This document shows, one piece after another, positions 1 to 64,000 of a DNA stretch of 64,000 bases. The DNA lies in assembly GCF_900162725.1 (NCBI RefSeq), contig NZ_LT799418.1, positions 189,194 to 253,193 on the forward strand. Reading direction: 5' to 3'. The DNA is from Parabacteroides sp. Marseille-P3160 (GTDB taxonomy: Bacteria > Bacteroidota > Bacteroidia > Bacteroidales > Tannerellaceae). The notes beneath the pieces are model-generated. The model was not told where the DNA came from, made no database searches, and was given only the letters and a program-made list of their open reading frames with translations. Positions within the stretch are counted from its first letter, which is position 1. Every line of letters begins with the position of its first letter. The translations under genes and the position numbers were made by a program.

Positions 1-623
1 CGGGGATTGAACCAAAGCTGGTCGATGCGGGCTTGATAAGCGCCGGAGATATCGGCTTCCCAGCTATCGCCGATCATCAGCGATTCGCTTTTCCTCGAGT
101 TGGTATTCTTTAGAGCATAATCAAAAATCCGCTTATTGGGTTTTTGTATTTGGGCATCCTCCGAAAGGATCACTTTCTCGAAATAGGGCGCCAGGCCGGA
201 ATACTGCAACTTCATTCCCTGTACTTCCCTGAAACCGTTGGAAAGGATGAAAAGACGGTAGCGCCCCTTCAGATAATCGAGGAGATCCAATGCACCGGGC
301 ACCAGGCGCGTCTTATTTCCGGTACGGAAAAGGAAGTCCTTGTTGATCCGGAGGACTTCCTCCGAGTCTTCAATACCCAAGGGGCGGAGGACATAGAGGA
401 AACGGTCGAGGATCAGCGTTTGCCGGTCGATCTCCCCGTTGCGGTATTGCGCCCAGAGAAGTTCGTTATGCGGCATATAAATAGCAAAGAAAGCCTCGAA
501 GGAGGTATAATACCGGTCGAAACGATAGTCGGTATAAATTTCTTCGAGGCTCTCTTTGTTATTATGGTAAGTATCCCAGAGTGTATCGTCCAGATCGATA
601 AAAAGGGATTTGTAATGCTTCAT
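1..623 (-). CDS. HAD-superfamily hydrolase, YjjG-like nucleotidase (C-terminus beyond window)
   Basis: Reading leftwards from ATG 623, the frame is open to the window edge, giving about 207 residues of a HAD phosphatase. The N-terminus carries the catalytic DxD motif (FIDLDDTLWD, D10 and D12), followed by a helical cap rich in aromatic residues, the motif II segment FILSNG and the motif IV region MIGDSWEADI near the edge. This order is typical of YjjG-type pyrimidine nucleotidases and related haloacid dehalogenase-like hydrolases, which remove phosphate from non-canonical or surplus nucleotides; substrate here is inferred only. The start codon overlaps the stop of the upstream lipoprotein gene as ATGA, so the two are probably translationally coupled. 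The missing part should be only the last 20-30 residues. Confidence 0.88.
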   Translation of the reverse strand, partial: MKHYKSLFIDLDDTLWDTYHNNKESLEEIYTDYRFDRYYTSFEAFFAIYMPHNELLWAQYRNGEIDRQTLILDRFLYVLRPLGIEDSEEVLRINKDFLFRTGNKTRLVPGALDLLDYLKGRYRLFILSNGFREVQGMKLQYSGLAPYFEKVILSEDAQIQKPNKRIFDYALKNTNSRKSESLMIGDSWEADISGAYQARIDQLWFNP

Positions 624-1492
624 CCGACTTCAATCACCAGGTATTTGCCCAAGCTCCAGAAATATTTATAATCCTTGATAACCAAAGTCAGGTTCTTTTC
701 GGCGTCTTGTTTGAATTCATATGAATCCTTGGGATGATTGGATTTCAGTTCTGCTTTCGAAGCGAACAAAGGTATCTCTTTCAACTCACGAATATCCACC
801 GCAATAAAATAATCCTTATTGAAACCGGTCTGCAAGACTTTAGATTTTGAAAACAGGCCTCCGCCGGAAATGATTTTCTGGTCTTTCAACTCTTTTTCCG
901 TTCCAAAGCAATAATACGCCCTGTTCAGTTCCTTATCCTGCGCGCTGATAGTCTTCGATTGGCTGGAGGCGGTTGTAGACAAGTTTTCCACGTTCTCATT
1001 CAAAGAGGCAACCATTTCATCCAATTCTTGGATACGGATGTTCTTCTTAGCCAAATCTTCCTGAAGGGAAGCAATGAGCGTCGCCTTCTGATCCAATTCG
1101 GAAGAAAGGCGGTTTAACGTTTTCTGCAAAGCGGAAGACTTGATATTGCTCTTATTCAGTTGCTCCTGCAATTGGGCGATCTGCGCCTTATTTTTCTTCA
1201 GCGTTTCAGTGATCAACTGCATGTTCTCTTTAATCTGCTCCCGCTTGCTTTGATTAAACTCGCCTCCGGTCTGTTGCTGGATCGTAAGGTAATTCTCGGC
1301 ATCGCGGATCGACTGGATATCAGCCTGCACGTCATTCAGAGTAGAGAGCATTTCATTAAGTTCCGCCGTATTCTGCGCGCTTTCCTGTTTCAGGGAATCA
1401 TTTTCCGCCTGTAGCTTCTTATAATCGGACGAATTCTGACCGCAGGAAATCAACAGGAGTGCACTGATCCCAATAAATAGTACTTTCTTCAT
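620..1492 (-). CDS. Coiled-coil lipoprotein of unknown function
   Basis: A 290-residue protein with a clear lipoprotein signal: basic start MKK, hydrophobic stretch, then the lipobox LLISC with Cys17 as the lipidation site. Residues about 25-190 are a continuous heptad-rich, Gln/Lys/Glu-rich coiled coil; residues 195-290 look globular (aromatic and charged, ending in YKYFWSLGKYLVIEV). I do not recognise a catalytic motif. The protein probably sits on the inner or outer membrane facing the periplasm. It lies 19 bp downstream of rsmI and overlaps the following HAD gene by four bases, so it belongs to the same leftward operon. Similar coiled-coil lipoproteins are common in Bacteroidales but have no assigned role. 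Confidence 0.8.
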   Translation of the reverse strand: MKKVLFIGISALLLISCGQNSSDYKKLQAENDSLKQESAQNTAELNEMLSTLNDVQADIQSIRDAENYLTIQQQTGGEFNQSKREQIKENMQLITETLKKNKAQIAQLQEQLNKSNIKSSALQKTLNRLSSELDQKATLIASLQEDLAKKNIRIQELDEMVASLNENVENLSTTASSQSKTISAQDKELNRAYYCFGTEKELKDQKIISGGGLFSKSKVLQTGFNKDYFIAVDIRELKEIPLFASKAELKSNHPKDSYEFKQDAEKNLTLVIKDYKYFWSLGKYLVIEVG

Positions 1493-1511
1493 TTTGTTAT
1501 AATATTAATAA

Positions 1512-2207
1512 TTAAATATCTTTATTCTTATGTTTCTCTTTTAAACCTCCTAAAACTATAACAATCTCTCCTTTCGGTTCGTTCACGGAAAAATGAGAAA
1601 TCAGTTCATTTACAGTTCCACGCACCGTTTCCTCGTGGATTTTAGAAATTTCGCGGGAGACAGAGACTTCTCTATCAATTCCCATGTGCTCAGCAAACTG
1701 CATTAAAGTTTTAAGCAGGCGGAAAGGAGATTCGTAAAAAATCATCGTCCGCTCTTCCAAAGCCAGTTCTTTGAGGCGGGTAAGCCTCCCTTTCTTCTGC
1801 GGGAGGAAGCCTTCGAAGCAAAAGCGGTCGTTCGGAAGGCCGGAGGCAACCAGGGCCGGAACGAAGGCCGTCGCTCCCGGGAGGCATTCCACCGCCACCC
1901 CTACCCGTACGCATTCGCGCACCAATAAGAAGCCGGGGTCGGAGATGGCCGGTGTACCGGCATCAGACACGAGGGCAATGTCCTCGCCTCCTGAAATCCG
2001 AGCGGCAAGCTGCTCCACAGTCTGATGCTCGTTAAATTTATGATGCGACTGCATCTTGTTTTGTATGTCGAAATGCTTCAGGAGGTTGCCGGTCGTGCGG
2101 GTATCTTCCGCCAAGATCAGGTCGGCTTCCTTCAGTACACGGATAGCGCGCAGGGTAATATCTTCCAGATTTCCCACAGGGGTGGGAACAATTGTCAGTT
2201 TTGCCAT
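1512..2207 (-). CDS. rsmI: 16S rRNA (cytidine(1402)-2'-O)-methyltransferase RsmI
   Basis: 231 residues, the usual length for a short RsmI. It methylates the 2'-O of C1402 in the 16S rRNA decoding centre using SAM. Seen in the sequence: N-terminal IVPTPVGNLEDITLRA, the AEDTRTTGNLL segment, the SDAGTPAISDPG glycine/aspartate loop and the LPGATAFVPAL motif, all typical of the tetrapyrrole-methylase fold of this family. A TTG lies one codon upstream of the chosen ATG, but the ATG gives the standard MAKL start. It follows a hypothetical gene by about 10 bp and precedes a lipoprotein gene by 19 bp, so it is in a four- or five-gene leftward operon. Confidence 0.95.
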   Translation of the reverse strand: MAKLTIVPTPVGNLEDITLRAIRVLKEADLILAEDTRTTGNLLKHFDIQNKMQSHHKFNEHQTVEQLAARISGGEDIALVSDAGTPAISDPGFLLVRECVRVGVAVECLPGATAFVPALVASGLPNDRFCFEGFLPQKKGRLTRLKELALEERTMIFYESPFRLLKTLMQFAEHMGIDREVSVSREISKIHEETVRGTVNELISHFSVNEPKGEIVIVLGGLKEKHKNKDI

Positions 2208-2217
2208 CAAGATAGAT

Positions 2218-2739
2218 TTAAGAGAAATGTTTTTTTAATAATTCGATTAATTCCGAGGCGGCACCTTTCTCCTCCGGAGGCCAGCCATCCAACCGGCGGA
2301 GATAGCGGAGCGAATCGTCGAAGCTGCTATAAGCATTCAGCGCCTCGAGAGCTTGGTTCATCCGCTTTCCGTCGTTCAGAAACAGTTCCTTGCAGAAACG
2401 GATCCGGTCGTTGAGGCTTAAGGCTTGCGTAAGGTCGGAGAACTTCCGGATAAGAAACCGCTCATGCAAAGAATGCACGGCCGGCTCTTCCACAGCCTTC
2501 TCTTCTACCGGACGGGGCGCTTCGTCCGCCATTTGATCCTGCCGGATCCAATGGGTAATCCGCTCGCCTTGCATCGCTTCGAGGAATTGCAATTCCCGCT
2601 GGATAAGCTGGATTCGGTCGGCCGCTTCACTGAAAAAGGAAACCGGGTAAAATCCTTCTTCTTCCGAAGCATTTTCCAACCATTCGGCCAAATGGCGGAT
2701 ATCGGTAGCGATGCTCTTTGCCTTCTCCTTATTGTCCAT
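2218..2739 (-). CDS. Conserved-looking hypothetical protein, helical
   Basis: 173 residues, soluble, no signal peptide or membrane segment. The N-terminal 65 residues and the last 75 residues are predicted helical by eye, separated by an acidic, proline-containing linker (about residues 72-90). The C-terminal half has the phrase SLNDRIRFCKELF, then NDGKRMNQALEALN, a pattern I associate with uncharacterised Bacteroidales proteins, but I cannot assign a function. It is the first gene of the leftward rsmI operon: a TAnnTTTG box sits 24 bp upstream of its ATG and rsmI begins about 10 bp after its stop. Confidence 0.75.
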   Translation of the reverse strand: MDNKEKAKSIATDIRHLAEWLENASEEEGFYPVSFFSEAADRIQLIQRELQFLEAMQGERITHWIRQDQMADEAPRPVEEKAVEEPAVHSLHERFLIRKFSDLTQALSLNDRIRFCKELFLNDGKRMNQALEALNAYSSFDDSLRYLRRLDGWPPEEKGAASELIELLKKHFS

Positions 2740-2762
2740 GCCCTTACGCTTTAAAACCGAGT

Positions 2763-2770
2763 CAAAGATA
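2763..2770 (-). promoter_or_regulatory. -7 promoter box (TATCTTTG) for the hypothetical-rsmI operon
   Basis: On the minus strand this reads TATCTTTG, an exact match to the Bacteroidota -7 consensus TAnnTTTG, ending 24 bp before the ATG at 2739. It would drive the hypothetical, rsmI, lipoprotein and HAD genes. No convincing -33 TTTG was found at the usual spacing. Confidence 0.55.
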
Positions 2771-2787
2771 CATCTTTTTTCAGATTT

Positions 2788-3687
2788 TCAAGGCTTTTCC
2801 GGCCATCGCTTCCGGGCTGTTTCCATCTTCCGCAATACCTCTCCCTTCGTACCGGAAAAGGGACCGATGCGTTCGATTTTCAACGTAGCCATTGCAGCCC
2901 CGAAGTGTCCGGATTGCTCCATGCCGGTCCCTTTGCTGCGTTGGTAAAGGTAACCGGTGAAATAAGTATCGCCACAACCGGTCGCATCCAGCACTTTGTC
3001 GGCTTCATAGGCAGGGATGGAATAGAATTGCCTGCCGTCGTACAAAACCGATCCACGGCTTCCCATCGTGATCAGTACCTCCCGGACTCCCCATTCATAG
3101 AGCAGCCGGGCAGCATGACGGATGTCTTTATATCCGGTCAGGACTTCCATCTCTTCCTCGTTGACTTTCAGGAAATGGATATACGGCAGGACTTCCCTTT
3201 TATTCGTCCAATCGACAGGATAGACGCGGGTATCACGAACTTCGCGCAAATAACCCTGCGAATCGACGGCAACCAGCGCTTTCCCGGATAGGGACTTCAC
3301 AATATCCGGAGAGAAATCATCGGCAAGCAAGGCGCCGAGCAAAAAGATCTGGGCCTCCGTTTGCCGGAAAGCATCGAGAGTGAATGGATCGGCTTTCGCC
3401 AATACCCGTTGGGCACGGTTGTCCTGATCCTCTCCATAACGATTCTCAAAGTAAACCGAATGCCTGCTGGGCATCACTTCCACTTCCACCCCTTTCTCAC
3501 GCAGGTGTTCCACGGTCGGATATTCCGATTTACCCAAAGCGGTAATCAACTTGTAGCGGATGTCCGTAAAAAGGGAAAGGGCCTCGGAACAATAGAAAGA
3601 GGTTCCTCCCGGCATTTGCACTGTATTCCGCGGTGTAATCACCTTATCCAAGGTAATATGCCCCACACAGCATAGATCGTATTGCAT
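2788..3687 (-). CDS. PfkB/ribokinase-family carbohydrate kinase
   Basis: 299 residues. ATP-dependent sugar or nucleoside kinase of the PfkB fold. The C-terminal signature is clear: KVLDATGCGDTYFTGYLY, with the Gly-x-Gly-Asp anion hole and catalytic Asp. The N-terminal substrate-binding segment (GHITLDKVI, then MPGGTSFYCSEAL) and LKVNEEEMEVLTG are also family features. The substrate cannot be read from the sequence. I chose ATG 3687 over a TTG eight codons upstream because the TTG lies almost on the predicted transcription start set by the -7 box at 3719-3726. The gene is monocistronic: the next leftward gene has its own promoter. Confidence 0.88.
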   Translation of the reverse strand: MQYDLCCVGHITLDKVITPRNTVQMPGGTSFYCSEALSLFTDIRYKLITALGKSEYPTVEHLREKGVEVEVMPSRHSVYFENRYGEDQDNRAQRVLAKADPFTLDAFRQTEAQIFLLGALLADDFSPDIVKSLSGKALVAVDSQGYLREVRDTRVYPVDWTNKREVLPYIHFLKVNEEEMEVLTGYKDIRHAARLLYEWGVREVLITMGSRGSVLYDGRQFYSIPAYEADKVLDATGCGDTYFTGYLYQRSKGTGMEQSGHFGAAMATLKIERIGPFSGTKGEVLRKMETARKRWPEKP

Positions 3688-3718
3688 TCTGTCCTTGTTG
3701 TTTTTAGTCAATGAGAAG

Positions 3719-3726
3719 CAAAAGTA
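3719..3726 (-). promoter_or_regulatory. -7 promoter box (TACTTTTG) for the PfkB kinase
   Basis: Minus-strand TACTTTTG matches TAnnTTTG. The inferred transcription start is near 3715, giving a leader of about 28 nt to ATG 3687. Confidence 0.5.
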
Positions 3727-4296
3727 CGAAATGCTTATGAAACAGTTATAAAAGATCGTCGGGAACTATTTATTTTTTACCAGCTTGTCTATATAATAAT
3801 CTGGAAACGACGCTTTACTATACTGATTTTCAAAATAATGTATATCCAATTTCATCCTCCGCTAAATCCAATTAACTGTTCTATGGCTGTGAAACACCTG
3901 TTTGACGGCTGTGAAACACGTGTTTGATAGCTGTGAAACACGTGTTCGACAGCTGTAAAACACGTGTGTGACGGACATAGAACACCTACTTGAGTGTAGT
4001 TTAATGATTTTAGTTGACTACATCTTCTCTAACTTGTAAGTTATGACTTGTTTATTATTTAGCTATAAATCATATTGACCTATTTTACCGGGAAAAGATT
4101 GGCTTAAGCATCACTCGCCAATTTCTTGCGCACCTGGGCGGAAGGTAAAAAGCATGCTTCGTATTCCTGTCAGTGAGAATTCAACGCCTATAAAACATAA
4201 ACATCTTATTATCAAAGTTGTCACCCTTTTATTCTTTATTATGACCGCTCGAATGGCCTTTGGGAAAATCAAATGCGGCGGAAAACATTTTTTTGG
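3727..4296. other. Gene-free divergent intergenic region
   Basis: About 570 bp between the leftward PfkB gene and the rightward mnmG promoter. It contains a 22-bp tandem repeat array (3885-3994) and otherwise AT-rich sequence. A 69-codon minus-strand frame at 4111-4320 has no recognisable features and is not called. I found no TTATCCACA-type DnaA box by eye, although the gene orientation switch here would suit a replication-linked region. Confidence 0.6.
3885..3994. repeat. Five tandem 22-bp repeats (consensus RGCTGTGAAACACGTGTTTGAY)
   Basis: Five head-to-tail units of exactly 22 bp start at 3885, 3907, 3929, 3951 and 3973. The first four are close copies of the consensus and the fifth is degenerate (ggacatagaacacctacttg...). 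Each central unit contains CACGTG inside AAACACGTGTTT, an imperfect dyad. The same 22-bp period and words recur at 37320-37407. There are no unique spacers, so this is not a CRISPR array. The array lies in the upstream region of mnmG. Confidence 0.85.
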
Positions 4297-4304
4297 TAAC
4301 TTTG
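4297..4304 (+). promoter_or_regulatory. -7 promoter box (TAACTTTG) for mnmG
   Basis: TAACTTTG matches TAnnTTTG exactly. The inferred start near 4308 gives a leader of about 65 nt before the mnmG ATG at 4373. No -33 box at standard spacing was seen. Confidence 0.55.
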
Positions 4305-4372
4305 CAGACTGGTTTTGCAAGAAATAGAACGGGTTACTTCTTGCCGAAAATCATCCTAAAAGAAATAAAGAA

Positions 4373-6250
4373 ATGAAATTTTCATATGACGTAATCGTAG
4401 TGGGCGCAGGACATGCTGGTTGTGAAGCGGCGGCAGCGGCGGCCAACCTAGGCTCGGAGACACTGCTCATTACGATGGACATGAATAAAATAGCGCAAAT
4501 GAGCTGCAATCCGGCTGTAGGCGGTATCGCCAAAGGACAAATCGTCCGGGAGATCGATGCCCTGGGAGGTTATATGGGGATTGTGACCGACCGGACTGCC
4601 ATCCAATTCCGGATGCTGAACCGTAGCAAAGGACCTGCCATGTGGAGCCCCCGGGCGCAAAGCGACCGGGCGCAATTCATCCGGAACTGGCGGGAGATTT
4701 TAGAGAATATTCCACATTTATACATATGGCAAGATCTTGTATATGAACTAATTATAGAGAACAAGACCCTGCAGGGAGTACGTACGAGGATGGGTGTCGA
4801 GTTTCGCGCCAAGAGCGTAGTACTTACAAACGGTACCTTCCTGAACGGGTTGCTGCATATCGGAAAAACGCAATTGCGCGGAGGCCGGATGGCCGAACCG
4901 GCGGCAACCGGATTGACGGAACAACTCATACAGTTAGGCTTCCGGTCCGACCGGATGAAGACCGGTACTCCGGTGCGCATTGACGGACGTTCCGTCCATT
5001 TCGAAGAGATGGGCGAACAACCGGGGGAAAACGATTTCCATCAGTTTTCCTATCTTGATTCGGTGCACCGGGAACTTCGCCAACTTAGCTGCTGGACGAC
5101 TTACACGAACGAATCCTGCCACGACATTTTACGCGAAGGCCTCCCCTATTCTCCTCTATATAATGGACAGATCCAAAGCATCGGCCCCCGCTATTGCCCG
5201 AGCATCGAAACGAAGATCGTTACTTTCGCCGACAAGACGCATCACCAACTATTCCTGGAACCCGAGGGAGAAACAACGCATGAGTATTACCTGAACGGAT
5301 TCTCGTCGTCCCTTCCGATTGACATTCAGATCCGGGCATTGCAGGCGATTCCCGCCTTCCGCGATTTACAGATTTACCGTCCAGGCTATGCGATCGAGTA
5401 CGACTTTTTCGATCCGACTCAATTAAGCCATACGCTCGAAACGAAGCAGATCGCCAATCTATTTTTTGCCGGACAGATCAATGGCACGACTGGCTATGAG
5501 GAAGCGGGCGGGCAAGGACTGATTGCAGGCATCAATGCACATATCCGTTGCCACGGGGGAGAGCCTTTCACGCTTGGACGGGACGAGGCTTATATCGGAG
5601 TACTGATAGACGATTTGGTGACAAAAGGTGTGGACGAACCTTATCGCATGTTTACCTCCCGTGCCGAGTACCGGATCCTCCTCCGCCAAGATGATGCCGA
5701 CATGCGCCTGACCGAGAAAGCATATGCCCTCGGCTTGGCAAAGCAAGACCGATACGACTTGCTCCAGAAAAAAAAGAAGTATCGCGACGAGCTCATTTCA
5801 TTCGTGGAAAACTATTCTGTTAAGCCGGCAGAAATGAATGAAGGCCTGGAACAGTTGGGGACAGCTCCGTTGACACACGGATGCAAATTGGTCGATTTGG
5901 CCCTTCGCCCTCAGGTGAAGCTATCCGATTTGGCAAACCTCACTCCCGCCCTTCGCTTGGAGTTGGAAAAAATTCCGCAGAAAAGGCGTGACGAAATTAT
6001 GGAGGCGGCGGAAATTCTATTAAAATACAGCGGATATATCCGGCGCGAACAACAGATCGCAGATAAGATTTCCCGCCTTGAGAATATCCGCATCAAAGAC
6101 AAATTCGACTATTCGACTATCCAGTCGCTCTCTACTGAAGCCCGGCAAAAGTTGCAAAAAATAAATCCGGAAACGATTGCCCAAGCCAGCCGGATCCCCG
6201 GCATATCTCCGAGTGACATCAACATCCTCCTGGTTTTATTGGGGAGATAA
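4373..6250 (+). CDS. mnmG: tRNA uridine-5-carboxymethylaminomethyl(34) synthesis enzyme MnmG
   Basis: 625 residues, full length. With MnmE it installs the carboxymethylaminomethyl group on wobble uridine 34 of several tRNAs, using FAD, NADH and methylene-THF. The N-terminal FAD motif is VGAGHAGCEAAAAAANLG (residues 9-26). Family motifs follow: MSCNPAVGGIAKGQ, MLNRSKGPAMWSPRAQ, LRGGRMAEPA, RMKTGTPVRI, and YRPGYAIEYDFFDP. The C-terminal helical domain with YSGYIRREQQ is complete. The stop is followed by a parS site and, 54 bp on, by uvrC. mnmG (gidA) lies near the replication origin in many bacteria, which fits the parS site here. Confidence 0.97.
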   Translation: MKFSYDVIVVGAGHAGCEAAAAAANLGSETLLITMDMNKIAQMSCNPAVGGIAKGQIVREIDALGGYMGIVTDRTAIQFRMLNRSKGPAMWSPRAQSDRAQFIRNWREILENIPHLYIWQDLVYELIIENKTLQGVRTRMGVEFRAKSVVLTNGTFLNGLLHIGKTQLRGGRMAEPAATGLTEQLIQLGFRSDRMKTGTPVRIDGRSVHFEEMGEQPGENDFHQFSYLDSVHRELRQLSCWTTYTNESCHDILREGLPYSPLYNGQIQSIGPRYCPSIETKIVTFADKTHHQLFLEPEGETTHEYYLNGFSSSLPIDIQIRALQAIPAFRDLQIYRPGYAIEYDFFDPTQLSHTLETKQIANLFFAGQINGTTGYEEAGGQGLIAGINAHIRCHGGEPFTLGRDEAYIGVLIDDLVTKGVDEPYRMFTSRAEYRILLRQDDADMRLTEKAYALGLAKQDRYDLLQKKKKYRDELISFVENYSVKPAEMNEGLEQLGTAPLTHGCKLVDLALRPQVKLSDLANLTPALRLELEKIPQKRRDEIMEAAEILLKYSGYIRREQQIADKISRLENIRIKDKFDYSTIQSLSTEARQKLQKINPETIAQASRIPGISPSDINILLVLLGR

Positions 6251-6256
6251 GTTGAA

Positions 6257-6272
6257 TGTTCCACGTGAAACA
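6257..6272. promoter_or_regulatory. parS centromere site (TGTTCCACGTGAAACA)
   Basis: The 16 bp are identical to the classic chromosomal parS sequence recognised by ParB/Spo0J (pattern TGTTNCACGTGAAACA). The site sits alone in the 54-bp gap between mnmG and uvrC. ParB loading at such sites drives origin segregation and SMC recruitment, so its presence implies this part of the chromosome is near oriC. It has one mismatched pair from a perfect palindrome (C versus A/T position 5), exactly as in the canonical site. Confidence 0.9.
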
Positions 6273-6304
6273 TCACCTTTTTCAAACAAAAGAAGGGAGA
6301 GAAA

Positions 6305-8116
6305 ATGAAGGAGAATACAAAAGATAGAATAGACTTAATATTAGCAACGATTCCGGATAGCCCGGGTTGTTACCAATATTTCGACGAAAAAGGGACTATC
6401 ATTTACGTAGGCAAGGCGAAGAACCTGAAAAAGCGCGTAACCTCTTATTTCAACAAAGAGCATGACAACAACAAGACACGGGTTCTCGTCAAACAAATAA
6501 GGGATATCAAATACATTGTTGTCGATTCGGAAGAGGACGCCCTTCTGCTCGAAAACAATCTGATCAAACAATACCGTCCCAGATACAACGTTCTTCTGAA
6601 AGATGACAAAACCTACCCTTCCATTGTCGTAAAGAACGAGTACTTTCCGCGCGTTTTCCAAACGAGAAACATCGTACGCGACGGTTCCCAATATTACGGT
6701 CCTTATCCTTCGGTCTATACAGCCAAAGTTATGCTGCAAATGCTAAAGGATATTTATCCGATACGGACGTGCAAGTACCCGCTCACCCCGGAAACCATTG
6801 CACAGGGGAAGTATAAAGAATGCCTCCAGTATCATATCAAACGCTGCAAAGCTCCTTGCATCGGACTGCAATCGCTAGAGGAATATATGAAGAATGTTTC
6901 CGAAATAAAGGAGATTTTAAAAGGGAATATCTCCCATATCGCGAAGATTCTGTATGAGAAAATGCAACAATTAGCGGTAGAGCTTCGTTTCGAGGAAGCT
7001 CAGGCCATTAAAGAGAAATATGAAATCATAGAGAATTACCGTTCGAAATCAACGGTCGTCACCCCCATGCTGCACAATATCGACGTCTTTTCTTTTGCTG
7101 AGAACGAACGCTCCGCCTACATTAATTTCCTCCATATCGGGAACGGGGCGATTGTTCAGGCGCATACATTCGAGTACCGGAAGAAACTGGATGAAGAAAA
7201 AGAAGAGCTGTTGGGATTAGGTATTATCGAAATGCGTAAGCGATTCGAAAGCAACGCCCGGGAAATCATCGTTCCGTTCGATCTCGATCTCCAACTGGAA
7301 GGAATAACATTTACCATTCCCCAACGTGGAGACAAGAAAAAACTGCTCGAATTATCAGAAATGAACGTAAGACAATACAAGATAGACCGATTGAAACAGG
7401 CGGAAAAGCTGAATCCAGAACAAAGGAATACAAGGTTACTGAAGGAAATCCAGACCCAGCTCCAATTAAAGAAACTGCCGGCCCATATCGAGTGCTTTGA
7501 TAATTCCAACATACAAGGTTCAGATGCCGTAGCCGCCTGCGTCGTTTTCATAATGGGCAAACCTTCCAAGAAAGATTACCGGAAGTACATTATCAAAACG
7601 GTCGAAGGTCCCGACGATTATGCTTCCATGAAGGAAGTTGTCTATCGGCGCTACAAACGACTGAAGGAAGAAGGGGCGCCGCTCCCCGACCTAATCATTA
7701 CGGACGGAGGGAAAGGACAAATGGAAGTGGTACGGGAGGTAATCGAAGACGAATTGCACCTGGAAATACCCATCACAGGCTTGGCAAAGGACAAGAAGCA
7801 CCGTACTTCGGAATTTCTTTATGGTTCTCCTCCTACTTCTTTGGGATTAGCCCGGCAAAGCCCGCTTTTCCATCTGTTGGAACAGATGCAGAATGAAGTC
7901 CACCGCTTCGCCATTACTTTTCATAAGGAAAAGCGGAGTAAAAGGCAAACGGCATCCGAATTAGACCAGATCAAAGGCATCGGCGAAAAGACAAAAGTAT
8001 TACTTTTACGTGAATATAAAAGTGTAAAAAGAATCAAGAAAGCAAGCCCGGAAGAGTTGAAAAAATTAATCGGCGAAGCCAAAGTGGCCTTGCTAAAAGA
8101 AGGATTAACAAAATAA
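6305..8116 (+). CDS. uvrC: Excinuclease ABC subunit C UvrC
   Basis: 603 residues, full length. UvrC makes both incisions around a lesion held by UvrAB in nucleotide excision repair. Domains in order: GIY-YIG nuclease (residues about 14-100; PGCYQYF, then TIIYVGKAKNLKKRVTSYF), a Cys-containing segment (C156, then CLQYHIKRCKAPC) typical of the family's Fe-S cluster, a UVR motif around residue 205-240 (ELRFEEAQAIKEKYEII), the RNase H-like 5' nuclease (HIECFDNSNIQGSDAVAACVVF, later ITDGGKGQ) and C-terminal helix-hairpin-helix (IKGIGEKTKVLLL). It starts the uvrC-dtd-MazG-deoC run with 2-bp or overlapping junctions. Confidence 0.97.
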   Translation: MKENTKDRIDLILATIPDSPGCYQYFDEKGTIIYVGKAKNLKKRVTSYFNKEHDNNKTRVLVKQIRDIKYIVVDSEEDALLLENNLIKQYRPRYNVLLKDDKTYPSIVVKNEYFPRVFQTRNIVRDGSQYYGPYPSVYTAKVMLQMLKDIYPIRTCKYPLTPETIAQGKYKECLQYHIKRCKAPCIGLQSLEEYMKNVSEIKEILKGNISHIAKILYEKMQQLAVELRFEEAQAIKEKYEIIENYRSKSTVVTPMLHNIDVFSFAENERSAYINFLHIGNGAIVQAHTFEYRKKLDEEKEELLGLGIIEMRKRFESNAREIIVPFDLDLQLEGITFTIPQRGDKKKLLELSEMNVRQYKIDRLKQAEKLNPEQRNTRLLKEIQTQLQLKKLPAHIECFDNSNIQGSDAVAACVVFIMGKPSKKDYRKYIIKTVEGPDDYASMKEVVYRRYKRLKEEGAPLPDLIITDGGKGQMEVVREVIEDELHLEIPITGLAKDKKHRTSEFLYGSPPTSLGLARQSPLFHLLEQMQNEVHRFAITFHKEKRSKRQTASELDQIKGIGEKTKVLLLREYKSVKRIKKASPEELKKLIGEAKVALLKEGLTK

Positions 8117-8118
8117 AA

Positions 8119-8571
8119 ATGAGAACGGTAATACAAAGAGTAAGTCATTCGTCCGTAACAATCGAAGGAATCGTCAAAAGTCAAATCGGTAATGGTTTAT
8201 TAGTCCTGGTAGGAATTGAAGACAAAGATACGGACGAGGACATCCAATGGTTGGTAAAGAAGATAGTGAACATGCGAATTTTTGACGATGAAAACGGGGT
8301 AATGAACCGCTCCGTATTGGACACGAACGGTGAGATCCTCGTCGTTAGTCAGTTCACACTCATGGCATCCACCCAGAAAGGAAACCGTCCGTCTTACATA
8401 CGGGCATCAAAACCGGAATTTGCCATTCCTATGTATGAGAATTTCTGCAATGAAATGTCCCTATCCTTGGGAAAAGAGGTAAAAACAGGTACTTTCGGAG
8501 CGGATATGAAAGTCAACTTGCTGAACGACGGTCCAGTAACGATTATATTAGATAGTAAAAACAAAGAATAA
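8119..8571 (+). CDS. dtd: D-aminoacyl-tRNA deacylase Dtd
   Basis: 150 residues, the standard Dtd length. It hydrolyses D-amino acids (and misacylated glycine) from tRNA. Both family motifs are present: SQFTLMASTQKGNRPSY (catalytic SQxT loop) and NDGPVTIILDS (the GP cis-dipeptide that excludes L-amino acids). The start lies 2 bp after the uvrC stop and its own stop overlaps the ATG of the next gene by one base (TAATG), so it is cotranscribed and probably translationally coupled. Confidence 0.96.
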   Translation: MRTVIQRVSHSSVTIEGIVKSQIGNGLLVLVGIEDKDTDEDIQWLVKKIVNMRIFDDENGVMNRSVLDTNGEILVVSQFTLMASTQKGNRPSYIRASKPEFAIPMYENFCNEMSLSLGKEVKTGTFGADMKVNLLNDGPVTIILDSKNKE

Positions 8572-8903
8572 TGGAAAGTATAACAATACAAGAAGCACAA
8601 GAAAAAGTAGACCTGTGGATTAAAACCTACGGCGTTCGTTATTTCAACGAATTAACCAACATGGCAATATTAACCGAAGAAGTGGGTGAAGTCGCAAGGA
8701 TCATTGCCCGCAAGTATGGCGAACAATCATTCAAAGAAAGTGATAAACAGCACGATTTAGGCGATGAAATGGCAGACGTTCTATGGGTACTCCTCTGTTT
8801 GGCCAACCAAACCGGAGTCGATTTAACCGAATCTTTTTTTCGAAATATCGAAAAGAAAACAAGCAGAGACAAGGAAAGACATATAAACAATAAAAAATTA
8901 TAA
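8571..8903 (+). CDS. MazG-like nucleotide pyrophosphohydrolase
   Basis: 110 residues. The metal-binding pattern of MazG/all-alpha NTP pyrophosphatases is intact: EEVGEVARII (ExxE) and, some 35 residues later, LGDEMADVLW (ExxD). Such enzymes hydrolyse (deoxy)nucleoside triphosphates to monophosphates and clean the nucleotide pool. The length fits the single-domain MazG-like or dUTPase-like group rather than the two-domain E. coli MazG. It sits between dtd (1-bp overlap) and deoC (1-bp gap) in a quality-control operon. Confidence 0.9.
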   Translation: MESITIQEAQEKVDLWIKTYGVRYFNELTNMAILTEEVGEVARIIARKYGEQSFKESDKQHDLGDEMADVLWVLLCLANQTGVDLTESFFRNIEKKTSRDKERHINNKKL

Positions 8904-8904
8904 G

Positions 8905-9765
8905 ATGGACAAATATCAGGAAGCATTCAGTAAATTTTCTCCCTTTGAAACGGGAGTGAATCTCACCAACAAGACGAATCAGATCATAGAAAAGAATTCT
9001 CAGAAGAATTTCACGCCGGAAGTTCTGAAATCAATCTATGAATGCATAGACTTGACCACATTAACAAGCTTGGATTCAAGAGAAAGCGTCTGGAAATTCG
9101 TTGATAAAGTAAATGATTTTGAAGGCACGAGGCCGGATGTATCTAATGTGGCAGCAATCTGTGTTTATCCTAATCTGGTAGAAACAGTAAAACAGGCACT
9201 TACCACCCAGGATGTAAAGATAGCCTCGGTCGCCGGAGGATTCCCCTCTTCCCAGACCTTTACGGAAATCAAAATAGCCGAGGTCTCGATGGCTGTTGCA
9301 GCGGGAGCCGATGAAATCGATGTCGTACTCAACCTGGGATACTTCATGGAGGAAGCATATGAAGAACTGACCGACGAATTGAGCGAGATAAAAGAAAGCT
9401 GCCGCGGCGCCAAACTCAAAGTAATTCTGGAAACCGGAGCGCTTCAAACACCGGAAAATATCCAGAAGGCATCCGTTTTGGCCCTTTATTCAGGGGCGGA
9501 CTTCATCAAAAGCTCCACGGGCAAGAGTTATCCGGGCGCTACTTTGGAAGCGGCCTATGTGATATGCGAAGTATTAAAGCAATATGCCGAACTCACCGGA
9601 AATAAAAAGGGAATCAAACTCTCCGGAGGAATACGTACGGCGGAGGATGCGGTCAATTACTATACGATCGTGAAAGAGATCCTGGGAGATGAATGGCTTA
9701 ACAGTGACCTGTTCAGGATTGGCGCCAGCAGTCTTGCCGGCGATATTTTAAAAAGAATTTCCTAA
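8905..9765 (+). CDS. deoC: Deoxyribose-phosphate aldolase DeoC
   Basis: 286 residues, a class I aldolase cleaving 2-deoxyribose 5-phosphate to glyceraldehyde 3-phosphate and acetaldehyde in deoxynucleoside catabolism. The Schiff-base lysine is in GADFIKSSTGKSYPGAT and the second active-site lysine in GIKLSGGIRT; the segment EIDVVLNLGYF carries the conserved Asp. The N-terminal 45 residues are longer than in E. coli DeoC, as in the Bacteroidota form. It is the last gene of the uvrC operon and is followed by a hairpin terminator at 9780-9815. Confidence 0.95.
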   Translation: MDKYQEAFSKFSPFETGVNLTNKTNQIIEKNSQKNFTPEVLKSIYECIDLTTLTSLDSRESVWKFVDKVNDFEGTRPDVSNVAAICVYPNLVETVKQALTTQDVKIASVAGGFPSSQTFTEIKIAEVSMAVAAGADEIDVVLNLGYFMEEAYEELTDELSEIKESCRGAKLKVILETGALQTPENIQKASVLALYSGADFIKSSTGKSYPGATLEAAYVICEVLKQYAELTGNKKGIKLSGGIRTAEDAVNYYTIVKEILGDEWLNSDLFRIGASSLAGDILKRIS

Positions 9766-9779
9766 AATAAATATAGATA

Positions 9780-9815
9780 AAGAGCTTGATCGGATTTCCG
9801 TCAAGCTCTTCTTGT
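9780..9815. terminator. Terminator hairpin between deoC and the polyprenyl synthetase
   Basis: AAGAGCTTGA (9780-9789) pairs perfectly with TCAAGCTCTT (9801-9810) across an 11-nt loop, followed by a T/C-rich tail on the plus strand. The convergent genes on either side mean it may serve both directions. Confidence 0.75.
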
Positions 9816-9819
9816 TTCT

Positions 9820-10794
9820 CTACTTTTTCCTATCCATGATATAATCCGCTAAGAGAAGCAGGCTGCGCCTCGCTTCCGATTCCGGAAGCAAAGCCAAAAG
9901 TGTATTCGCTTTCCTCTTAAAATCTTCCATTCGCTGAATGGCATATTCAATTCCGCCGTTATTCTTCGCAAACTCAATAAGGGAGTCGACATGCTCTTCC
10001 GTATAGTCTTTGGACTTGATCAGACCCGTGTAATAATCCACCTCCTCTTTCTTTCCCGTGCGTAAAGCATACAAAAGAGGTAAAGTCACTTTTCCTTCCC
10101 GGATATCATTCCCGGTAGGTTTTCCAATATTTGAATCCCGGTAATAATCGAAAATATCGTCTTTGATCTGAAAACAATAACCTAAAAACTCACCAAACTC
10201 ACGGCAGATCTCAACGATTTCATCGGAAGCTCCGGCTGAAAGGGCTCCGATTTCCGTACAAGCGGACAAAAGAGCGGCCGTCTTCTTCCGAATAACCTGC
10301 ATATAAACCTCTTCATCCAAAACCGTATCCTCGGCGTTCTTCAATTGTTTCAGTTCACCTTCGGATAAAGTCCGTCCTAAAGACGAAACAATCGATATTA
10401 TCCGGAAATTTCCGGACTGAATCGAACGGGCCAAAGCCGTAGAAAGAATAAAATCACCCACCAAGACAGAAATACGATTGTCAAAGATTGCATTTAAGGA
10501 AGCGATTCCGCGCCTTTGCTTCGTTTCATCGATCACATCGTCGTGAATCAACGTCGCAGTATGCAACAGCTCAAGGAAAACAGCAGAATTAATCGAATGA
10601 CCGGTCACCTTCCCGCAAGCCTTTGCGGTCAAGAGTACCAGAAGCGGACGGATATGCTTGCCCGTCGAATTATGAATCTTGTCGATAGCAGCTTCTAAAA
10701 TAGGCACATCACTATGGATTGACGCGGCAAAATCGTCTCGAAAAGCCTTTATTTCTTCTGCAACCGGTTCTTCTATCCTTTTTAATTCTATCAT
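9820..10794 (-). CDS. Polyprenyl (trans-isoprenyl) diphosphate synthase
   Basis: 324 residues. The two aspartate-rich motifs of trans-prenyltransferases are clear: LIHDDVIDETKQRRG (first DDxxD, with the downstream RR) and QIKDDIFDYY (second DDxxD), plus the GKHIRPLL entry motif. It extends allylic diphosphates with IPP; the size and spacing fit a medium- to long-chain synthase (octaprenyl type, for menaquinone side chains) but chain length is not certain. It is convergent with deoC and divergent from polA, and has its own -7 box at 10812-10819. Confidence 0.92.
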   Translation of the reverse strand: MIELKRIEEPVAEEIKAFRDDFAASIHSDVPILEAAIDKIHNSTGKHIRPLLVLLTAKACGKVTGHSINSAVFLELLHTATLIHDDVIDETKQRRGIASLNAIFDNRISVLVGDFILSTALARSIQSGNFRIISIVSSLGRTLSEGELKQLKNAEDTVLDEEVYMQVIRKKTAALLSACTEIGALSAGASDEIVEICREFGEFLGYCFQIKDDIFDYYRDSNIGKPTGNDIREGKVTLPLLYALRTGKKEEVDYYTGLIKSKDYTEEHVDSLIEFAKNNGGIEYAIQRMEDFKRKANTLLALLPESEARRSLLLLADYIMDRKK

Positions 10795-10811
10795 GACCTT
10801 CTAATGATTTG

Positions 10812-10819
10812 CAAAAATA
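10812..10819 (-). promoter_or_regulatory. -7 promoter box (TATTTTTG) for the polyprenyl synthase
   Basis: Minus-strand TATTTTTG matches TAnnTTTG, with the ATG 18 bp downstream at 10794. On the opposite strand TACATTTA at 10851-10858 (one mismatch) may be the polA -7 box. Confidence 0.5.
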
Positions 10820-10894
10820 ACAAAATCCCCAGACTTACAGAGTTTTTTTGTACATTTACACACTAATAAGTCTCACTAAAACGTGTTAAAAGCA

Positions 10895-13657
10895 ATGAAG
10901 CTATTTCTTATCGATGCCTATGCCCTCATATATCGTTCCTATTACGCCTTTATAAAAAATCCCCGGATCAATTCCAAAGGAATGAATACCTCTGCTATTT
11001 TCGGATTCATCAATTCGCTTGAAGATATATTCAAGCGTGAAAATCCGACTCATATCGCCGTAGGTTTCGATCCGCAAGGCCCGACCTTCCGCCATGAGGC
11101 CTACGAACGATATAAGGCCCAGCGGGAAGAAACGCCGGAAGTAATCCGGCAATCCGTACCTATTATCCGCCAAATCATCGAGGCATACGGGATTCCAATA
11201 CTGGAAGTCCCGCGATATGAAGCGGACGATACTATCGGCACCATAGCTAAGCAGGCAGAGAAGGAAGGCTTCAATGTTTATATGATGACGCCGGATAAAG
11301 ACTACGGGCAGTTGGTTTCCGAACATATCTTCCAGTATCGCCCGAAGTTCGGGGGAGACTATGAAATTCTGGGAGTCGAGGAAGTACTGAAAAAATATTC
11401 CCTCACCTCCCCTACGCAGATGATCGACCTCCTCGGATTAATGGGCGACAGTTCTGACAATATCCCGGGATGTCCGGGAGTTGGAGAAAAAACCGCCCAG
11501 AAACTATTGTCTGATTTCGGTTCCGTTGAAAACCTGCTGGCGAATACCGGCCAACTGAAAGGAAGCATTAAAAGTAAAATCGAAACCAACGAGGAGCAGA
11601 TCCGTTTCTCCAAATTTTTAGCAACTATCGTAACTGACGTCCCGATCCGTTTCGAAGCGGAACAATGCATCCGCGAAAAACCCGATCAGGAAAAATTGAT
11701 TTCCATCTATACCGATTTAGAATTCCGAACATTTATTAACAAATTGATCGGAGAGGATAAAAAAAGCATCTCAAAACCTTCCGCTCAACTCTCGATTTTC
11801 GACGATATTCCAGAGGATAAGCCAGCCTCATCCGAAATATCGCAACCACAGAGCCTTAAAACCACCCCTCATCACTATTTTCTTGTTGATACAGAGGACA
11901 AAAGAGCCGAATTGGGAAAATCACTTTCCAAACAAAGTTTTTTCGCTTTCGACACGGAAACCGACGGCTTGGATCCGCTGACCGCCAGATTGGTCGGGAT
12001 GTCCTTCGCCATCCGGGAAAATGAGGCTTGGTACGTCCCCGTTCCCGAATCGGAAGACTGGAAGCAGACGGTCGCTCCTTTCATCCCTGCATTGGAAAAC
12101 CCCGGCATCATGAAGATCGGTCAAAATATAAAATTTGACCTGATCGTCATGCGGCAGCATGAAGTCAAAATCGCAGGAAAGTTATACGACACAATGGTCG
12201 CCCATTATTTACTTAATCCTGAGTTGCGCCATGGGATGGATTACCTGGCGGAAACCTATCTCAACTACCAGCCCGTCTCCATCGAAACCCTCATAGGTCC
12301 GAAAGGAAAGAACCAGCGGACTATGCGAGCCGTTCCGATTCAGGAAATCGCCGAATATGCAGCCGAAGATGCGGACATTACCCTAAAGCTAAAGAATTTC
12401 TTCGAACCGCTAATCAAAAAGGAAGGGTTCGAACCTTTATTGCAGGAAATCGAGCTGCCCCTTATCTACGTATTAGCCGACATCGAGCGCACCGGCGTCA
12501 CCCTGGATACCCAGGCGCTCAAAGAATCGTCCGAAGAAATGACCAAGGAACTCATCCGCCTGGAAAAAGAAATTTATCAAATCGCCGGCAGCACATTCAA
12601 CATCAATTCGCCGAAACAGGTCGGTGAGATTCTCTTCGACCGCCTCCAGTTAGATGAGAGGGCAAAGAAAACAAAGACGGGAAGTTACAGCACCAACGAA
12701 GAAACATTGGAAAAACTCCGCTCCAAGCATCCCCTCGTCGGAAAACTGCTGGAATACCGTGGCCTCAAGAAACTTTTGAGCACCTACATCGACGCCCTGC
12801 CCCAACTGATCAATCCGGTAACGAAAAAGATACATACCTCTTTCAACCAAACGGTCACGGCAACCGGCCGGTTGAGTTCCACGAACCCGAACCTGCAAAA
12901 CATCCCCATCAGGGACGAAATAGGCCGTGAGATACGAAAGGCCTTTACATCCGATAATGCAGACTGCGTCTTCTTTTCAGCCGATTATTCGCAGATCGAG
13001 CTCCGTATCATGGCGCATCTCAGCGGGGATCCCCACATGATATCCGCCTTCCAAAACGGAGAGGATATCCATGCTTCCACGGCAGCCAAAATATACGGCA
13101 TTCCGCTGAAAGAAGTTACTTCCGATATGAGAAGAAAGGCCAAGACCGCCAACTTCGGCATCATCTACGGCATTTCCGTCTTTGGATTGGCCGAGCGCTT
13201 AAGCATTCCCCGATCCGAATCCAAGGAACTGATCGACGGCTATTTCAAGACCTATCCGCGCGTGAAGGAATATATGGATGAAAGTATCCGTACCGCAAAA
13301 GAAAAAGGTTATGTAGAGACGCTATTCAAGCGTAAGCGTTTCCTACCGGACATCAATTCCCACAATGCGATAGTTCGCGGTTATGCCGAACGGAATGCCA
13401 TCAATGCACCCATACAGGGAAGCGCCGCCGACATCATCAAGTTGGCCATGGTACATATCTTTAACCGCTTCGAAAGCAAGAGGTTGAAAAGCAAAATGAT
13501 CCTGCAGGTGCATGACGAACTCAATTTCAACGTCTGGAAAGATGAATTGGAGGAAGTCAGGAAAATCGTCCTCGACGAAATGGAGCATGTTATCTCCCTG
13601 AGAGTTCCCCTCATTGCCGATTGCGGCGTAGGCAACAATTGGCTGGAAGCGCATTAA
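10895..13657 (+). CDS. polA: DNA polymerase I PolA
   Basis: 920 residues, full length. Repair and Okazaki-fragment polymerase. Domains: 5' nuclease (residues 1-280; LFLIDAYALIYRSYYAF, then RYEADDTIGT and the helix-hairpin-helix PGCPGVGEKTAQKLL), 3'-5' exonuclease (about 330-515; FFAFDTETDGLDP keeps the catalytic D-x-E, so proofreading looks active), and the polymerase (motif A DYSQIELRIMAH, motif B RRKAKTANFGIIYG, motif C LQVHDELNF). I chose ATG 10895 giving MKLFLIDAY rather than the GTG four codons upstream. The downstream methyltransferase follows after 23 bp. Confidence 0.97.
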   Translation: MKLFLIDAYALIYRSYYAFIKNPRINSKGMNTSAIFGFINSLEDIFKRENPTHIAVGFDPQGPTFRHEAYERYKAQREETPEVIRQSVPIIRQIIEAYGIPILEVPRYEADDTIGTIAKQAEKEGFNVYMMTPDKDYGQLVSEHIFQYRPKFGGDYEILGVEEVLKKYSLTSPTQMIDLLGLMGDSSDNIPGCPGVGEKTAQKLLSDFGSVENLLANTGQLKGSIKSKIETNEEQIRFSKFLATIVTDVPIRFEAEQCIREKPDQEKLISIYTDLEFRTFINKLIGEDKKSISKPSAQLSIFDDIPEDKPASSEISQPQSLKTTPHHYFLVDTEDKRAELGKSLSKQSFFAFDTETDGLDPLTARLVGMSFAIRENEAWYVPVPESEDWKQTVAPFIPALENPGIMKIGQNIKFDLIVMRQHEVKIAGKLYDTMVAHYLLNPELRHGMDYLAETYLNYQPVSIETLIGPKGKNQRTMRAVPIQEIAEYAAEDADITLKLKNFFEPLIKKEGFEPLLQEIELPLIYVLADIERTGVTLDTQALKESSEEMTKELIRLEKEIYQIAGSTFNINSPKQVGEILFDRLQLDERAKKTKTGSYSTNEETLEKLRSKHPLVGKLLEYRGLKKLLSTYIDALPQLINPVTKKIHTSFNQTVTATGRLSSTNPNLQNIPIRDEIGREIRKAFTSDNADCVFFSADYSQIELRIMAHLSGDPHMISAFQNGEDIHASTAAKIYGIPLKEVTSDMRRKAKTANFGIIYGISVFGLAERLSIPRSESKELIDGYFKTYPRVKEYMDESIRTAKEKGYVETLFKRKRFLPDINSHNAIVRGYAERNAINAPIQGSAADIIKLAMVHIFNRFESKRLKSKMILQVHDELNFNVWKDELEEVRKIVLDEMEHVISLRVPLIADCGVGNNWLEAH

Positions 13658-13680
13658 TATCAATAATAAAATTTCTATTT

Positions 13681-14463
13681 ATGCAAGAAAGGCATCAAAA
13701 CAGAAATCTTTACTTCAAGGAATTGGCAAAAAGCAGTAGAAAATACTTTCTTCCGTATGTCCTTTTATATAAGCCTATCACAAAACAGACAAAGATACTG
13801 GAGATAGGCTGTGGCGACGGTGGAAACCTCCTCCCGTTCGCAGAATTAGGTTGTTCTGCTGTCGGTGTCGATCTCTCCGAAGGAAAAATCGAAAACGCCA
13901 GGGCAATCTATGCCAGGAAAAAGATAGATATTCAATTGATTGCCGATGATATCTTCAAAATCAAGGAATTTGAGCAGACTTTTGATGTTATACTTGTTCA
14001 TGATGTCATCGAACATATTCACGACAAACGCCAATTCGTCAACAATCTAAGGAGATATATCGCCCCGGACGGAATTGTCTTCTTCCGCTTTCCTGCCTGG
14101 CAGATGCCCTTCGGAGGACACCAACAGATCTGTCGCAGCAAGCTCCTCTCCAATTTACCCTATTGCCACCTTCTTCCGAAATCCCTCTACCGCAAACTTC
14201 TTAAAGCATTTCATGAAGACGAAGGTACCATCCACGAACTTCTGGATATTCAATGCACCCAAACACCCATTGAGTTGTTCGAAAAAGTGATGAAGGAAGG
14301 AAACTTTGAAATCCTAAACCGCCGGTATTACTTCATAAATCCTCATTATGAAACCAAATTCGGACTGAAGCCAAGGTTGCTTTTCAAGCCGCTGGCAAAG
14401 ATCCCCTATCTGCGGAACTTTTTCACCACTTCCTGTTTTTATATTGTCCGTCCGCGGTCATGA
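13681..14463 (+). CDS. Class I SAM-dependent methyltransferase
   Basis: 260 residues. The Rossmann SAM-binding motif is KILEIGCGDGGNLLPFAELG, followed by the acidic ribose-binding strand AVGVDLSEGKIENA and IIEHIHDKRQF-like motif VIEHIHDKRQ, typical of UbiG/Methyltransf_11-type enzymes. The C-terminal half (from about residue 140) with several Phe/Arg/Pro clusters and FKPLAKIPYLRNFF resembles methyltransferases of glycan or lipid loci, but the substrate is not known. The start is ATG 13681 because earlier in-frame codons fall inside polA. It may be cotranscribed with polA. Confidence 0.85.
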   Translation: MQERHQNRNLYFKELAKSSRKYFLPYVLLYKPITKQTKILEIGCGDGGNLLPFAELGCSAVGVDLSEGKIENARAIYARKKIDIQLIADDIFKIKEFEQTFDVILVHDVIEHIHDKRQFVNNLRRYIAPDGIVFFRFPAWQMPFGGHQQICRSKLLSNLPYCHLLPKSLYRKLLKAFHEDEGTIHELLDIQCTQTPIELFEKVMKEGNFEILNRRYYFINPHYETKFGLKPRLLFKPLAKIPYLRNFFTTSCFYIVRPRS

Positions 14464-14507
14464 GAAATCTCGTCGGAATCGAATTTCCCTCCAAGCGGAT
14501 TATTTCT

Positions 14508-14515
14508 TATCTTTG
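14508..14515 (+). promoter_or_regulatory. -7 promoter box (TATCTTTG) for ychF
   Basis: Exact TAnnTTTG match, 40 bp upstream of the ychF ATG at 14555. Confidence 0.55.
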
Positions 14516-14554
14516 TTTCCTCAAAAGCAGATATATAATTAAAATTCAAGATAA

Positions 14555-15658
14555 ATGGCATTACAATGCGGCATTGTAGGTCTTCCCAACGTAGGAAAGT
14601 CTACCCTATTTAATTGCTTATCAAACGCAAAGGCACAATCAGCAAACTTTCCTTTCTGTACCATCGAACCGAACGTAGGCGTGATCACTGTTCCGGACGA
14701 ACGCCTTACCAAACTGGCTGAATTAGTTCACCCCCAGCGTATTGTTCCGACGACTGTCGAGATTGTCGACATCGCCGGATTAGTCAAGGGCGCCAGCAAA
14801 GGGGAAGGATTAGGAAACAAATTCCTCGCCAATATCCGCGAAACCGACGCCATCCTGCACGTGCTCCGTTGTTTCGATGACGATAATATCGTGCATGTGG
14901 ATGGTCGCATAGACCCGGTGCGCGACAAGGAGATCATCGATACGGAGCTTCAGATCAAAGACCTCGAAACAATCGACAGTCGGATTGCCAAAGTACAGAA
15001 ACAGGCGCAAACCGGAGGCGATAAACAAACCAAACTGGCGTACGAAGTTTTGTCCAAATACCGGGAAGCCCTTATACAAGGAAAAAATGCCCGTACAGTC
15101 ACTTTCGATACCAAAGACGAGCAAAAGATAGCAAAGGAACTCTTCCTGCTTACCAGCAAACCGGTCATGTACGTATGCAATGTCGACGAAGCCAGCGCCA
15201 AAAGCGGTAATTCCTACGTTGAACAAGTCCGTAAAGCCATCGAAGGCGAAGACGCTCAACTTCTGGTTGTCGCTGCTAAAATAGAAAGCGAAATAGCCGA
15301 ATTCGAAACCTATGATGAGCGTCAGCTTTTCCTTCAGGAAATAGGACTGGAAGAATCCGGCGTCAACCGGCTGATCAAATCGGCCTACAAACTGCTGAAT
15401 CTGGAGACCTTCCTCACCGCCGGGGAACAGGAAGTGCGCGCCTGGACCTATCTGAAAGGCAGCAAAGCCCCCCAATGTGCGGGAGTGATCCATACCGATT
15501 TCGAGAAAGGATTTATCCGAGCGGAAGTAATCAAATACGCCGATTTTATTCATTACGGTTCGGAAAGTGCTGTAAAAGAAGCCGGCAAGATGAGTGTCGA
15601 AGGCAAAGATTACGTTGTACAGGACGGCGACATTATGCACTTCCGCTTCAACGTATAA
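14555..15658 (+). CDS. ychF: Ribosome-associated ATPase YchF (OLA1 family)
   Basis: 367 residues, standard length. Obg-family P-loop protein that prefers ATP. Motifs: Walker [13 protein letters not shown], switch [22 protein letters not shown], the non-canonical G4-like segment (YVCNVDE in place of NKxD, which explains the ATP preference), and a C-terminal TGS domain ([32 protein letters not shown] and onward). It has its own promoter and precedes the tRNA gene. Confidence 0.97.
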
Positions 15659-15697
15659 GCAATCTCCATCTTTTCGCAGATTTCATACGGCCGATAC

Positions 15698-15728
15698 TTG
15701 TAAAAACCAATAAAAAGCAGTAATATTG
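15698..15728 (+). promoter_or_regulatory. Promoter for the CAT-anticodon tRNA
   Basis: TTG at 15698-15700 and TAATATTG (one mismatch to TAnnTTTG) at 15721-15728 are separated by 20 bp, the usual Bacteroidota spacing. The inferred start near 15732 precedes the mature tRNA by 25 nt. Confidence 0.45.
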
Positions 15729-15756
15729 CACCCGATTTCGCCCCCCGAAGGGCAAG

Positions 15757-15830
15757 GGTCCCATAGCTCAGTTGGTTAGAGCACCTGACTCATAATCAGG
15801 GAGTCCTTGGTTCAAGCCCAAGTGGGACCA
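15757..15830 (+). tRNA. tRNA with CAT anticodon (elongator Met or Ile2)
   Basis: A complete cloverleaf: acceptor GGTCCCA/TGGGACC, D arm GCTC..GAGC, anticodon stem CCTGA/TCAGG with loop CTCATAA (anticodon CAT), variable loop GAGTC, T arm CTTGG-TTCAAGC-CCAAG, discriminator A. The first pair is G:C and the anticodon stem lacks the three G:C pairs of initiator tRNA, so it is not fMet. Elongator Met and lysidine-modified Ile2 cannot be separated by eye. CCA is not encoded. Confidence 0.95.
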
Positions 15831-15840
15831 CTCTTATAAT

Positions 15841-15873
15841 AAAGCAGTTACAAATTGATGTAACTGCTTTTTT
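15841..15873 (+). terminator. Rho-independent terminator after the tRNA
   Basis: AAAGCAGTTACA (15841-15852) pairs with TGTAACTGCTTT (15859-15870) around a 6-nt loop and runs into TTTTTT, a textbook intrinsic terminator 10 nt past the tRNA. Confidence 0.9.
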
Positions 15874-16006
15874 GACAATTGCCGTAATTCCAAGTACAAA
15901 CATAGGAACTAATGCAACCACCGAGTTATTTTCAAACAAGAAGAATTTCGGTTTGTAATTAAAATAGGCAAAATACGTTTCCGGCTCTTATCCGGTAAAA
16001 TTCTTT

Positions 16007-16987
16007 TTAGTCCAAAGGATTTGCTTCCACACCTTCGTTGGTCATCTTCACGGGCTTGATATAGCCATTTTCATCAAACAACATCTCGTCTATGCAAGTC
16101 ATCCGCGAGTTGCCATCCGTCTCCGTCAATGGGCGGCGATGGTATACAATATAATATTTATCCGATTTCGGCTCGTGGATGACGGAATGATGCCCGGCTC
16201 CCGTTGCGATCGACGGATCCTGCTTCAATATCTTGCCTATCCGCTTAAACGGTCCCAGAGGATGATCCGAGATGGCATAAGCCACACTATAATCCGGCCC
16301 GGTCCAACCTCCTTCCGACCACATAAAATAATATTTACCGTTACGGATAAACATAAACGGGCCTTCTACATAATTTTCCGGAGTGATCTCTTTGAAAGTC
16401 TTCCCGTCCTCAAAGGGTATAAATCCGGTGAAATCGGCATTCAACTTAGCTACATTGCAATGCCTCCATCCGCCATAATAGATATAATAAGTTCCGTCTT
16501 TATCCTTAAAAACATACTGATCAATAGGCTGTGCACCGTTAATAACTTCATCTATCAACGGTTTGCCCAAGTAATCCTTATAAGGGCCTTCCGGACGGTT
16601 CGCAACCGCCACACCAATGCCTCCTTCGCCTTTTTCATGTATATCATTCGCTCCAAAAAAGAGGAAGTAGCGACTTTCCTTTTCCAAAATCGCGGGCGCC
16701 CACATCGCTCTCTTCGCCCATTTTACTTCTACCGTATCAAGGATCCGTTCATGTTTTGTCCAGTTAACCAAGTCCGGAGAAGAAAAAGCATCGAAAAAGA
16801 CCTGGCTATCAAAAGGAGCAGAATAGGTTGGAAAGATCCAGTAGTTATCATCAAATATAATTCCTTCGGGATCTGCATACCAGCCGGGGAAAACCGGATT
16901 ACCGGCTTTTTCCTTTTGTTTTTCTTGACTGAAACTACAAATTACGGAGATTAAGAATAATCCTATGCAGATGAATCCTTTTTTCAT
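16007..16987 (-). CDS. Glycoside hydrolase family 43 protein, secreted
   Basis: 326 residues with an N-terminal signal peptide (MKKGFICIGLFLISVICSFSQ). A five-bladed propeller glycosidase of family 43, which removes arabinose or xylose from plant or host glycans by inversion. The likely catalytic residues are visible: general base Asp in GWYADPEG, the pKa-modulating Asp in QPIDQYVFKD and general acid Glu in NYVEGPFMF. GGWTGPDYSV and TGAGHHSVI are also family features. No carbohydrate-binding module is attached. It stands alone, without a SusC/SusD pair nearby, so the exact substrate is open. Confidence 0.92.
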   Translation of the reverse strand: MKKGFICIGLFLISVICSFSQEKQKEKAGNPVFPGWYADPEGIIFDDNYWIFPTYSAPFDSQVFFDAFSSPDLVNWTKHERILDTVEVKWAKRAMWAPAILEKESRYFLFFGANDIHEKGEGGIGVAVANRPEGPYKDYLGKPLIDEVINGAQPIDQYVFKDKDGTYYIYYGGWRHCNVAKLNADFTGFIPFEDGKTFKEITPENYVEGPFMFIRNGKYYFMWSEGGWTGPDYSVAYAISDHPLGPFKRIGKILKQDPSIATGAGHHSVIHEPKSDKYYIVYHRRPLTETDGNSRMTCIDEMLFDENGYIKPVKMTNEGVEANPLD

Positions 16988-17090
16988 AAGAGTTTAATTT
17001 TCAATTATTCTAAACTAATTTCAACTTCACTACTGATAAAAACTGTAGCGATGGCTAAGATAAAAAGAAAATCCCATTTACACACCATAA

Positions 17091-17132
17091 AAATCGAGTG
17101 CACTCAATTTATTCAATGAGTGCACTTGATTT
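17091..17132. repeat. Long stem-loop (AAATCGAGTGCACTC / GAGTGCACTTGATTT)
   Basis: A 15-bp stem with one G-T pair and a 12-nt AT-rich loop. The arms contain GAGTGCACTC, itself a 10-bp palindrome. On the minus strand it is followed by TTTTTATGG, but it lies upstream of both flanking genes, so a regulatory or mobile-element origin is more likely than a gene terminator. Confidence 0.65.
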
Positions 17133-17140
17133 GAATGAAG

Positions 17141-17288
17141 GTGCGTCAAAAGGGCCATAAGGGAATTCCGTAGGGGCGAATTGCATTCACCCACTCCTAT
17201 GCGATTTAATCAAAATAAACGTATTATATACATTATTCCATGATACGGGCGAATTGCATTCACCCCACAATGGGCTTTTGACACACAC
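17141..17288. repeat. MITE-like element with two REP-type palindromes
   Basis: GTGCGTCAAAAGGGCC at 17141-17156 faces an inverted near copy, tgggcttttgacacacac, at 17271-17288. Between them are two direct copies of GGGCGAATTGCATTCACCC (17174-17192 and 17247-17265), each an imperfect palindrome resembling the widespread GGGCGAATTGCATTCGCCC repeat words. The element is non-coding and about 148 bp long, consistent with a non-autonomous mobile or REPIN-type repeat; no transposase is nearby. Confidence 0.65.
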
Positions 17289-17444
17289 TCTTAGGAGATC
17301 CGGATATTTATATTATTCAAGGTAAAACTAGTATTATTTCCTATAAATTGTTTTTATAAAAAATTTGATTCATGTACAATAAAACTGTATTTTTATAGTA
17401 TCATATAGGATGATCCTATTTTTAATAACTTAACTATCTACGCA

Positions 17445-18203
17445 ATGATTAAATTTGATATTCTTTCCGCATCTTATCAAGATACAAAAAACGAAAAATA
17501 TGATTACGCCGTATTGCCTTGGGGAGCTACCGAACCGCATAATTACCATCTTCCTTATCTGACAGACTGTTATTTAGCTCACGGCATTTCCATTGAAGCC
17601 ATAGAGAAAGCCTACCGACAGGCTAAAGTAAAAGGAATGGCTTTGCCGCCTATTCCCTTCGGTTCGCAAAACCCGGGACAAACCGGTCTCCCTTTCTGTC
17701 TACACGCCCGGTATGAGACACAGAAAGCCATCTTATCCGATATCGTAGCCTCGCTCTATCGCCAGGGAATGGACAAATTGATTATCGTGAACGGACATGG
17801 CGGGAACAGTTTCAAGAACATGATCCGCGACCTGGCGGTGGATTATCCTCATTTTCTAATTGCCGTCTCCAACTGGTATGCCATCGTTCCCCAAAAAGAG
17901 TATTTTGATATACCCGGTGACCATGCCGATGAGGTAGAAACGTCTGTCCTCATGCATTACCATCCAGAATTAGTGGACCTATCGGTGGCAGGAGACGGTA
18001 CTTACAAGCCCTTCAAAGCCAACTCGCTCTGCGAAGGAGTGGCCTGGACACCACGCGATTGGTCGAAAGTTTCGGTCGATACCGGGATCGGCAATCCGCA
18101 TTATTCGACGGCTGAGAAAGGAAAAAAATACGCCGAAGCAGTTACGGATAAACTGGCCGCGCTATTCATCGAAATCTCAAAAGGGGATATTTACCAATCC
18201 TGA
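17445..18203 (+). CDS. Creatininase-family amidohydrolase
   Basis: 252 residues. Metal-dependent amidohydrolase of the creatinine amidohydrolase/FAPy-deformylase fold. Metal-ligand motifs are present: ATEPHNYHLPYLTD (Glu, His and Asp ligands), VNGHGGNS, and DHADEVETSVLMHYHPELV. Family members open cyclic amides in creatinine, formamidopyrimidines or mycofactocin maturation, so substrate is open; this protein is not next to other creatinine genes. It is convergent with the sigma-factor remnant and separated from it by a hairpin. Confidence 0.88.
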   Translation: MIKFDILSASYQDTKNEKYDYAVLPWGATEPHNYHLPYLTDCYLAHGISIEAIEKAYRQAKVKGMALPPIPFGSQNPGQTGLPFCLHARYETQKAILSDIVASLYRQGMDKLIIVNGHGGNSFKNMIRDLAVDYPHFLIAVSNWYAIVPQKEYFDIPGDHADEVETSVLMHYHPELVDLSVAGDGTYKPFKANSLCEGVAWTPRDWSKVSVDTGIGNPHYSTAEKGKKYAEAVTDKLAALFIEISKGDIYQS

Positions 18204-18232
18204 AGCAATCCCGGTTTTAAGTCATTATAAAA

Positions 18233-18267
18233 TGAATACTGATACCTATTTGTGATATCAGTATTCA
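18233..18267. terminator. Hairpin terminator between convergent genes
   Basis: TGAATACTGATA (18233-18244) pairs perfectly with TATCAGTATTCA (18256-18267) around an 11-nt loop. On the minus strand it is followed by TTTTATAAT. It overlaps the last codons of the sigma remnant and lies 29 bp past the creatininase stop, so it can serve both. Confidence 0.7.
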
Positions 18268-18614
18268 ATGATGTCTTTATATAGTTCTTCCAGTCGTTTA
18301 CGAAGATGGAGCACGGCGTAGTGTTTACGTGAAAGCAATGTATTCTGCGGAGTGCCTGTTGTCTTCGATATTTCTTTTGAAGGAATGCCATCCAATTCAG
18401 TAAGTTCAAAAACCTCCCTCTGTTCATCGGGTAACTCCGACAACGCATCTTCCAATTTGCTCCAAACTAAGGAGCGGAGGTATCCATTCTCGGGAGAAGA
18501 AGAATCCGGCTCTTTTCCAAACAAGATTCCCGAAAAATCATTCAAGATAAGATTATCTGTCTCTTCATCCTGAAAAAAAGGTTTCGGTTTTTTGATGTAA
18601 GAATAATAGAATAT
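18258..18614 (-). pseudogene. Truncated RNA polymerase sigma-70 (ECF) factor, region 4 only
   Basis: The open frame after an in-frame TGA at 18615-18617 encodes about 118 codons; the first ATG is at 18545 (95 residues). The protein is an ECF sigma C-terminus: LEDALSELPDEQREVFELTELDG, then the helix-turn-helix SKEISKTTGTPQNTLLSRKHYAVLHLRKRLEEL of region 4. Region 2, which binds core polymerase and the -10 element, is absent in every frame upstream, whereas complete family members have about 160-190 residues. It overlaps the preceding 68-codon frame across a homopolymer (seven A on the plus strand, 18573-18579). I read it as a 5'-deleted remnant; a short DNA-binding product from ATG 18545 is possible. 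Confidence 0.7.
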
Positions 18615-18771
18615 TCACCAGATCCCGACATCCATCTTTTGATTTCTTTCTAGCCTCATTAACCAACAGGATTTGTTCCTTCAACGGAATGTTTAATCCT
18701 TTAAACAGGCAACTCAAAACACTGCATATTTCAGGATCATTTTTGTTATAACAACAGTTTGAGCTTTTCAT
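18565..18771 (-). CDS. Small cysteine-containing hypothetical protein
   Basis: 68 residues with five cysteines (C6, C7, C16, C21, C47), no signal peptide. I do not recognise it. Its ATG overlaps the stop of the upstream ferredoxin gene (ATGA), which argues that it is translated with the ferredoxin. Its 3' end overlaps the open frame of the sigma remnant, so the C-terminus may be an artefact of the deletion that removed sigma region 2. Alternatives are that it is itself a remnant or a real small partner of the ferredoxin. Confidence 0.45.
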   Translation of the reverse strand: MKSSNCCYNKNDPEICSVLSCLFKGLNIPLKEQILLVNEARKKSKDGCRDLVNILLFLHQKTETFFSG

Positions 18772-19064
18772 ACAACAGCGTTCTTTATTCTCTCCTTCAA
18801 CTCAAGAGCCTTGAAATTACAGACGTTGATGCACTGTCCGCATCCTGTACAAAGATCCGGATTTTTAATTATCAAGCGATTTCCGTTGCTTTCATTTGCA
18901 ATTTCCAGTACATGACGCCTGCATTTCGATACGCAGCTTCTGCATCTGACGCAATTTTCATTCTTTATATGTATGATTTTATTTTCACGGTGTGCCCTCC
19001 GATAATAGTATTGCTCTAAAAACAAAATGAGCAAAACCGATGCTGAAACATAAACTGCAATCAT
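18768..19064 (-). CDS. Membrane-anchored 2[4Fe-4S] ferredoxin-like protein
   Basis: 98 residues. Residues about 2-17 form one membrane helix (IAVYVSASVLLILFL), followed by a basic YYYRRAHRENK stop-transfer segment, so the ferredoxin domain should face the cytoplasm. Two full cluster motifs follow: CVRCRSCVSKC and CTGCGQCINVC, each CxxCxxCxxxC. The plan (one N-terminal helix plus a bacterial ferredoxin domain) resembles the core of RnfB without its additional Fe-S domain. No oxidoreductase partner is adjacent; downstream are the 68-residue frame and the sigma remnant. It has its own -7 box at 19117-19124. Confidence 0.8.
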   Translation of the reverse strand: MIAVYVSASVLLILFLEQYYYRRAHRENKIIHIKNENCVRCRSCVSKCRRHVLEIANESNGNRLIIKNPDLCTGCGQCINVCNFKALELKERIKNAVV

Positions 19065-19116
19065 TTGTCCATTCTTTATTAATTAAGTTCTTCTATAGAA
19101 GTAGACAAATGAGACG

Positions 19117-19124
19117 CAAAAATA
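19117..19124 (-). promoter_or_regulatory. -7 promoter box (TATTTTTG) for the ferredoxin gene
   Basis: Minus-strand TATTTTTG matches TAnnTTTG; leader of about 48 nt to ATG 19064. Confidence 0.5.
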
Positions 19125-19184
19125 TTTTATGCTTTTAATAAAAAGTAGAAGAAAAAGATTTTTGAGATACGTTCATCGGGAATA

Positions 19185-20192
19185 TTATAGCAAAGGATCG
19201 CTCAAGCCTTCCAGTCCGTATTGCTTCGGGATGGCATCCATGAGGGTGAAAAGCTCGCCGACCGTTTCGGCGCGAAGCATGGCCACACGAGTCGACTTGA
19301 AATCGGGAATCCCTTTAAACAGGGGGGTTGCCGCCAGATGACGACGGATATGAAGGATCCCGCGGCGTTCGTCCAACCGTTCGACGCTTTGCAATACTTG
19401 CTTTTTGAGAATATCCAGATACCAGGTAAACGACTCGGGAGCGGCTAATTCTCCGGTACGAAGGTAATGCTTCACTTCCCGGAAAATCCAGGGACGGCCG
19501 ATACTACCCCTGCCGATCATCACTCCATCCACGCCATAGCGGTCGAAACACTCCCGGCAGCGCACGGCGGAGGTCACATCCCCATTACCGATGATGGGAA
19601 TAGACATGCGGGGATTATTCTTCACGGCCCCGATTAACGTCCAATCGGCTTCGCCGGTGTACATTTGGCTACGGGTACGTCCGTGGATGGACAGGGCGGC
19701 AATCCCGCAATCCTGTAACTGCTCGGCCAGCTCGACAATAATCTGATGGTCGGCATCCCACCCCAGACGAGTCTTTACCGTGACGGGAATCCGTACCGCC
19801 TTCACGACCTCACGGGTGATTTCGAGCATCAACGGTACATTGCGAAGCATACCTGAGCCGGCGCCCTTTCCGGCCACCTTCTTCACCGGACATCCGAAAT
19901 TGATATCCAGCACATCGGGCCCGGCTTCTTCACAGAGCTTGGCGGCTTCCACCATCGGTTCGACTTCGCGGCCATAGATCTGGATAGCAACCGGCCGTTC
20001 TTCATCCGATACCGTCAGTTTTTGCTGCGTTTTGCTCACATTGCGGATCAGGGCATCACTCGATACAAATTCGGTATACACCATATCCGCCCCGAAGCGC
20101 TTACACATCAAACGGAAAGCTATATCCGTCACATCCTCCATCGGAGCCAGTAATACCGGGCGCGCTCCCAAATCGATTGTTCCTATCTTCAT
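19185..20192 (-). CDS. dusB: tRNA-dihydrouridine synthase DusB
   Basis: 335 residues. FMN- and NADPH-dependent reduction of uridines in tRNA D loops. The TIM-barrel motifs are complete: VLLAPMEDVTDIAFR, the signature LDINFGCPVKKVAGKGAGSG with the catalytic Cys, IPVTVKTRLGWD, IHGRTRSQMYTGEADW, PIIGNGDVTS and VMIGRGSIGRPWIF. The C-terminal helical domain is present. DusB is often paired with fis in gamma-proteobacteria, but here it is alone, with a -7 box at 20214-20221. Confidence 0.95.
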   Translation of the reverse strand: MKIGTIDLGARPVLLAPMEDVTDIAFRLMCKRFGADMVYTEFVSSDALIRNVSKTQQKLTVSDEERPVAIQIYGREVEPMVEAAKLCEEAGPDVLDINFGCPVKKVAGKGAGSGMLRNVPLMLEITREVVKAVRIPVTVKTRLGWDADHQIIVELAEQLQDCGIAALSIHGRTRSQMYTGEADWTLIGAVKNNPRMSIPIIGNGDVTSAVRCRECFDRYGVDGVMIGRGSIGRPWIFREVKHYLRTGELAAPESFTWYLDILKKQVLQSVERLDERRGILHIRRHLAATPLFKGIPDFKSTRVAMLRAETVGELFTLMDAIPKQYGLEGLSDPLL

Positions 20193-20213
20193 TGTTCTCT
20201 ATAACTAACCATA

Positions 20214-20221
20214 CAAAAATA
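20214..20221 (-). promoter_or_regulatory. -7 promoter box (TATTTTTG) for dusB
   Basis: Minus-strand match to TAnnTTTG, 21 bp before the dusB ATG at 20192. Confidence 0.5.
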
Positions 20222-20351
20222 CGGTTTTATCCTTTATTTTTTTTAAGGAAATTCGGTCGTTAATTTCAGTTTAACGGAGCAAATACACAAAAAAAGCTAA
20301 ACAAATAACGAAATCATCTTTAGAAAAAATTGTGGAAAATTTAAACCGGTT

Positions 20352-21323
20352 CTAAGCTTGTTCTACCTTACCCTCAAGGGCGGAAGTGAAGTAAGTCCGG
20401 TATTCATCCGCTTCTCTGCAAATGAAAACCGCTTCCAACGTGGGATTCCGATCAATCCAATGGACGGCCTTCTCTATTCCTCCGACCATACACGCTGTTG
20501 CATAGGCGTCGGCAGTAATGGCGTCATCAGCAATGATAGTCACAGAAACGAGATTATGTTCGGTCGGATAGCCGGTTGCCGGATCAATCGTATGAGTGAT
20601 TTTCCGCCTGTCTTCCATATAAAATTGGCGATAATTCCCGGAGGTAGCAATCCCTCTATCTGTAATTTGCAGGATGACCTGCAACTTTTCACCGGGAATA
20701 CGACGGTTTTCAGACGGATGATCCACTCCGATCCGCCAAATCTCCCCACCGGGATTAACACCTTTTACCCGTATTTCCCCGCCTATCTCAACCAAGTAAT
20801 TGGGACTGCCGCTCTGCGCCAATAGAGCGGCAAGCAAGTCTGCCGAATAACCTTTGGCTATGGCATTCACATTCAGAATGGTTTCGGGAAAATCTTTGAC
20901 AAGCAGCTTCCCTTCCAACCTCACTTTATCCATCCCAATGAACTGTTTTAAATGCTTTATTTGATTTTCATCAGGAATATTTTTTTCTTCCGAACTAAAT
21001 CCCCAAGCTCTGAAAAGAGGTTCTGCCGAAATATCGAAAGCTCCGTCTGTCTGTTTGCTTATCTCCTTTGCACGAGTGAATACGTAGTGGAAAAAATCAT
21101 CAACCTCTACCGGTTCATTCCTGTTCAGGCGTGAAATAAGCGAATGAGGAATATAGACAGAAAGGGACTGCTCGAATTCATCGAACAACCGGATTATATC
21201 CGGTTGAAGATCAGTCCCCTTCTCGTCCTGATAGATAATGTGAAAACTTGTCCCTTCAGCCTTACCCTGGAGACGACGGTAAACGGAACCATCATCAGCC
21301 AGGATCGTATCGGTGGTCGACAT
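20352..21323 (-). CDS. apbE: FAD:protein FMN transferase ApbE (copy 1)
   Basis: 323 residues. ApbE moves FMN from FAD onto a Thr/Ser in exported or membrane proteins, using Mg2+. Motifs are canonical: GAFDISAEPLFRAWGF, NVNAIAKGYSADLLA, LVEIGGEIRVKG, HTIDPATGYPTEHN and the metal-binding DAITADAYATACM. The annotated start has no signal peptide or lipobox, unlike many ApbE proteins that act outside the cytoplasm; if this start is right it would act before its target is exported, which suits a Tat substrate that folds in the cytoplasm. It begins 12 bp after the Gfo/Idh/MocA gene, so that protein is its likely target. Confidence 0.92.
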   Translation of the reverse strand: MSTTDTILADDGSVYRRLQGKAEGTSFHIIYQDEKGTDLQPDIIRLFDEFEQSLSVYIPHSLISRLNRNEPVEVDDFFHYVFTRAKEISKQTDGAFDISAEPLFRAWGFSSEEKNIPDENQIKHLKQFIGMDKVRLEGKLLVKDFPETILNVNAIAKGYSADLLAALLAQSGSPNYLVEIGGEIRVKGVNPGGEIWRIGVDHPSENRRIPGEKLQVILQITDRGIATSGNYRQFYMEDRRKITHTIDPATGYPTEHNLVSVTIIADDAITADAYATACMVGGIEKAVHWIDRNPTLEAVFICREADEYRTYFTSALEGKVEQA

Positions 21324-21335
21324 AGATTCTATAAA

Positions 21336-23027
21336 TTAGCCAAGCTCTCCTCTCACTATTTCTTCCTTGTCTTTGTCCCAATACATAGTTCTTCCTTCCA
21401 GATAAGCGCGCGTTCCCATATGCGCCGTGATGGCCTCCTGGAATGCTTCATCTATCCCGCAAGATGTTTTCTTGTTTCTGTCACGGATACATTCGAGCCA
21501 TTCACGAATATGCAGAAAAGTAGTATCGTAACGCTTACCGCCAAGATAGGAATAAAGCAATCCGCGTTGGGCAAAATATAATTCGGTGGCAGAGGTTACT
21601 GCGTCCACATTACTTTTTCCGGGGACATAGGTGTAAAAAGGTACATTAGGTTTGATGATCCCTTTGTCTATCTTTTCTTTATAACGCGTAGAAGCGGAAT
21701 CTACCTTGACAGTCAGCGTATCTCCTACTTCCATGGAAGCGTCATGACCCATTATCACCTTCCCGCGATTGCGGTTGCTGGCTAATGTCGCACTGTAAAG
21801 CATCGTCATGTTCTTATCCGGAAATTCAAAGGTCGTTTGCAAAACATCGGGTACTGTCCTTCCATCCTTGAAGAAATAAACACCTCCGGAAGAAGTAGCC
21901 GAATGAGGGATTCCAACGCCCAACAGTTGATTAATCGCATCGTATTCATGAGTCAATAAATCCCCACTCAAACCGGTGCTATAGTCCCACCAACAACGCC
22001 AACGGAAGAAACGCGGGAGACTAAATTTAGTTCTCTCCTCCGGGCCTACGTATTTAAGAAGATTATATTTAGTCATATAATCCATGTATTCCTTCACACG
22101 TTCTTCATTTCCTTCAAATTGTTTCCAATCAATGGTTTGTTCATTTGCCGTCGGATCGATATTATATACCCATGCGCCGTTGGGATCGTTCCGGTTGGTA
22201 CAAACCTCAATGAGTGAAATCGGACCCAGCAAGCCTTTATCTATAATCTCTTTCGCTTTATTATAACTGTCGACCTGGCGTCCTTGATGGCCAAGCTGGA
22301 AAACAATGCCGGTCTGTTTGATAGTTTCCCGCACCATATATGTTTCAGGGACGGTCCAGGATAAAGGTTTTTCAACATAGACATGCTTTCCGGCTTTCGC
22401 CGCTTCCATTGCCATGGTACTATGCCAATGATCAGGACTGGCTATCAGTATGGCATCGATGTCACTGGCTGCCAACATCTCCTGATAGGTACGGTATCTC
22501 TTGGGAGTCGGTCCTAATTTGCCGCCCACCCCTTCGCGATAGATATTTGAACCGGCGGCAATTCCCTGCTCGGCAAAAGTATCGAAAATATCGCAAACTC
22601 CGGCCAGGACGATATTCAGGTCTTCCTGTTCCTTAAAGTCTTTGTAACGAGTATCTTTGGAGTTCTTTTTGGCCGCATCTATTAAATCCTGTAATGATTG
22701 GGGAGTGGCAAAACCGGCTGCCCGAAGTAATTGCTTCCCTCTGATCCCACATCCGATGATACCTAATCTTATCTGTTGCCCATTAGGTTGCATTTTTGCA
22801 ATTGTGGGGCTTTCCTTGCTTACATTAAAGACGTCTTTCACATCTTGCAGGGTCGCATTATACTTTTGTTTTTTGTAAACGCCGTAAGCCAAAGCTCCTA
22901 ATACGGGGACGGTAGCTAACGTTTTGAGAGCGTCTCTCCTGCCTTGGGATTCAGGAAGCGCACTTTTATGCGTCTCCTTATTTTCTTCGTTTTTATCTTC
23001 CGGGGTATTATTTTCTTTAATTGACAT
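21336..23027 (-). CDS. Tat-exported Gfo/Idh/MocA oxidoreductase with putative flavinylation site
   Basis: 563 residues, longer than the usual 350-450. The N-terminus carries a twin-arginine motif (GRRDALKTL, R30-R31) and a hydrophobic stretch (TVPVLGALAYGVY) consistent with Tat export. The Rossmann nucleotide-binding motif is LGIIGCGIRGKQLL, followed by ILIASPDHWHSTMA and the family's EKPLSW motif with the catalytic Lys. Near the C-terminus, residues 475-481 are DAVTSAT (21585-21605), matching D-x-x-[ST]-x-A-T, the site at which ApbE attaches FMN in RnfD/NqrB-type proteins. It lies between doxX-like (14-bp gap) and apbE (12-bp gap). Family members oxidise sugars or cyclitols; flavinylation is my inference from motif and neighbour. 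Confidence 0.88.
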   Translation of the reverse strand: MSIKENNTPEDKNEENKETHKSALPESQGRRDALKTLATVPVLGALAYGVYKKQKYNATLQDVKDVFNVSKESPTIAKMQPNGQQIRLGIIGCGIRGKQLLRAAGFATPQSLQDLIDAAKKNSKDTRYKDFKEQEDLNIVLAGVCDIFDTFAEQGIAAGSNIYREGVGGKLGPTPKRYRTYQEMLAASDIDAILIASPDHWHSTMAMEAAKAGKHVYVEKPLSWTVPETYMVRETIKQTGIVFQLGHQGRQVDSYNKAKEIIDKGLLGPISLIEVCTNRNDPNGAWVYNIDPTANEQTIDWKQFEGNEERVKEYMDYMTKYNLLKYVGPEERTKFSLPRFFRWRCWWDYSTGLSGDLLTHEYDAINQLLGVGIPHSATSSGGVYFFKDGRTVPDVLQTTFEFPDKNMTMLYSATLASNRNRGKVIMGHDASMEVGDTLTVKVDSASTRYKEKIDKGIIKPNVPFYTYVPGKSNVDAVTSATELYFAQRGLLYSYLGGKRYDTTFLHIREWLECIRDRNKKTSCGIDEAFQEAITAHMGTRAYLEGRTMYWDKDKEEIVRGELG

Positions 23028-23041
23028 AATTCTTTTCTCTA

Positions 23042-23530
23042 TTAACGTTTGCAGAATTTACATATAAACCGATCCAAACCTATAATTTGGGAAGTAGGGA
23101 AGTAGATCAGAACCATTAAAGCTCCCATTTCAATCACGTTTTTATCGATCCAAAGGTAAGAACCTTCGGTCGGCATTATATAGGAAGCGCCCACAAAGGG
23201 AGGATGCGACAAATAAAATAACGCTAAAAACAGAATGCCTCCAATGGATGCCAATCGAGAAAAACAACCTAAAATAAGTCCTAATCCTACCACTGTCAGC
23301 CCATATGCATTGACAATATTAACGATTCCCAATAAGCTCGGATTAGAAGCAATTGACTGAAAGAAAGAAGAAAGAAACCCTCCAGAATCCATTAAGTACG
23401 GATAGGCACTCCAACCTGGACTCAAAATTTTAGCTACGCCTTCATACAGGAAATGCCAACCGATTAGCAAACGAAGTAATACCAACCAAAAGGTCTGGGA
23501 AGACGAATACATGATTAGTCTATTTTTCAT
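23042..23530 (-). CDS. DoxX-family integral membrane protein
   Basis: 162 residues with four hydrophobic segments (about residues 12-30, 66-88, 93-110 and 130-148), the DoxX/SURF4 plan. The motif RLLIGWHFLYEGVAKI in the first helix is typical of the family. DoxX proteins are linked to quinone or redox reactions in some species, but the biochemical role is often unknown. It is the first gene of the DoxX-Gfo/Idh/MocA-ApbE operon and could couple the exported oxidoreductase to the membrane quinone pool (inference). Confidence 0.88.
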   Translation of the reverse strand: MKNRLIMYSSSQTFWLVLLRLLIGWHFLYEGVAKILSPGWSAYPYLMDSGGFLSSFFQSIASNPSLLGIVNIVNAYGLTVVGLGLILGCFSRLASIGGILFLALFYLSHPPFVGASYIMPTEGSYLWIDKNVIEMGALMVLIYFPTSQIIGLDRFICKFCKR

Positions 23531-23595
23531 TAGTTCTAAAGAATAAATTATACAATGAATTGATTATATTTTTATTACTTTTCCATCTCATAAGG

Positions 23596-23611
23596 ATAGC
23601 ATCGATGCTAT
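23596..23611. promoter_or_regulatory. Perfect 16-bp palindrome upstream of the DoxX operon
   Basis: ATAGCATCGATGCTAT is its own reverse complement. It lies 66-81 bp upstream of the DoxX ATG and over 140 bp past the hflX stop, so it is placed as a candidate operator for the DoxX-Gfo-ApbE operon. No matching regulator gene is nearby. Confidence 0.5.
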
Positions 23612-23752
23612 TTTCCCTATTCAAGAGATAGCCAAAATACCTATTCAAACCCAAATTGTTTTTCAGGGAATAAAACTATATATATTTCAATTCTTCAGAT
23701 GATGATTGTGCGTTAAAAAAAACGAACAAACAAAAATAGTTTACTTTTCTTC

Positions 23753-24967
23753 CTATTCTTCCTCATCATATTGCTGGTAGAGAAAGTCGTTATAGGGAAA
23801 ACGGGTCGTATGAATCTGCTTGACCCGTTCGTAAAGCAGCGACTTTAGAGCTTCTACATTGGTACGTTCTTTGGCGGAGATGAAGATACAATCGTCCTTT
23901 AATTTGTTCATCCAGGTTTCTTCCAACTCCTTTAAATCGATGTTTTCCTTCGTCCGGGCTGTCAGGTCGTCCTCCTCTTTGGGGACAAAAGTGAAGGCGT
24001 CGATTTTATTGAACACCATGATCATCGGTTTCGGACGGTTATCTATCTCAAGCAATGTCTTGTTGACCACCTCGATCTGTTCTTCAAACGAGGGATGGGA
24101 TATATCCACCACGTGAAGTAGCAAGTCGGCTTCACGAACCTCATCCAAAGTAGATTTGAACGATTCGACCAACTCGGTCGGCAATTTCCGTATGAAACCG
24201 ACGGTATCGGACAGAAGGAAAGGCAGGTTCTCTATGATTACTTTGCGCACGGTAGTATCCAGGGTGGCGAATAACTTGTTTTCGGCAAAGACCTCACTCT
24301 TGCTTAAAAGATTCATCAAAGTCGACTTGCCGACATTGGTATAACCGACCAGGGCGACACGCACCAACTTGCCGCGGTTTTTCCTCTGCGCTACTTTCTG
24401 CTTATCGATATCAAGCAATTCTTTCTTCAAGCGTGAAATCTTATCGAGAATGATTCGCTTGTCCGTTTCCAACTGGGTTTCTCCCGGCCCACGCATGCCG
24501 ACGCCGCCTCGCTGGCGCTCCAAGTGAGTCCATAAGCGGGTCAGTCGGGGTAACATGTATTTATACTGCGCCAATTCAACCTGTGTCTTTGCATTGGCCG
24601 TCTGCGCCCTTTTGGCAAAGATATCAAGGATCAGATTCGTCCGATCAAGGATCATAACCTGCAATTCCTTTTCAATATTACGAAGTTGCTTGGCCGAGAG
24701 CTCATCATCAAAAATCACCATCCCTATTTCATTCTCAACCACATATTCCTTGATTTCCTGCAGTTTGCCTGAACCGACAAAGGTTACCGAATTAGGCATG
24801 TCGAGCCTTTGGAAGAAGGTTTTGACAGGCGTCACTCCGGCTGTTTCCGCCAGAAAAGACAGCTCGGCAACATACTCCTTCGCCTTTTGTTCGTTCTGAT
24901 TGGCAGTGATTAAACCGACCAGAACGGCTTTTTCCGTTTGCGCTTCCGATATTACAAATTCTTTCAT
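23753..24967 (-). CDS. hflX: Ribosome-associated GTPase HflX
   Basis: 404 residues. Heat-shock GTPase that splits stalled or hibernating 70S ribosomes. The N-terminal HflX domain is followed by the glycine-rich linker RGGVGMRGPGETQLETDKR, then the GTPase domain with G1 GYTNVGKSTLMN, G3 DTVGFIRKLP and G4 NKID (MVFNKIDAF). A C-terminal extension is present. A -7 box at 24972-24979 ends only 5 bp before the ATG, which would make the message almost or fully leaderless. Confidence 0.96.
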   Translation of the reverse strand: MKEFVISEAQTEKAVLVGLITANQNEQKAKEYVAELSFLAETAGVTPVKTFFQRLDMPNSVTFVGSGKLQEIKEYVVENEIGMVIFDDELSAKQLRNIEKELQVMILDRTNLILDIFAKRAQTANAKTQVELAQYKYMLPRLTRLWTHLERQRGGVGMRGPGETQLETDKRIILDKISRLKKELLDIDKQKVAQRKNRGKLVRVALVGYTNVGKSTLMNLLSKSEVFAENKLFATLDTTVRKVIIENLPFLLSDTVGFIRKLPTELVESFKSTLDEVREADLLLHVVDISHPSFEEQIEVVNKTLLEIDNRPKPMIMVFNKIDAFTFVPKEEDDLTARTKENIDLKELEETWMNKLKDDCIFISAKERTNVEALKSLLYERVKQIHTTRFPYNDFLYQQYDEEE

Positions 24968-24971
24968 ACGG

Positions 24972-24979
24972 CAAAGATA
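24972..24979 (-). promoter_or_regulatory. -7 promoter box (TATCTTTG) abutting the hflX start
   Basis: Minus-strand TATCTTTG. With transcription normally starting about 4 nt after the final G, the RNA 5' end would fall on or next to the hflX ATG at 24967. Confidence 0.5.
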
Positions 24980-25036
24980 ATCAATAAAAAATTATATAAC
25001 TTTACAGTTGTATATACTTTAAAACCAATACGAACT

Positions 25037-26767
25037 ATGAAAACAAAACTTTTCTTATTTCTTCTCTGCGCTTTCGCAATAGATAAGGTCATTGCACAAA
25101 CCGTTCCCGAACAATGGGCAACCTTCGTCAACAGCGAAGATAATTATCTTCTCTCGGACACTTTCCGCTTCCAAGGCTTCGAATCCTCGCCGGAAGATAA
25201 CTGGGGTTATACTGTCAGTAATAGCGATAGCATTTCCATCTTCGATGCTTCCAAAGCAGGAATAAAAAGACAAGGAGGCAAGCATTCCATACGAATGAGG
25301 TTAAACAGTTGGATTAAAATGGATTCTTTCCCAACAAACGTATATAAAAGTCATAAAATGTTTTTAATATACGGATCAGATAGCCTGATGATGGGAGAAA
25401 GATTGGACATCTCATTTATTAGAAATGGGCAAAGAGATACGATTAAATTTATGGATATAAAAGCGAATAATACGACCTACTCTTATAAAAACCTAGGGTT
25501 CAAAGATAATCCTATCTCTTTTCAATTAATAACGACAAATCCGATAATAGAGAATTCCCTTTATGGTTATTGTTGCATTGACAGTCTCTTAGTAGAAGGA
25601 CAGATAGAAAACTATTCTCTCTTTACCGGCGAAGGTGATTGGAACGATACGATCCGGTGGTCGCACCTACCTCCTGCGCGTCATCGAAGCGCTTTGGTGA
25701 AGGGGAAAATAACGGTCAGCCAACCTCTCTCCTGCCAATCCATCCTGCTCAACGAAGGAAGCATCCGGGTAAATTCTTCGCTACAAACGGATAGTCTGGC
25801 CTTCTACGGAGATAACATTTCTTTCGCTTCTTCGGGAGAGGTCCATATCCGGAAGGCGGTAACTTATCAAAAGACTTTTCCGGAGAAAGGTAAATGGTAT
25901 TTCGTTTCCTTTCCCTTTGATGTATATCCTTCAGGGATCGATACGGCATTCACCCTCAAAGACGAAAAGGAAAGTGCAGGAGGAAATTATTTTTATATAC
26001 AGGAATATAATTCAGAACAACGGGCCCAAAACGGAAACAAAACATCCAATTGGAAAGTAATCCCAACAGAAAATATGGAAAAGGACGACGAGCCTTTATT
26101 TAAGAAGAATACCGGCTATCTGATTGCTTTGGATGCTGCTTCCGATCGTCAAACAATCACTTTCTCCGCCACATCCGTACCGTCTTCCTTTGCTACGGAG
26201 GGAAGTATCCCTATCAATCCCGGGTTTGGAAAAAATCCGAAGGATAACGGTTGGTACCTCTGCGGAAATCCATTCCCCCATCCCCTTGCCTTGCGACAGT
26301 TAGCCGGCAATGATCAGCTCGAACCTTCTGTCTGGGTATATGACGGAGCGGGTTACCAGCCTTTCCCGATGGAAAGCGATTATGCCCTCCCGCCTTTCTC
26401 CGCCTTCTTTGTAAAAGCAAAAAATCAAACCGAATTAGTTATTCCGCCGGAAACAGTCTCAACAGAAAACTCCATTCTTATATCCACCCAGCATTCGCTT
26501 AATGATTCCCGGGCTGAACCGGTTGCCACCGGACAAATCCCCTCTCCGTCTATAAAGGTCTACTATCTCAACGGTTCCCTTCATTGGGAAGGAATAACGG
26601 AATCAAGCCGGATCTCCGTACTCGATATGAACGGGCGCATCCTCTTCTCCCAAAGAATGGATTCCGAAGATTTGTCGATTCCTTTGCCTCTTCTCCAAGG
26701 CATTTACTTCTTTTCGGCCGACAATAAGAGCCGGGTGATCCACCAAAAATTCAGGGTGGGAGAATAG
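25037..26767 (+). CDS. Secreted protein with T9SS-type C-terminal domain
   Basis: 576 residues from ATG 25037, chosen because it opens a clean signal peptide (MKTKLFLFLLCAFAIDKVIAQ); earlier in-frame codons run into the hflX promoter. The body is Ser/Thr/Asn/Tyr-rich, beta-type, with no catalytic motif I recognise. The last 70 residues have the order seen in type IX sorting domains: a strand, ISVLDMNGRILFSQRM, then PLPLLQGIYFFSADNKSRVIHQKFRV. It is probably carried to the cell surface by T9SS. It converges on rnfD with a 10-bp gap and is divergent from hflX. Confidence 0.75.
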   Translation: MKTKLFLFLLCAFAIDKVIAQTVPEQWATFVNSEDNYLLSDTFRFQGFESSPEDNWGYTVSNSDSISIFDASKAGIKRQGGKHSIRMRLNSWIKMDSFPTNVYKSHKMFLIYGSDSLMMGERLDISFIRNGQRDTIKFMDIKANNTTYSYKNLGFKDNPISFQLITTNPIIENSLYGYCCIDSLLVEGQIENYSLFTGEGDWNDTIRWSHLPPARHRSALVKGKITVSQPLSCQSILLNEGSIRVNSSLQTDSLAFYGDNISFASSGEVHIRKAVTYQKTFPEKGKWYFVSFPFDVYPSGIDTAFTLKDEKESAGGNYFYIQEYNSEQRAQNGNKTSNWKVIPTENMEKDDEPLFKKNTGYLIALDAASDRQTITFSATSVPSSFATEGSIPINPGFGKNPKDNGWYLCGNPFPHPLALRQLAGNDQLEPSVWVYDGAGYQPFPMESDYALPPFSAFFVKAKNQTELVIPPETVSTENSILISTQHSLNDSRAEPVATGQIPSPSIKVYYLNGSLHWEGITESSRISVLDMNGRILFSQRMDSEDLSIPLPLLQGIYFFSADNKSRVIHQKFRVGE

Positions 26768-26777
26768 ATAGAAGGAA

Positions 26778-27851
26778 TCAAATACGTTTCCGGATATACA
26801 GACTGTTGAAACGGATAATGCAAAAAGCAATATAGACATACAATAGATATTGGATGCCACCTATTTGATGAAGGTAAGCAATTGCATAAGCTGCCAGAAG
26901 TATTCCGGCAGTGATGCCTACTCCTTGCCCCAAACGATTGGACCAATCCAGTTTCCGTCCCCAGATCCTTGGGCGGAAAACCCAATTGACAGGAGCGGTG
27001 AATGCATTCAAAAGCAAGATGGAATAAGACATATATTCATAATTGACCCCGTTGAGGATAAAGAGGATCGCCGTCAGCCCGATCATCGCCCCGTAAAAGA
27101 TTTTTCCGGAAGAGGTAGAAGGACTGGACGGCATATCCGTAGCCATAAATATGGCTCCCAACATCAATCCTCCCAGTGAAAAAGAAAGGCTGTTTCCTAA
27201 ATAAAGCAGCAGGTAAAGGGGCAAACTGAAAGCCGCAAACAAGGCAAAAGGGATGTGCCAGGAAATGCGACGCCTAAACAAAAGATAAAGCCCTCCGAGC
27301 GTCAAAAACAGAATGGAATATTCCCCGATAGCTCCCGAAGGTCTAAAGAATAAGCCGTTCAGCAGTTCATTGTCGAAGAGATTGATTCCGGATAGATTAA
27401 CCGCCGTCCGATCGTACCAGATACTACCCGAAGTCATGACGGTAGGGAAGAACACCGTCATAAACTCCCGACCGACCAATGCCGGATTAAAGGGATTCCG
27501 TCCCAATCCTCCCCATAGCAATTTACCGAACAAGACACTCATCGCTCCTCCGAAAGCGACGACATAAAGCGGCGTAAAGGCGCCGATTGTGCAGGAAAGC
27601 AAGATGCCTGTAACAATCCCCGAACCGTCCGTTACGGAGTTTTTCTTGCTCCAGAAGATCATTGAAAAGATAAACTCTGTTAACAAGGCGCTCCCGACAG
27701 CTACCAAGATCACCATGACCGGAACAAACCCGAAAGCAAAATAAGAAAAAACAAGGCAGGGAATCAAGGCAAGTATAACGTCGAACATCACTTTCGACGT
27801 ACTGTCATTGGCTCTGACAAAGGGCGGATACTGTATTTTAACGGATTGCAT
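26778..27851 (-). CDS. rnfD: RNF electron transport complex subunit D-like protein
   Basis: 357 residues, about ten membrane segments, RnfD/NqrB family. Typical features: DGSGIVTGILLS, GGLGRNPFNPALVGREFM, SGAIGEYSILFLTLGGLYLL, WHIPFALFA and GAIFMATDMPSSPST. In most RnfD proteins the loop after the FNPA/PA segment has D-G-x-[ST]-x-A-T with an ApbE-attached FMN; here the equivalent loop (residues 146-160) reads YDRTAVNLSGINLF and has no such motif. It is the last gene of an operon of a small TM protein, apbE, rnfC and rnfD, overlapping rnfC by 14 bp. rnfA, B, E and G are absent on both sides. Confidence 0.9.
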   Translation of the reverse strand: MQSVKIQYPPFVRANDSTSKVMFDVILALIPCLVFSYFAFGFVPVMVILVAVGSALLTEFIFSMIFWSKKNSVTDGSGIVTGILLSCTIGAFTPLYVVAFGGAMSVLFGKLLWGGLGRNPFNPALVGREFMTVFFPTVMTSGSIWYDRTAVNLSGINLFDNELLNGLFFRPSGAIGEYSILFLTLGGLYLLFRRRISWHIPFALFAAFSLPLYLLLYLGNSLSFSLGGLMLGAIFMATDMPSSPSTSSGKIFYGAMIGLTAILFILNGVNYEYMSYSILLLNAFTAPVNWVFRPRIWGRKLDWSNRLGQGVGITAGILLAAYAIAYLHQIGGIQYLLYVYIAFCIIRFNSLYIRKRI

Positions 27852-29121
27852 GGGCTAATTCTTTTATTTTCTTTTTCCCTTCTTTTATACTCTGGATCAG
27901 CGGTACGTTACTCGGGCAAATATATTCGCAGGCCGCACATTCAATGCAATTACTCAACTGGTACTTTTCCAATTTAAAGAATTTTCCCGTACGGTATATT
28001 TCCTCGAACTTCATCGGCATCAGGTGCATCGGGCATACTTCCACGCAATAACCGCATGAGATGCAATTCTGACGCTCCACTACTTGTTTCCTGAATAGCA
28101 ACAGACCGGAAGAGCCCTTGACAAAAGATGCATCCGGATATTCGACAAACTTTCCCATCATCGGCCCTCCCAAAACAAGTATCTTTCCCTCTGCCGAAAG
28201 ATGCAACTCCTCCAACAGATGGGAGATGGGCGTTCCGACCTTGACCTCATAGTTTCCATAATGCAGGGATTCTTCACCGGAAAGGGTTATGAAACGGCTC
28301 ACTAAAGGAATCCGGCGGGCGACCGCCTGATAGACGGAATAAATCGTTCCTACATTGTTGACAAGCACTCCCCTATCCCTCGGAAGTTGATTCCTCGGCA
28401 ACTCAAAGCCCAATACCGACTGTATCAATTGTAATTCCCCTCCCTGGGGATATTCATTCGGAAGAATCTGCAAACGAACCAACGGATTTTCCGGAAGAAA
28501 GGGAGCAAAGACTTTCACCAACTCCTTATTCTGTTCTTCCAAGGTAATCACGATTTGCTCCGCCTGAAGTACTTTGTTTATAATCCGGATTCCTTCGAGC
28601 AGTTCACCGGTATGTTGCTCCATCAATGCATAGTCGGCGGTAAGATAAGGTTCACATTCCGTCCCGTTGACTATCAATGTATGAATCCGCTTCCCATCCA
28701 AAGTATATTTAAGTGAAGTAGGGAATTGCGCTCCCCCCTCACCGACGATACCGGCTTCCCGGATTAATCCTATAATCTCATCCGGACTCAATTCTTCCCA
28801 GCGAAAGATCGTACGTTCTTCCTCCGTCTCTTTGAAATCATTTTTTATAAATAGAGTAGGAACGGCTGTTCCGTCTGCCAGCGGATAGTCTTCAATCGCT
28901 TGCACCACTCCGGAAACCGGAGCATGGATATTGGCAGACAATCCCTTATGGGCCTGTCCTATAAGCTGGTATTTCTTTACCTTTTCCCCGACGGAAACCG
29001 TCGGAAGGGCTGCCTGGCCTATCTGCTGAAGAAGCGGAACATACAAGACGGGAGCGTCTTTTATCTGCCGGATCTTTTCCTTCTTGGTCATTCCCTTCAT
29101 TGAAAAGATATGCATTCTCAT
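27838..29121 (-). CDS. rnfC: RNF electron transport complex subunit C-like protein
   Basis: 427 residues. RnfC is the peripheral subunit that takes electrons from NADH or passes them to ferredoxin through FMN and two [4Fe-4S] clusters. Seen here: barrel-sandwich N-terminus, nucleotide/FMN motif GIVGEGGAQFPTSLKY, NGTECEPYLTADYALM, the SLBB region, and two cluster motifs CISCGYCVEVCP and CIECAACEYICP. It overlaps apbE (ATGA) upstream and rnfD downstream, so the three genes are translationally linked. It is a compact RnfC without the long C-terminal repeat of E. coli. Confidence 0.93.
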   Translation of the reverse strand: MRMHIFSMKGMTKKEKIRQIKDAPVLYVPLLQQIGQAALPTVSVGEKVKKYQLIGQAHKGLSANIHAPVSGVVQAIEDYPLADGTAVPTLFIKNDFKETEEERTIFRWEELSPDEIIGLIREAGIVGEGGAQFPTSLKYTLDGKRIHTLIVNGTECEPYLTADYALMEQHTGELLEGIRIINKVLQAEQIVITLEEQNKELVKVFAPFLPENPLVRLQILPNEYPQGGELQLIQSVLGFELPRNQLPRDRGVLVNNVGTIYSVYQAVARRIPLVSRFITLSGEESLHYGNYEVKVGTPISHLLEELHLSAEGKILVLGGPMMGKFVEYPDASFVKGSSGLLLFRKQVVERQNCISCGYCVEVCPMHLMPMKFEEIYRTGKFFKLEKYQLSNCIECAACEYICPSNVPLIQSIKEGKKKIKELAHAIR

Positions 29122-30044
29122 TTTTCTCCTTTTATATATTGATTAAAACCCTTAGTAAACACCTTATTGTCATTTTCATCAATCATAAAGCCTTCTATTG
29201 GATAAAAGGAAGAAAGAAATTCCATCTTCTCCAGAAAACCACCGGCCGTCTGATTATATAGTCCCGTAGAAAGGATATCTCCCATGAGACAGTTTTCGGA
29301 AACAATTCCCACCTCCTTGTTTGCCGAGGAATAACCGGATTTGGGATCAAGGATATGCCCATACCGGCGACCTCCTATTTCCACGAAAGTCTTTGCCTGC
29401 GAAGAGGTGGAATAACACTGATTGCCTATATTGAGGCGGAATAAAATAGAATCATCCACCGGTTCCCTCACAATAATCTCCCAGAAAGGATGCCCTTCGT
29501 TATTGATCGCCCGTATGGTGCTACCCCCTGCATTAATGATCGCATCGTTGATCCCCAACTTCTCCATTCGATCTGTCAGGCAATCTACGGCATAAGCCTT
29601 GATAAATGATCCCGTAATGATTTCCTGTCCTTCCCCTATGCGAACTCTATTGCCTTCTATAATTATGTTTTTATAATTAATCAAAGGTTTCACCCGCCCG
29701 ATCTCTTCCCGGGAAGGAACTGTGCGTTGATTTTCCCTGTAAAATCCCCAGAGACGGATAAGCGGCATGATCGTCGGATCAAAGTCTCCGTCCAGGCGAT
29801 CCGATAAAGAAATGACCCGTCGCAATAAACGGATGGTTTCTCCATCCACCTCCACAAAATGTCCTGCGTGTTTATTAATTCGATCTATATAAGATCCCGG
29901 TTGGTAAGAATTGTATTTCCTATCGATTTCTTCCAATATCCCAAATAAAACATCAAACAACCTATCCTCATAAAAAACAGATATTTTAATCTTTATATGA
30001 GCATGAAACAAAAACCGTGTCTGTGCCTTATATAACAAACTCAT
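29118..30044 (-). CDS. apbE: ApbE-family flavin transferase (copy 2, divergent)
   Basis: 308 residues. ApbE fold is clear: GDFDPTIMPLIRLWGFY, ITGSFIKAYAVD, HILDPKSGYSS and the metal-binding MGDILSTGLY. It departs from the consensus in two places: SFIKAYAVD for the usual (A/G)IAKGYAVD, and INAGGST where most enzymes have GG-[DE]. No signal peptide is obvious (N-terminus MSLLYKAQTRFLFHAHIKIK). It is between the small TM protein (3-bp gap) and rnfC (4-bp overlap). Because the neighbouring RnfD lacks a recognisable flavinylation motif, its target is unclear. Confidence 0.87.
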   Translation of the reverse strand: MSLLYKAQTRFLFHAHIKIKISVFYEDRLFDVLFGILEEIDRKYNSYQPGSYIDRINKHAGHFVEVDGETIRLLRRVISLSDRLDGDFDPTIMPLIRLWGFYRENQRTVPSREEIGRVKPLINYKNIIIEGNRVRIGEGQEIITGSFIKAYAVDCLTDRMEKLGINDAIINAGGSTIRAINNEGHPFWEIIVREPVDDSILFRLNIGNQCYSTSSQAKTFVEIGGRRYGHILDPKSGYSSANKEVGIVSENCLMGDILSTGLYNQTAGGFLEKMEFLSSFYPIEGFMIDENDNKVFTKGFNQYIKGEK

Positions 30045-30047
30045 CCC

Positions 30048-30413
30048 TTAATTCGTGCCGGATGCTTCTTCTGCCTTTTTCTCCGTTTCGATCACTACCG
30101 GCGCCTTTTCTTTTTTGGATTTGTCAACGGACGATTTATCTTTCTTCCCTTTGCCGGACTTTTGTGCAACAGGAACGGAATCTTTTTCCAACGAGACCGG
30201 CGTTGCCGGATTTGCTACCGTATCCTCTATACTTGTAGAATCTCCCGTTTCTTCGCCGGCAAGTTTATTTTCTTCTTCCTTGCTCACAAGATCCTGCGTT
30301 TCTTTAACCTTCGCATTATTGGAAGCATTCGCTATATAACCCCAAACAATCATAAACACTCCGAAAAAAAATAATCCGGCAGGCCTGATCCATTGATTAA
30401 AAAATGATTTCAT
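30048..30413 (-). CDS. Small single-TM protein with Lys/Ser-rich tail, first gene of the rnf operon
   Basis: 121 residues. One membrane helix (about residues 12-28, PAGLFFFGVFMIVWGYI) is followed by about 90 residues of low-complexity acidic then Lys-rich sequence (KSGKGKKDKSSVDKSKKEK). I do not recognise a domain. It takes the position where RnfG or RnfB might be expected but has neither the FMN-binding nor ferredoxin motifs. Its stop is 3 bp from the apbE ATG. It may be an assembly or anchoring factor specific to this short module. Confidence 0.75.
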   Translation of the reverse strand: MKSFFNQWIRPAGLFFFGVFMIVWGYIANASNNAKVKETQDLVSKEEENKLAGEETGDSTSIEDTVANPATPVSLEKDSVPVAQKSGKGKKDKSSVDKSKKEKAPVVIETEKKAEEASGTN

Positions 30414-30470
30414 ATAAACTTTCTTACTAATAATAACCTAGCACTCTCATAGATAGAATAATATTCCTAT

Positions 30471-30484
30471 CTGTTTTAAAACAG
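30471..30484. promoter_or_regulatory. Palindrome CTGTTTTAAAACAG at the rnf-operon transcription start
   Basis: A perfect 14-bp palindrome directly adjacent to the -7 box at 30485-30492, covering the predicted transcription start (about 30481). A repressor bound here would block initiation of the small TM-apbE-rnfC-rnfD operon. Confidence 0.5.
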
Positions 30485-30492
30485 CAAAAATA
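30485..30492 (-). promoter_or_regulatory. -7 promoter box (TATTTTTG) for the rnf-like operon
   Basis: Exact TAnnTTTG on the minus strand; leader of about 68 nt to ATG 30413. It sits just after the uvrA stop (30526), giving the rnf genes their own promoter. Confidence 0.5.
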
Positions 30493-30525
30493 CTTTACTT
30501 GTTGTGATAACTTCCATAAAATAAG

Positions 30526-33327
30526 TTACAACTTTTCTTTTAAATAATGTCCGGTATATGAATCCGAACAGGCGGAAACCGCTTCCGGCGTACCGCAACA
30601 AACAAGGGAACCGCCCTCCTTGCCACCCTCGGGACCCAAATCGATGAGATAGTCGGCACATTTGATCACGTCCATATTGTGCTCGATAATCACTACCGTA
30701 TGCCCTTTCTCTATCAATGCATTGAAAGCCTTCAACAAGGTTTTGATATCGTGAAAATGGAGGCCTGTCGTCGGTTCGTCGAAGATGAAAAGCGTTGACT
30801 GCTGTTTTTCCTGTCCCAAATAGTAAGCCAACTTTACCCGTTGGTTCTCGCCGCCCGAAAGCGTGGAAGAAGTTTGCCCCAGCTTTATATATCCCAATCC
30901 GACCTCCTGAAGAGGCAATAGTTTTTTTACAATCTTTTTCTCCTGGGAATCGGTCTGTTTTCTAAAAAACTCGATCGCCTGGTCTACCGTCATCTCCAGT
31001 AGATCATAAATATTTACGCCGTGATATTCTACATCCAGTATTTCCTGCTTGAAACGTTTTCCATGGCAGGCTTCACAAGTCAACGTTATATCAGCCATGA
31101 ACTGCATCTCTACGGTAATCTTTCCTTCGCCCTTGCACTCTTCACAGCGGCCTCCTTCCTTGTTGAAAGAAAAATAAGCCGACGTATATCCCATCTGCCT
31201 GGAAAGCGGTTGGTCTCCATAAAGCTTGCGGATCTCATCGTAGGCGCCTATGTATGTGACCGGATTCGAACGGGAACTCTTCCCTATCGAGTTCTGATCG
31301 ACAAATTCTATGCTTTCAACCAAATGCAGGTCACCGGTAATACTGTTACAATCCACTCCCAAACTAACGGAATGATCCAAAGCCCTTTTAACTCCCTCGT
31401 AAAAAATATCCCGTACCAGCGTACTTTTACCCGAACCGCTTACCCCGGTTACCACCGTCATTACATTCAAAGGAAACCGGACATCTATTCCTTTCAGGTT
31501 ATTCCTGCGCGCTCCCTTTATCTCGATATAATTGTTCCACGGACGGCGGAACGGAGGCACTTCAATCCGATCCTCGCCTGTCAGGTATCTCACCGTATAG
31601 CTGTTGCTGTTCAACTGCAAATCCTTTATTGATCCCTGATAGACGACCTCTCCTCCCAGCCGGCCGGCTTTCGGGCCGATATCGATGATATAATCCGCCG
31701 CCCGGATAATCTCCTCGTCGTGCTCCACGACCACCACCGTATTGCCCAACTGTTGCAATTTACGCAATACGTCGATCAATAAGTGCGTGTCCCTCGAATG
31801 CAATCCGATGCTCGGTTCATCCAAAATATAAAGCGAACCTACCAAACTGCTTCCCAATGAAGTCGCTATATTTATCCGCTGGCTTTCCCCGCCTGAGAGA
31901 GTGGATGACAAACGATCCAAGGTTAGGTATCCCAGTCCCACATCCAAAAGAAACTGTATGCGGCTGTTGATCTCCGCCAGCAAACGCTTTGCTATCGCAG
32001 CATCCGTCTCATTCAGTTCCAAGGTATCGAAAAAATCTTTCAGTTCGGTAATAGGAAGCGAAACCAAATCCGCGATGTTCTTTCCCCCCACATGCACATA
32101 TAAGGCTCCGGGTTTCAAACGGCTTCCCTTACAAGCAGGGCAAATGGTCTTGCCACGGTATCGGGCCTGCATCACGCGGTATTGTATCTTATAGAGATTT
32201 TCTTCTACAAATTTGAAGAAATCATCGATCCCATGCACACCTTTAGCCCCGTGCCAAAGCAAATCCTTTTCTTTTTCAGTCAGATCATAATAAGCCCGAT
32301 GAATCGGAAAGTCATATTTCGCACTGCTCCGTATGAATTCCCGTAGCCATTCGCCCATCACTTCGCCCTTCCAGCAGACCACTGCCCCTTCATAAACCGA
32401 AAGGCTTTTATCGGGAATAACCAGGTTTTCATCAATGCCCAATACTTTGCCGAAACCTTCGCAAACAGGGCAGGCTCCTATCGGATTATTGAAATTAAAC
32501 ATCCTGTCCGTCGGTTCCTCAAAAATTATACCATCGGCTTCAAAACGCTTGCTATATTCTAATAAGACGGTCTCCCCAGGCAAGAAAACACGAATTTTAC
32601 AACTATCCTGCCCTTCATAGAAAGCCGTCTCCGCAGAATCGGCCAGACGCGTTTTCAGTAACCTATCGTCCGACACCGTCAAACGGTCGATCAGTAATTC
32701 TATTTCCTTTGCTTTTAACAGCTTCTCATCTCCCAATACCTCATAAATGCGATAGATTGTCCCGTCTATTTCCAGGCGGGTGTATCCCTCTTTCTGAAGA
32801 ATTGTCAACTGCTCCTTCATGGTGCGCCCTTCGGGTACGATAACCGGTGCGTAGACGGCAAAGCGAGTTCCTTCCGGATAGGCCAATACTTCTTTTACGG
32901 CATCGCTTACCTGATGCTTTTTTACTTCTTGTCCGGAAACAGGGGAGATTGTCTTCCCTATCCTTGCAAACAATAAACGCAAATAATCATAAATTTCAGT
33001 TGAAGTTCCCACCGTGGAGCGCGGATTACGCGAATTTACCTTCTGCTCGATGGCAATAGCGGGGGGGATTCCCTTGATGTAGTCGCATTCCGGTTTGCTC
33101 ATGCGTCCCAGAAACTGGCGGGCATAGGCGGAAAGGCTCTCTACATATCTTCGCTGCCCCTCCGCATACAACGTGTCGAAGGCAAGCGATGATTTTCCAC
33201 TTCCGGATAATCCGGTAATGACTACCAATTGGTCCCGCGGAATGGCTACATCTATATTTTTTAGATTATTTACCCTGGCTCCCTTAATAAGGATCTCCTT
33301 ATCAATACTCTTTTTAGTAACTGACAT
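30526..33327 (-). CDS. uvrA: Excinuclease ABC subunit A UvrA
   Basis: 933 residues. ABC-type ATPase that finds DNA damage with UvrB. Two ATPase modules are present: Walker [21 protein letters not shown] and [14 protein letters not shown]; signatures [12 protein letters not shown] and [12 protein letters not shown]; zinc modules CPVCEGFG...CPACKGSRL and CEECKGEGK...[10 protein letters not shown] chose ATG 33327 (MSVTKK) because the -7 box at 33358-33365 puts the transcript start near 33354, downstream of the earlier in-frame ATG at 33360. The gene is alone on its transcript. Confidence 0.97.
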
Positions 33328-33357
33328 ACCTATTTTTTCCCATTTTTTTAGAAAGGA

Positions 33358-33365
33358 CAAATATA
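33358..33365 (-). promoter_or_regulatory. -7 promoter box (TATATTTG) for uvrA
   Basis: Exact TAnnTTTG on the minus strand, about 30 bp before the chosen uvrA ATG. It overlaps the alternative upstream ATG codon, which is evidence against that start. No LexA-like box was noticed. Confidence 0.55.
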
Positions 33366-33681
33366 CGAAAAATCAATCCGTTCTGATTGATCCTCTTTTA
33401 TACAACTTATAGGATTCCTTTTTCCTTTTAATTTAACAAAAATGTATGGGTTTGTTCACTTTTATGAAACAATAAAGGGAGACATTTGTACTGTAAACAT
33501 TTTACTACAAGAAACACTTTTTTGATTGAACTATAAAAGAAGATCTAATAAGACCACATTGTATCTCTAAAATTCTCTTTTGATCCTTTTGCTTTTGGTA
33601 AGTAGAAGGATTTTTTTTCTTTTCCTAATCATTTTATTGCAAAGCTTTCCGTCCAATCCATTCCTGTAAAAGCAACTTTCT
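33366..33681. other. AT-rich intergenic region upstream of uvrA
   Basis: About 315 bp between the HhH-barrel gene stop and the uvrA promoter. A short stem (ATCCTT...AAGGAT, about 33582-33611) followed by eight T lies on the plus strand but no plus-strand gene ends here. No other feature seen. Confidence 0.5.
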
Positions 33682-35733
33682 TCAGAACTTCCATCGGAAA
33701 GAAGTATTTATATCCGTTTTATCAGCTCCCTCTATCTCTTCCAGATCACTGCCTATCACATCACGATCTAAATAATGCGTCCACCCTATTTTCGCTGACA
33801 AATCCATCCTATCTGCTACTTCCCAATGGAATACGGAAGAAAAACGAATGCCTTTCCCATAAAAAGAAGGCAAAGCAAAAGCATATAAAAGATTCTTTTC
33901 CCTTGAATAAACCCTGCTATCATAATCGTCGGTTTTGAAATAAGCTGCATAAAAATCTATTTTAAATGGAAATTTCTCCGGATTCCACCCGCTATTCTGG
34001 GAAAAAATCCATCCATAGCTCTTTTCCTTATCCGTTTTAATGTAACAAATACTTTCTACAGAAGTGCGCATCGTAAAAGAGGAGGAAAGCAAATAACTGA
34101 CTTGTCCGCGCACCCGATGTTGTTCATAGGGCAAAATCCGTATTTCCCCCTCTTTATTTTTGCCATTCTTTTCTTTTTTCCTGTAGGTATAGTTCATTGA
34201 GAAAGAAAATCCATTCGCTTTCGAATAGTCGGACTGTATCCTGCATTCCCTGCCTTTCGAAGGGGCATCTATCAAATATCTCAACCAGGGAAAGCGGAAT
34301 AAATCGGCATAGGCAGAAAATTTCCAATAAGAGAAAGGATTGGACTGTATGCCTATATAAACTCCTTCCTCATTCTGTATCATGGTATTCTGAGAGACTG
34401 TATTTGCAAAATAGGCTTGGTAACGCCGGCTGTAATTTCTATACAGGACCAGTCCCGATAAATAGGAGAATGGCGTAAATTGGATTCCATCTATTGTCGC
34501 CAAGGCTTTATTTTCGGAAATGGCTGTTTCGCCGTAGAACTTTACGAAACGGTTCTTCCAAAGGTAATCCACACTCGCATTACTGTTCTTTTTCCCGCGG
34601 AAATAGTAGCGGTTATAAGGCTTTAGCTTCGGATTTACCCGGAAGCCCCCATAGTCATAAGTTATTCCCGTTATGCCAATGGCTAAATCAGGACTTGCGT
34701 AGCGGATATTTCCTCCCATCGTATGCATTGTAAATCTATTTTTCTTTTCTATATCCAGGGGTACACGATGAATCCCATCTGTTTTTAAAGAAGTGATCTC
34801 ATTATCTCCATTGACTGTCGCATCCATTCCTCGGAATGAGTAAAACAAACTGAAATCCAATTTATGAGAAGAAACGGTAACGCCGATTCCTCTGAAAAAA
34901 TCCGTTTCATTGGTTGAGAAATGACGGCGGAAACCATTGTTCCGTTGTTCGGGCTGAAGCATTAAAGAACTCTTCCAAAAAGAAATATCGTTACTTACTA
35001 CTAATCCTTGTCCGAAAGAAACTTTATAATCACCAATAGCCAATGACTTTAATGCTCCCATATCTTTTAGAAAAAGATGAATCGAATAAAAGTCGTATCC
35101 TATATGCTCTTTCCTGAGAAAAGGTTCCCCGCTGTCCTTTTCCCCGCAAAATCCGAATTGTAACCGGTCACCGAATGCATAGGAATAACGGAAGGAATGA
35201 TAAAAAGGTTCTCCTAAATATTTCAGGTTAGGATACTTCCTGAGAATACTATCCGGCTGGTATTTATACCCTTTCTTTTCCTGAAGCCCCCTATCGTAAC
35301 GAATATGAATTTCAGTCTTACCTCTCTCCATCAGGTTTTTTAAAGTAAATGACTTTTGTTCCTCCTTCCATTCTCCTACATAAACAAAGGGAAGCAGCAG
35401 AGAAATCGTTTCAAAATCCAATGATTCTATATTTTTCAGTTCGTAAATAGTGGCCCATTTCCCATACTTCTTCTTATAAAGAATGATATCCTCTATTTGC
35501 CTGTCGGATAAAAAAGGGAGCCGTCTTAACTCGCTTATACTTATTTCATTCAGATCCGTCGGATGATCGGCCCAATAGGAAAGTTCCGTAAATAAAGTTT
35601 CCATCTGCTCTTCATTCTCATTTTCGACAGCCATCTCTTCCAGATAATCCATCCATCGGGCAGATTGTTGTGCGTTCAGCCGGAAAAACATAAAACAAAA
35701 ACATTCCAATAAAACAACCAATTGTTTTTTCAT
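33682..35733 (-). CDS. Outer-membrane beta-barrel-like protein with helix-hairpin-helix domain
   Basis: 683 residues with a signal peptide (about 1-21). Residues 58-120 contain a ComEA-like helix-hairpin-helix region (LNEISISELRRLPFLSDRQIEDIILYKKK, then YELKNIESLDFETISLLLPFV), which in this fold binds DNA backbone. From about residue 130 to the end the sequence alternates aromatic and polar residues in a pattern of many amphipathic strands, ending in INTSFRWKF with a terminal Phe, as in outer-membrane barrels. The combination is seen in Bacteroidota proteins of unknown role. It sits 27 bp after a second ComEA-like gene, so a joint function at the envelope, possibly DNA uptake, is plausible. 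Confidence 0.78.
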   Translation of the reverse strand: MKKQLVVLLECFCFMFFRLNAQQSARWMDYLEEMAVENENEEQMETLFTELSYWADHPTDLNEISISELRRLPFLSDRQIEDIILYKKKYGKWATIYELKNIESLDFETISLLLPFVYVGEWKEEQKSFTLKNLMERGKTEIHIRYDRGLQEKKGYKYQPDSILRKYPNLKYLGEPFYHSFRYSYAFGDRLQFGFCGEKDSGEPFLRKEHIGYDFYSIHLFLKDMGALKSLAIGDYKVSFGQGLVVSNDISFWKSSLMLQPEQRNNGFRRHFSTNETDFFRGIGVTVSSHKLDFSLFYSFRGMDATVNGDNEITSLKTDGIHRVPLDIEKKNRFTMHTMGGNIRYASPDLAIGITGITYDYGGFRVNPKLKPYNRYYFRGKKNSNASVDYLWKNRFVKFYGETAISENKALATIDGIQFTPFSYLSGLVLYRNYSRRYQAYFANTVSQNTMIQNEEGVYIGIQSNPFSYWKFSAYADLFRFPWLRYLIDAPSKGRECRIQSDYSKANGFSFSMNYTYRKKEKNGKNKEGEIRILPYEQHRVRGQVSYLLSSSFTMRTSVESICYIKTDKEKSYGWIFSQNSGWNPEKFPFKIDFYAAYFKTDDYDSRVYSREKNLLYAFALPSFYGKGIRFSSVFHWEVADRMDLSAKIGWTHYLDRDVIGSDLEEIEGADKTDINTSFRWKF

Positions 35734-35760
35734 AGCAGTAAGGTTAAGGTAAACAATAAA

Positions 35761-36468
35761 CTAATCAAATGACAAATAAGGAACTAAGCGAAGAGAATCG
35801 GCTTCTGTAAATTCCTCTAATAGTTTCATATCCTTCCACCCGCTGATACCTCCTTTTCGTTTCCTCAATTTCAAAAGGATACTGACTTGTTCACGGTTCA
35901 GATAGGGATGGCGCCGTAAAGAGTCTGCCGGCAAACGGTTTATCGGCCATTTATTTATCAGTTTTACATCCGCAAAAAACCAGGGAGCAATCGATTCGAA
36001 ACGTTCCTCATCCATCCCATAGATTTCTTTCAACTGATTAACGGAAGCATAACCTCCCAACAGGTTTCTGAATTTTATGATTCTCCGCGCAAAGTAACTA
36101 CCTATTCCCGGTACCTTCTTCAAAATTGTCGTGTCCGCTGTATTCAACTCCACAATAGTTCCGGGCGGAAATTTTTCCTGCTTTTGATAAGGCTGGTACG
36201 AACGATGTAACCGCTCTACCCTTTCAGACACTGTCTCTTTCCGTAAAGATAGGTTTTCTTCTTTCGTAGAAACCTGTTTTCCGGCGGACGAAAGGTTGGT
36301 TGGAATTGCTCCCCTGACCGTATCGGAAGCAACAGAAGAATTAGCAGCAATAATCGTTCTTTTATCTGTCGAATAAAGAATAATTCCTGCAATAACAATC
36401 AAACACAGGAGTACGAGCAATGCGATCCTTTCTCCCTTGGAGAAATAAAAGAAATCACGCCAAAACAT
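35761..36468 (-). CDS. ComEA-like helix-hairpin-helix membrane protein
   Basis: 235 residues. One N-terminal membrane helix (about 15-33, IALLVLLCLIVIAGIILY) and a Ser/Lys-rich linker lead to a first HhH unit (105-165: VELNTADTTILKKVPGIGSYFARRII) and a second, weaker one (175-232: LNREQVSILLKLRKRKGGISGW). VELNTAD...L..VPGIG is the ComEA signature. The C-terminal domain should be periplasmic, where ComEA binds incoming DNA in transformable bacteria. It is upstream of and cotranscribed with the HhH-barrel protein. No ComEC homologue is in the window. Confidence 0.82.
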   Translation of the reverse strand: MFWRDFFYFSKGERIALLVLLCLIVIAGIILYSTDKRTIIAANSSVASDTVRGAIPTNLSSAGKQVSTKEENLSLRKETVSERVERLHRSYQPYQKQEKFPPGTIVELNTADTTILKKVPGIGSYFARRIIKFRNLLGGYASVNQLKEIYGMDEERFESIAPWFFADVKLINKWPINRLPADSLRRHPYLNREQVSILLKLRKRKGGISGWKDMKLLEEFTEADSLRLVPYLSFD

Positions 36469-36510
36469 AGTATTTTAATTAAGGTTATGGTATAAGTTAT
36501 CGGTATCCTT

Positions 36511-37167
36511 CTATTTATCTATGATTGTTCCATCTATCATATGGATAATCCGATCCGTATCAGCAGCCAATTGTTCGTCATGAGTTACAATCACAAAGGT
36601 CTGATCCATTTTGTCTCGTAACTCGAAGAACAAGGCATGCAATTCTTCCTTATTTTTTGTATCCAGGCTTCCCGAAGGTTCATCCGCCAAAATCACTGCC
36701 GGATTATTGATCAAGGCCCTCCCTACGGCAACCCTTTGCTTCTCTCCGCCGGAAAGTTCAGACGGCTTATGCGTCATCCTGTCCGTCAGCTTTAAAAACT
36801 GAAGTAACTCTTTTGCCTTCTTTTCGGCAACCGAAGCTTTTTCCTTAGCTATTAAAGCCGGAATCATCACATTCTCCAATGCTGTAAACTCCGGAAGCAA
36901 TTGGTGAAACTGGAAAACAAAACCTATATTTTTATTTCTAAAAGAAGAAATATCCTTTTCTTTCAGGCGAAAAGGGTCTATACCATTAACAAGAACAGTT
37001 CCCTGATCCGGCTTATCCAAAGTACCTATAATCTGCAAAAGAGTTGTTTTCCCAGCTCCGCTGGGCCCTACAATCGATACAATCTCTTTTTTATTGATAG
37101 AAATATCGATGCCTTTCAGTACTTGAAGCATCCCGAAGCTTTTGGTAATACCTTCTGTTTTTATCAT
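36511..37167 (-). CDS. ABC transporter ATP-binding protein, LolD/MacB type
   Basis: 218 residues. Walker [17 protein letters not shown]-loop [18 protein letters not shown], signature [15 protein letters not shown], Walker [13 protein letters not shown] and the switch His in VIVTHDE. The size and the phrase [21 protein letters not shown] are typical of LolD, which powers lipoprotein release from the inner membrane, and of MacB/FtsE relatives. The partner permease (LolC/E) is not adjacent. It has its own -7 box and is followed after 42 bp by the ComEA-like gene. Confidence 0.88.
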
Positions 37168-37193
37168 CTTTTAAATACATAAATAGATGTATG

Positions 37194-37201
37194 CAAAAAT
37201 A
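37194..37201 (-). promoter_or_regulatory. -7 promoter box (TATTTTTG) for the LolD-type ATPase
   Basis: Minus-strand exact TAnnTTTG; leader about 23 nt to ATG 37167. The 22-bp repeat array begins about 120 bp upstream. Confidence 0.5.
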
Positions 37202-38050
37202 GAGAAAACAATTTACAAAAGGTTTAATTTTCATTGCCAATCTTTTAAAGCTGTCTTACCATAGCAAAGAAACCTTAGAGTATTTATCATACAGATGTAT
37301 ACTCTCTGTCATTCCTTACTAAACACAAGTAACTGTTTGACGGCTATAGAACACGTGTTTGACAGATGTGAAACACGTGTTCTATATTCGTCAAACACCT
37401 GATCGAATTAACCGGTCAGGCAAACGCAGGATTTTACTCTTCCGCTTTTAATACTTTTCCACCGATAAGTATTATCTTATTATCTTTTAAAAAAATTCAA
37501 AACAGAAAATGGTAGTCATAATGGCTTGTTGAAAGCGTTGATAGTTTTTCATTCCTATCATTGCTTATGTCGTTATTAAGAATTTAAATTCAATAATGAA
37601 AAGGTTATGAACAAGTAATGAATATAGTAGATTATTGGTAATATGTATATTATATTGATTTATCTATTTTTTGTTAATATAGCTGCGGTGAAGAAAAAAA
37701 ATGAATTTGAGCATTTGAAAACAGTCGATAAGATGAGTTCATAAAATCTCTATAAAAAATAGTAATTATTTCGTAATAATATCGTAATAATTATATACGG
37801 AAATAATATTAGGACATGAAATAGTATGAGCGAAATTTTATTCACTAGTTATCTACTCTCTATTAACAAGTTTTCAAAGGTGATTATTGAAAACTTTTAG
37901 CGCGATGCTCGGATTAAATAAGACTGTATATTTTATTCACAATGATTTCGTTTCTTACTAAAACGATTTCTGCGCTACATATACTGCTTCGTTTGGAATT
38001 CGTTGTTTTAAAACCGATTGCTAAAAAATATTTAATTGATAATAATCAAA
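37202..38050. other. Long AT-rich gene-free region
   Basis: Some 850 bp with no convincing reading frame. It holds the second 22-bp repeat array (37320-37407), a run of very AT-rich sequence (about 37560-37850) and a 10-bp inverted repeat AAGTTTTCAA/TTGAAAACTT at 37868-37896 whose right arm runs into a short T stretch. I recognised no RNA gene, but a small RNA cannot be excluded. Confidence 0.55.
37320..37407. repeat. Second 22-bp tandem repeat array (four units)
   Basis: Units begin at 37320 (degenerate), 37342 (ggctatagaacacgtgtttg...), 37364 (agatgtgaaacacgtgttct...) and 37386 (degenerate). Period and wording match the array at 3885-3994, showing a dispersed repeat family. Again intergenic, upstream of a gene. 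Confidence 0.8.
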
Positions 38051-40852
38051 TTATCTCTTTTTTATACCTTTTATAATTTTAGTTTCTCCTCCTTTGGTTT
38101 GTAAACGGAAAAAATAATTACCTACAGGCAATGAACTTGTATCGATTACATCCGAAGGAAAATCTATTTGAAGAGCCAATCGTCCGGCGGAAGAATATAT
38201 GCTAACCTGACGGATCTCTTCCGTACTGATTAACTGCACTTGGTTTGAGAATATGGTAGGGACTATATTTAATTGATTCTTTATTAAATCAATATTTTCA
38301 TTGGCTACAGGTACAGGATCGCTTTCCTTTCCCTCTTCCATCCCATAGAGAGCGGTTACGTAGTAGATATGATCACTGCCATCTATATTTTTATCTGTAT
38401 ATTGGGTAGGATTCGGCGGAATGGTTGAAATAAGATTATTATCCCGGTAAATCTTATATCCTGTGAGTTCGGGGAAAGCAGCCGGCAAGGAACTTTGGCT
38501 CGTGGAAGTCGTTTTTATGCTTTCATTCAATGAAGAAGGAATAGATTTTAATAAGGCAGTTTTACTAGTTTTGCTTTTTTGAATAGAAAGAGCAGAGGAA
38601 TAACTACTTGTTTTTAATTCTCCTTCCTCCGATGAAAGAATAGCTGATAAATAAAAGTTATTATCAAAATCATTATCATATAAACTTTCCCAGGTAGTTC
38701 CGTCAAGGGAGAATATATCTCCTTTGCCGGCAATGCTTGGTCCGTTATCGATAATGGCCGGGTAATCTTTTTCACCATACTTTGAGGCATAGAAGGAAAC
38801 TATCAAATTTTTTGAAGAATCTAAAACGAATGGAGTCGTAAGGACAACATTATAAAAATGATCAATTTTTAAATTAGTAAGTGTTTGCCTGTATCCCTCT
38901 CCACCCTGGGTAATATACAGTACATAATCTGTGTTCTCCATAGGAATGAAGTTCACCGAAATAATTGTTTTTTTATGCAAAGAGGCTATTTCGGTTTTAT
39001 CCCATCGTTGCCCGAAATAAAAGGGAGTTCCTCCGAATCCTATTTTAAATAGGCTGTCTTCGTCGTTTCTCCAATAAATATTTTGTGTATATACGGGAGC
39101 TTTCCAATTCAAAGTTATTTCTGTTGCATTTATACGTTTGGCCGTTAAATCAGTAGGTTGTTTGTACTCTGTTATATAGATGGAAGTAAAAACAAATGAA
39201 GATTCGTTTCCGTCTGAGTAAACAGCTGAGACGCTATAGGTTTGTGAACCGTATTCGGGAGAGGAATCCACAAAACCGGTTGTTTCGGTTGAACCTATAA
39301 AAGTATTATTTGCATAGACATTATAATAGCTGACGGAAAGCGATGTTACCGGGGCGGTCCAGTTCAAAGTAACTTTTTGGTTGGCGAAAGAAACCGTAAG
39401 ATTAGTAGGTGTTGGATTAGAAATATTGGCATATCTTCCCGCTAAAGTTGTCGCTGAACCTTTTCCTATAGGATCCAGATAGATGTCCATCCGTGTAGAA
39501 TCCGTCGGATATTTATCCCAATGATAGCTGAGTTTTCCGTAAAGGTTGTCGCCCTCCGGTATAGTACATTCGGAGTTTCCTCCCGTAAGGCTGCCTACTA
39601 CCAATTTACTTTCATTAAAGAGAGGAGATCCGGAAGATCCCCCTTCCGTTATGGAATGTCCGTTGGTTGTTTCGACAAAAATTACATCCCAATGGGCATT
39701 TTTTGTTCCTGTTGTTCCATTCGTACCATTGAATGTATAACTTTTGGCCGGCTTGTTGAAGGTCGAAATCTTTTTGTAATCTCCTTGCGGGTGATGGATG
39801 GAAACTCCTGACTGTGCAGGCGTATCCCTCCGGTCCCATCCGTTATAGTAAACGTTATAGCTTTCGGGAATAGACGTATTCAACAAAAGAAGTAAGCCGT
39901 CCGATCCGCTTTGAATCGGAGTATAGGCGATGCGCTTGCATCCTACCATCGTTTTGTAAATTATTGGGAGCGAAGTATTGTCACAACTTTCCCGCTCCAG
40001 ATGAAAATAGAAAGCCCATTTTTCCATATCAGCAGCCGAAGCAACGGTAGATTCATTCATAGAACAATGGTATGCTGACAGGATATAAGGTTTTAAGTCT
40101 TCCGCCGTATTGTTTAAAAGAGAAGCGGAACAGATATATGAACTGTTTCCTATTTTTTGGATGGTATGGCAAACTCCCTTTTTCTCCGCTTGCCAGGCAT
40201 TGCCTTCTTCACAGTTGATATTGACTTGGCAGGATCCCGAAGTACTCTTCAAAGAAGAAGCATTATGACTGATGTATAAATGATTATATCCATAACCGAT
40301 TCCTTCTATTTCTATCTGAGGCTCTTCTCCGCTTTCGGCCGGTACATATTCGAGAATGAGATCGTCTCCGGCTATAAATTCAGTGGCAAAACCACTGGTC
40401 TTGGGAGGATTGGTTTGGTAAGTATAGGCTCCCAATACCTGGCTTTTTTCCATATTATAGATGAAAAGCTTACCTCCTTGGGGAATGTAAAAGCGTTTGT
40501 AGTAAAGCATCAAAGCAATGGCGTTTTTAGCCTGGATACGAAGTTGGCAGACTTTTTGTCCGTTGGCCAACGTAACCCATTGGCCTGAATCTTGGAGATT
40601 CAATTCGGCCGGAAGGATGGTAGCTACTTTCAAAGGAGCCCCTTGGGATACCTTCCATGCGTCTACTGTCTTCAAGTCTTCAACGCTGAAGTCAATAGGT
40701 ATGGAACGGGCGGCCACAGCGCTTTTCAATAAGGATGTATGTTCGAAACTGGGAGGAATGCCTCCTTCACTAATTTGCGACGACAGCATAAAAGGAAAGT
40801 ACAAAAACAATCCCAATATATAGGTGATAGGTAATAATTTCTTTTTTATCAT
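38051..40852 (-). CDS. Secreted trypsin-like serine endopeptidase with fibronectin III and T9SS domains
   Basis: 933 residues with a signal peptide. Residues about 200-480 are a lysyl-endopeptidase-like S1 protease: His262 in LSAYHC, Asp318 in SGSDGLLLLL and Ser407 in GGSSGSPLF form the expected triad; several cysteines (C208, C214, C228, C241, C263) may form disulfides. Two fibronectin type III-like modules follow (about 480-570 with VTLNWTAP, and 575 onward with ITLNWKAP, interrupted by a jelly-roll-like insert). The last 75 residues are a T9SS-type sorting domain (VSIYSSAGRLALQI, SLPVGNYFFRL). It is 2 bp from the upstream acyltransferase gene and shares its promoter. Confidence 0.87.
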   Translation of the reverse strand: MIKKKLLPITYILGLFLYFPFMLSSQISEGGIPPSFEHTSLLKSAVAARSIPIDFSVEDLKTVDAWKVSQGAPLKVATILPAELNLQDSGQWVTLANGQKVCQLRIQAKNAIALMLYYKRFYIPQGGKLFIYNMEKSQVLGAYTYQTNPPKTSGFATEFIAGDDLILEYVPAESGEEPQIEIEGIGYGYNHLYISHNASSLKSTSGSCQVNINCEEGNAWQAEKKGVCHTIQKIGNSSYICSASLLNNTAEDLKPYILSAYHCSMNESTVASAADMEKWAFYFHLERESCDNTSLPIIYKTMVGCKRIAYTPIQSGSDGLLLLLNTSIPESYNVYYNGWDRRDTPAQSGVSIHHPQGDYKKISTFNKPAKSYTFNGTNGTTGTKNAHWDVIFVETTNGHSITEGGSSGSPLFNESKLVVGSLTGGNSECTIPEGDNLYGKLSYHWDKYPTDSTRMDIYLDPIGKGSATTLAGRYANISNPTPTNLTVSFANQKVTLNWTAPVTSLSVSYYNVYANNTFIGSTETTGFVDSSPEYGSQTYSVSAVYSDGNESSFVFTSIYITEYKQPTDLTAKRINATEITLNWKAPVYTQNIYWRNDEDSLFKIGFGGTPFYFGQRWDKTEIASLHKKTIISVNFIPMENTDYVLYITQGGEGYRQTLTNLKIDHFYNVVLTTPFVLDSSKNLIVSFYASKYGEKDYPAIIDNGPSIAGKGDIFSLDGTTWESLYDNDFDNNFYLSAILSSEEGELKTSSYSSALSIQKSKTSKTALLKSIPSSLNESIKTTSTSQSSLPAAFPELTGYKIYRDNNLISTIPPNPTQYTDKNIDGSDHIYYVTALYGMEEGKESDPVPVANENIDLIKNQLNIVPTIFSNQVQLISTEEIRQVSIYSSAGRLALQIDFPSDVIDTSSLPVGNYFFRLQTKGGETKIIKGIKKR

Positions 40853-40854
40853 GT

Positions 40855-41958
40855 TTATATCTTAATATAAATTTGTTTTTTGTAGAGGAAATATCCCGGA
40901 ATCCAGTTAATCGTGACGAAGAAAATAGCCCAGGCCAATGAACCTCCGTAATTACCGAATAACGGAAAAAAGAGATTGTCTGTCATGAATCGTGTTACGC
41001 CGATAAGGCTGAAGACAGTAGAGAGCATAGATCCCTGCACATAGAGATATAGAGGATTGATACCGAACGATTCGAAGAAAAGCGACCATTTCCGCTTTTT
41101 ATTGATGTCGATGATCCAGATGAGCAATGCCAAAAATTGGGATGCAAATCCGCAGGTAGTCAAAGCAAAAGTACTGCTCCATATTTTTTTATTGATAGGA
41201 CAGGCATAATTCAATAAGAGTCCGGCAAAGAGAAGGATCGTTCCGTAAATGAATAATTGACGGATAATCCGTTCGTTATCTTTTTTACTCATCAGGATGA
41301 TGCGTCCTGCATAAAATCCGAGGAGTACGTGGCCTATGCTGCCGATACAACTCAGCAATCCTTCCGGATCGAAAGCGATTCGCGTCCCGTCCGCCAACGT
41401 ATCGTGGTACATATGCGTTTCCCCCAGGATAGCCCGGTCTATTACGGCAATGAGGTTGCTTTCGCTTAAGGTGAGGCTGTCCGTTGCAGTCAGTAGGACG
41501 GCGTAAAAAAGCAAAATACCTCCGGCGACATGTAAAAGATATTTATGATTGATGGACAGTCCGATAAGCGATCCGAAGCCATAAGCTAGCGCAAGCCGTT
41601 GCATTACCCCTAGAATACGCAGGTTTTCAAAACCGGTAAAACCGTTCCGGCAGAGATGGCCGAATAAGTTGAGGCCAAATCCGACAAGAAAAATCAATGC
41701 CGTTCTTTTAAGTATTTTCCGGACACTTTCTCTTGAAAGTTTAAAATCATATTTCTTAAGGGATAGAAACATGGAAACTCCCATGATAAACATGAAGAAA
41801 GGAAAAACCAGGTCGGTGGGCGTCAATCCGTCCCAAGGCATGTGGCGGAGAGGGGTATAGACATATTGCCAGGAGCCCGGATTATTAACCATGATCATAC
41901 CGGCGATTGTAATGCCTCTCATCACATCGAGAGAGAGCAGTCTTCCTTGAGTTGCCAT
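40855..41958 (-). CDS. Multi-pass acyltransferase (DUF5009/HGSNAT-like)
   Basis: 367 residues with about ten membrane helices. The N-terminus RLLSLDVMRGITIAGMIMVNNPGSW, then WDGLTPTDLVFPFFMFIMGVS, is the signature of the heparan-alpha-glucosaminide N-acetyltransferase-like family (NagX in some bacteria), which transfers acyl groups to amino sugars across the membrane. It is the first gene of a two-gene operon with the secreted protease; whether the products work together is unknown. Confidence 0.88.
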   Translation of the reverse strand: MATQGRLLSLDVMRGITIAGMIMVNNPGSWQYVYTPLRHMPWDGLTPTDLVFPFFMFIMGVSMFLSLKKYDFKLSRESVRKILKRTALIFLVGFGLNLFGHLCRNGFTGFENLRILGVMQRLALAYGFGSLIGLSINHKYLLHVAGGILLFYAVLLTATDSLTLSESNLIAVIDRAILGETHMYHDTLADGTRIAFDPEGLLSCIGSIGHVLLGFYAGRIILMSKKDNERIIRQLFIYGTILLFAGLLLNYACPINKKIWSSTFALTTCGFASQFLALLIWIIDINKKRKWSLFFESFGINPLYLYVQGSMLSTVFSLIGVTRFMTDNLFFPLFGNYGGSLAWAIFFVTINWIPGYFLYKKQIYIKI

Positions 41959-41999
41959 AATTTTATATTAGAATGAAACATATATGAGAATCATTGTTA

Positions 42000-42007
42000 C
42001 AAATATA
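42000..42007 (-). promoter_or_regulatory. -7 promoter box (TATATTTG) for the acyltransferase-protease operon
   Basis: Minus-strand exact TAnnTTTG, about 41 bp before ATG 41958. Confidence 0.5.
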
Positions 42008-42085
42008 TTGATTCTGTTTTTCATAGAATAATGATTGATGTTAAAAGAGATTGGATCGTATGAAAACGATTTCATATTATTTTAG

Positions 42086-42093
42086 TATATTTG
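42086..42093 (+). promoter_or_regulatory. -7 promoter box (TATATTTG) for rnz
   Basis: Exact TAnnTTTG; predicted transcript start near 42098, leaving about 24 nt before the GTG start at 42122. An out-of-frame ATG (42096) lies at the predicted 5' end. Confidence 0.5.
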
Positions 42094-42121
42094 CTATGCA
42101 AATCTTGAAAAAAGCTTCCTT

Positions 42122-43039
42122 GTGGCAAATTTTGAAATAAAAATAATTGGTTGTGGATCGGCCCTGCCTACCACCCGTCATTTACCTACCTCCCAAATTA
42201 TCGATTTGAGAGAGAAAATCTATATGATCGATTGTGGAGAAGGTACGCAATTGCAAATGCGCAGGATGCATATCAAATTCAGCAAGATCAGTCACATTTT
42301 TATTTCGCATATTCACGGGGATCATTGCTATGGATTACCCGGTTTGATCTCTACCTTAGGTATGCTTGGGCGTACGGGTGAGTTGATGATCCACGGTCCG
42401 AAAGAAGTGGAGGATTATCTGCGGCCAGTCTTGCAAACTACCTGCAACCGCCTACCCTATCAGGTCTGCTTCAATTGGGTGGATACAACCAAACATCAAC
42501 TGGTGATGGAAGATCGTTCGGTTTCCGTTTACAGCATTCCATTGAAGCATCGCATCGCTACCAGTGGATATCTTTTTGTTGAAAAGCCTTCGGAGCCGCA
42601 TTTGATCAGTGAGATGATCGATTTCTACAAAATACCTATCAAAGAACTTCAATACATCAAGCAAGGCGCTGATTATGTTACGCCGGAAGGGGAAGTCATC
42701 CCTAATGAACGATTAACCCGCCCGGCGGATCCACCCAAACGTTATGCTTATTGTTCCGATACGGCCTACCAGCCGGAAATCGTTCCGATTATAAAGGAGG
42801 TGGATTTGCTGTATCATGAGGCTACTTTTGTAGAGGCGGATCTTCCCCGTGCAAACCAAACCTATCATTCCACGGCCCGGCAGGCCGCAAAGATAGCCCA
42901 GAAAGCCGGGGCCAAACAATTGGTTATCGGCCATTATTCGGCCCGCTATGAAGATACCGCCCTTTTGCAACAGGAAGCCGACTCGGTCTTTCCCGGAACC
43001 ATCCTGGCGGAAGAAGGGATGATGATCTCCCTACGATAA
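42122..43039 (+). CDS. rnz: Ribonuclease Z
   Basis: 305 residues. Metallo-beta-lactamase-fold endonuclease that trims tRNA 3' ends. Zinc ligands: ISHIHGDHCYGL (HxHxDH motif), HRIATSGYLF, YCSDTAY and IGHYSARY. The start is GTG: no in-frame ATG exists between the preceding stop and the first conserved residues, and FEIKIIGCGSALPTTRHLPTSQ is the usual N-terminus of Bacteroidota RNase Z. The tRNA in this window lacks an encoded CCA, the class of precursor that this enzyme processes. Confidence 0.96.
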   Translation: MANFEIKIIGCGSALPTTRHLPTSQIIDLREKIYMIDCGEGTQLQMRRMHIKFSKISHIFISHIHGDHCYGLPGLISTLGMLGRTGELMIHGPKEVEDYLRPVLQTTCNRLPYQVCFNWVDTTKHQLVMEDRSVSVYSIPLKHRIATSGYLFVEKPSEPHLISEMIDFYKIPIKELQYIKQGADYVTPEGEVIPNERLTRPADPPKRYAYCSDTAYQPEIVPIIKEVDLLYHEATFVEADLPRANQTYHSTARQAAKIAQKAGAKQLVIGHYSARYEDTALLQQEADSVFPGTILAEEGMMISLR

Positions 43040-43077
43040 AAAAATAGGTAAAAAGCTATATTCTGGAGATTATTTTG

Positions 43078-43085
43078 TATGTTTG
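43078..43085 (+). promoter_or_regulatory. -7 promoter box (TATGTTTG) for the mini T9SS-type protein
   Basis: Exact TAnnTTTG. It lies 23 bp before ATG 43108 and overlaps a more upstream in-frame start, excluding it. Confidence 0.55.
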
Positions 43086-43107
43086 TAGCATATTAGGAGT
43101 GGAATAT

Positions 43108-43425
43108 ATGGTAAAAAAATTTCTACTTATTTGTATATGCGGATTCTTATCTTTCCCGGTTTTGATGCAAGCGCAGAAATCGGTAGCGACGACGCATAGC
43201 CTTACCATCCAGTCTACCGATTCGATTGAGATCATAGTGGCAGATAACCGGATTATTATCAATAATGCGCCGATAGGCAGCAAACTTCAGATTTATAGCG
43301 TAGTCGGTGTAAAGGTAAAGGAAATTGAAATCAAACAACCTTCCGGCGAATATCTTCTTAATATTGCCAAGGGATATTATATTATCCGTATCGGCGAAAC
43401 CGTTCGGAAAATAGCCATTCGCTAA
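43108..43425 (+). CDS. Mini secreted protein made almost only of a T9SS-like C-terminal domain
   Basis: 105 residues: a signal peptide (KKFLLICICGFLSFPVLMQAQ), a 30-residue strand-rich spacer, then KLQIYSVVGVKVKEIEI, GEYLLNIAKGYYIIRIGETVRKIAIR, which has the same order as type A sorting domains of T9SS cargo. There is no room for a separate functional domain. It may be an independently exported surface peptide, a decoy for the sortase PorU, or a relict of a larger cargo protein. ATG 43108 is set by the promoter box. It converges on porZ. Confidence 0.7.
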   Translation: MVKKFLLICICGFLSFPVLMQAQKSVATTHSLTIQSTDSIEIIVADNRIIINNAPIGSKLQIYSVVGVKVKEIEIKQPSGEYLLNIAKGYYIIRIGETVRKIAIR

Positions 43426-43436
43426 ATACTTCCTTC

Positions 43437-45743
43437 TTATTTTACGACCAGGATCTTGCTGACGACTCCTTCATTTCCTTCCGGAGTGGCAGCGAGGACA
43501 AGATAGATACCGGTAGAGACACGTTCGCCCTTGCCATTGCGGCAATTCCAGGTGGCTTGCCCCCCTACGGATTTAGTCTGATAGATCAGATTGCCGTTGA
43601 TGTCCGTTATTTTCACATTCGAATCCATCATTAATCCGGTGATTGTTACCGGACCGTCAAAGTCCGGACGTACCGGATTGGGATACGCATAGACATCCGA
43701 ATAGTTGCTGCTGGCTTCCGTTCCTTCCGCCATATAGGAAGCAATGCCTTTGTCGGTTCCGAAAAAGACTTCTCCCGTACGGTCATTAATTGCAATGCTT
43801 TGAATGGTATTGGAAGGAAGGGGGGAATTGGTGGTCGTGAAGTTCTCGATCGTTTCTGTTCCGTCAGCACTTAGTAGGAAAACGCCGGAACTGCTGGTTC
43901 CCAACCATTTCCGGTTTCCTCCGTCGACGGCAATCGTCGTAACGCTTTCCCCGTCTAAAAAGGCATAGGGAAGGCCGTCATCTCCCATGCGGATGATGCG
44001 TGAAAAGAAGGCCGATCCATCGGTAGTGAGGACGCGCTTCGGGTTGGAACATAGGATAGGGCCCTTATTGCTGCCTATCCAGATCACCCCATTTTTATCC
44101 TCAACCATGCAATAGAATTCACTGGCGGAAATAGTTTCGTTGGTTACAGTGATAAAAGCGTTGATATTCTTGTATTGGTCATCGGAAGGATCGTCAGCGG
44201 TTCCGTTCGGATTCAAAACAAAAAAACCGGCAGGTGCTTTACTGGTACGAAAGATATTAACCCAGACATGTCCTGCAGAAGTAATCAGGATTTTGTCCGT
44301 CATATCGTTGTTTCCCAAGTAAGGAAGCCCTGTCAGGGTTCCGTCCGCTTTTAATATTTTAATTCCGTTTAATTGGCTGTTGGAATTGGTCATCCAAAGG
44401 TTCCCCTCTTTATCAAAAGCAAGCCCTTCTACACGGACCGTACTCGAAGGGTCTCCCCCTTCATAATATTCTAATCCGTCTTTTGAACCATATAATTTAA
44501 CGAAAGCGTTCTCTTTGAATTCAAGCAGACCTTCTCCAAAAGAGGAAATAAAGAAATGTCCCGTATCTTTCGGATCGATGGCGATATACATGAAATCATA
44601 GCATACGACACCGGCTTGTCTGTTTATTTCGTTCTCATCGAAGCTATACCAAGTATCGTTTTGGTAAGTCATTAACGTTCCCGGATTGTAATAGGGCACA
44701 CCCCGTCGTCCGCCACCGGTGACGTAGAGTTTCTGGTCTTGAAAGGCCATGTAAGCTGCTAAATTACGTTTCGGACTATTTGTTTGGAGATCGGAGAGGA
44801 ATACTTCGTATTGATAGGGGCTTTTGTATTGGTAACCGCTTAGCCCCTTGCTTCCGCCGGCAATCCAATATTTTCCTCCTCCGAAAGAAGAAACACCTTT
44901 TACGATCTGTGCGTTCACGGTTTCAAAAGATGTCAGGTCGTATAATACATAGAAATTAGTGGAAGAATAAGCCAAGAGGCGGTCTCCTTCCAACAACATG
45001 TTCTGAATATTGTTGGTTCTCAGTATATTTATTATCTCTCCGTTTGCGTTTTGATAGTAAATTCCATTTCCCGCTACACAAAAGCAGAGGACATTTTTAT
45101 AGAGGCTTATCTGGACAATGTTCGAATCGGAAAATTCGGGAGAATTCAGCGAATAAAGCTTCCAGTTATTCGGGTCGATCAGGTTGTCTCCGATAGCCGC
45201 CCGGAAGATCCCGCTGCTGGTAGCGGCATAGATGAAGTTATCTTTCATGCAAACCGACCGGGTCGGCTTGTTTAGGCGATAGGTTTCTACCACCTCCCCT
45301 TTCGACAGGTCGAGAACCAGAATGCCGAATTGAGTGGAAAGGTAAGCCAATTTATCTTTAAAATAGATGGAGTTGACCTCTTTGTCCGGGATAGACGTAC
45401 TGTTCTTAAGGTCGGGAACATTCTTTATTCCTTCCTCCCCCATGATATCGATGTTCTGGTTGGCATACACGATTAAAAGGCACTTCGCTGTCGTATTATA
45501 GCGGATATGACTGATCTCCGTATCGTTTAGCCCGGTTTGCCTGGAGTAGAAACTTACTTTGCCGTCTTCTTTCCCATAGCTGAAGAGGCTGCCGTTGGAA
45601 ATGGCGAAGACTTGCTGGGAGGCTTCTGCTACCGCTGTCGTTTCATAGTAGGCGAAATGCATTCTCCATTCGCCGATCGCCTGGGCGGAAAGGCCGGACA
45701 GGATGCCTGTGAAGCATAATAAGAAATAGATGATTCTTTTCAT
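43437..45743 (-). CDS. porZ: Type IX secretion system protein PorZ
   Basis: 768 residues from ATG 45743, which starts the signal peptide MKRIIYFLLCFTGILSGLSAQ; an in-frame extension of 47 codons lies inside rdgB and is not credible. The body is two beta-propellers with repeated two-component-regulator-propeller-like strands (e.g. GEWRMHFAYYETTAVAE, GVIWIGSNKGPILCSN, NRKWLGTSSSGVFLLS), and the end is a sorting-type domain (SYPNPVRPDFDGPVTITGL-like YAYPNPVRPDF, VKITDINGNLIYQT). This is the PorZ plan, a surface component of the attachment complex that presents anionic LPS to the PorU sortase. It begins 1 bp after rdgB. Confidence 0.9.
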   Translation of the reverse strand: MKRIIYFLLCFTGILSGLSAQAIGEWRMHFAYYETTAVAEASQQVFAISNGSLFSYGKEDGKVSFYSRQTGLNDTEISHIRYNTTAKCLLIVYANQNIDIMGEEGIKNVPDLKNSTSIPDKEVNSIYFKDKLAYLSTQFGILVLDLSKGEVVETYRLNKPTRSVCMKDNFIYAATSSGIFRAAIGDNLIDPNNWKLYSLNSPEFSDSNIVQISLYKNVLCFCVAGNGIYYQNANGEIINILRTNNIQNMLLEGDRLLAYSSTNFYVLYDLTSFETVNAQIVKGVSSFGGGKYWIAGGSKGLSGYQYKSPYQYEVFLSDLQTNSPKRNLAAYMAFQDQKLYVTGGGRRGVPYYNPGTLMTYQNDTWYSFDENEINRQAGVVCYDFMYIAIDPKDTGHFFISSFGEGLLEFKENAFVKLYGSKDGLEYYEGGDPSSTVRVEGLAFDKEGNLWMTNSNSQLNGIKILKADGTLTGLPYLGNNDMTDKILITSAGHVWVNIFRTSKAPAGFFVLNPNGTADDPSDDQYKNINAFITVTNETISASEFYCMVEDKNGVIWIGSNKGPILCSNPKRVLTTDGSAFFSRIIRMGDDGLPYAFLDGESVTTIAVDGGNRKWLGTSSSGVFLLSADGTETIENFTTTNSPLPSNTIQSIAINDRTGEVFFGTDKGIASYMAEGTEASSNYSDVYAYPNPVRPDFDGPVTITGLMMDSNVKITDINGNLIYQTKSVGGQATWNCRNGKGERVSTGIYLVLAATPEGNEGVVSKILVVK

Positions 45744-45744
45744 T

Positions 45745-46329
45745 TTATACAGATATTTTGGATAAGAATTCACCCATCTTCCTGATGGCAAGGGCCCGGT
45801 GGCTGATTTTATTTTTCGATTCGTTTCCCATTTCGGCAAAGGTTTGGTCATATCCCTCGGGGACAAAGATAGGATCGTAACCAAAGCCGGCGGTTCCCCA
45901 TCTTTTTTCGGTTATATGTCCATTGATAATCCCCTCGAAGAGGTATTCCCGCCCTTCTAACAACAAAGCGATTATCGTATGAAAGCGGGCCTTCCGATTG
46001 CTTTCTCCCTCCAATTCCCGGAGCAACTTTTGCATATTGGCTTCCGAGTCATGGGCGGGGCCGGCGTAGCGGGCGGAGTAAACGCCCGGTGCATAGTCCA
46101 ATGCCTCGACCTCCAGTCCGGTGTCGTCGGCAAAGCAGTCTTTTCCATAATGTCTTTTAACATAATATGCCTTTTGCAGGGCATTTCCTACCAGTGTTTC
46201 GGCTGTTTCCGGAATTTCTTCCAGGCAATGGATATCCTTTAGGCTGGCAAGCTGTACGTGTTGGCCGAGGAGCGCCTTCGCCTCCTCCAATTTATGGGCA
46301 TTATTAGTCGCAAAAACGATTGTTCTCAT
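45745..46329 (-). CDS. rdgB: XTP/dITP diphosphatase RdgB (HAM1)
   Basis: 194 residues. Removes inosine and xanthosine triphosphates from the nucleotide pool. Motifs: [63 protein letters not shown] and the C-terminal [10 protein letters not shown]. The stop is 1 bp from the porZ ATG, so the two are one transcript despite unrelated roles. A strong terminator separates it from the upstream leuS-yitT genes. Confidence 0.96.
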
Positions 46330-46343
46330 CCTTTTGTTTTTAT

Positions 46344-46390
46344 AAAAAAAGCACTTTTGTCACGAATATATAACGGACAAAAGTGCTTTT
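46344..46390 (-). terminator. Intrinsic terminator after yitT
   Basis: GACAAAAGTGCTTTT (46376-46390) pairs perfectly with AAAAGCACTTTTGTC (46347-46361); on the minus strand the stem is followed by seven T (46350-46344). It ends the leuS-yitT transcript. Confidence 0.88.
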
Positions 46391-46408
46391 AATTGTTTTT
46401 TGGGAGGT

Positions 46409-47278
46409 TTATGTTTTCATCTGGTCGAATCCCTCTCCATAAACGCCATGCACATTACTTTGCGAAATAAAGGCATGGCTGTCGATGGCTTTGATCATCC
46501 GGAAGATCGTGATGGATTCGGTCTTCTTGGCCAAAAGGACAATCACTTTAATCGGTTTTTGGGAATATCCCCCTTCTCCGTCCAGCAGAGTACATCCCCG
46601 ATGTAAGTCTTTGATGATTCGTTCTACGATCTCGTCATATTTTTGGGAGAAGATAAGAAATTGTACGGACTGGCGGTTGGCGTTCAGCACGGCATCCAGA
46701 ATATAATTATTGACGACCATTTCAACGAATCCGTAAACGATTTTCTCTACATCCTGGAAAATGAGATAGGAAGAACTGATGATGATCAAATCACAAAACA
46801 GTAAGGCCCTCCCGATCGAGATGTTCTTATATTTATTGATGATCATTCCGATAATATCAGTACCGCCCGTGCTGCCGTTGGCCGAAAAGATGAGCCCCAA
46901 TCCCCCTCCGCAGATACAACCTCCGATAATGATCGACATAAAAGGCTGGTCGTCGATAATAGGTTTGCCTCCCAGCAGCCATTCAAAGAGCGAAAGGGAG
47001 AAAGAGAGGGCGAATACACCGAAAATAGTATTCAGTATAAATCTCAATCCCATGATTTTATAGGCAATGGCAAGCAGGAGGACATTGACCACTAAATAAG
47101 AGATGGAAACCGGAATCTTTGTTGTGAAAAAGATCAGGGAACAGATACCTGTCAAGCCGCCGGGAACCACTTCGTTCGCAAGGATGAAGCCGTTGAAACC
47201 AAAGCCGAAAAGCAGTGTTCCGACCAGTATCAGCACATAGTCCCGAATCGGGTGATAGATACTTGCGAATGATTTCAT
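46409..47278 (-). CDS. YitT family membrane protein
   Basis: 289 residues with five to six membrane helices in the first 190 residues (ILVGTLLFGFGFNGFILANEVVPGGLTGI at the start, GSTGGTDIIGMIINK in the middle) and a soluble C-terminal DUF2179 domain (about 205-285, with LHRGCTLLDGEGGYSQKPIKVI). This is the YitT/YqfU architecture; the function is not established, although the C-terminal domain may bind nucleotides. Its ATG overlaps the leuS stop (TAATG). Confidence 0.9.
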   Translation of the reverse strand: MKSFASIYHPIRDYVLILVGTLLFGFGFNGFILANEVVPGGLTGICSLIFFTTKIPVSISYLVVNVLLLAIAYKIMGLRFILNTIFGVFALSFSLSLFEWLLGGKPIIDDQPFMSIIIGGCICGGGLGLIFSANGSTGGTDIIGMIINKYKNISIGRALLFCDLIIISSSYLIFQDVEKIVYGFVEMVVNNYILDAVLNANRQSVQFLIFSQKYDEIVERIIKDLHRGCTLLDGEGGYSQKPIKVIVLLAKKTESITIFRMIKAIDSHAFISQSNVHGVYGEGFDQMKT

Positions 47279-50139
47279 TAAAGTACTATATTTACAATTT
47301 TCTGAGGAACGACAATCACCTTCTTAGGGATTTTTCCTTCAATCCATTTGGCTGAATTTTCATGGCCCAACGCCGCTTTTTCCACCTCTTCCTTCGGCAG
47401 GTCAGCCGGCAATTGGATCGTAAAGCGAGCCTTTCCGTTGAAGGATACCGTATAAGTCGCCGTGTTTTCAACGAGGTATTCCTCTTTGAATTCAGGCCAT
47501 GCGGCGTCACAAACGGTGGTCGTATTTCCTAATACATGCCATAATTCTTCGGAAAGGTGCGGTGCAAAGGGAGTCAGAAGGATTACGAAAGGAGAAAGAA
47601 TCTCCCGCTTCGTGCACTTCAGGGCGCTTAGTTCGTTGGCACAAATCATAAAGGCGCTGATCGAGGTATTGAAAGAGAAATTTTCAATATCCGAGGTGAT
47701 CTTTTTGATCAGCTTGTGCAATGATTTCAGTTCTTCCGGTGACGCTTTTTCGTCGGTTACCCGCAGGGTATCTGTATTTCCGTAAAACAAGGCGATAAAC
47801 TTTTTCAGGAACCGGTGCACCCCGTCGATTCCGTTCGTATCCCAAGGCTTGGATTGTTCCAATGGACCTAAGAACATTTCGTACAGACGTAGGGTATCCG
47901 CCCCGAATTTTTCCACGATATCGTCTGGGTTGACTACATTATACATGGATTTGGACATCTTTTCCACCGCCCATCCGCAGATGTATTTACCGTCTTCCAG
48001 TATAAATTCGGCGTTTTTATATTCCGGACTCCAGGCTTTAAAAGCCTCCAGGTCCAGTATGTCGTTGGATACGATATTGACATCTACATGCAACGGAGTG
48101 ACGTCGTATAAGTCTTTTAGGTTCAACGAAACAAAAGTATTCGTGTTATTGATCCGGTAGACAAAATTACTCCGCCCCTGAATCATTCCCTGATTGATTA
48201 GTTTCTTGAACGGCTCCGGTTCGCAAACCAAACCGATATCATATAAAAATTTATTCCAGAACCGGCTGTATATCAAATGGCCGGTAGCATGTTCCGTTCC
48301 ACCGATATATAGGTCGACATTTCTCCAGTATTGGTCGGCTTTTTGCGAAACCAATGCCTGATGGTTATGCGGATCCATGTAGCGCAGATAGTAGGCGGAG
48401 GAGCCGGCAAAGCCGGGCATCGTGCAAAGTTCCAATGGGAAAACGGTCTTATGGTCAATCTTATCGGTCGGAGCTAATTCCTGTTTCTCCCGGTTCCATC
48501 CCCAGCGTGTGGCGCGTCCCAGAGGAGGTTCCCCGCTTTCCGTCGGGAGGAATTTATCGACTTCCGGGAGTACTAAAGGCAATTTGTCAATCGGTAACGT
48601 TTGCGGCAGGCCGTTTTCATCGTAGTAAATGGGGAAAGGTTCTCCCCAATAGCGCTGGCGACTGAAGATGGCGTCACGCAGGCGGTAGTTGACCTTTACT
48701 CTTCCCAATCCTTTTTCCTGGATATAGGCTTTCGTTTCGGCAATGGCCTCTTTGACCTCTAATCCGTTGAGAACTAATCCTCCGGGTATTTCTTTTCCTT
48801 TTTGGGGAGAATTCATCATTTTTCCCTCTTTGGCGTCAAAACTCTCTTCGGAGATATCACAACCTTCAATCAACGGGATGATCGGAAGGTTGAAATGTTT
48901 AGCAAAAGCATAGTCGCGGCTATCATGGGCCGGAACCGCCATGATAGCTCCGGTTCCGTATCCCGCCAGTACATAATCGCTGATCCAGATCGGAATTTCT
49001 TCTTTCGTCAAAGGATTAACGGCATAGGAACCGCTGAATACCCCCGTCACGCTGCGGTCGGCAATTCGTTCCCGTTCGGTCCGTTTCTTCGTGGCAGCCA
49101 GATAGGCGTCTACATCAGCCTGCTGTTCAGGAGTGGTCAGCAAAGGAACCAGCTCGCTTTCGGGCGCCAAGACCATAAAGGTGACGCCGAAAATCGTATC
49201 TGCGCGGGTGGTGAAGACGGTAAATCCGTCGCATGTTTCCTCTCCCGCCTTTATAGATCGCGGTGCGATCGGGAATCTGACTTCCGCTCCTTCGCTCCGT
49301 CCGATCCAGTTCCGTTGGGTCTCTTTCAGCGAGTCCGTCCAGTCAATTGTATCCAATCCGTCCAGCAATCGCTGTGCATAAGCCGAAACGCGCAGGCACC
49401 ATTGGCGCATTTTCTTTTGTTCCACCGGATAGCCTCCCCGGGCGGATAGGCCGTTGATTACCTCGTCATTTGCCAGTACGGTGCCTAGTTGTGCGCACCA
49501 GTTGACCATCGTTTCGCCTAAGTAAGCAATCCGGTAATTGAGCAGTATTTCCTGTTTTTCCTGATCGCTTTTCGCCTTCCATTCTTCCGCCGTAAAATGA
49601 AGTTTTTCTCCGCAAGCCACGTTCAGCTTGTCCGCTCCTACTTGTTCGAAAGCGTATATCAACTCGTCGATCGGACGCGCCTGCTGTTCGTCTAAGCAAT
49701 AATAGGAATTGAACATTTGAATGAATGCCCATTGGGTCCAATGGTAATATTCCGGGTCGCAAGTACGGATCTCACGGCTCCAATCATAAGAAAATCCGAT
49801 TTTATCCAATTGTTCGCGGTAGCGGTTGATATTCTTTTGGGTCGTCACGTCCGGATGTTGTCCGGTCTGGATCGCATATTGTTCGGCGGGAAGTCCATAC
49901 GCATCGTAGCCCATCGGATGCAATACATTGTAGCCTTGCAAGCGTTTGAAGCGGGAATAAATATCAGAAGCGATGTAACCGAGCGGATGGCCCACATGTA
50001 GTCCGGCTCCCGAAGGGTAAGGGAACATATCCAATACATAATACTTCGGCTTGCTAGGGTCTTCTTTTACCTTATAGACTTCGTCGGCAATCCATTTTTC
50101 GCGCCATTTCTTCTCGATTTCTTTAAATGCGTATTCCAT
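47278..50139 (-). CDS. leuS: Leucyl-tRNA synthetase LeuS
   Basis: 953 residues. Class Ia synthetase. HIGH-type motif HVGHPLGY near residue 47, CP1 editing domain in the middle ([17 protein letters not shown], the T-rich editing site, and [21 protein letters not shown]), the KMSKS loop as [18 protein letters not shown], and the C-terminal anticodon-binding and leucine-specific regions. The Bacteroidota form is longer than E. coli LeuS (860) because of insertions between residues 150-215 and after the editing domain. It is cotranscribed with yitT, and has a -7 box at 50205-50212. Confidence 0.97.
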
Positions 50140-50204
50140 AGATTTTGTATAATTAATAAAAGCGGCTGTTTTACAGCGTAGTTACCTTTAACTAAAAAAC
50201 AATG

Positions 50205-50212
50205 CAAAAGTA
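50205..50212 (-). promoter_or_regulatory. -7 promoter box (TACTTTTG) for leuS
   Basis: Minus-strand exact TAnnTTTG, about 65 bp upstream of ATG 50139. Confidence 0.5.
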
Positions 50213-50246
50213 AGAAAAAAAGAGGATTTCCTGCTTTATTCCATCG

Positions 50247-50417
50247 GAGCATTTCAAAAGGAATATTGCAAAAGACGGACGACGGAGGACGAAGTACGAA
50301 TTATGAGTTGGTCGTATAATGTTTGCGGAGAATAAATCGTATATTCTCCGCAAAATATACGGAAAAAAGTTTTTAATATTGTTTCTTTCCGGCGGTTTCT
50401 TTCGATTTGAAATGCTC
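50247..50417. repeat. Inverted-repeat-bounded element with central hairpin
   Basis: GAGCATTTCAAA (50247-50258) is matched by its exact reverse complement TTTGAAATGCTC (50406-50417). Inside, TTTGCGGAGAATA (50322-50334) and TATTCTCCGCAAA (50342-50354) form a perfect 13-bp stem with a 7-nt loop. The 171-bp, non-coding, TIR-bounded layout is MITE-like; no clear target duplication is seen. Confidence 0.5.
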
Positions 50418-50555
50418 TAAAACGAGTTTTATTAGAGTGGGTGGCTGAATTCATCCAACGGGTTAACCGGATGTTCCGTACCTTAAAATAGGTAATTTAA
50501 CAGGGGTAATGGAAAACAAAAAAGGGTAGGATGGGGCTAAAAAATTTAGTTTGAT

Positions 50556-50563
50556 TATCTTTG
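50556..50563 (+). promoter_or_regulatory. -7 promoter box (TATCTTTG) for mutS
   Basis: Exact TAnnTTTG. It overlaps the most upstream possible TTG start (50561) of the mutS frame, excluding that start; predicted transcript start near 50567. Confidence 0.6.
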
Positions 50564-50593
50564 TCTTTCTTGAATAAATTAAATGGAGAGATT

Positions 50594-53206
50594 GTGGGAA
50601 AGATAGTAGAAACCCCGTTGATGAAACAATATTTCGATGTCAAAAGGCAACATCCGGACGCTTTGTTGCTCTTCCGGGTAGGGGACTTTTACGAAATGTA
50701 CGGTGAGGATGCGGTGATAGGAGCGGAGATTCTCGGGATTACACAGACACGCCGGGCAAACGGTGTGTCGCAATATGTCGAAATGGCCGGTTTCCCCCAT
50801 CATGCACTGGATACTTATTTACCCAAATTGGTCCGCGCCGGGAAAAGAGTGGCTATTTGCGACCAACTGGAAGACCCGAAAATGACGAAAAAACTGGTGA
50901 AGCGGGGAATAACCGAACTGGTGACGCCGGGTGTCTCTATTAACGACAACATTCTCAATCATAAGGAAAATAACTTTCTGTCCTGCGTGCATATGGAAAA
51001 AGGGCAGGGGGGCGTCTCTTTCCTGGATATTTCGACTGGTGAGTTTCTGACCGCCGAAGGTTCCGTTGATTATATAGACAAATTGTTGAATAACTTTTCT
51101 CCGAAAGAGATACTGATCCAACGGGGAAGCAAGAAGCGTTTCGAAGAGAGTTTCGGTACACGCTATCTGGTCTTCGAACTCGACGACTGGGTTTTCACGA
51201 GTGAAACGGCCAACGAACGGCTGTTGAAGCAGTTCGAAACGCAGAACCTGAAAGGCTTTGGCGTACAGCATCTCACCTTGGGGTTGATTGCCTCGGGAGC
51301 GATCCTTCATTATCTCGATGTTACGCAGCATACGCATATTTCCCATATCACGACCTTGTCGCGTATTGAAGAGGAGCGCTATGTGCGCCTGGATAAGTTT
51401 ACGGTACGCAGCTTGGAGCTGGTGAGCACTATGAACGAAGGCGGCACGGCCCTGCTGAATGTAATCGATAAAACCGTCTCCCCAATGGGTTCCCGTTTGT
51501 TGCGGCGCTGGATCTTGTTCCCGCTAAAGGAAGTTCGCCCCATCGAGGCGCGGCAGGATGTGGTGGATTACTTTTTCCGCCATCCTGATGCGAAAGAGTT
51601 TCTGGATATCCAGCTAGGACAGATAGGGGATTTGGAGCGGATCATTTCGAAAGTGGCAGTGGGGCGAGTCTCTCCGCGCGAGGTCGTTCAGTTGAAAGTC
51701 GCTTTGCAGGCGATTGAACCAATAAAGGAACTTTGTGAACAGAGCGACGAGCCGAGCCTCCGCCGGATCGGCGAACAGATGGATCCTTGCGTCGTCCTGA
51801 GCGAACGGATCGGAAAGGAGATTCAGCCCGATCCGCCGGCGCTGTTGAACCGGGGTGGCGTGATTGCTCCGGGTGTCGATGCGGAACTGGACGAGCTTCG
51901 GACGATCGCCTATTCGGGGAAGGATTACCTCCTGAAAGTGCAGCAACGCGAAAGCGAACGGACGGGCATTCCAAGCCTGAAAATCGCTTTCAATAATGTC
52001 TTCGGATATTATATAGAGGTGAGGAATGCGCATAAGGACAAGGTACCACCCGAATGGATCCGGAAACAGACGCTCGTCAACGCCGAACGCTATATCACCG
52101 AAGAACTGAAGGAATACGAGGAGAAGATCTTGGGGGCGGAGGAGAAGATCCTTTCCCTCGAAAGCAGGATATTCAACGAGTTGGTAACTGCCATGGGCGA
52201 ATACATACAGCCGGTTCTCCAGGATGCCAATCTGGTGGGCCGGATCGACTGCCTGCTTTCCTTTGCAAAGATAGCCGAGCAGAACCATTATATCCGGCCG
52301 GTGGTCGACGAATCGGATGTGATCGACATCAAAGGCGGCCGGCATCCGGTGATTGAGAAGCAATTGCCTCCGGGAGAGCCTTATATCGCCAACGACGTCT
52401 ACCTGGACAAAGAGCGGCAGCAGATCATGATCATCACGGGCCCGAATATGGCGGGTAAGTCAGCCCTCTTGCGGCAGACGGCGCTGATCACTATCCTGGC
52501 GCAAATCGGCTGCTTCGTGCCGGCGGAGAGCGCACGGATCGGCTGGGTAGACAAAGTCTTTACGAGGGTAGGGGCCTCGGACAATATTTCGGTGGGCGAG
52601 TCTACTTTCATGGTCGAGATGACGGAAGCGTCGGACATCCTTAACAATCTTTCCCCACGCAGCCTCGTGCTTTTCGACGAGTTGGGGCGCGGTACGAGTA
52701 CATACGACGGAATTTCCATTGCCTGGGCGATTGTGGAGTATATTCACGAACATCTCTCGGCTGCGGCGAAGACGTTGTTTGCTACGCATTATCACGAACT
52801 GAACGAAATGGAGCGTTCCTTCAAACGGATCCGGAATTACAACGTTTCGGTGAAGGAGGTCGGGAACAAGGTGATCTTCCTCCGCAAATTAGTCAAGGGA
52901 GGTAGCGAACACAGTTTCGGTATCCACGTGGCAAAGATGGCGGGAATGCCCAAGAGCATTGTTAAACGTTCCAACGAAATATTAAAACAGTTGGAGACGG
53001 AAAATCGGCAGAATGGAATCAGCAGCAAGCCGATCAAGGCGATTACCACCCATGCGGAGGGGTATCAACTGAGCTTTTTCCAACTGGACGACCCCGTGTT
53101 AAGCCAAGTGCGGGATGAGATTAAGAACATCGATGTCAATAACTTGACCCCGCTGGAAGCGCTCAACAAACTAAGCGAAATCAAACGGATTATTTCCGGG
53201 AAATAA
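50594..53206 (+). CDS. mutS: DNA mismatch repair protein MutS
   Basis: 870 residues from GTG 50594 ([15 protein letters not shown]), preceded by a GGAGAG sequence. Two TTG codons further upstream share the frame, but the first overlaps the -7 box at 50556-50563; the first ATG (50621) would leave out part of the conserved start. Motifs: mismatch-binding wedge [16 protein letters not shown] (F-x-E), Walker [14 protein letters not shown], the signature ST loop [18 protein letters not shown], Walker [17 protein letters not shown] and the His in FATHYHEL. The C-terminal dimerisation helix-turn-helix region is complete. Confidence 0.95.
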
Positions 53207-53215
53207 CCGGGGGCA

Positions 53216-54574
53216 TTATAAGGAGCCGCCTTCCGGTATTTTACCTGTCAGCTTTGCTTTCAGGACGATGAGGGAAGTGATCGGAAAGACCTCTTTGGGT
53301 AATTCGATGTGCGTCGCTCCCTTTACTTCCCTGTACGGAACCGGCTGGCCGGTTTCGAGGACTTCACAGCTTCCAATCCGTTTGGCATCGATGGGAAGAT
53401 CGATTTTCCCGGAAGGATTGCTTATGCTGATATACAGATAAGAATTTCCATTTTCCTCCTTTTGCGTCAGAAAGATGCCTTCACCGACTGCCAGGGGAAC
53501 CGGCTTGGCTCCGTAGACTGCCTCTCCATTGGCATATAGCCAACCTCCCATCTCCCGCAAGCGACGGATGGCGGCGGCCGGAAAACTTCCGTCCGGTTTA
53601 GGCCCGATATTCAAAAGGTAATTTCCTCCTTTGGAGGTATTATTGACCAGATAGCCCAGCATCTCACATGAAGATTTCCAATTGAAATCATGGGCGTGCC
53701 AAGCCCAGGATTTTGTCATGGTGGCCGGCGTTTGCCAGGGTTTGCTTAATATCTTGTCAGGGTACTGGTTGTCATGCATCTCCAGGAAATCGATGTTCTC
53801 TCCTGGATTGAGGAAGGAGATACGTCCGTTGATCAGGCATTTTTTGCTGTTTGCGCGTACGAGGGCGATCAGTTCGTCCCGCCGCTTTTCGGTGATGTGT
53901 GTCTCTTCGTCCCATGTATCGAACCAAAGCAGATCGGGATCGAACTTCTGCAGCAGTTCCTTGACCTGTGGAAGGCTTTTGCCTTGCCAATATTTTTCGA
54001 AATCCGCATCCGAACGTTTAGGCATCCAGTAGGGTAGCGCTCCGTTCGGATCTTCCCAATCTTGCCAATGGGAGTAATAGAAACCGTATTTCATCCCGTA
54101 TTTCTTGCAGGCGGCGACCAACTCGGCCAGGATATCCCGCTTGAACGGGGTATGCATGCTGTTGAAATCCGAGACTTGGGAATCCCATAAGGCAAAACCG
54201 TCGTGGTGCTTGGAAGTGATGACAAAATAGCGTATTCCGTCTTCTTTAGCTTCTTTGATCCATTGGTCGGCATCGAAATTCACCGGGTTGAATTGCTGCG
54301 CCAATGCCCGGTATTCTTTATCAGGTATTCCGAGACGCATCTGGATCCATTCCGCATACCAGCTTTCACCCTGAGGCAGGGAAGGGTCGGGCAAAGTATG
54401 GCCGTTGTAGGTTCCTCCGAGGATGGAATATAATCCCCAGTGGATAAACAATCCGAATTTGGCTTCTTTAAACCATTCCGCCTCTTGCAGATCGAGCGAC
54501 AGTTTTGGATGTTGAGCGAAAACGCAGTTCAGGCACAAGAATGCCCCCAGCATAAGTTTTATTTTTCTTCTCAT
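53216..54574 (-). CDS. Alpha-L-fucosidase, GH29, secreted
   Basis: 452 residues with a signal peptide (MRRKIKLMLGAFLCLNCVFAQ). Retaining fucosidase acting on host or plant glycans. The catalytic nucleophile is the Asp in DLLWFDTWDEE; other family features are KFGLFIHWGLYS, FVITSKHHDGFALWDS, YYSHWQDW and GGNYLLNIGPKPDG. A C-terminal beta-sandwich (after about 350) is present. It stands alone, with two palindromic operator-like sites upstream, suggesting its own sugar-responsive control. Confidence 0.95.
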   Translation of the reverse strand: MRRKIKLMLGAFLCLNCVFAQHPKLSLDLQEAEWFKEAKFGLFIHWGLYSILGGTYNGHTLPDPSLPQGESWYAEWIQMRLGIPDKEYRALAQQFNPVNFDADQWIKEAKEDGIRYFVITSKHHDGFALWDSQVSDFNSMHTPFKRDILAELVAACKKYGMKYGFYYSHWQDWEDPNGALPYWMPKRSDADFEKYWQGKSLPQVKELLQKFDPDLLWFDTWDEETHITEKRRDELIALVRANSKKCLINGRISFLNPGENIDFLEMHDNQYPDKILSKPWQTPATMTKSWAWHAHDFNWKSSCEMLGYLVNNTSKGGNYLLNIGPKPDGSFPAAAIRRLREMGGWLYANGEAVYGAKPVPLAVGEGIFLTQKEENGNSYLYISISNPSGKIDLPIDAKRIGSCEVLETGQPVPYREVKGATHIELPKEVFPITSLIVLKAKLTGKIPEGGSL

Positions 54575-54598
54575 TTTTAGTGTGTTCCTGTTTTATCT

Positions 54599-54606
54599 CA
54601 AAGATA
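54599..54606 (-). promoter_or_regulatory. -7 promoter box (TATCTTTG) for the GH29 gene
   Basis: Minus-strand exact TAnnTTTG, 24 bp before ATG 54574; the predicted start near 54595 places the palindromes at 54650-54682 at about -60 and -83. Confidence 0.5.
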
Positions 54607-54642
54607 TAAATTTTCAATAATTATCCGCATCGTATCCAGCAT

Positions 54643-54690
54643 AATAAATCCAGTATACTGGTTGATGAATTTCAGTATACTGGATTTATT
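54643..54690. promoter_or_regulatory. Twin palindromic sites (CCAGTATACTGG) in an 18-bp inverted repeat
   Basis: AATAAATCCAGTATACTG (54643-54660) and CAGTATACTGGATTTATT (54673-54690) are perfect inverted copies. In each arm CAGTATACTG is itself a full palindrome, centred at 54655.5 and 54677.5, 22 bp apart (about two helical turns). Two dimers could bind the same face of DNA. The location between GH29 and ribF, closer to GH29, suggests control of the fucosidase. Confidence 0.65.
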
Positions 54691-54776
54691 CATTGTGACC
54701 TTTACTAAAATCATAAATTTTTTATTCTTCTTTATGCGTTGTGAAATGGAGCCGGAGAAGATTAAAAATTAAAATG

Positions 54777-54784
54777 TACATTTG
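54777..54784 (+). promoter_or_regulatory. -7 promoter box (TACATTTG) for ribF operon
   Basis: Exact TAnnTTTG, 18 bp upstream of the ribF ATG at 54803. The leader is too short for an FMN riboswitch, and none was seen. Confidence 0.55.
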
Positions 54785-54802
54785 TAGCTGAATAAGGAAA
54801 TC

Positions 54803-55744
54803 ATGATCGTAACGAAAGACACAAAAGCCCTGGAAGGAAAAGAACTGGCGGCAACCATCGGTTTTTTCGATGGGGTGCACCGGGGGCATCGGTTCCTGAT
54901 AGAGGAACTGAAACAGATAGGAGTTGCCCGCGGTTTGCCTACGGCTATCATTACTTTTCCGAACCATCCCCGGGCAGTTGTGCATCCTGATTTCCATCCC
55001 CAATTACTGAATTCGTTTGAAGAAAAACTGGAGTTGCTGGCGGAAACGGGAGTGGATTATTGTATCGTCCTTGATTTTACATTGGAATTGTCTTACTTGT
55101 CCGCCCGAGCCTTTATTACGGATGTCTTATCGGAGCAAATGCACGTCCGCATCCTGCTGATCGGATATGACCATCGCTTCGGGCATAACCGCCTGGAGGG
55201 TTTTGAGGATTATGTCGCCTACGGTACGGCTTGTGGAATGGATGTGGTGAAGGCTTCGCCTTATGACGGGGGAAAGACCGAGGTAAGTTCTTCCATGATC
55301 CGGAATTTAATAAAACAAGGTGATGTTTCGACGGCAAACCGGTTATTGACTTATCCTTATTCACTCTGCGGAGAGGTGGTCGACGGGCGGAAGTTAGGGC
55401 GTACCATCGGATTCCCCACGGCGAATCTCCGGCTGAAAGAGCCTCAGAAACTTTTGCCGGGCATAGGAATCTATGCCGTTTGGGTAAAGGTCGGCAAAAG
55501 ATATTATAAGGGAATGCTTTACATCGGCAACCGGCCGACGGTCCGTAACGGTCCGGATCTTTCGATTGAAGTCAATATCCTGGGCTTTGAGGGGGATCTT
55601 TATACGAAAGAGATTACCGTTTCGTTCATTTATTATGTACGCGAAGATATAAAGTTTGACTCGATCCGGGATTTAAGTACACAGTTGACGCACGACCGGG
55701 TTTATGTTGAGAAATTACTGAACCGAACTAATTTGCCTGAATAA
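54803..55744 (+). CDS. ribF: Bifunctional riboflavin kinase / FAD synthetase RibF
   Basis: 313 residues. Makes FMN and then FAD, the donor used by ApbE. N-terminal FAD synthetase: TIGFFDGVHRGHRFLIEEL (nucleotidyltransferase HxGH-like), DYCIVLDFT, LIGYDHRFGHNRLEG. C-terminal riboflavin kinase: GEVVDGRKLGRTIGFPTANLRL with the PTAN motif and MLYIGNRPTV, then FEGDLYTKEITVSFIYYVREDIKF. The stop overlaps the ATG of the M20 gene by one base. Confidence 0.96.
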   Translation: MIVTKDTKALEGKELAATIGFFDGVHRGHRFLIEELKQIGVARGLPTAIITFPNHPRAVVHPDFHPQLLNSFEEKLELLAETGVDYCIVLDFTLELSYLSARAFITDVLSEQMHVRILLIGYDHRFGHNRLEGFEDYVAYGTACGMDVVKASPYDGGKTEVSSSMIRNLIKQGDVSTANRLLTYPYSLCGEVVDGRKLGRTIGFPTANLRLKEPQKLLPGIGIYAVWVKVGKRYYKGMLYIGNRPTVRNGPDLSIEVNILGFEGDLYTKEITVSFIYYVREDIKFDSIRDLSTQLTHDRVYVEKLLNRTNLPE

Positions 55745-56799
55745 TGGAATATTACTACGAAGCGATCGATCTCTTGAAGGGAATGATTTCCCGTCCTTCC
55801 TTCAGCCGGGAGGAAGCGGGAGTAGCGGACTTCCTGCAAGCTGCCTGGCAGGCTTCAGGGCGGAAGGTACAACGGGAAGGGAATAACCTCTGGATCGTAT
55901 CTCCTGATTTCGATTCGAAGAAGCCGACGCTTTTGCTTAATTCACATATCGATACGGTTAAGCCGGTTAGCGGTTGGTCGAAAGATCCTTTTCTCCCGGA
56001 GGAGAACGGGGAAGATTTGCTTTTCGGCTTGGGAAGCAATGATGCCGGCGCCAGTGTCGTTTCGCTTTATGCAGCCTTTACCTTATTGACGATGAGGCCG
56101 CAATCCTATAATTTAATCTTCCTGGCTTCTTGTGAGGAGGAGATTTCGGGGCGGGGAGGGATCGAACTGACCTTGAAGAGATTGCCTTCGATTGCCTTCG
56201 GAGTAGTAGGGGAGCCGACCGGGATGCAACCGGCCGTGGCGGAAAAGGGACTTATGGTGCTCGATTGTACTTGCATCGGCAAGGCCGGGCATGCCGCCCG
56301 CAACGAAGGAATCAATGCGATTACCTTGGCTATGAAGGAGATCGACTGGTTTAATTCGTATCATTTTCCGAAAGAAAGCGACTTCCTCGGACCGGTCAAA
56401 ATGAGCGTCACGATGATTCATGCCGGTACGCAGCATAATGTAATACCTGATCGTTGCGAATTTACGGTCGATATCCGTTCCAACGAATTTTATTCTAATG
56501 AAACGCTCTGCGAACTGATCCGGCAGGAAGTCGGTTGTGAAGTGAAACCCCGGAGCACCCGTTTGAATTCGTCTCAGACTCCGTTGGAGCATCCGTTTGT
56601 GCAACGGGCTATCCTTTTAGGAAAGCAGCCTTTCGGTTCTCCGACGCTTAGCGACCAGGCTTTGATGCCTTTCCCTTCCGTAAAGATAGGACCGGGAGAT
56701 TCCGCCCGTTCACATTCTGCAAACGAATATATCCGCCTCACGGAGATCCGGGAGGCGATTGATACGTATGTCCGTCTGCTGGACGGATTGAAACTCTGA
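55744..56799 (+). CDS. M20 peptidase, acylornithine/acylcitrulline deacylase-like
   Basis: 351 residues. Zinc hydrolase with the M20 ligand set: LLLNSHIDTVKP (His-x-Asp), GLGSNDAGAS (bridging Asp), SCEEEISGRGG (catalytic Glu), VVGEPTGMQPAVAEKG and a C-terminal ligand His in DSARSHSANEYI. This resembles ArgE and the N-succinylcitrulline deacylase used in arginine synthesis by Bacteroides and relatives (known pathway; exact substrate inferred). No other arg genes are in the window. It is coupled to ribF and 4 bp before the flippase gene. Confidence 0.87.
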   Translation: MEYYYEAIDLLKGMISRPSFSREEAGVADFLQAAWQASGRKVQREGNNLWIVSPDFDSKKPTLLLNSHIDTVKPVSGWSKDPFLPEENGEDLLFGLGSNDAGASVVSLYAAFTLLTMRPQSYNLIFLASCEEEISGRGGIELTLKRLPSIAFGVVGEPTGMQPAVAEKGLMVLDCTCIGKAGHAARNEGINAITLAMKEIDWFNSYHFPKESDFLGPVKMSVTMIHAGTQHNVIPDRCEFTVDIRSNEFYSNETLCELIRQEVGCEVKPRSTRLNSSQTPLEHPFVQRAILLGKQPFGSPTLSDQALMPFPSVKIGPGDSARSHSANEYIRLTEIREAIDTYVRLLDGLKL

Positions 56800-56803
56800 C
56801 AGG

Positions 56804-58096
56804 ATGTTGAGGAAAATTCTCGGAACCGTCGGAACCCGTTACCTGATTGCCTTCCTGAACTTATTCCTGATTTTTATCAATGCAAAAATCTTGGGAAAGG
56901 AAGGGCTCGGATTAGTGGGGTTGATCTATGCTTCCGCGAATATTGCCGTCATGTTCAACAGTGTTCTATGTGGTAATACGATTGTCTATTTTATGAACCG
57001 CTATCCTCTGGGGTATGTGTTTTGGCCGGCGGCCGGCTGGTCGTTCGTCGGGTCGGCTATAGCCTGCGGGATTATGTTTTTCCTCGGAATGATTCCGGAA
57101 GGGTATGGGTGGCTGGTTTATGGACTGGCTGTTTTGATGACGTTGGTGGGCGTCAACTCACGGGTATTCCTGGGAGAAGACCGTATCGCCGCCTTCAATC
57201 TGACGATGGCCGTACAGGGAGGCGGTCTGTTTGTTTTCTTGCTTTTCTTTTATTTCGTAGCCGGGGCAAAAGAGGTTTCTTCGTATGTGAATGCCTTGTT
57301 CCTAACGAACGGGACGGCCCTGTTGTTGAGTATCCTGTTATTGGCTTCCTCTTTTTCCCATAAGAGCCGGAAGGCAGGGTATCCGGAGCCGGATTCTTTC
57401 GGAAAGATACTTAAGGAGATGTTTGTCTATGGTCTTTGGAGCAGTATGGAGAGCCTGGCGGAAGGACTGACGACGCGACTGAATTATTTCATGGTGGAAC
57501 GATTCAGCGGGCTGGGAGGGGTAGGACTGTTGGACTCCGGAACCAAGGTATCGGAGAGCGCCTGGAATATCAGCCGGGGGGTGAGTCTCATTGAATATAG
57601 TAGCATTGCCAAGACGAAGGATGCAGAAGAACAACGGCGCATCACGCTTCAGTTATTTAAATTGACTTATTGCGTCCTTTTTCTGGTCATGGGGATTATC
57701 CTGTTGGTTCCCGAATGGATTTATACGAAGTATCTTTTCTCTGCCGAATTTAAGGGAATCCGTGAGATTATATTGCTCTTGTCCGTAGGTATCGTGGCTT
57801 TCGGAGGGAATAATATCCTGGCGCACTACTTTATTGGCTGTGGAAAGATAAAATACTGCGCCGCCTGTTCTTTTCTCGGCCTCGGTACACTTTTATTGAT
57901 CGGTTGTTTCCTGATTCCGGCGAAGGGTATTCCCGGAGCGGCCCTTACTTCCAGCATTGCCTATATCTGCATGCTTCTTTTTTCCCTGCTTGTTTTTATG
58001 CGCCAAACCCGTACGGCCGCCCGGGAATTGCTTCCGACACCAGGAGATTGGGAAGCCCTCCGTTCCCGCCTCTTCCACAAGCATTCCAAACATTAA
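56804..58096 (+). CDS. Polysaccharide flippase-like membrane protein (MATE/Wzx superfamily)
   Basis: 430 residues with about 12 membrane helices. The first helix pair (GTRYLIAFLNLFLIFINAKILGKEGLGLVGLIYA) and the middle segment GLWSSMESLAEGLTTRLNYFMVERFSGLGGVGLLDSG are typical of lipid-linked oligosaccharide flippases. It probably moves LPS or surface glycan intermediates across the inner membrane. It is third in the ribF operon and its last four bases overlap the convergent envC-like gene. Confidence 0.83.
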   Translation: MLRKILGTVGTRYLIAFLNLFLIFINAKILGKEGLGLVGLIYASANIAVMFNSVLCGNTIVYFMNRYPLGYVFWPAAGWSFVGSAIACGIMFFLGMIPEGYGWLVYGLAVLMTLVGVNSRVFLGEDRIAAFNLTMAVQGGGLFVFLLFFYFVAGAKEVSSYVNALFLTNGTALLLSILLLASSFSHKSRKAGYPEPDSFGKILKEMFVYGLWSSMESLAEGLTTRLNYFMVERFSGLGGVGLLDSGTKVSESAWNISRGVSLIEYSSIAKTKDAEEQRRITLQLFKLTYCVLFLVMGIILLVPEWIYTKYLFSAEFKGIREIILLLSVGIVAFGGNNILAHYFIGCGKIKYCAACSFLGLGTLLLIGCFLIPAKGIPGAALTSSIAYICMLLFSLLVFMRQTRTAARELLPTPGDWEALRSRLFHKHSKH

Positions 58097-59361
58097 TTCA
58101 GCCAGGGAGCCGGATTCAATTTGGTTTTCTCCTTCCATAACTGGAAATGGAGAATGGTGGAATTGCCTTCTTCACTATCCACGAAGATTTTTCCGATAGA
58201 CTGGCCGGTCTTTACTTTGTCCCCGACTTTCACATAGACTTGGCTCAGGTTGCTGTAGACCGTTAGATAATTTCCGTGGCGGATAATAACGGAGTTGTTA
58301 TAACCGGGAACGACGAAAATACGGGTTATCACGCCGGTGAATACTGCCCGGGCGTCGCTGCCGGGTGTCGTTTCAATGTCGATTCCGTTATTATTGGTTC
58401 GTACGTATTTCAATTGTTGGTGCTGTTGCTCTCCGAACTGGGATACGATTGTGTGCCGTCCGGAAACAGGGTAAGGCAGGCGCCCGCGATTGCTTCCGAA
58501 GTCGGCTGACAGTTTCCTTTCGGCTTGTGTCATGGCATATCCGCCCTTGGTTTCCGCTTGGCGTTTTTCCTCGGGTTTTTCCTCTATCCCGTCGGCTTGC
58601 GCTTTTTTCCGGGCGGTTTCCGCCTCTTCCTCCGCACGGCGGATTTCTTCTGCGATCAACCGCTCGATTTCCTGGTTGAGGGCGTTCGCCTGTTGCTGCT
58701 TTTTCTTCAGGACAGCCTGAAGTTCCTTTTGCTGTTTGTTTAACTGCTGTACTTCCGCTTTCTGATCGCTCTCTTCGCCCTGCAATCTCATCCGCTCCTG
58801 TTCACGTGTCGCCAGCAAGAGTTGTTTATCTGAACGGCTCTTCTCCAATTCGGTCTGCTTCCGGCTAATCTGTGTTTGTTTTTCGATGATCTCACGGGCC
58901 TGTTTTTTCTGCCATTCCGCATACTCGCGCAGGTAGCGCATGCGGCGGAAAGACTGTATGAAACTCTCCGCCGAGAGGATAAAAAGCAACTTATCCTGTG
59001 ATGTATGGCGGCGGTATAGTTTTTGCGCTGAATTGGCATAATTGGTGCGGCTTTTATTTAAATCAACCTGTAGCTCGTCTACTTCTTTTCGTAACGCAAA
59101 AATCTGGTCATCAAGAGAATTAATCTCTTTGTTTAATAAATCGATTACATTGCGGCGCGACATCACTTGGCGGGCCAGCAGGTTGAGCCGGTTCAGCGAG
59201 TTTTTTGCCGTAGCCTGTGTTTCTTTCAATCGCCGGCTTGTTTCTTCAATATCTTTCAGCGCTTCTTTGCGCTGGGCTTCCAGCTGCTTCAATCTCTCGG
59301 ATTGCTGGGCAGAAGCATTGAACAGGAAAAAAGAAAATAGGACGATTAAAACGTATTTCAT
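58093..59361 (-). CDS. EnvC-like murein hydrolase activator (M23 domain)
   Basis: 422 residues with a signal peptide (MKYVLIVLFSFFLFNASAQ). Residues 20-270 form a long coiled coil, with a second amphipathic stretch of Glu/Ala/Arg (about 220-270). The C-terminal 120 residues are a LytM/M23 domain (SQFGEQQHQQLKYVRTNNNGIDIETTPGSDARAVFTG, later VIIRHGNYLTVYSNL). The canonical HxxxD and HxH zinc residues are changed (no His in NNNGIDI; LHFQLW keeps one), indicating a non-catalytic activator like EnvC. It overlaps the DUF4292 stop (ATGA) as the last gene of the dut operon. Confidence 0.92.
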   Translation of the reverse strand: MKYVLIVLFSFFLFNASAQQSERLKQLEAQRKEALKDIEETSRRLKETQATAKNSLNRLNLLARQVMSRRNVIDLLNKEINSLDDQIFALRKEVDELQVDLNKSRTNYANSAQKLYRRHTSQDKLLFILSAESFIQSFRRMRYLREYAEWQKKQAREIIEKQTQISRKQTELEKSRSDKQLLLATREQERMRLQGEESDQKAEVQQLNKQQKELQAVLKKKQQQANALNQEIERLIAEEIRRAEEEAETARKKAQADGIEEKPEEKRQAETKGGYAMTQAERKLSADFGSNRGRLPYPVSGRHTIVSQFGEQQHQQLKYVRTNNNGIDIETTPGSDARAVFTGVITRIFVVPGYNNSVIIRHGNYLTVYSNLSQVYVKVGDKVKTGQSIGKIFVDSEEGNSTILHFQLWKEKTKLNPAPWLN

Positions 59362-60230
59362 TTTTTCTTTTTGGAAAGGGATTTTATAAATTGGTCGATT
59401 GTTATCCGTTCGTATTTGGAAGGAACCTCAAAGTCAATCTGGACCGGCGTATTGGTTTCTACATCCGAATAATTCAGAATCGTCTTTCCTGCGGGAACCC
59501 CGCCTTTCAGCAATTGCACATCCATCCGCATGGGGAAAGGCTGTGAGCCGATCAATTGGAAATCGGCATAATTCCATTGCAGGGAATAAGTTTCACGACT
59601 GTCGCGTACCTGGGTGGAAAGAAGTTTCTCTTCCCCGTCCGCCTGAAAAGTATAGAGCAAGCCCATTTTGTCTTTAGCCTCGATCGTGTAAGTGCTTCCT
59701 TCCTGGTCTAATCCGAACTCGGAATATTGTTCCGGCAAGATCTGCTGTTTTCCCGGAAGGAAAAGATGATTAGTAAAGAGCGACTGTAGGTTATAGAAAT
59801 TGAAATCGACCGGCGTCTTTCCCTTTATATTTTCATACAATTCATCTACATAACGTTTATTCAGCCGGTCGATCAACAGGACCCGCCCGGGGCTGACCTG
59901 TAAACGGAATACTTCGATGCCAAGGAAAGGTTGCACCGAAAGTTGGAAGATGCTGTCCCTGATCATTTTCAGATTGACTCGCGAGTTCAGCTCTTTTTCC
60001 GGCAACTTAATCTCCGCATTCAGCCGGGCATTCAGCGTTTGATATTGGAAAGCCTTTTCAACCATCAGCCCGAAGAACACGTCAGCCTCCCTTTTTTCTA
60101 CCACAGGCTGTATGGTTTCAATCTTCTTCGCCGTTTTACAGCCGGTCAGGATAAAGGAAAGAAGGCCGAAAAGAAGGACTACCCGTCCGGCATACAGTCT
60201 TATTCGTTGATATTGCTTATTTCTTTTCAT
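59358..60230 (-). CDS. DUF4292-family lipoprotein
   Basis: 290 residues. Signal sequence then lipobox LTGC (Cys31 by eye), so a periplasmic lipoprotein. The body has the strand-rich pattern of LolB/LppX-type folds (NARLNAEIKLPEKELNSRVNLKMIRD, VDFNFYNLQSLFTNHLF, DVQLLKGGVPAGKTILNYSDVE), as in DUF4292 proteins of Bacteroidota, proposed to handle lipids or lipoproteins. It overlaps the TPR gene (14 bp) upstream and the envC-like gene downstream. Confidence 0.82.
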   Translation of the reverse strand: MKRNKQYQRIRLYAGRVVLLFGLLSFILTGCKTAKKIETIQPVVEKREADVFFGLMVEKAFQYQTLNARLNAEIKLPEKELNSRVNLKMIRDSIFQLSVQPFLGIEVFRLQVSPGRVLLIDRLNKRYVDELYENIKGKTPVDFNFYNLQSLFTNHLFLPGKQQILPEQYSEFGLDQEGSTYTIEAKDKMGLLYTFQADGEEKLLSTQVRDSRETYSLQWNYADFQLIGSQPFPMRMDVQLLKGGVPAGKTILNYSDVETNTPVQIDFEVPSKYERITIDQFIKSLSKKKK

Positions 60231-61983
60231 CGGATTGTTCTATATAGTTTTCTTCAGCAATCTTCCGGTCTAATAGAGCGTTCTTTTTCCCTAACTCCTT
60301 CGCTTTTTTCCATTGTTCCACAGCTTTCTCCTTCTCTCCGATTTTGAAGAGAATATCCCCGTAGTGATCCAGCAGCTCAGGGCTGTTTGTCTTATCTTCC
60401 GAAAGCGCTTTCTCGATATAAATCCGTGCGAAGGAGTAATTCCCTTGTACAAAAAAGATCCAGGCATAAGTATCCAAATATGTGGCGTTATTCGGTTCCA
60501 GCTTGATGCATTGGGCGCTCATCCGCTCCGCCTTATCCAGTTCCTTTTTTTCCAGGGAAAGGTAATAACTGTAATTATTCAGCACCACTACATTATTTTC
60601 ATTCAGCTTCAGCGCTTCATCATAAGCCTTGAAAGCCTCTTCCGGTTTCTTGATCTGGAAGTAAATATCCCCGATCTGTCCGTAAAAATCGGAACGGAGC
60701 GGTTTGTTTTCAACCGGGATAACTTTCAGCCCTGCGTAATACGTATCGAGCGATTCCTGATATTTATTCATTTGGAAATAAGCGATTCCCTTGAAGAAAT
60801 AGTACTCAGGAGCGTCGGGAAACAGTTCCTGGCATTTCTCGCTGACTTTAAGTACTTCCTCCATCCGGTCGGCTTTCATCAACAGGTTCAGCAGTTGCAT
60901 CCATGCGGCCGAGTTCTCCGGTTCCATCTCGGTGACCACCTGGTATTGGAAAAGCGCCTCGTCCGTTTTGTTTTGCGACGCGAGGAGGGAAGCATACATC
61001 AACTTTAGTTCTGTTTCCTCCGGATGCTGCTCCAAAAGTGTTTTAAAGAGCGTATTGGCGCTTTCCGTCTCGTTCTTGCCCTGCTGCAGGCGTTGGATAT
61101 AACGGGCCAGGATGGCGACTTTGGTTTCCACATCCAGCTTGTCGTTGAGCAAGGCGTTCCGGATCTGTGTCTCCGCTGCTTCCTTGTTTCCTATATGTTC
61201 GTAATAATTGGACATGGAAACGGTATAGTAAGGATTCTCCGGATCGATCTGATGCGCCTTCTTGTAATAAGACAATGCCTTGACCGTATCGTTTTTCTCC
61301 AGGTATAAGTCTCCGATCAGAATCGGATAGCGGGCCTCCATCGGATATTTCGCTACGAGCGCGTCGAGCTCCTTAAAGGCCTCTTCCGGTTTCTCCAGCG
61401 TGTTGTATAGTTTGAACTTGCGCATACTAATCGCCTCGTTCATGCCTATGGCATCCTCGAGGACGTTATAGGCGTCGATGGCATCCCCTATCTCGCCTTC
61501 CTGCGTTAGGGATTCCGCAAGGAAATAATTTAATTCCGGTTTTTCCGGATGGTCTTTCACCAACTCCCGGTATTCGTCCGACGCTTCGCCATACATTCCG
61601 ATGTTCAGCGAGAGAGAAGCGAGAGACAGGCGGTAGGTATAGTTATCCGGGCTGTTGGCAACGGCTCGTCTGAGCATAGCCACCGCCTTTTCCGGCTTGT
61701 TCATCTGTACGTAGAAGTTGGATAACTCGAACAAGACGGGAGAAGCGGTCGAATCGATCGTCAGGCAATGCTCGAAAGCGGCGTAGGCTGCATCGAATTT
61801 TCCTGCGTTCCGTAGCTTAAGACCTTCATAGAAGAAATAGTCGAATTTCCGTTGCTGCGCCGGATCGAGCGATATAGCCTTTGAAGGTTGTTCTTTATCC
61901 ACACGTTCAGCTTGTGCGGGACGGATAGTCCCGAACAGCACAATGATTGCAACGATACATCCTGACAGGGTTTGCTTTAACAT
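60217..61983 (-). CDS. Tetratricopeptide-repeat protein, exported
   Basis: 588 residues with a signal peptide (LSGCIVAIIVLFGTIRPAQA). About 14 TPR units follow through the whole protein, for example GKFDAAYAAFEHCLTIDSTAS, GDAIDAYNVLEDAIG and NKYQESLDTYYAGLKV. It is a scaffold, probably periplasmic or bound to the outer membrane, with no catalytic motif. In many Bacteroidales this gene travels with DUF4292 and envC-like genes, as here, suggesting joint envelope assembly. The downstream gene overlaps by 14 bp. Confidence 0.88.
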   Translation of the reverse strand: MLKQTLSGCIVAIIVLFGTIRPAQAERVDKEQPSKAISLDPAQQRKFDYFFYEGLKLRNAGKFDAAYAAFEHCLTIDSTASPVLFELSNFYVQMNKPEKAVAMLRRAVANSPDNYTYRLSLASLSLNIGMYGEASDEYRELVKDHPEKPELNYFLAESLTQEGEIGDAIDAYNVLEDAIGMNEAISMRKFKLYNTLEKPEEAFKELDALVAKYPMEARYPILIGDLYLEKNDTVKALSYYKKAHQIDPENPYYTVSMSNYYEHIGNKEAAETQIRNALLNDKLDVETKVAILARYIQRLQQGKNETESANTLFKTLLEQHPEETELKLMYASLLASQNKTDEALFQYQVVTEMEPENSAAWMQLLNLLMKADRMEEVLKVSEKCQELFPDAPEYYFFKGIAYFQMNKYQESLDTYYAGLKVIPVENKPLRSDFYGQIGDIYFQIKKPEEAFKAYDEALKLNENNVVVLNNYSYYLSLEKKELDKAERMSAQCIKLEPNNATYLDTYAWIFFVQGNYSFARIYIEKALSEDKTNSPELLDHYGDILFKIGEKEKAVEQWKKAKELGKKNALLDRKIAEENYIEQSDEKK

Positions 61984-61999
61984 ATATATTCTTTATGGA

Positions 62000-62431
62000 T
62001 TATTTACCGGTATGTCCGAACCCTCCGGCTCCGCGTTCGGTTTCGTCCAGGACTTCTTCCGGTTGCCATTCTATCCGGCTATGGGAAGCGACCACCATCT
62101 GGCAAATACGCTCTCCATCATTAATAACAAACGGTTTGTCCGATAGGTTTATCAGGATCACCCCGATCTCTCCCCGGTAGTCGGCGTCGATCGTCCCCGG
62201 CGTATTCAGAAGGGTGATTCCGTGTTTCAGGGCCAATCCGCTACGGGGGCGCATCTGCGCTTCATACCCCTGGGGAAGTGCGATAAAAAGCCCGGTTGGA
62301 ATCAACTTCCGTTCCATCGGTTGGAGCATGACCGGTCCGGTAAGGTTGGCGCGGACATCCATCCCGGCGGACAGAGGCGTTTGGTATTGCGGCAGCGGAT
62401 GATGCGAGGTGTTTACTATTTTTACTTTCAT
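62000..62431 (-). CDS. dut: dUTP diphosphatase Dut
   Basis: 143 residues, trimeric dUTPase type. Keeps uracil out of DNA and makes dUMP. All five motifs can be seen: [10 protein letters not shown] (I), [11 protein letters not shown] (II), [18 protein letters not shown] (III, with catalytic Asp), [11 protein letters not shown] (IV) and [10 protein letters not shown] (V, the flexible arm). It starts the dut-TPR-DUF4292-envC-like operon, with a -7 box at 62458-62465. Confidence 0.97.
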
Positions 62432-62457
62432 TTCTTGTTATTAAGTCTATTAGGAGG

Positions 62458-62465
62458 CAAAGATA
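62458..62465 (-). promoter_or_regulatory. -7 promoter box (TATCTTTG) for the dut operon
   Basis: Minus-strand exact TAnnTTTG, 26 bp before ATG 62431. Confidence 0.55.
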
Positions 62466-62601
62466 ATAAAACTGTAGTTTGAATGGCGCATTTGCTTGAG
62501 GGATTGTAGCAAAACTCTACCAAGCAAACTTAAAAAAATATAAGGCTTACTTTTCGCAAGGGGATGGAGAGGAGGATGAATTTCAAGGTTATATAAAGGT
62601 G

Positions 62602-62646
62602 AAAAATCCATAGTTATGAATGAACTCATTCATAACTATGGATTTT
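62602..62646 (-). terminator. Intrinsic terminator after ispG
   Basis: A perfect 21-bp stem (62603-62623 and 62626-62646) with a 2-nt loop and an AAAATCCATAGTTATGAATGA arm; on the minus strand it is followed by TTTTTC. It lies 19 bp after the ispG stop. The near absence of a loop means the DNA is one long palindrome, which may also form a cruciform. Confidence 0.8.
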
Positions 62647-62665
62647 ATAGAGTTGTTGAAAGCTT

Positions 62666-64000
62666 TTAATCGTGCCAATCGCCCTGTTCCTTGATCAATT
62701 GAACCAAACGCTCGACAGCTTCTTCCTCCGGTATATTTCGGAGAACGCATTCTTTCCCTTTATAGAGGCTGATGCGTCCGCGGCCTGCCCCCACGTATCC
62801 GTAGTCGGCGTCCGCCATCTCGCCTATACCGTTGACAATGCATCCCATGATTCCGATCTTCAGGTCCTTCAGGTGTGAAGTCGCCTCTTTGACACGGAAA
62901 ACAGTTTGCTGAAGGTTGAAAAGCGTCCGCCCACAACTTGGGCAGGAGATATATTCCGTTTTACTGACTCGCATACGGGCGGCTTGCAAGACAGCGAAAG
63001 AATAATTATCGGTCAGTTTGGGCTCTGTTCCTTCATTGGTCAGCAGAACACCGTCCAAGAATCCATCGAGAAAGAGTGTTCCATAATCTACGCCGGCCTT
63101 GATCTGAAGCGACTCCTTATCTTCTTCCCGGTATTCGTGCTGCAGGATGACAGGGACATCGCATCCGGTCATGAGCAGGCGGTGCATGAAAGCTCGCGCC
63201 TCGCCCACACGGTTCGAAGAGGAGGTCGTGAGGAGGACGACTGATGTCCGGTCTTTTTTCAGTATCTCCAAGGTGGAATCGGACAAGTCAGCGTAGGTCA
63301 GGCGGATAAACTTCACCGGAGCGGGAGTCTTTTCCATTGCTTCGATCTCCGAAGTATGGAAAAGAGGGAAAGCATTCGGTAAGGCTTTCCATGCGGAGGC
63401 ATCCACAATGAGGCGGAACTGATCCGGCAGGTTTTCCGGATCTTCCAACCCTATGTAGAGGAAGTCCGGATTGGCTGTCGGGTCGAACACAAAATCGCCG
63501 GAAGTCCGGTCTGAGAGAACGACCGGCACTTGTCCGCCGCCAATGATCCCCACTTTTCGGGTTTTTCGCCTTCCCGGACGGATAGGATCGAAGCCTGGGG
63601 CCTGAGTGGCAACGATTTTGGGCAATTCTTCCCGCGTACGGATATAGTCTGCCAATTTGCGGGCAACCGGCACTTCGGCCTCCGGTTCTTCGCTGAGGGA
63701 GACGCGGATCGTGTCTCCGATGCCGTCCGAGAGCAAGGCGCCGATACCTATTGCGCTCTTAATGCGACCGTCTTCACCGTCTCCGGCTTCGGTTACGCCA
63801 AGATGAAGCGGATAATGCATTCCTTCCGCATCCATCGTTTGCACCAGCAGGCGGACAGATTGCACCATCACGACGGTGTTGGAGGCTTTCATCGATAGGA
63901 CGACGTCCGGGAAATTTTCTTCCCGGCAGATACGCAGGAACTCCATGCAGGAGGCGACCATCCCCTCCGGCGTGTCTCCGTAACGGCTCATGATCCGGTC
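62666..64000 (-). CDS. ispG: 4-hydroxy-3-methylbut-2-enyl diphosphate synthase IspG, N-terminus beyond window
   Basis: 444 residues are visible; the frame is open to the right edge of the window (the internal ATG at 63991 is not the start). IspG makes HMBPP in the MEP isoprenoid pathway with a [4Fe-4S] cluster and flavodoxin/ferredoxin. Seen: the TIM-barrel end LGVTEAGDGEDGRIKSAIGIGALLSDGIGDTIRVSL, a long central insert (about residues 110-330) typical of the three-domain IspG of Bacteroidota, chlamydiae and plants, and the cluster domain CPSCGRTLFNLQ, GIMGCIVNGIGEMADADYGYVG. The cysteines in CxxC and the later GCIVNG are the likely cluster ligands. The full protein would be about 600 residues. 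Confidence 0.95.
   Translation of the reverse strand, partial: DRIMSRYGDTPEGMVASCMEFLRICREENFPDVVLSMKASNTVVMVQSVRLLVQTMDAEGMHYPLHLGVTEAGDGEDGRIKSAIGIGALLSDGIGDTIRVSLSEEPEAEVPVARKLADYIRTREELPKIVATQAPGFDPIRPGRRKTRKVGIIGGGQVPVVLSDRTSGDFVFDPTANPDFLYIGLEDPENLPDQFRLIVDASAWKALPNAFPLFHTSEIEAMEKTPAPVKFIRLTYADLSDSTLEILKKDRTSVVLLTTSSSNRVGEARAFMHRLLMTGCDVPVILQHEYREEDKESLQIKAGVDYGTLFLDGFLDGVLLTNEGTEPKLTDNYSFAVLQAARMRVSKTEYISCPSCGRTLFNLQQTVFRVKEATSHLKDLKIGIMGCIVNGIGEMADADYGYVGAGRGRISLYKGKECVLRNIPEEEAVERLVQLIKEQGDWHD

Follow-up and report, generated by a model that had tools for sequence, protein, structure and literature searches.

We show that a compact operon of Parabacteroides sp. Marseille-P3160 encodes two subunits of the RNF complex, RnfC and RnfD, together with the flavin transferase ApbE and a small membrane protein with a charged tail (here, the tail protein). 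Our analysis favors, at a probability of roughly 0.6, a reading in which these proteins would form a stand-alone, non-pumping, NADH-driven transmembrane conduit with a flavinylated tail protein as carrier toward extracytosolic flavoenzymes, where we infer the flavinylation, the direction of electron flow and the topology. The usual RNF complex is built of six subunits, RnfABCDGE. In the window, by which we mean the whole 64,000-nucleotide stretch analyzed, the operon occupies positions 26778-30413 of the minus strand in the order tail protein, apbE, rnfC and rnfD, with 3 nt between the stop codon of the tail protein gene and the start of apbE, an overlap of 4 nt between apbE and rnfC, and one of 14 nt between rnfC and rnfD. 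All four open reading frames lie where the earlier note had placed them, between the two neighbors it had named: uvrA, upstream on the same strand, and a convergent T9SS-type gene downstream, whose match to a T9SS tail is weak. No RnfB is encoded within the operon, a statement that covers this locus. The relevant features are:

30048..30413, minus strand: tail protein gene, 121 aa, with no Pfam or NCBIfam family
approx 30333..30383, minus strand: single transmembrane helix of the tail protein (residues ~11-27), assigned by hydrophobicity; homologues share an LFxFGxxxIxWGY core
30051..30071, minus strand: C-terminal motif EEASGTN at conserved positions, with the penultimate Thr as candidate flavinylation site
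29118..30044, minus strand: apbE, 308 aa, PF02424 (1e-50), no signal peptide
27838..29121, minus strand: rnfC, 427 aa, RnfC_N, Complex1_51K and Fer4, TIGR01945 (4e-128)
27913..28065, minus strand: two CxxCxxCxxxCP cluster motifs of RnfC, intact in 43/45 module RnfC
26778..27851, minus strand: rnfD, 357 aa, PF03116 (1e-72), stand-alone subfamily
27381..27395, minus strand: 'LSGIN' of RnfD, near the position of the FMN-linked threonine (TGAT) of ordinary RnfD; the threonine is absent
26784..26945, minus strand: two extra C-terminal transmembrane helices of RnfD (residues 303-329 and 333-356), AF2 model

The ion-translocating core (RnfA/E), reported as missing from this locus by the earlier note, is absent from the genome as a whole. 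Searches of the 4.76 Mb genome (97.8% complete) returned zero matches to PF02508 (RnfA/E, NqrD/E), zero to PF04205 (RnfG, FMN_bind) and a single one to PF03116, which is the RnfD of the operon, with no second RnfD or NqrB. Because the genome lacks RnfA/E, RnfG and any second RnfD or NqrB, RnfC and RnfD are not displaced subunits of a pump encoded elsewhere, and the genome search likewise found no instance of what the earlier note had held against its own reading, a pump elsewhere without its own C and D. Since RnfA/E, RnfG and the covalent-FMN threonine of RnfD are all absent, the module contains no known ion-pumping core.

The module is present in about 45 other genomes, in unrelated genomic contexts, from Dysgonomonas, Flavobacterium, Myroides, Oxalobacter and Leptotrichiaceae. 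The four-gene order, which the earlier note had suggested surveying, recurs identically in about 40 other loci and is therefore beyond chance. Neither RnfA/E nor NqrD/E (PF02508) is encoded in 32 of the 41 module-bearing genomes, and FMN_bind is absent from exactly those 32, which leaves the module ApbE in them without an FMN_bind substrate; an FMN_bind protein encoded elsewhere was thus rejected as the ApbE substrate both there and in the host genome. In a few loci (L072, L085, L092 and L111), ApbE or RnfC is missing. An ordinary Rnf operon (L110) was excluded from the module set, and G928, being the same record as L098, was not treated as an independent case. No description of a tail/apbE/rnfC/rnfD module was found in the open-access literature.

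RnfC comprises an NADH/FMN domain and two [4Fe-4S] sites, and has solved relatives in 7zc6_C, 9eri_C and 8ahx_C; the two module RnfC proteins without intact cluster motifs are truncated open reading frames. Structures demonstrate direct electron exchange between the riboflavin of RnfD and a [4Fe-4S] cluster of RnfC (PMC12174285). Module RnfD proteins form one distinct clade in the tree, apart from ordinary RnfD (support 100/100). The RnfD of the operon retains the RnfD fold, with Z ~30 to the solved RnfD chains 9eri_D and 8ahx_D over residues 14-305. The covalent-FMN threonine is absent from all module copies and retained in the ordinary RnfD aligned alongside. The two extra C-terminal helices are likewise common to module RnfD; in the AF2 model of the operon's protein, they fall outside the portion that aligns to solved RnfD and have a pLDDT of ~90-97 over most of their length. 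The family search of RnfD returned only PF03116, and a fused PF00175 NAD-binding domain was not found. An ApbE-like motif in RnfD, 'DMPSS[AP]S', was considered and discarded: it aligns with FMATDYVTSP of ordinary RnfD and therefore reflects shared ancestry, not a new site.

All 41 module ApbE proteins aligned conserve the Ser/His/Asp catalytic triad and carry K[AS][YF] instead of KGY, and a signal peptide was found in none. Judged by sequence, they are a distinct signal-less subfamily, predicted to be cytosolic. The tail protein is present at all 41 loci with a module ApbE, directly upstream of apbE, and consists of a short N-terminus, one transmembrane helix, a charged low-complexity tail that cannot be aligned among homologues, and a conserved C-terminus. 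E(-7), [AS](-5) and [ST](-2) occur in 38/38 tail homologues, which end E-x-[AS]-x-x-[ST]-x, and in L070 and L103, whose copies are frame-disrupted, EEASGTE and EYASDSQ can still be read in a different frame. The tail protein thus represents a conserved family with an invariant end motif and is probably the substrate of ApbE. The earlier note had correctly described a 121-residue single-TM protein with a charged tail; it had overlooked this family and its end motif, as well as the lost threonine of RnfD and the distinct ApbE subfamily.

The established ApbE motif, D-x-x-[ST]-G-A-[ST], works well at a C-terminus (PMC12052999). It is absent from the tail protein of the host genome, and the motif usual in tail homologues resembles it but is shorter by one residue and lacks G-A. 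A single locus, L065, encodes no ApbE, and its 55-aa tail homologue (HMM E 7e-5) carries canonical DALTGAS, for which the chance is ~8e-4 per ORF of that size. A canonical-motif tail was also sought in the family of genome G245, where the module was found in G245 itself only. Both transmembrane flanks of the tail protein are positive, and positive-inside counts do not settle its topology; in the L065 tail, four positive residues precede the helix, which favors N-in/C-out there.

Our data also bear on the outlet for electrons. An exported nitroreductase, either a lipoprotein or a Tat substrate, lies directly behind rnfD in 20 loci, all of them in a flavobacterial-type branch, and three loci encode PNPOx-like proteins that are exported and contain DAITGAT or DAISGAS. 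In sister loci, the canonical-motif proteins are exported (L099 as a lipoprotein, L104 and L107 with an N-terminal signal/anchor). These linked proteins in relatives are suggestive of an extracytosolic outlet. An unlinked exported nitroreductase was rejected as a universal partner: it occurs in some Dysgonomonas and in the host genome and is missing in others, and related genes also occur in some controls. The idea of a conduit from NADH to an extracytoplasmic acceptor, already raised in the earlier note, thus gains from the 32 genomes in which the module stands alone and from the linked flavoenzymes.

In the proposed mechanism, the conduit would be the output half of Rnf. RnfC would oxidize NADH via FMN and pass electrons through its two [4Fe-4S] clusters to RnfD, opposite to the forward Rnf direction, and the flavin sites of RnfD would conduct them across the membrane. 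The outer FMN of RnfD would no longer be covalently bound; instead, the dedicated signal-less ApbE would attach FMN covalently close to the C-terminus of the tail protein, which would then serve as a minimal, mobile flavin carrier. Comparable to an RnfG that lacks the globular domain, this carrier would dock at RnfD and hand electrons on to extracytosolic flavoenzymes. The acceptor in flavobacterial-type loci would be the nitroreductase adjoining rnfD, and in the host genome it may be the product of a gene elsewhere. Somewhat short of even odds, we further propose a type of ApbE substrate, and of flavin carrier, not recognized before: a membrane-anchored, mostly disordered arm with covalent FMN on a penultimate Ser/Thr, whose dedicated ApbE reads a shortened E-x-[AS]-[ST]-x-[ST] end, and which stands in for RnfG as well as for the covalently bound FMN of RnfD in two-subunit, NADH-driven electron export.

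Several observations pull against this conduit. An extracytosolic carrier needs its tail outside, while ApbE appears cytosolic, and recognition of the shortened motif is putative. The canonical motif comes from one locus, and the L072 tail, which ends PEKSGGSQ, has neither a linked ApbE nor that motif. Nitroreductase linkage is confined to one branch, the unlinked copy is not universal in the other, and the loci lacking ApbE or RnfC fit poorly. It is conceivable, though unlikely, that the flavinylated tail is cytosolic (N-out, C-in), with ApbE acting in place and the tail shuttling electrons to or from RnfC/RnfD for a donor or acceptor in the cytosol, instead of to the outside. The consistent lack of an ApbE signal peptide, the conserved Arg/Lys directly after the helix in most copies (G-[NYQ]-[RK]) and the Klebsiella precedent of a cytosolic ApbE with a cytosolic substrate (PMC12052999) would all agree with such an arrangement, but the export of the L099, L104 and L107 proteins and of the linked nitroreductases, and the charges of the L065 tail, would not. 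We are similarly doubtful that the end motif is a docking or processing signal, with ApbE modifying another protein or only supplying FMN. Other kinds of peptide-end signals do exist, the motif departs from the tested consensus, and L072 has a tail without linked ApbE; however, the tail accompanies every module ApbE, the L065 homologue carries the canonical motif, and 32 genomes offer no FMN_bind substrate.

Considerably less probable is an NADH:quinone reductase made of RnfC and RnfD, with ApbE and the tail protein as assembly factors. RnfD is homologous to quinone-reducing NqrB (PMC12174285), and many host genomes lack NQR, but RnfD has no counterpart of the amphipathic N-terminal helices that form the quinone pocket of NqrB (PMC12174285), and none are present in the short N-terminus of the operon's RnfD, where the first predicted helix starts at residue 18; the exported nitroreductases, the tail motif and a flavin transferase without FMN_bind substrate would also be left unexplained. 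That the module is a functionless remnant of a degraded rnf operon is hardly credible. Two of six subunits are left, and normal Rnf and Nqr are encoded by members of the family, yet RnfD forms one deep clade, gene order, cofactor and catalytic motifs and the tail end are all preserved, and conservation extends across phyla, at times in genomes that also encode complete pumps.

If the conduit reading is correct, an ancient ion pump reduced to half can serve as a plain electron wire, the flavin carrier is far smaller than known domains, and exported nitroreductases, for which NAD(P)H is not available beyond the cytosol, gain a route of reduction. Some orphan ApbE enzymes, still found in 4% of the genomes of one dataset (PMC8238504), would also gain a concrete substrate. 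With the RNF complex the module shares RnfC with FMN and two [4Fe-4S] motifs, the RnfD fold and the direct RnfC-RnfD transfer known from RNF structures; unlike it, the module has neither RnfA/E nor RnfG, and its RnfD is missing the covalent-FMN threonine and carries two additional helices. It differs from NQR in that the host genome has no NqrD/NqrE (PF02508 search). The cytosolic ApbE of Klebsiella pneumoniae (PMC12052999) likewise has no signal peptide, but it modifies a fumarate reductase that is soluble and cytosolic rather than a tail protein in the membrane. Flavinylation clusters with DUF2271, DUF3570 or DUF4405 (PMC8238504, PMC11334425) also pair ApbE with non-FMN_bind partners, whose folds are unrelated to the tail protein; DUF2271 and DUF3570 carry canonical [ST]GA[ST], and these clusters were chosen for exported components (PMC8238504, PMC11334425). 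The module would mostly escape surveys restricted to clusters with a signal peptide. Closest are the two-subunit Nqr/Rnf-like systems, partial Nqr/Rnf for which a unidirectional flow of electrons from NAD(P)H to the outside is proposed (Meheust 2021, PMC8238504; Huang 2024, PMC11334425), in which an RnfD-like subunit lacks the flavinylated Thr and a flavinylated partner is proposed to fill its flavin site (PMC8238504, PMC11334425). The module shares this loss; however, there a PF00175 domain fused to RnfD oxidizes NAD(P)H and the partner is an FMN_bind-type domain, whereas in the module these places would fall to RnfC, as a protein of its own, and to the tiny tail protein, accompanied by an ApbE that lacks a signal peptide. 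The module is best read as an undescribed form of Nqr/Rnf-like flavin conduit.

The module, a set of four genes on the reverse strand of the window (26778-30413), reads in transcription order:

30048-30413, reverse strand: single-TM tail protein, 121 aa, first
29118-30044, reverse strand: ApbE, second
27838-29121, reverse strand: RnfC, third
26778-27851, reverse strand: RnfD, fourth

The last three match both Pfam and NCBIfam, and the tail protein matches no family in either. A 3-nt gap separates the tail gene from apbE, and overlaps join apbE to rnfC (4 nt) and rnfC to rnfD (14 nt). Upstream lies uvrA on the same strand; downstream, a gene of opposite orientation converges on the unit, and its match to a T9SS sorting domain is below threshold.

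The window's RnfC matches solved RnfC; among 45 RnfC copies of the unit, the ECEP signature is present in all and both CxxCxxCxxxCP motifs in 43, the other two ORFs being truncated. The predicted structure of RnfD (pLDDT 83.6) matches solved RnfD over residues 14-305 (Z about 30), followed in the model by two extra C-terminal TM helices. The covalent-FMN threonine of ordinary RnfD, kept in the co-aligned ordinary proteins, is missing from every module copy. Since electrons pass directly between the RnfD riboflavin and the RnfC iron-sulfur clusters in solved Rnf (PMC12174285), RnfC and RnfD are, by analogy, a coherent half-circuit.

The earlier note suggested that the module may be an RnfA/E-free electron conduit, unless its RnfC and RnfD were displaced subunits of a pump encoded elsewhere. 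No pump lacking its own C and D was found in the window's genome (4.76 Mb in 5 contigs, 97.8% complete): its single PF03116 (RnfD/NqrB) protein is the window's RnfD, and it has neither PF02508 (RnfA/E, NqrD/E) nor PF04205 (FMN_bind, RnfG/NqrC) proteins, so that displacement is not the explanation. This genome appears to be without both Rnf and Nqr pumps. Nearly all other family members have one or two ordinary RnfD/NqrB genes, and a PF03116 gene, mostly ordinary, occurs in 62 of the family's 63 good-quality genomes, this one counted. PF02508 and FMN_bind proteins are both absent from the same 32 of 41 module-bearing genomes and both present in the remaining nine; the unit therefore occurs both in genomes with complete pumps and in genomes that have none, and most hosts encode no FMN_bind protein anywhere on which the unit's ApbE could act.

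The unit is rare and patchy, being present in two genomes of a 392-genome Bacteroidota sample (the window's and Myroides guanonis). Among 393 genomes of the order, four others encode a window-type RnfD (54-68% identity over full length), while ordinary full-length RnfD reaches at most about 41%. Scanning about 85,000 species genomes turned up 46 loci, of which all but one carry window-type RnfD; the exception, L110, is an ordinary Rnf operon and was left out. Hosts include Dysgonomonas, gut 'Prevotella' MAGs, P. cerevisiae, Flavobacterium, Myroides, Zunongwangia, Pontibacter, Chryseobacterium, Oxalobacter and Leptotrichiaceae. In a tree, the unit's RnfD copies form a single branch (support 100/100) far from ordinary RnfD, within which the window's copy groups with those of Dysgonomonas, Oxalobacter and P. 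cerevisiae. Forty scan loci and the window share a linked ApbE of one subfamily and a nearly constant order, tail-apbE-rnfC-rnfD, with varying flanking genes. Two loci, L092 (5602-8062; tail-apbE-rnfD, no rnfC) and L085 (6929-8056; module-type RnfD alone), are either partial units or have RnfC encoded elsewhere. In Leptotrichia hongkongensis (L111), linked apbE is absent and a 112-aa charged, TM-free protein (6554-6892) sits between rnfC and rnfD. Many Dysgonomonas loci have a conserved secreted protein of unassigned family, divergent and upstream of the tail gene (L062:2762-3283 and counterparts).

The Ser-His-Asp triad known from Vibrio ApbE is intact in every copy of the unit's ApbE, and no copy has a signal peptide. 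K[AS][YF] replaces KGY, and NAGGS occupies the position of IGGE in the two longest of the window genome's other ApbEs. A TM core is common to the tail proteins; after it come a divergent, charged low-complexity stretch of about 20 to 115 residues and a fixed C-terminus, with Glu at -7, Ala/Ser at -5 and Ser/Thr at -2 (38/38 each) and, in most copies, T-x-[IV]-E at -15 to -12; two more, frame-disrupted copies retain this end in another frame. ApbE enzymes are known to attach FMN to the final residue of D-x-x-[ST]-G-A-[ST], a motif that is modified efficiently at a protein terminus (PMC12052999); the tail end resembles a version of it shortened by one residue.

The strongest single clue to a flavinylated tail is a sequence motif at L065 (genome G245), where rnfC-rnfD lack a linked apbE. 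A 55-aa protein, outside the training set of our tail-family search, ends 3 nt ahead of rnfC. The TM segment identifies it as a tail homologue (E 7e-5 in a search of 5,183 ORFs), and it carries a canonical DALTGAS; the strict motif has a frequency of about 8e-4 per ORF of this size class in module loci. The locus closest to L065 by RnfD, L081, does have a linked ApbE, and its 51-aa tail ends in EESSGSL. Within this pair, therefore, the textbook site occurs where the dedicated ApbE is absent, although L072 runs counter to this: its tail ends PEKSGGSQ, without that site, and it too lacks a linked ApbE.

Exported flavoenzymes accompany some units. At 20 loci, all of the flavobacterial-type branch, the gene directly after rnfD encodes a nitroreductase that bears either a lipoprotein or a Tat signal. 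Three loci encode exported PNPOx-like proteins, candidates for a new flavinylated domain type, in which a canonical motif, DAITGAT or DAISGAS, precedes the PNPOx domain:

L099:2767-3360, PNPOx-like exported protein
L104:8117-8662, PNPOx-like exported protein
L107:8124-8669, PNPOx-like exported protein

Two Flavobacterium loci encode another nitroreductase, a Tat-type lipoprotein, immediately upstream of the tail gene (L100:3629-4324, L094:3629-4324), which places the unit between two exported nitroreductases. No linked acceptor was found in the window's own branch; the window's genome encodes a lipoprotein nitroreductase, unlinked to the unit, and such a protein is not universal within that branch.

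The same genome has three additional ApbE genes, one of which likely adjoins its own substrate in a second flavinylation-like cluster (20352-23530, reverse strand):

20352-21323, reverse strand: ApbE, signal peptide not evident
21336-23027, reverse strand: Gfo/Idh/MocA oxidoreductase, twin-arginine-like start GRRDALKTL
23042-23530, reverse strand: DoxX protein

The oxidoreductase contains DAVTSAT, a near ApbE motif, and is possibly a Tat-exported flavinylated enzyme.

We consider a one-way NADH-driven conduit the best reading of the unit. Electrons would pass from NADH through RnfC and RnfD to a putative covalent FMN on the tail protein, which would replace both RnfG and the lost covalent FMN of RnfD, and on to extracytosolic flavoenzymes. 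By sequence the unit's ApbE is cytosolic and the outlet proteins are exported; the flanks of the tail TM segment are compatible with either side, and so flavinylation may precede translocation of the tail, or the tail may lie on the cytosolic side. For the conduit, a precedent exists in an Nqr/Rnf-like complex: there too the threonine is missing from the RnfD-like subunit, whose flavin site a partner's FMN is proposed to visit (PMC10979944).

The unit is undescribed in the open-access literature we searched. The main survey kept a cluster on condition that its gene for ApbE, an FMN-binding protein, DUF3570 or DUF2271 encoded a signal peptide or a lipidation site (PMC8238504), which would exclude most unit loci. 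Compared with known systems, the unit differs in defining features from RNF, from NQR and from the published Nqr/Rnf-like class, and belongs to none of them.
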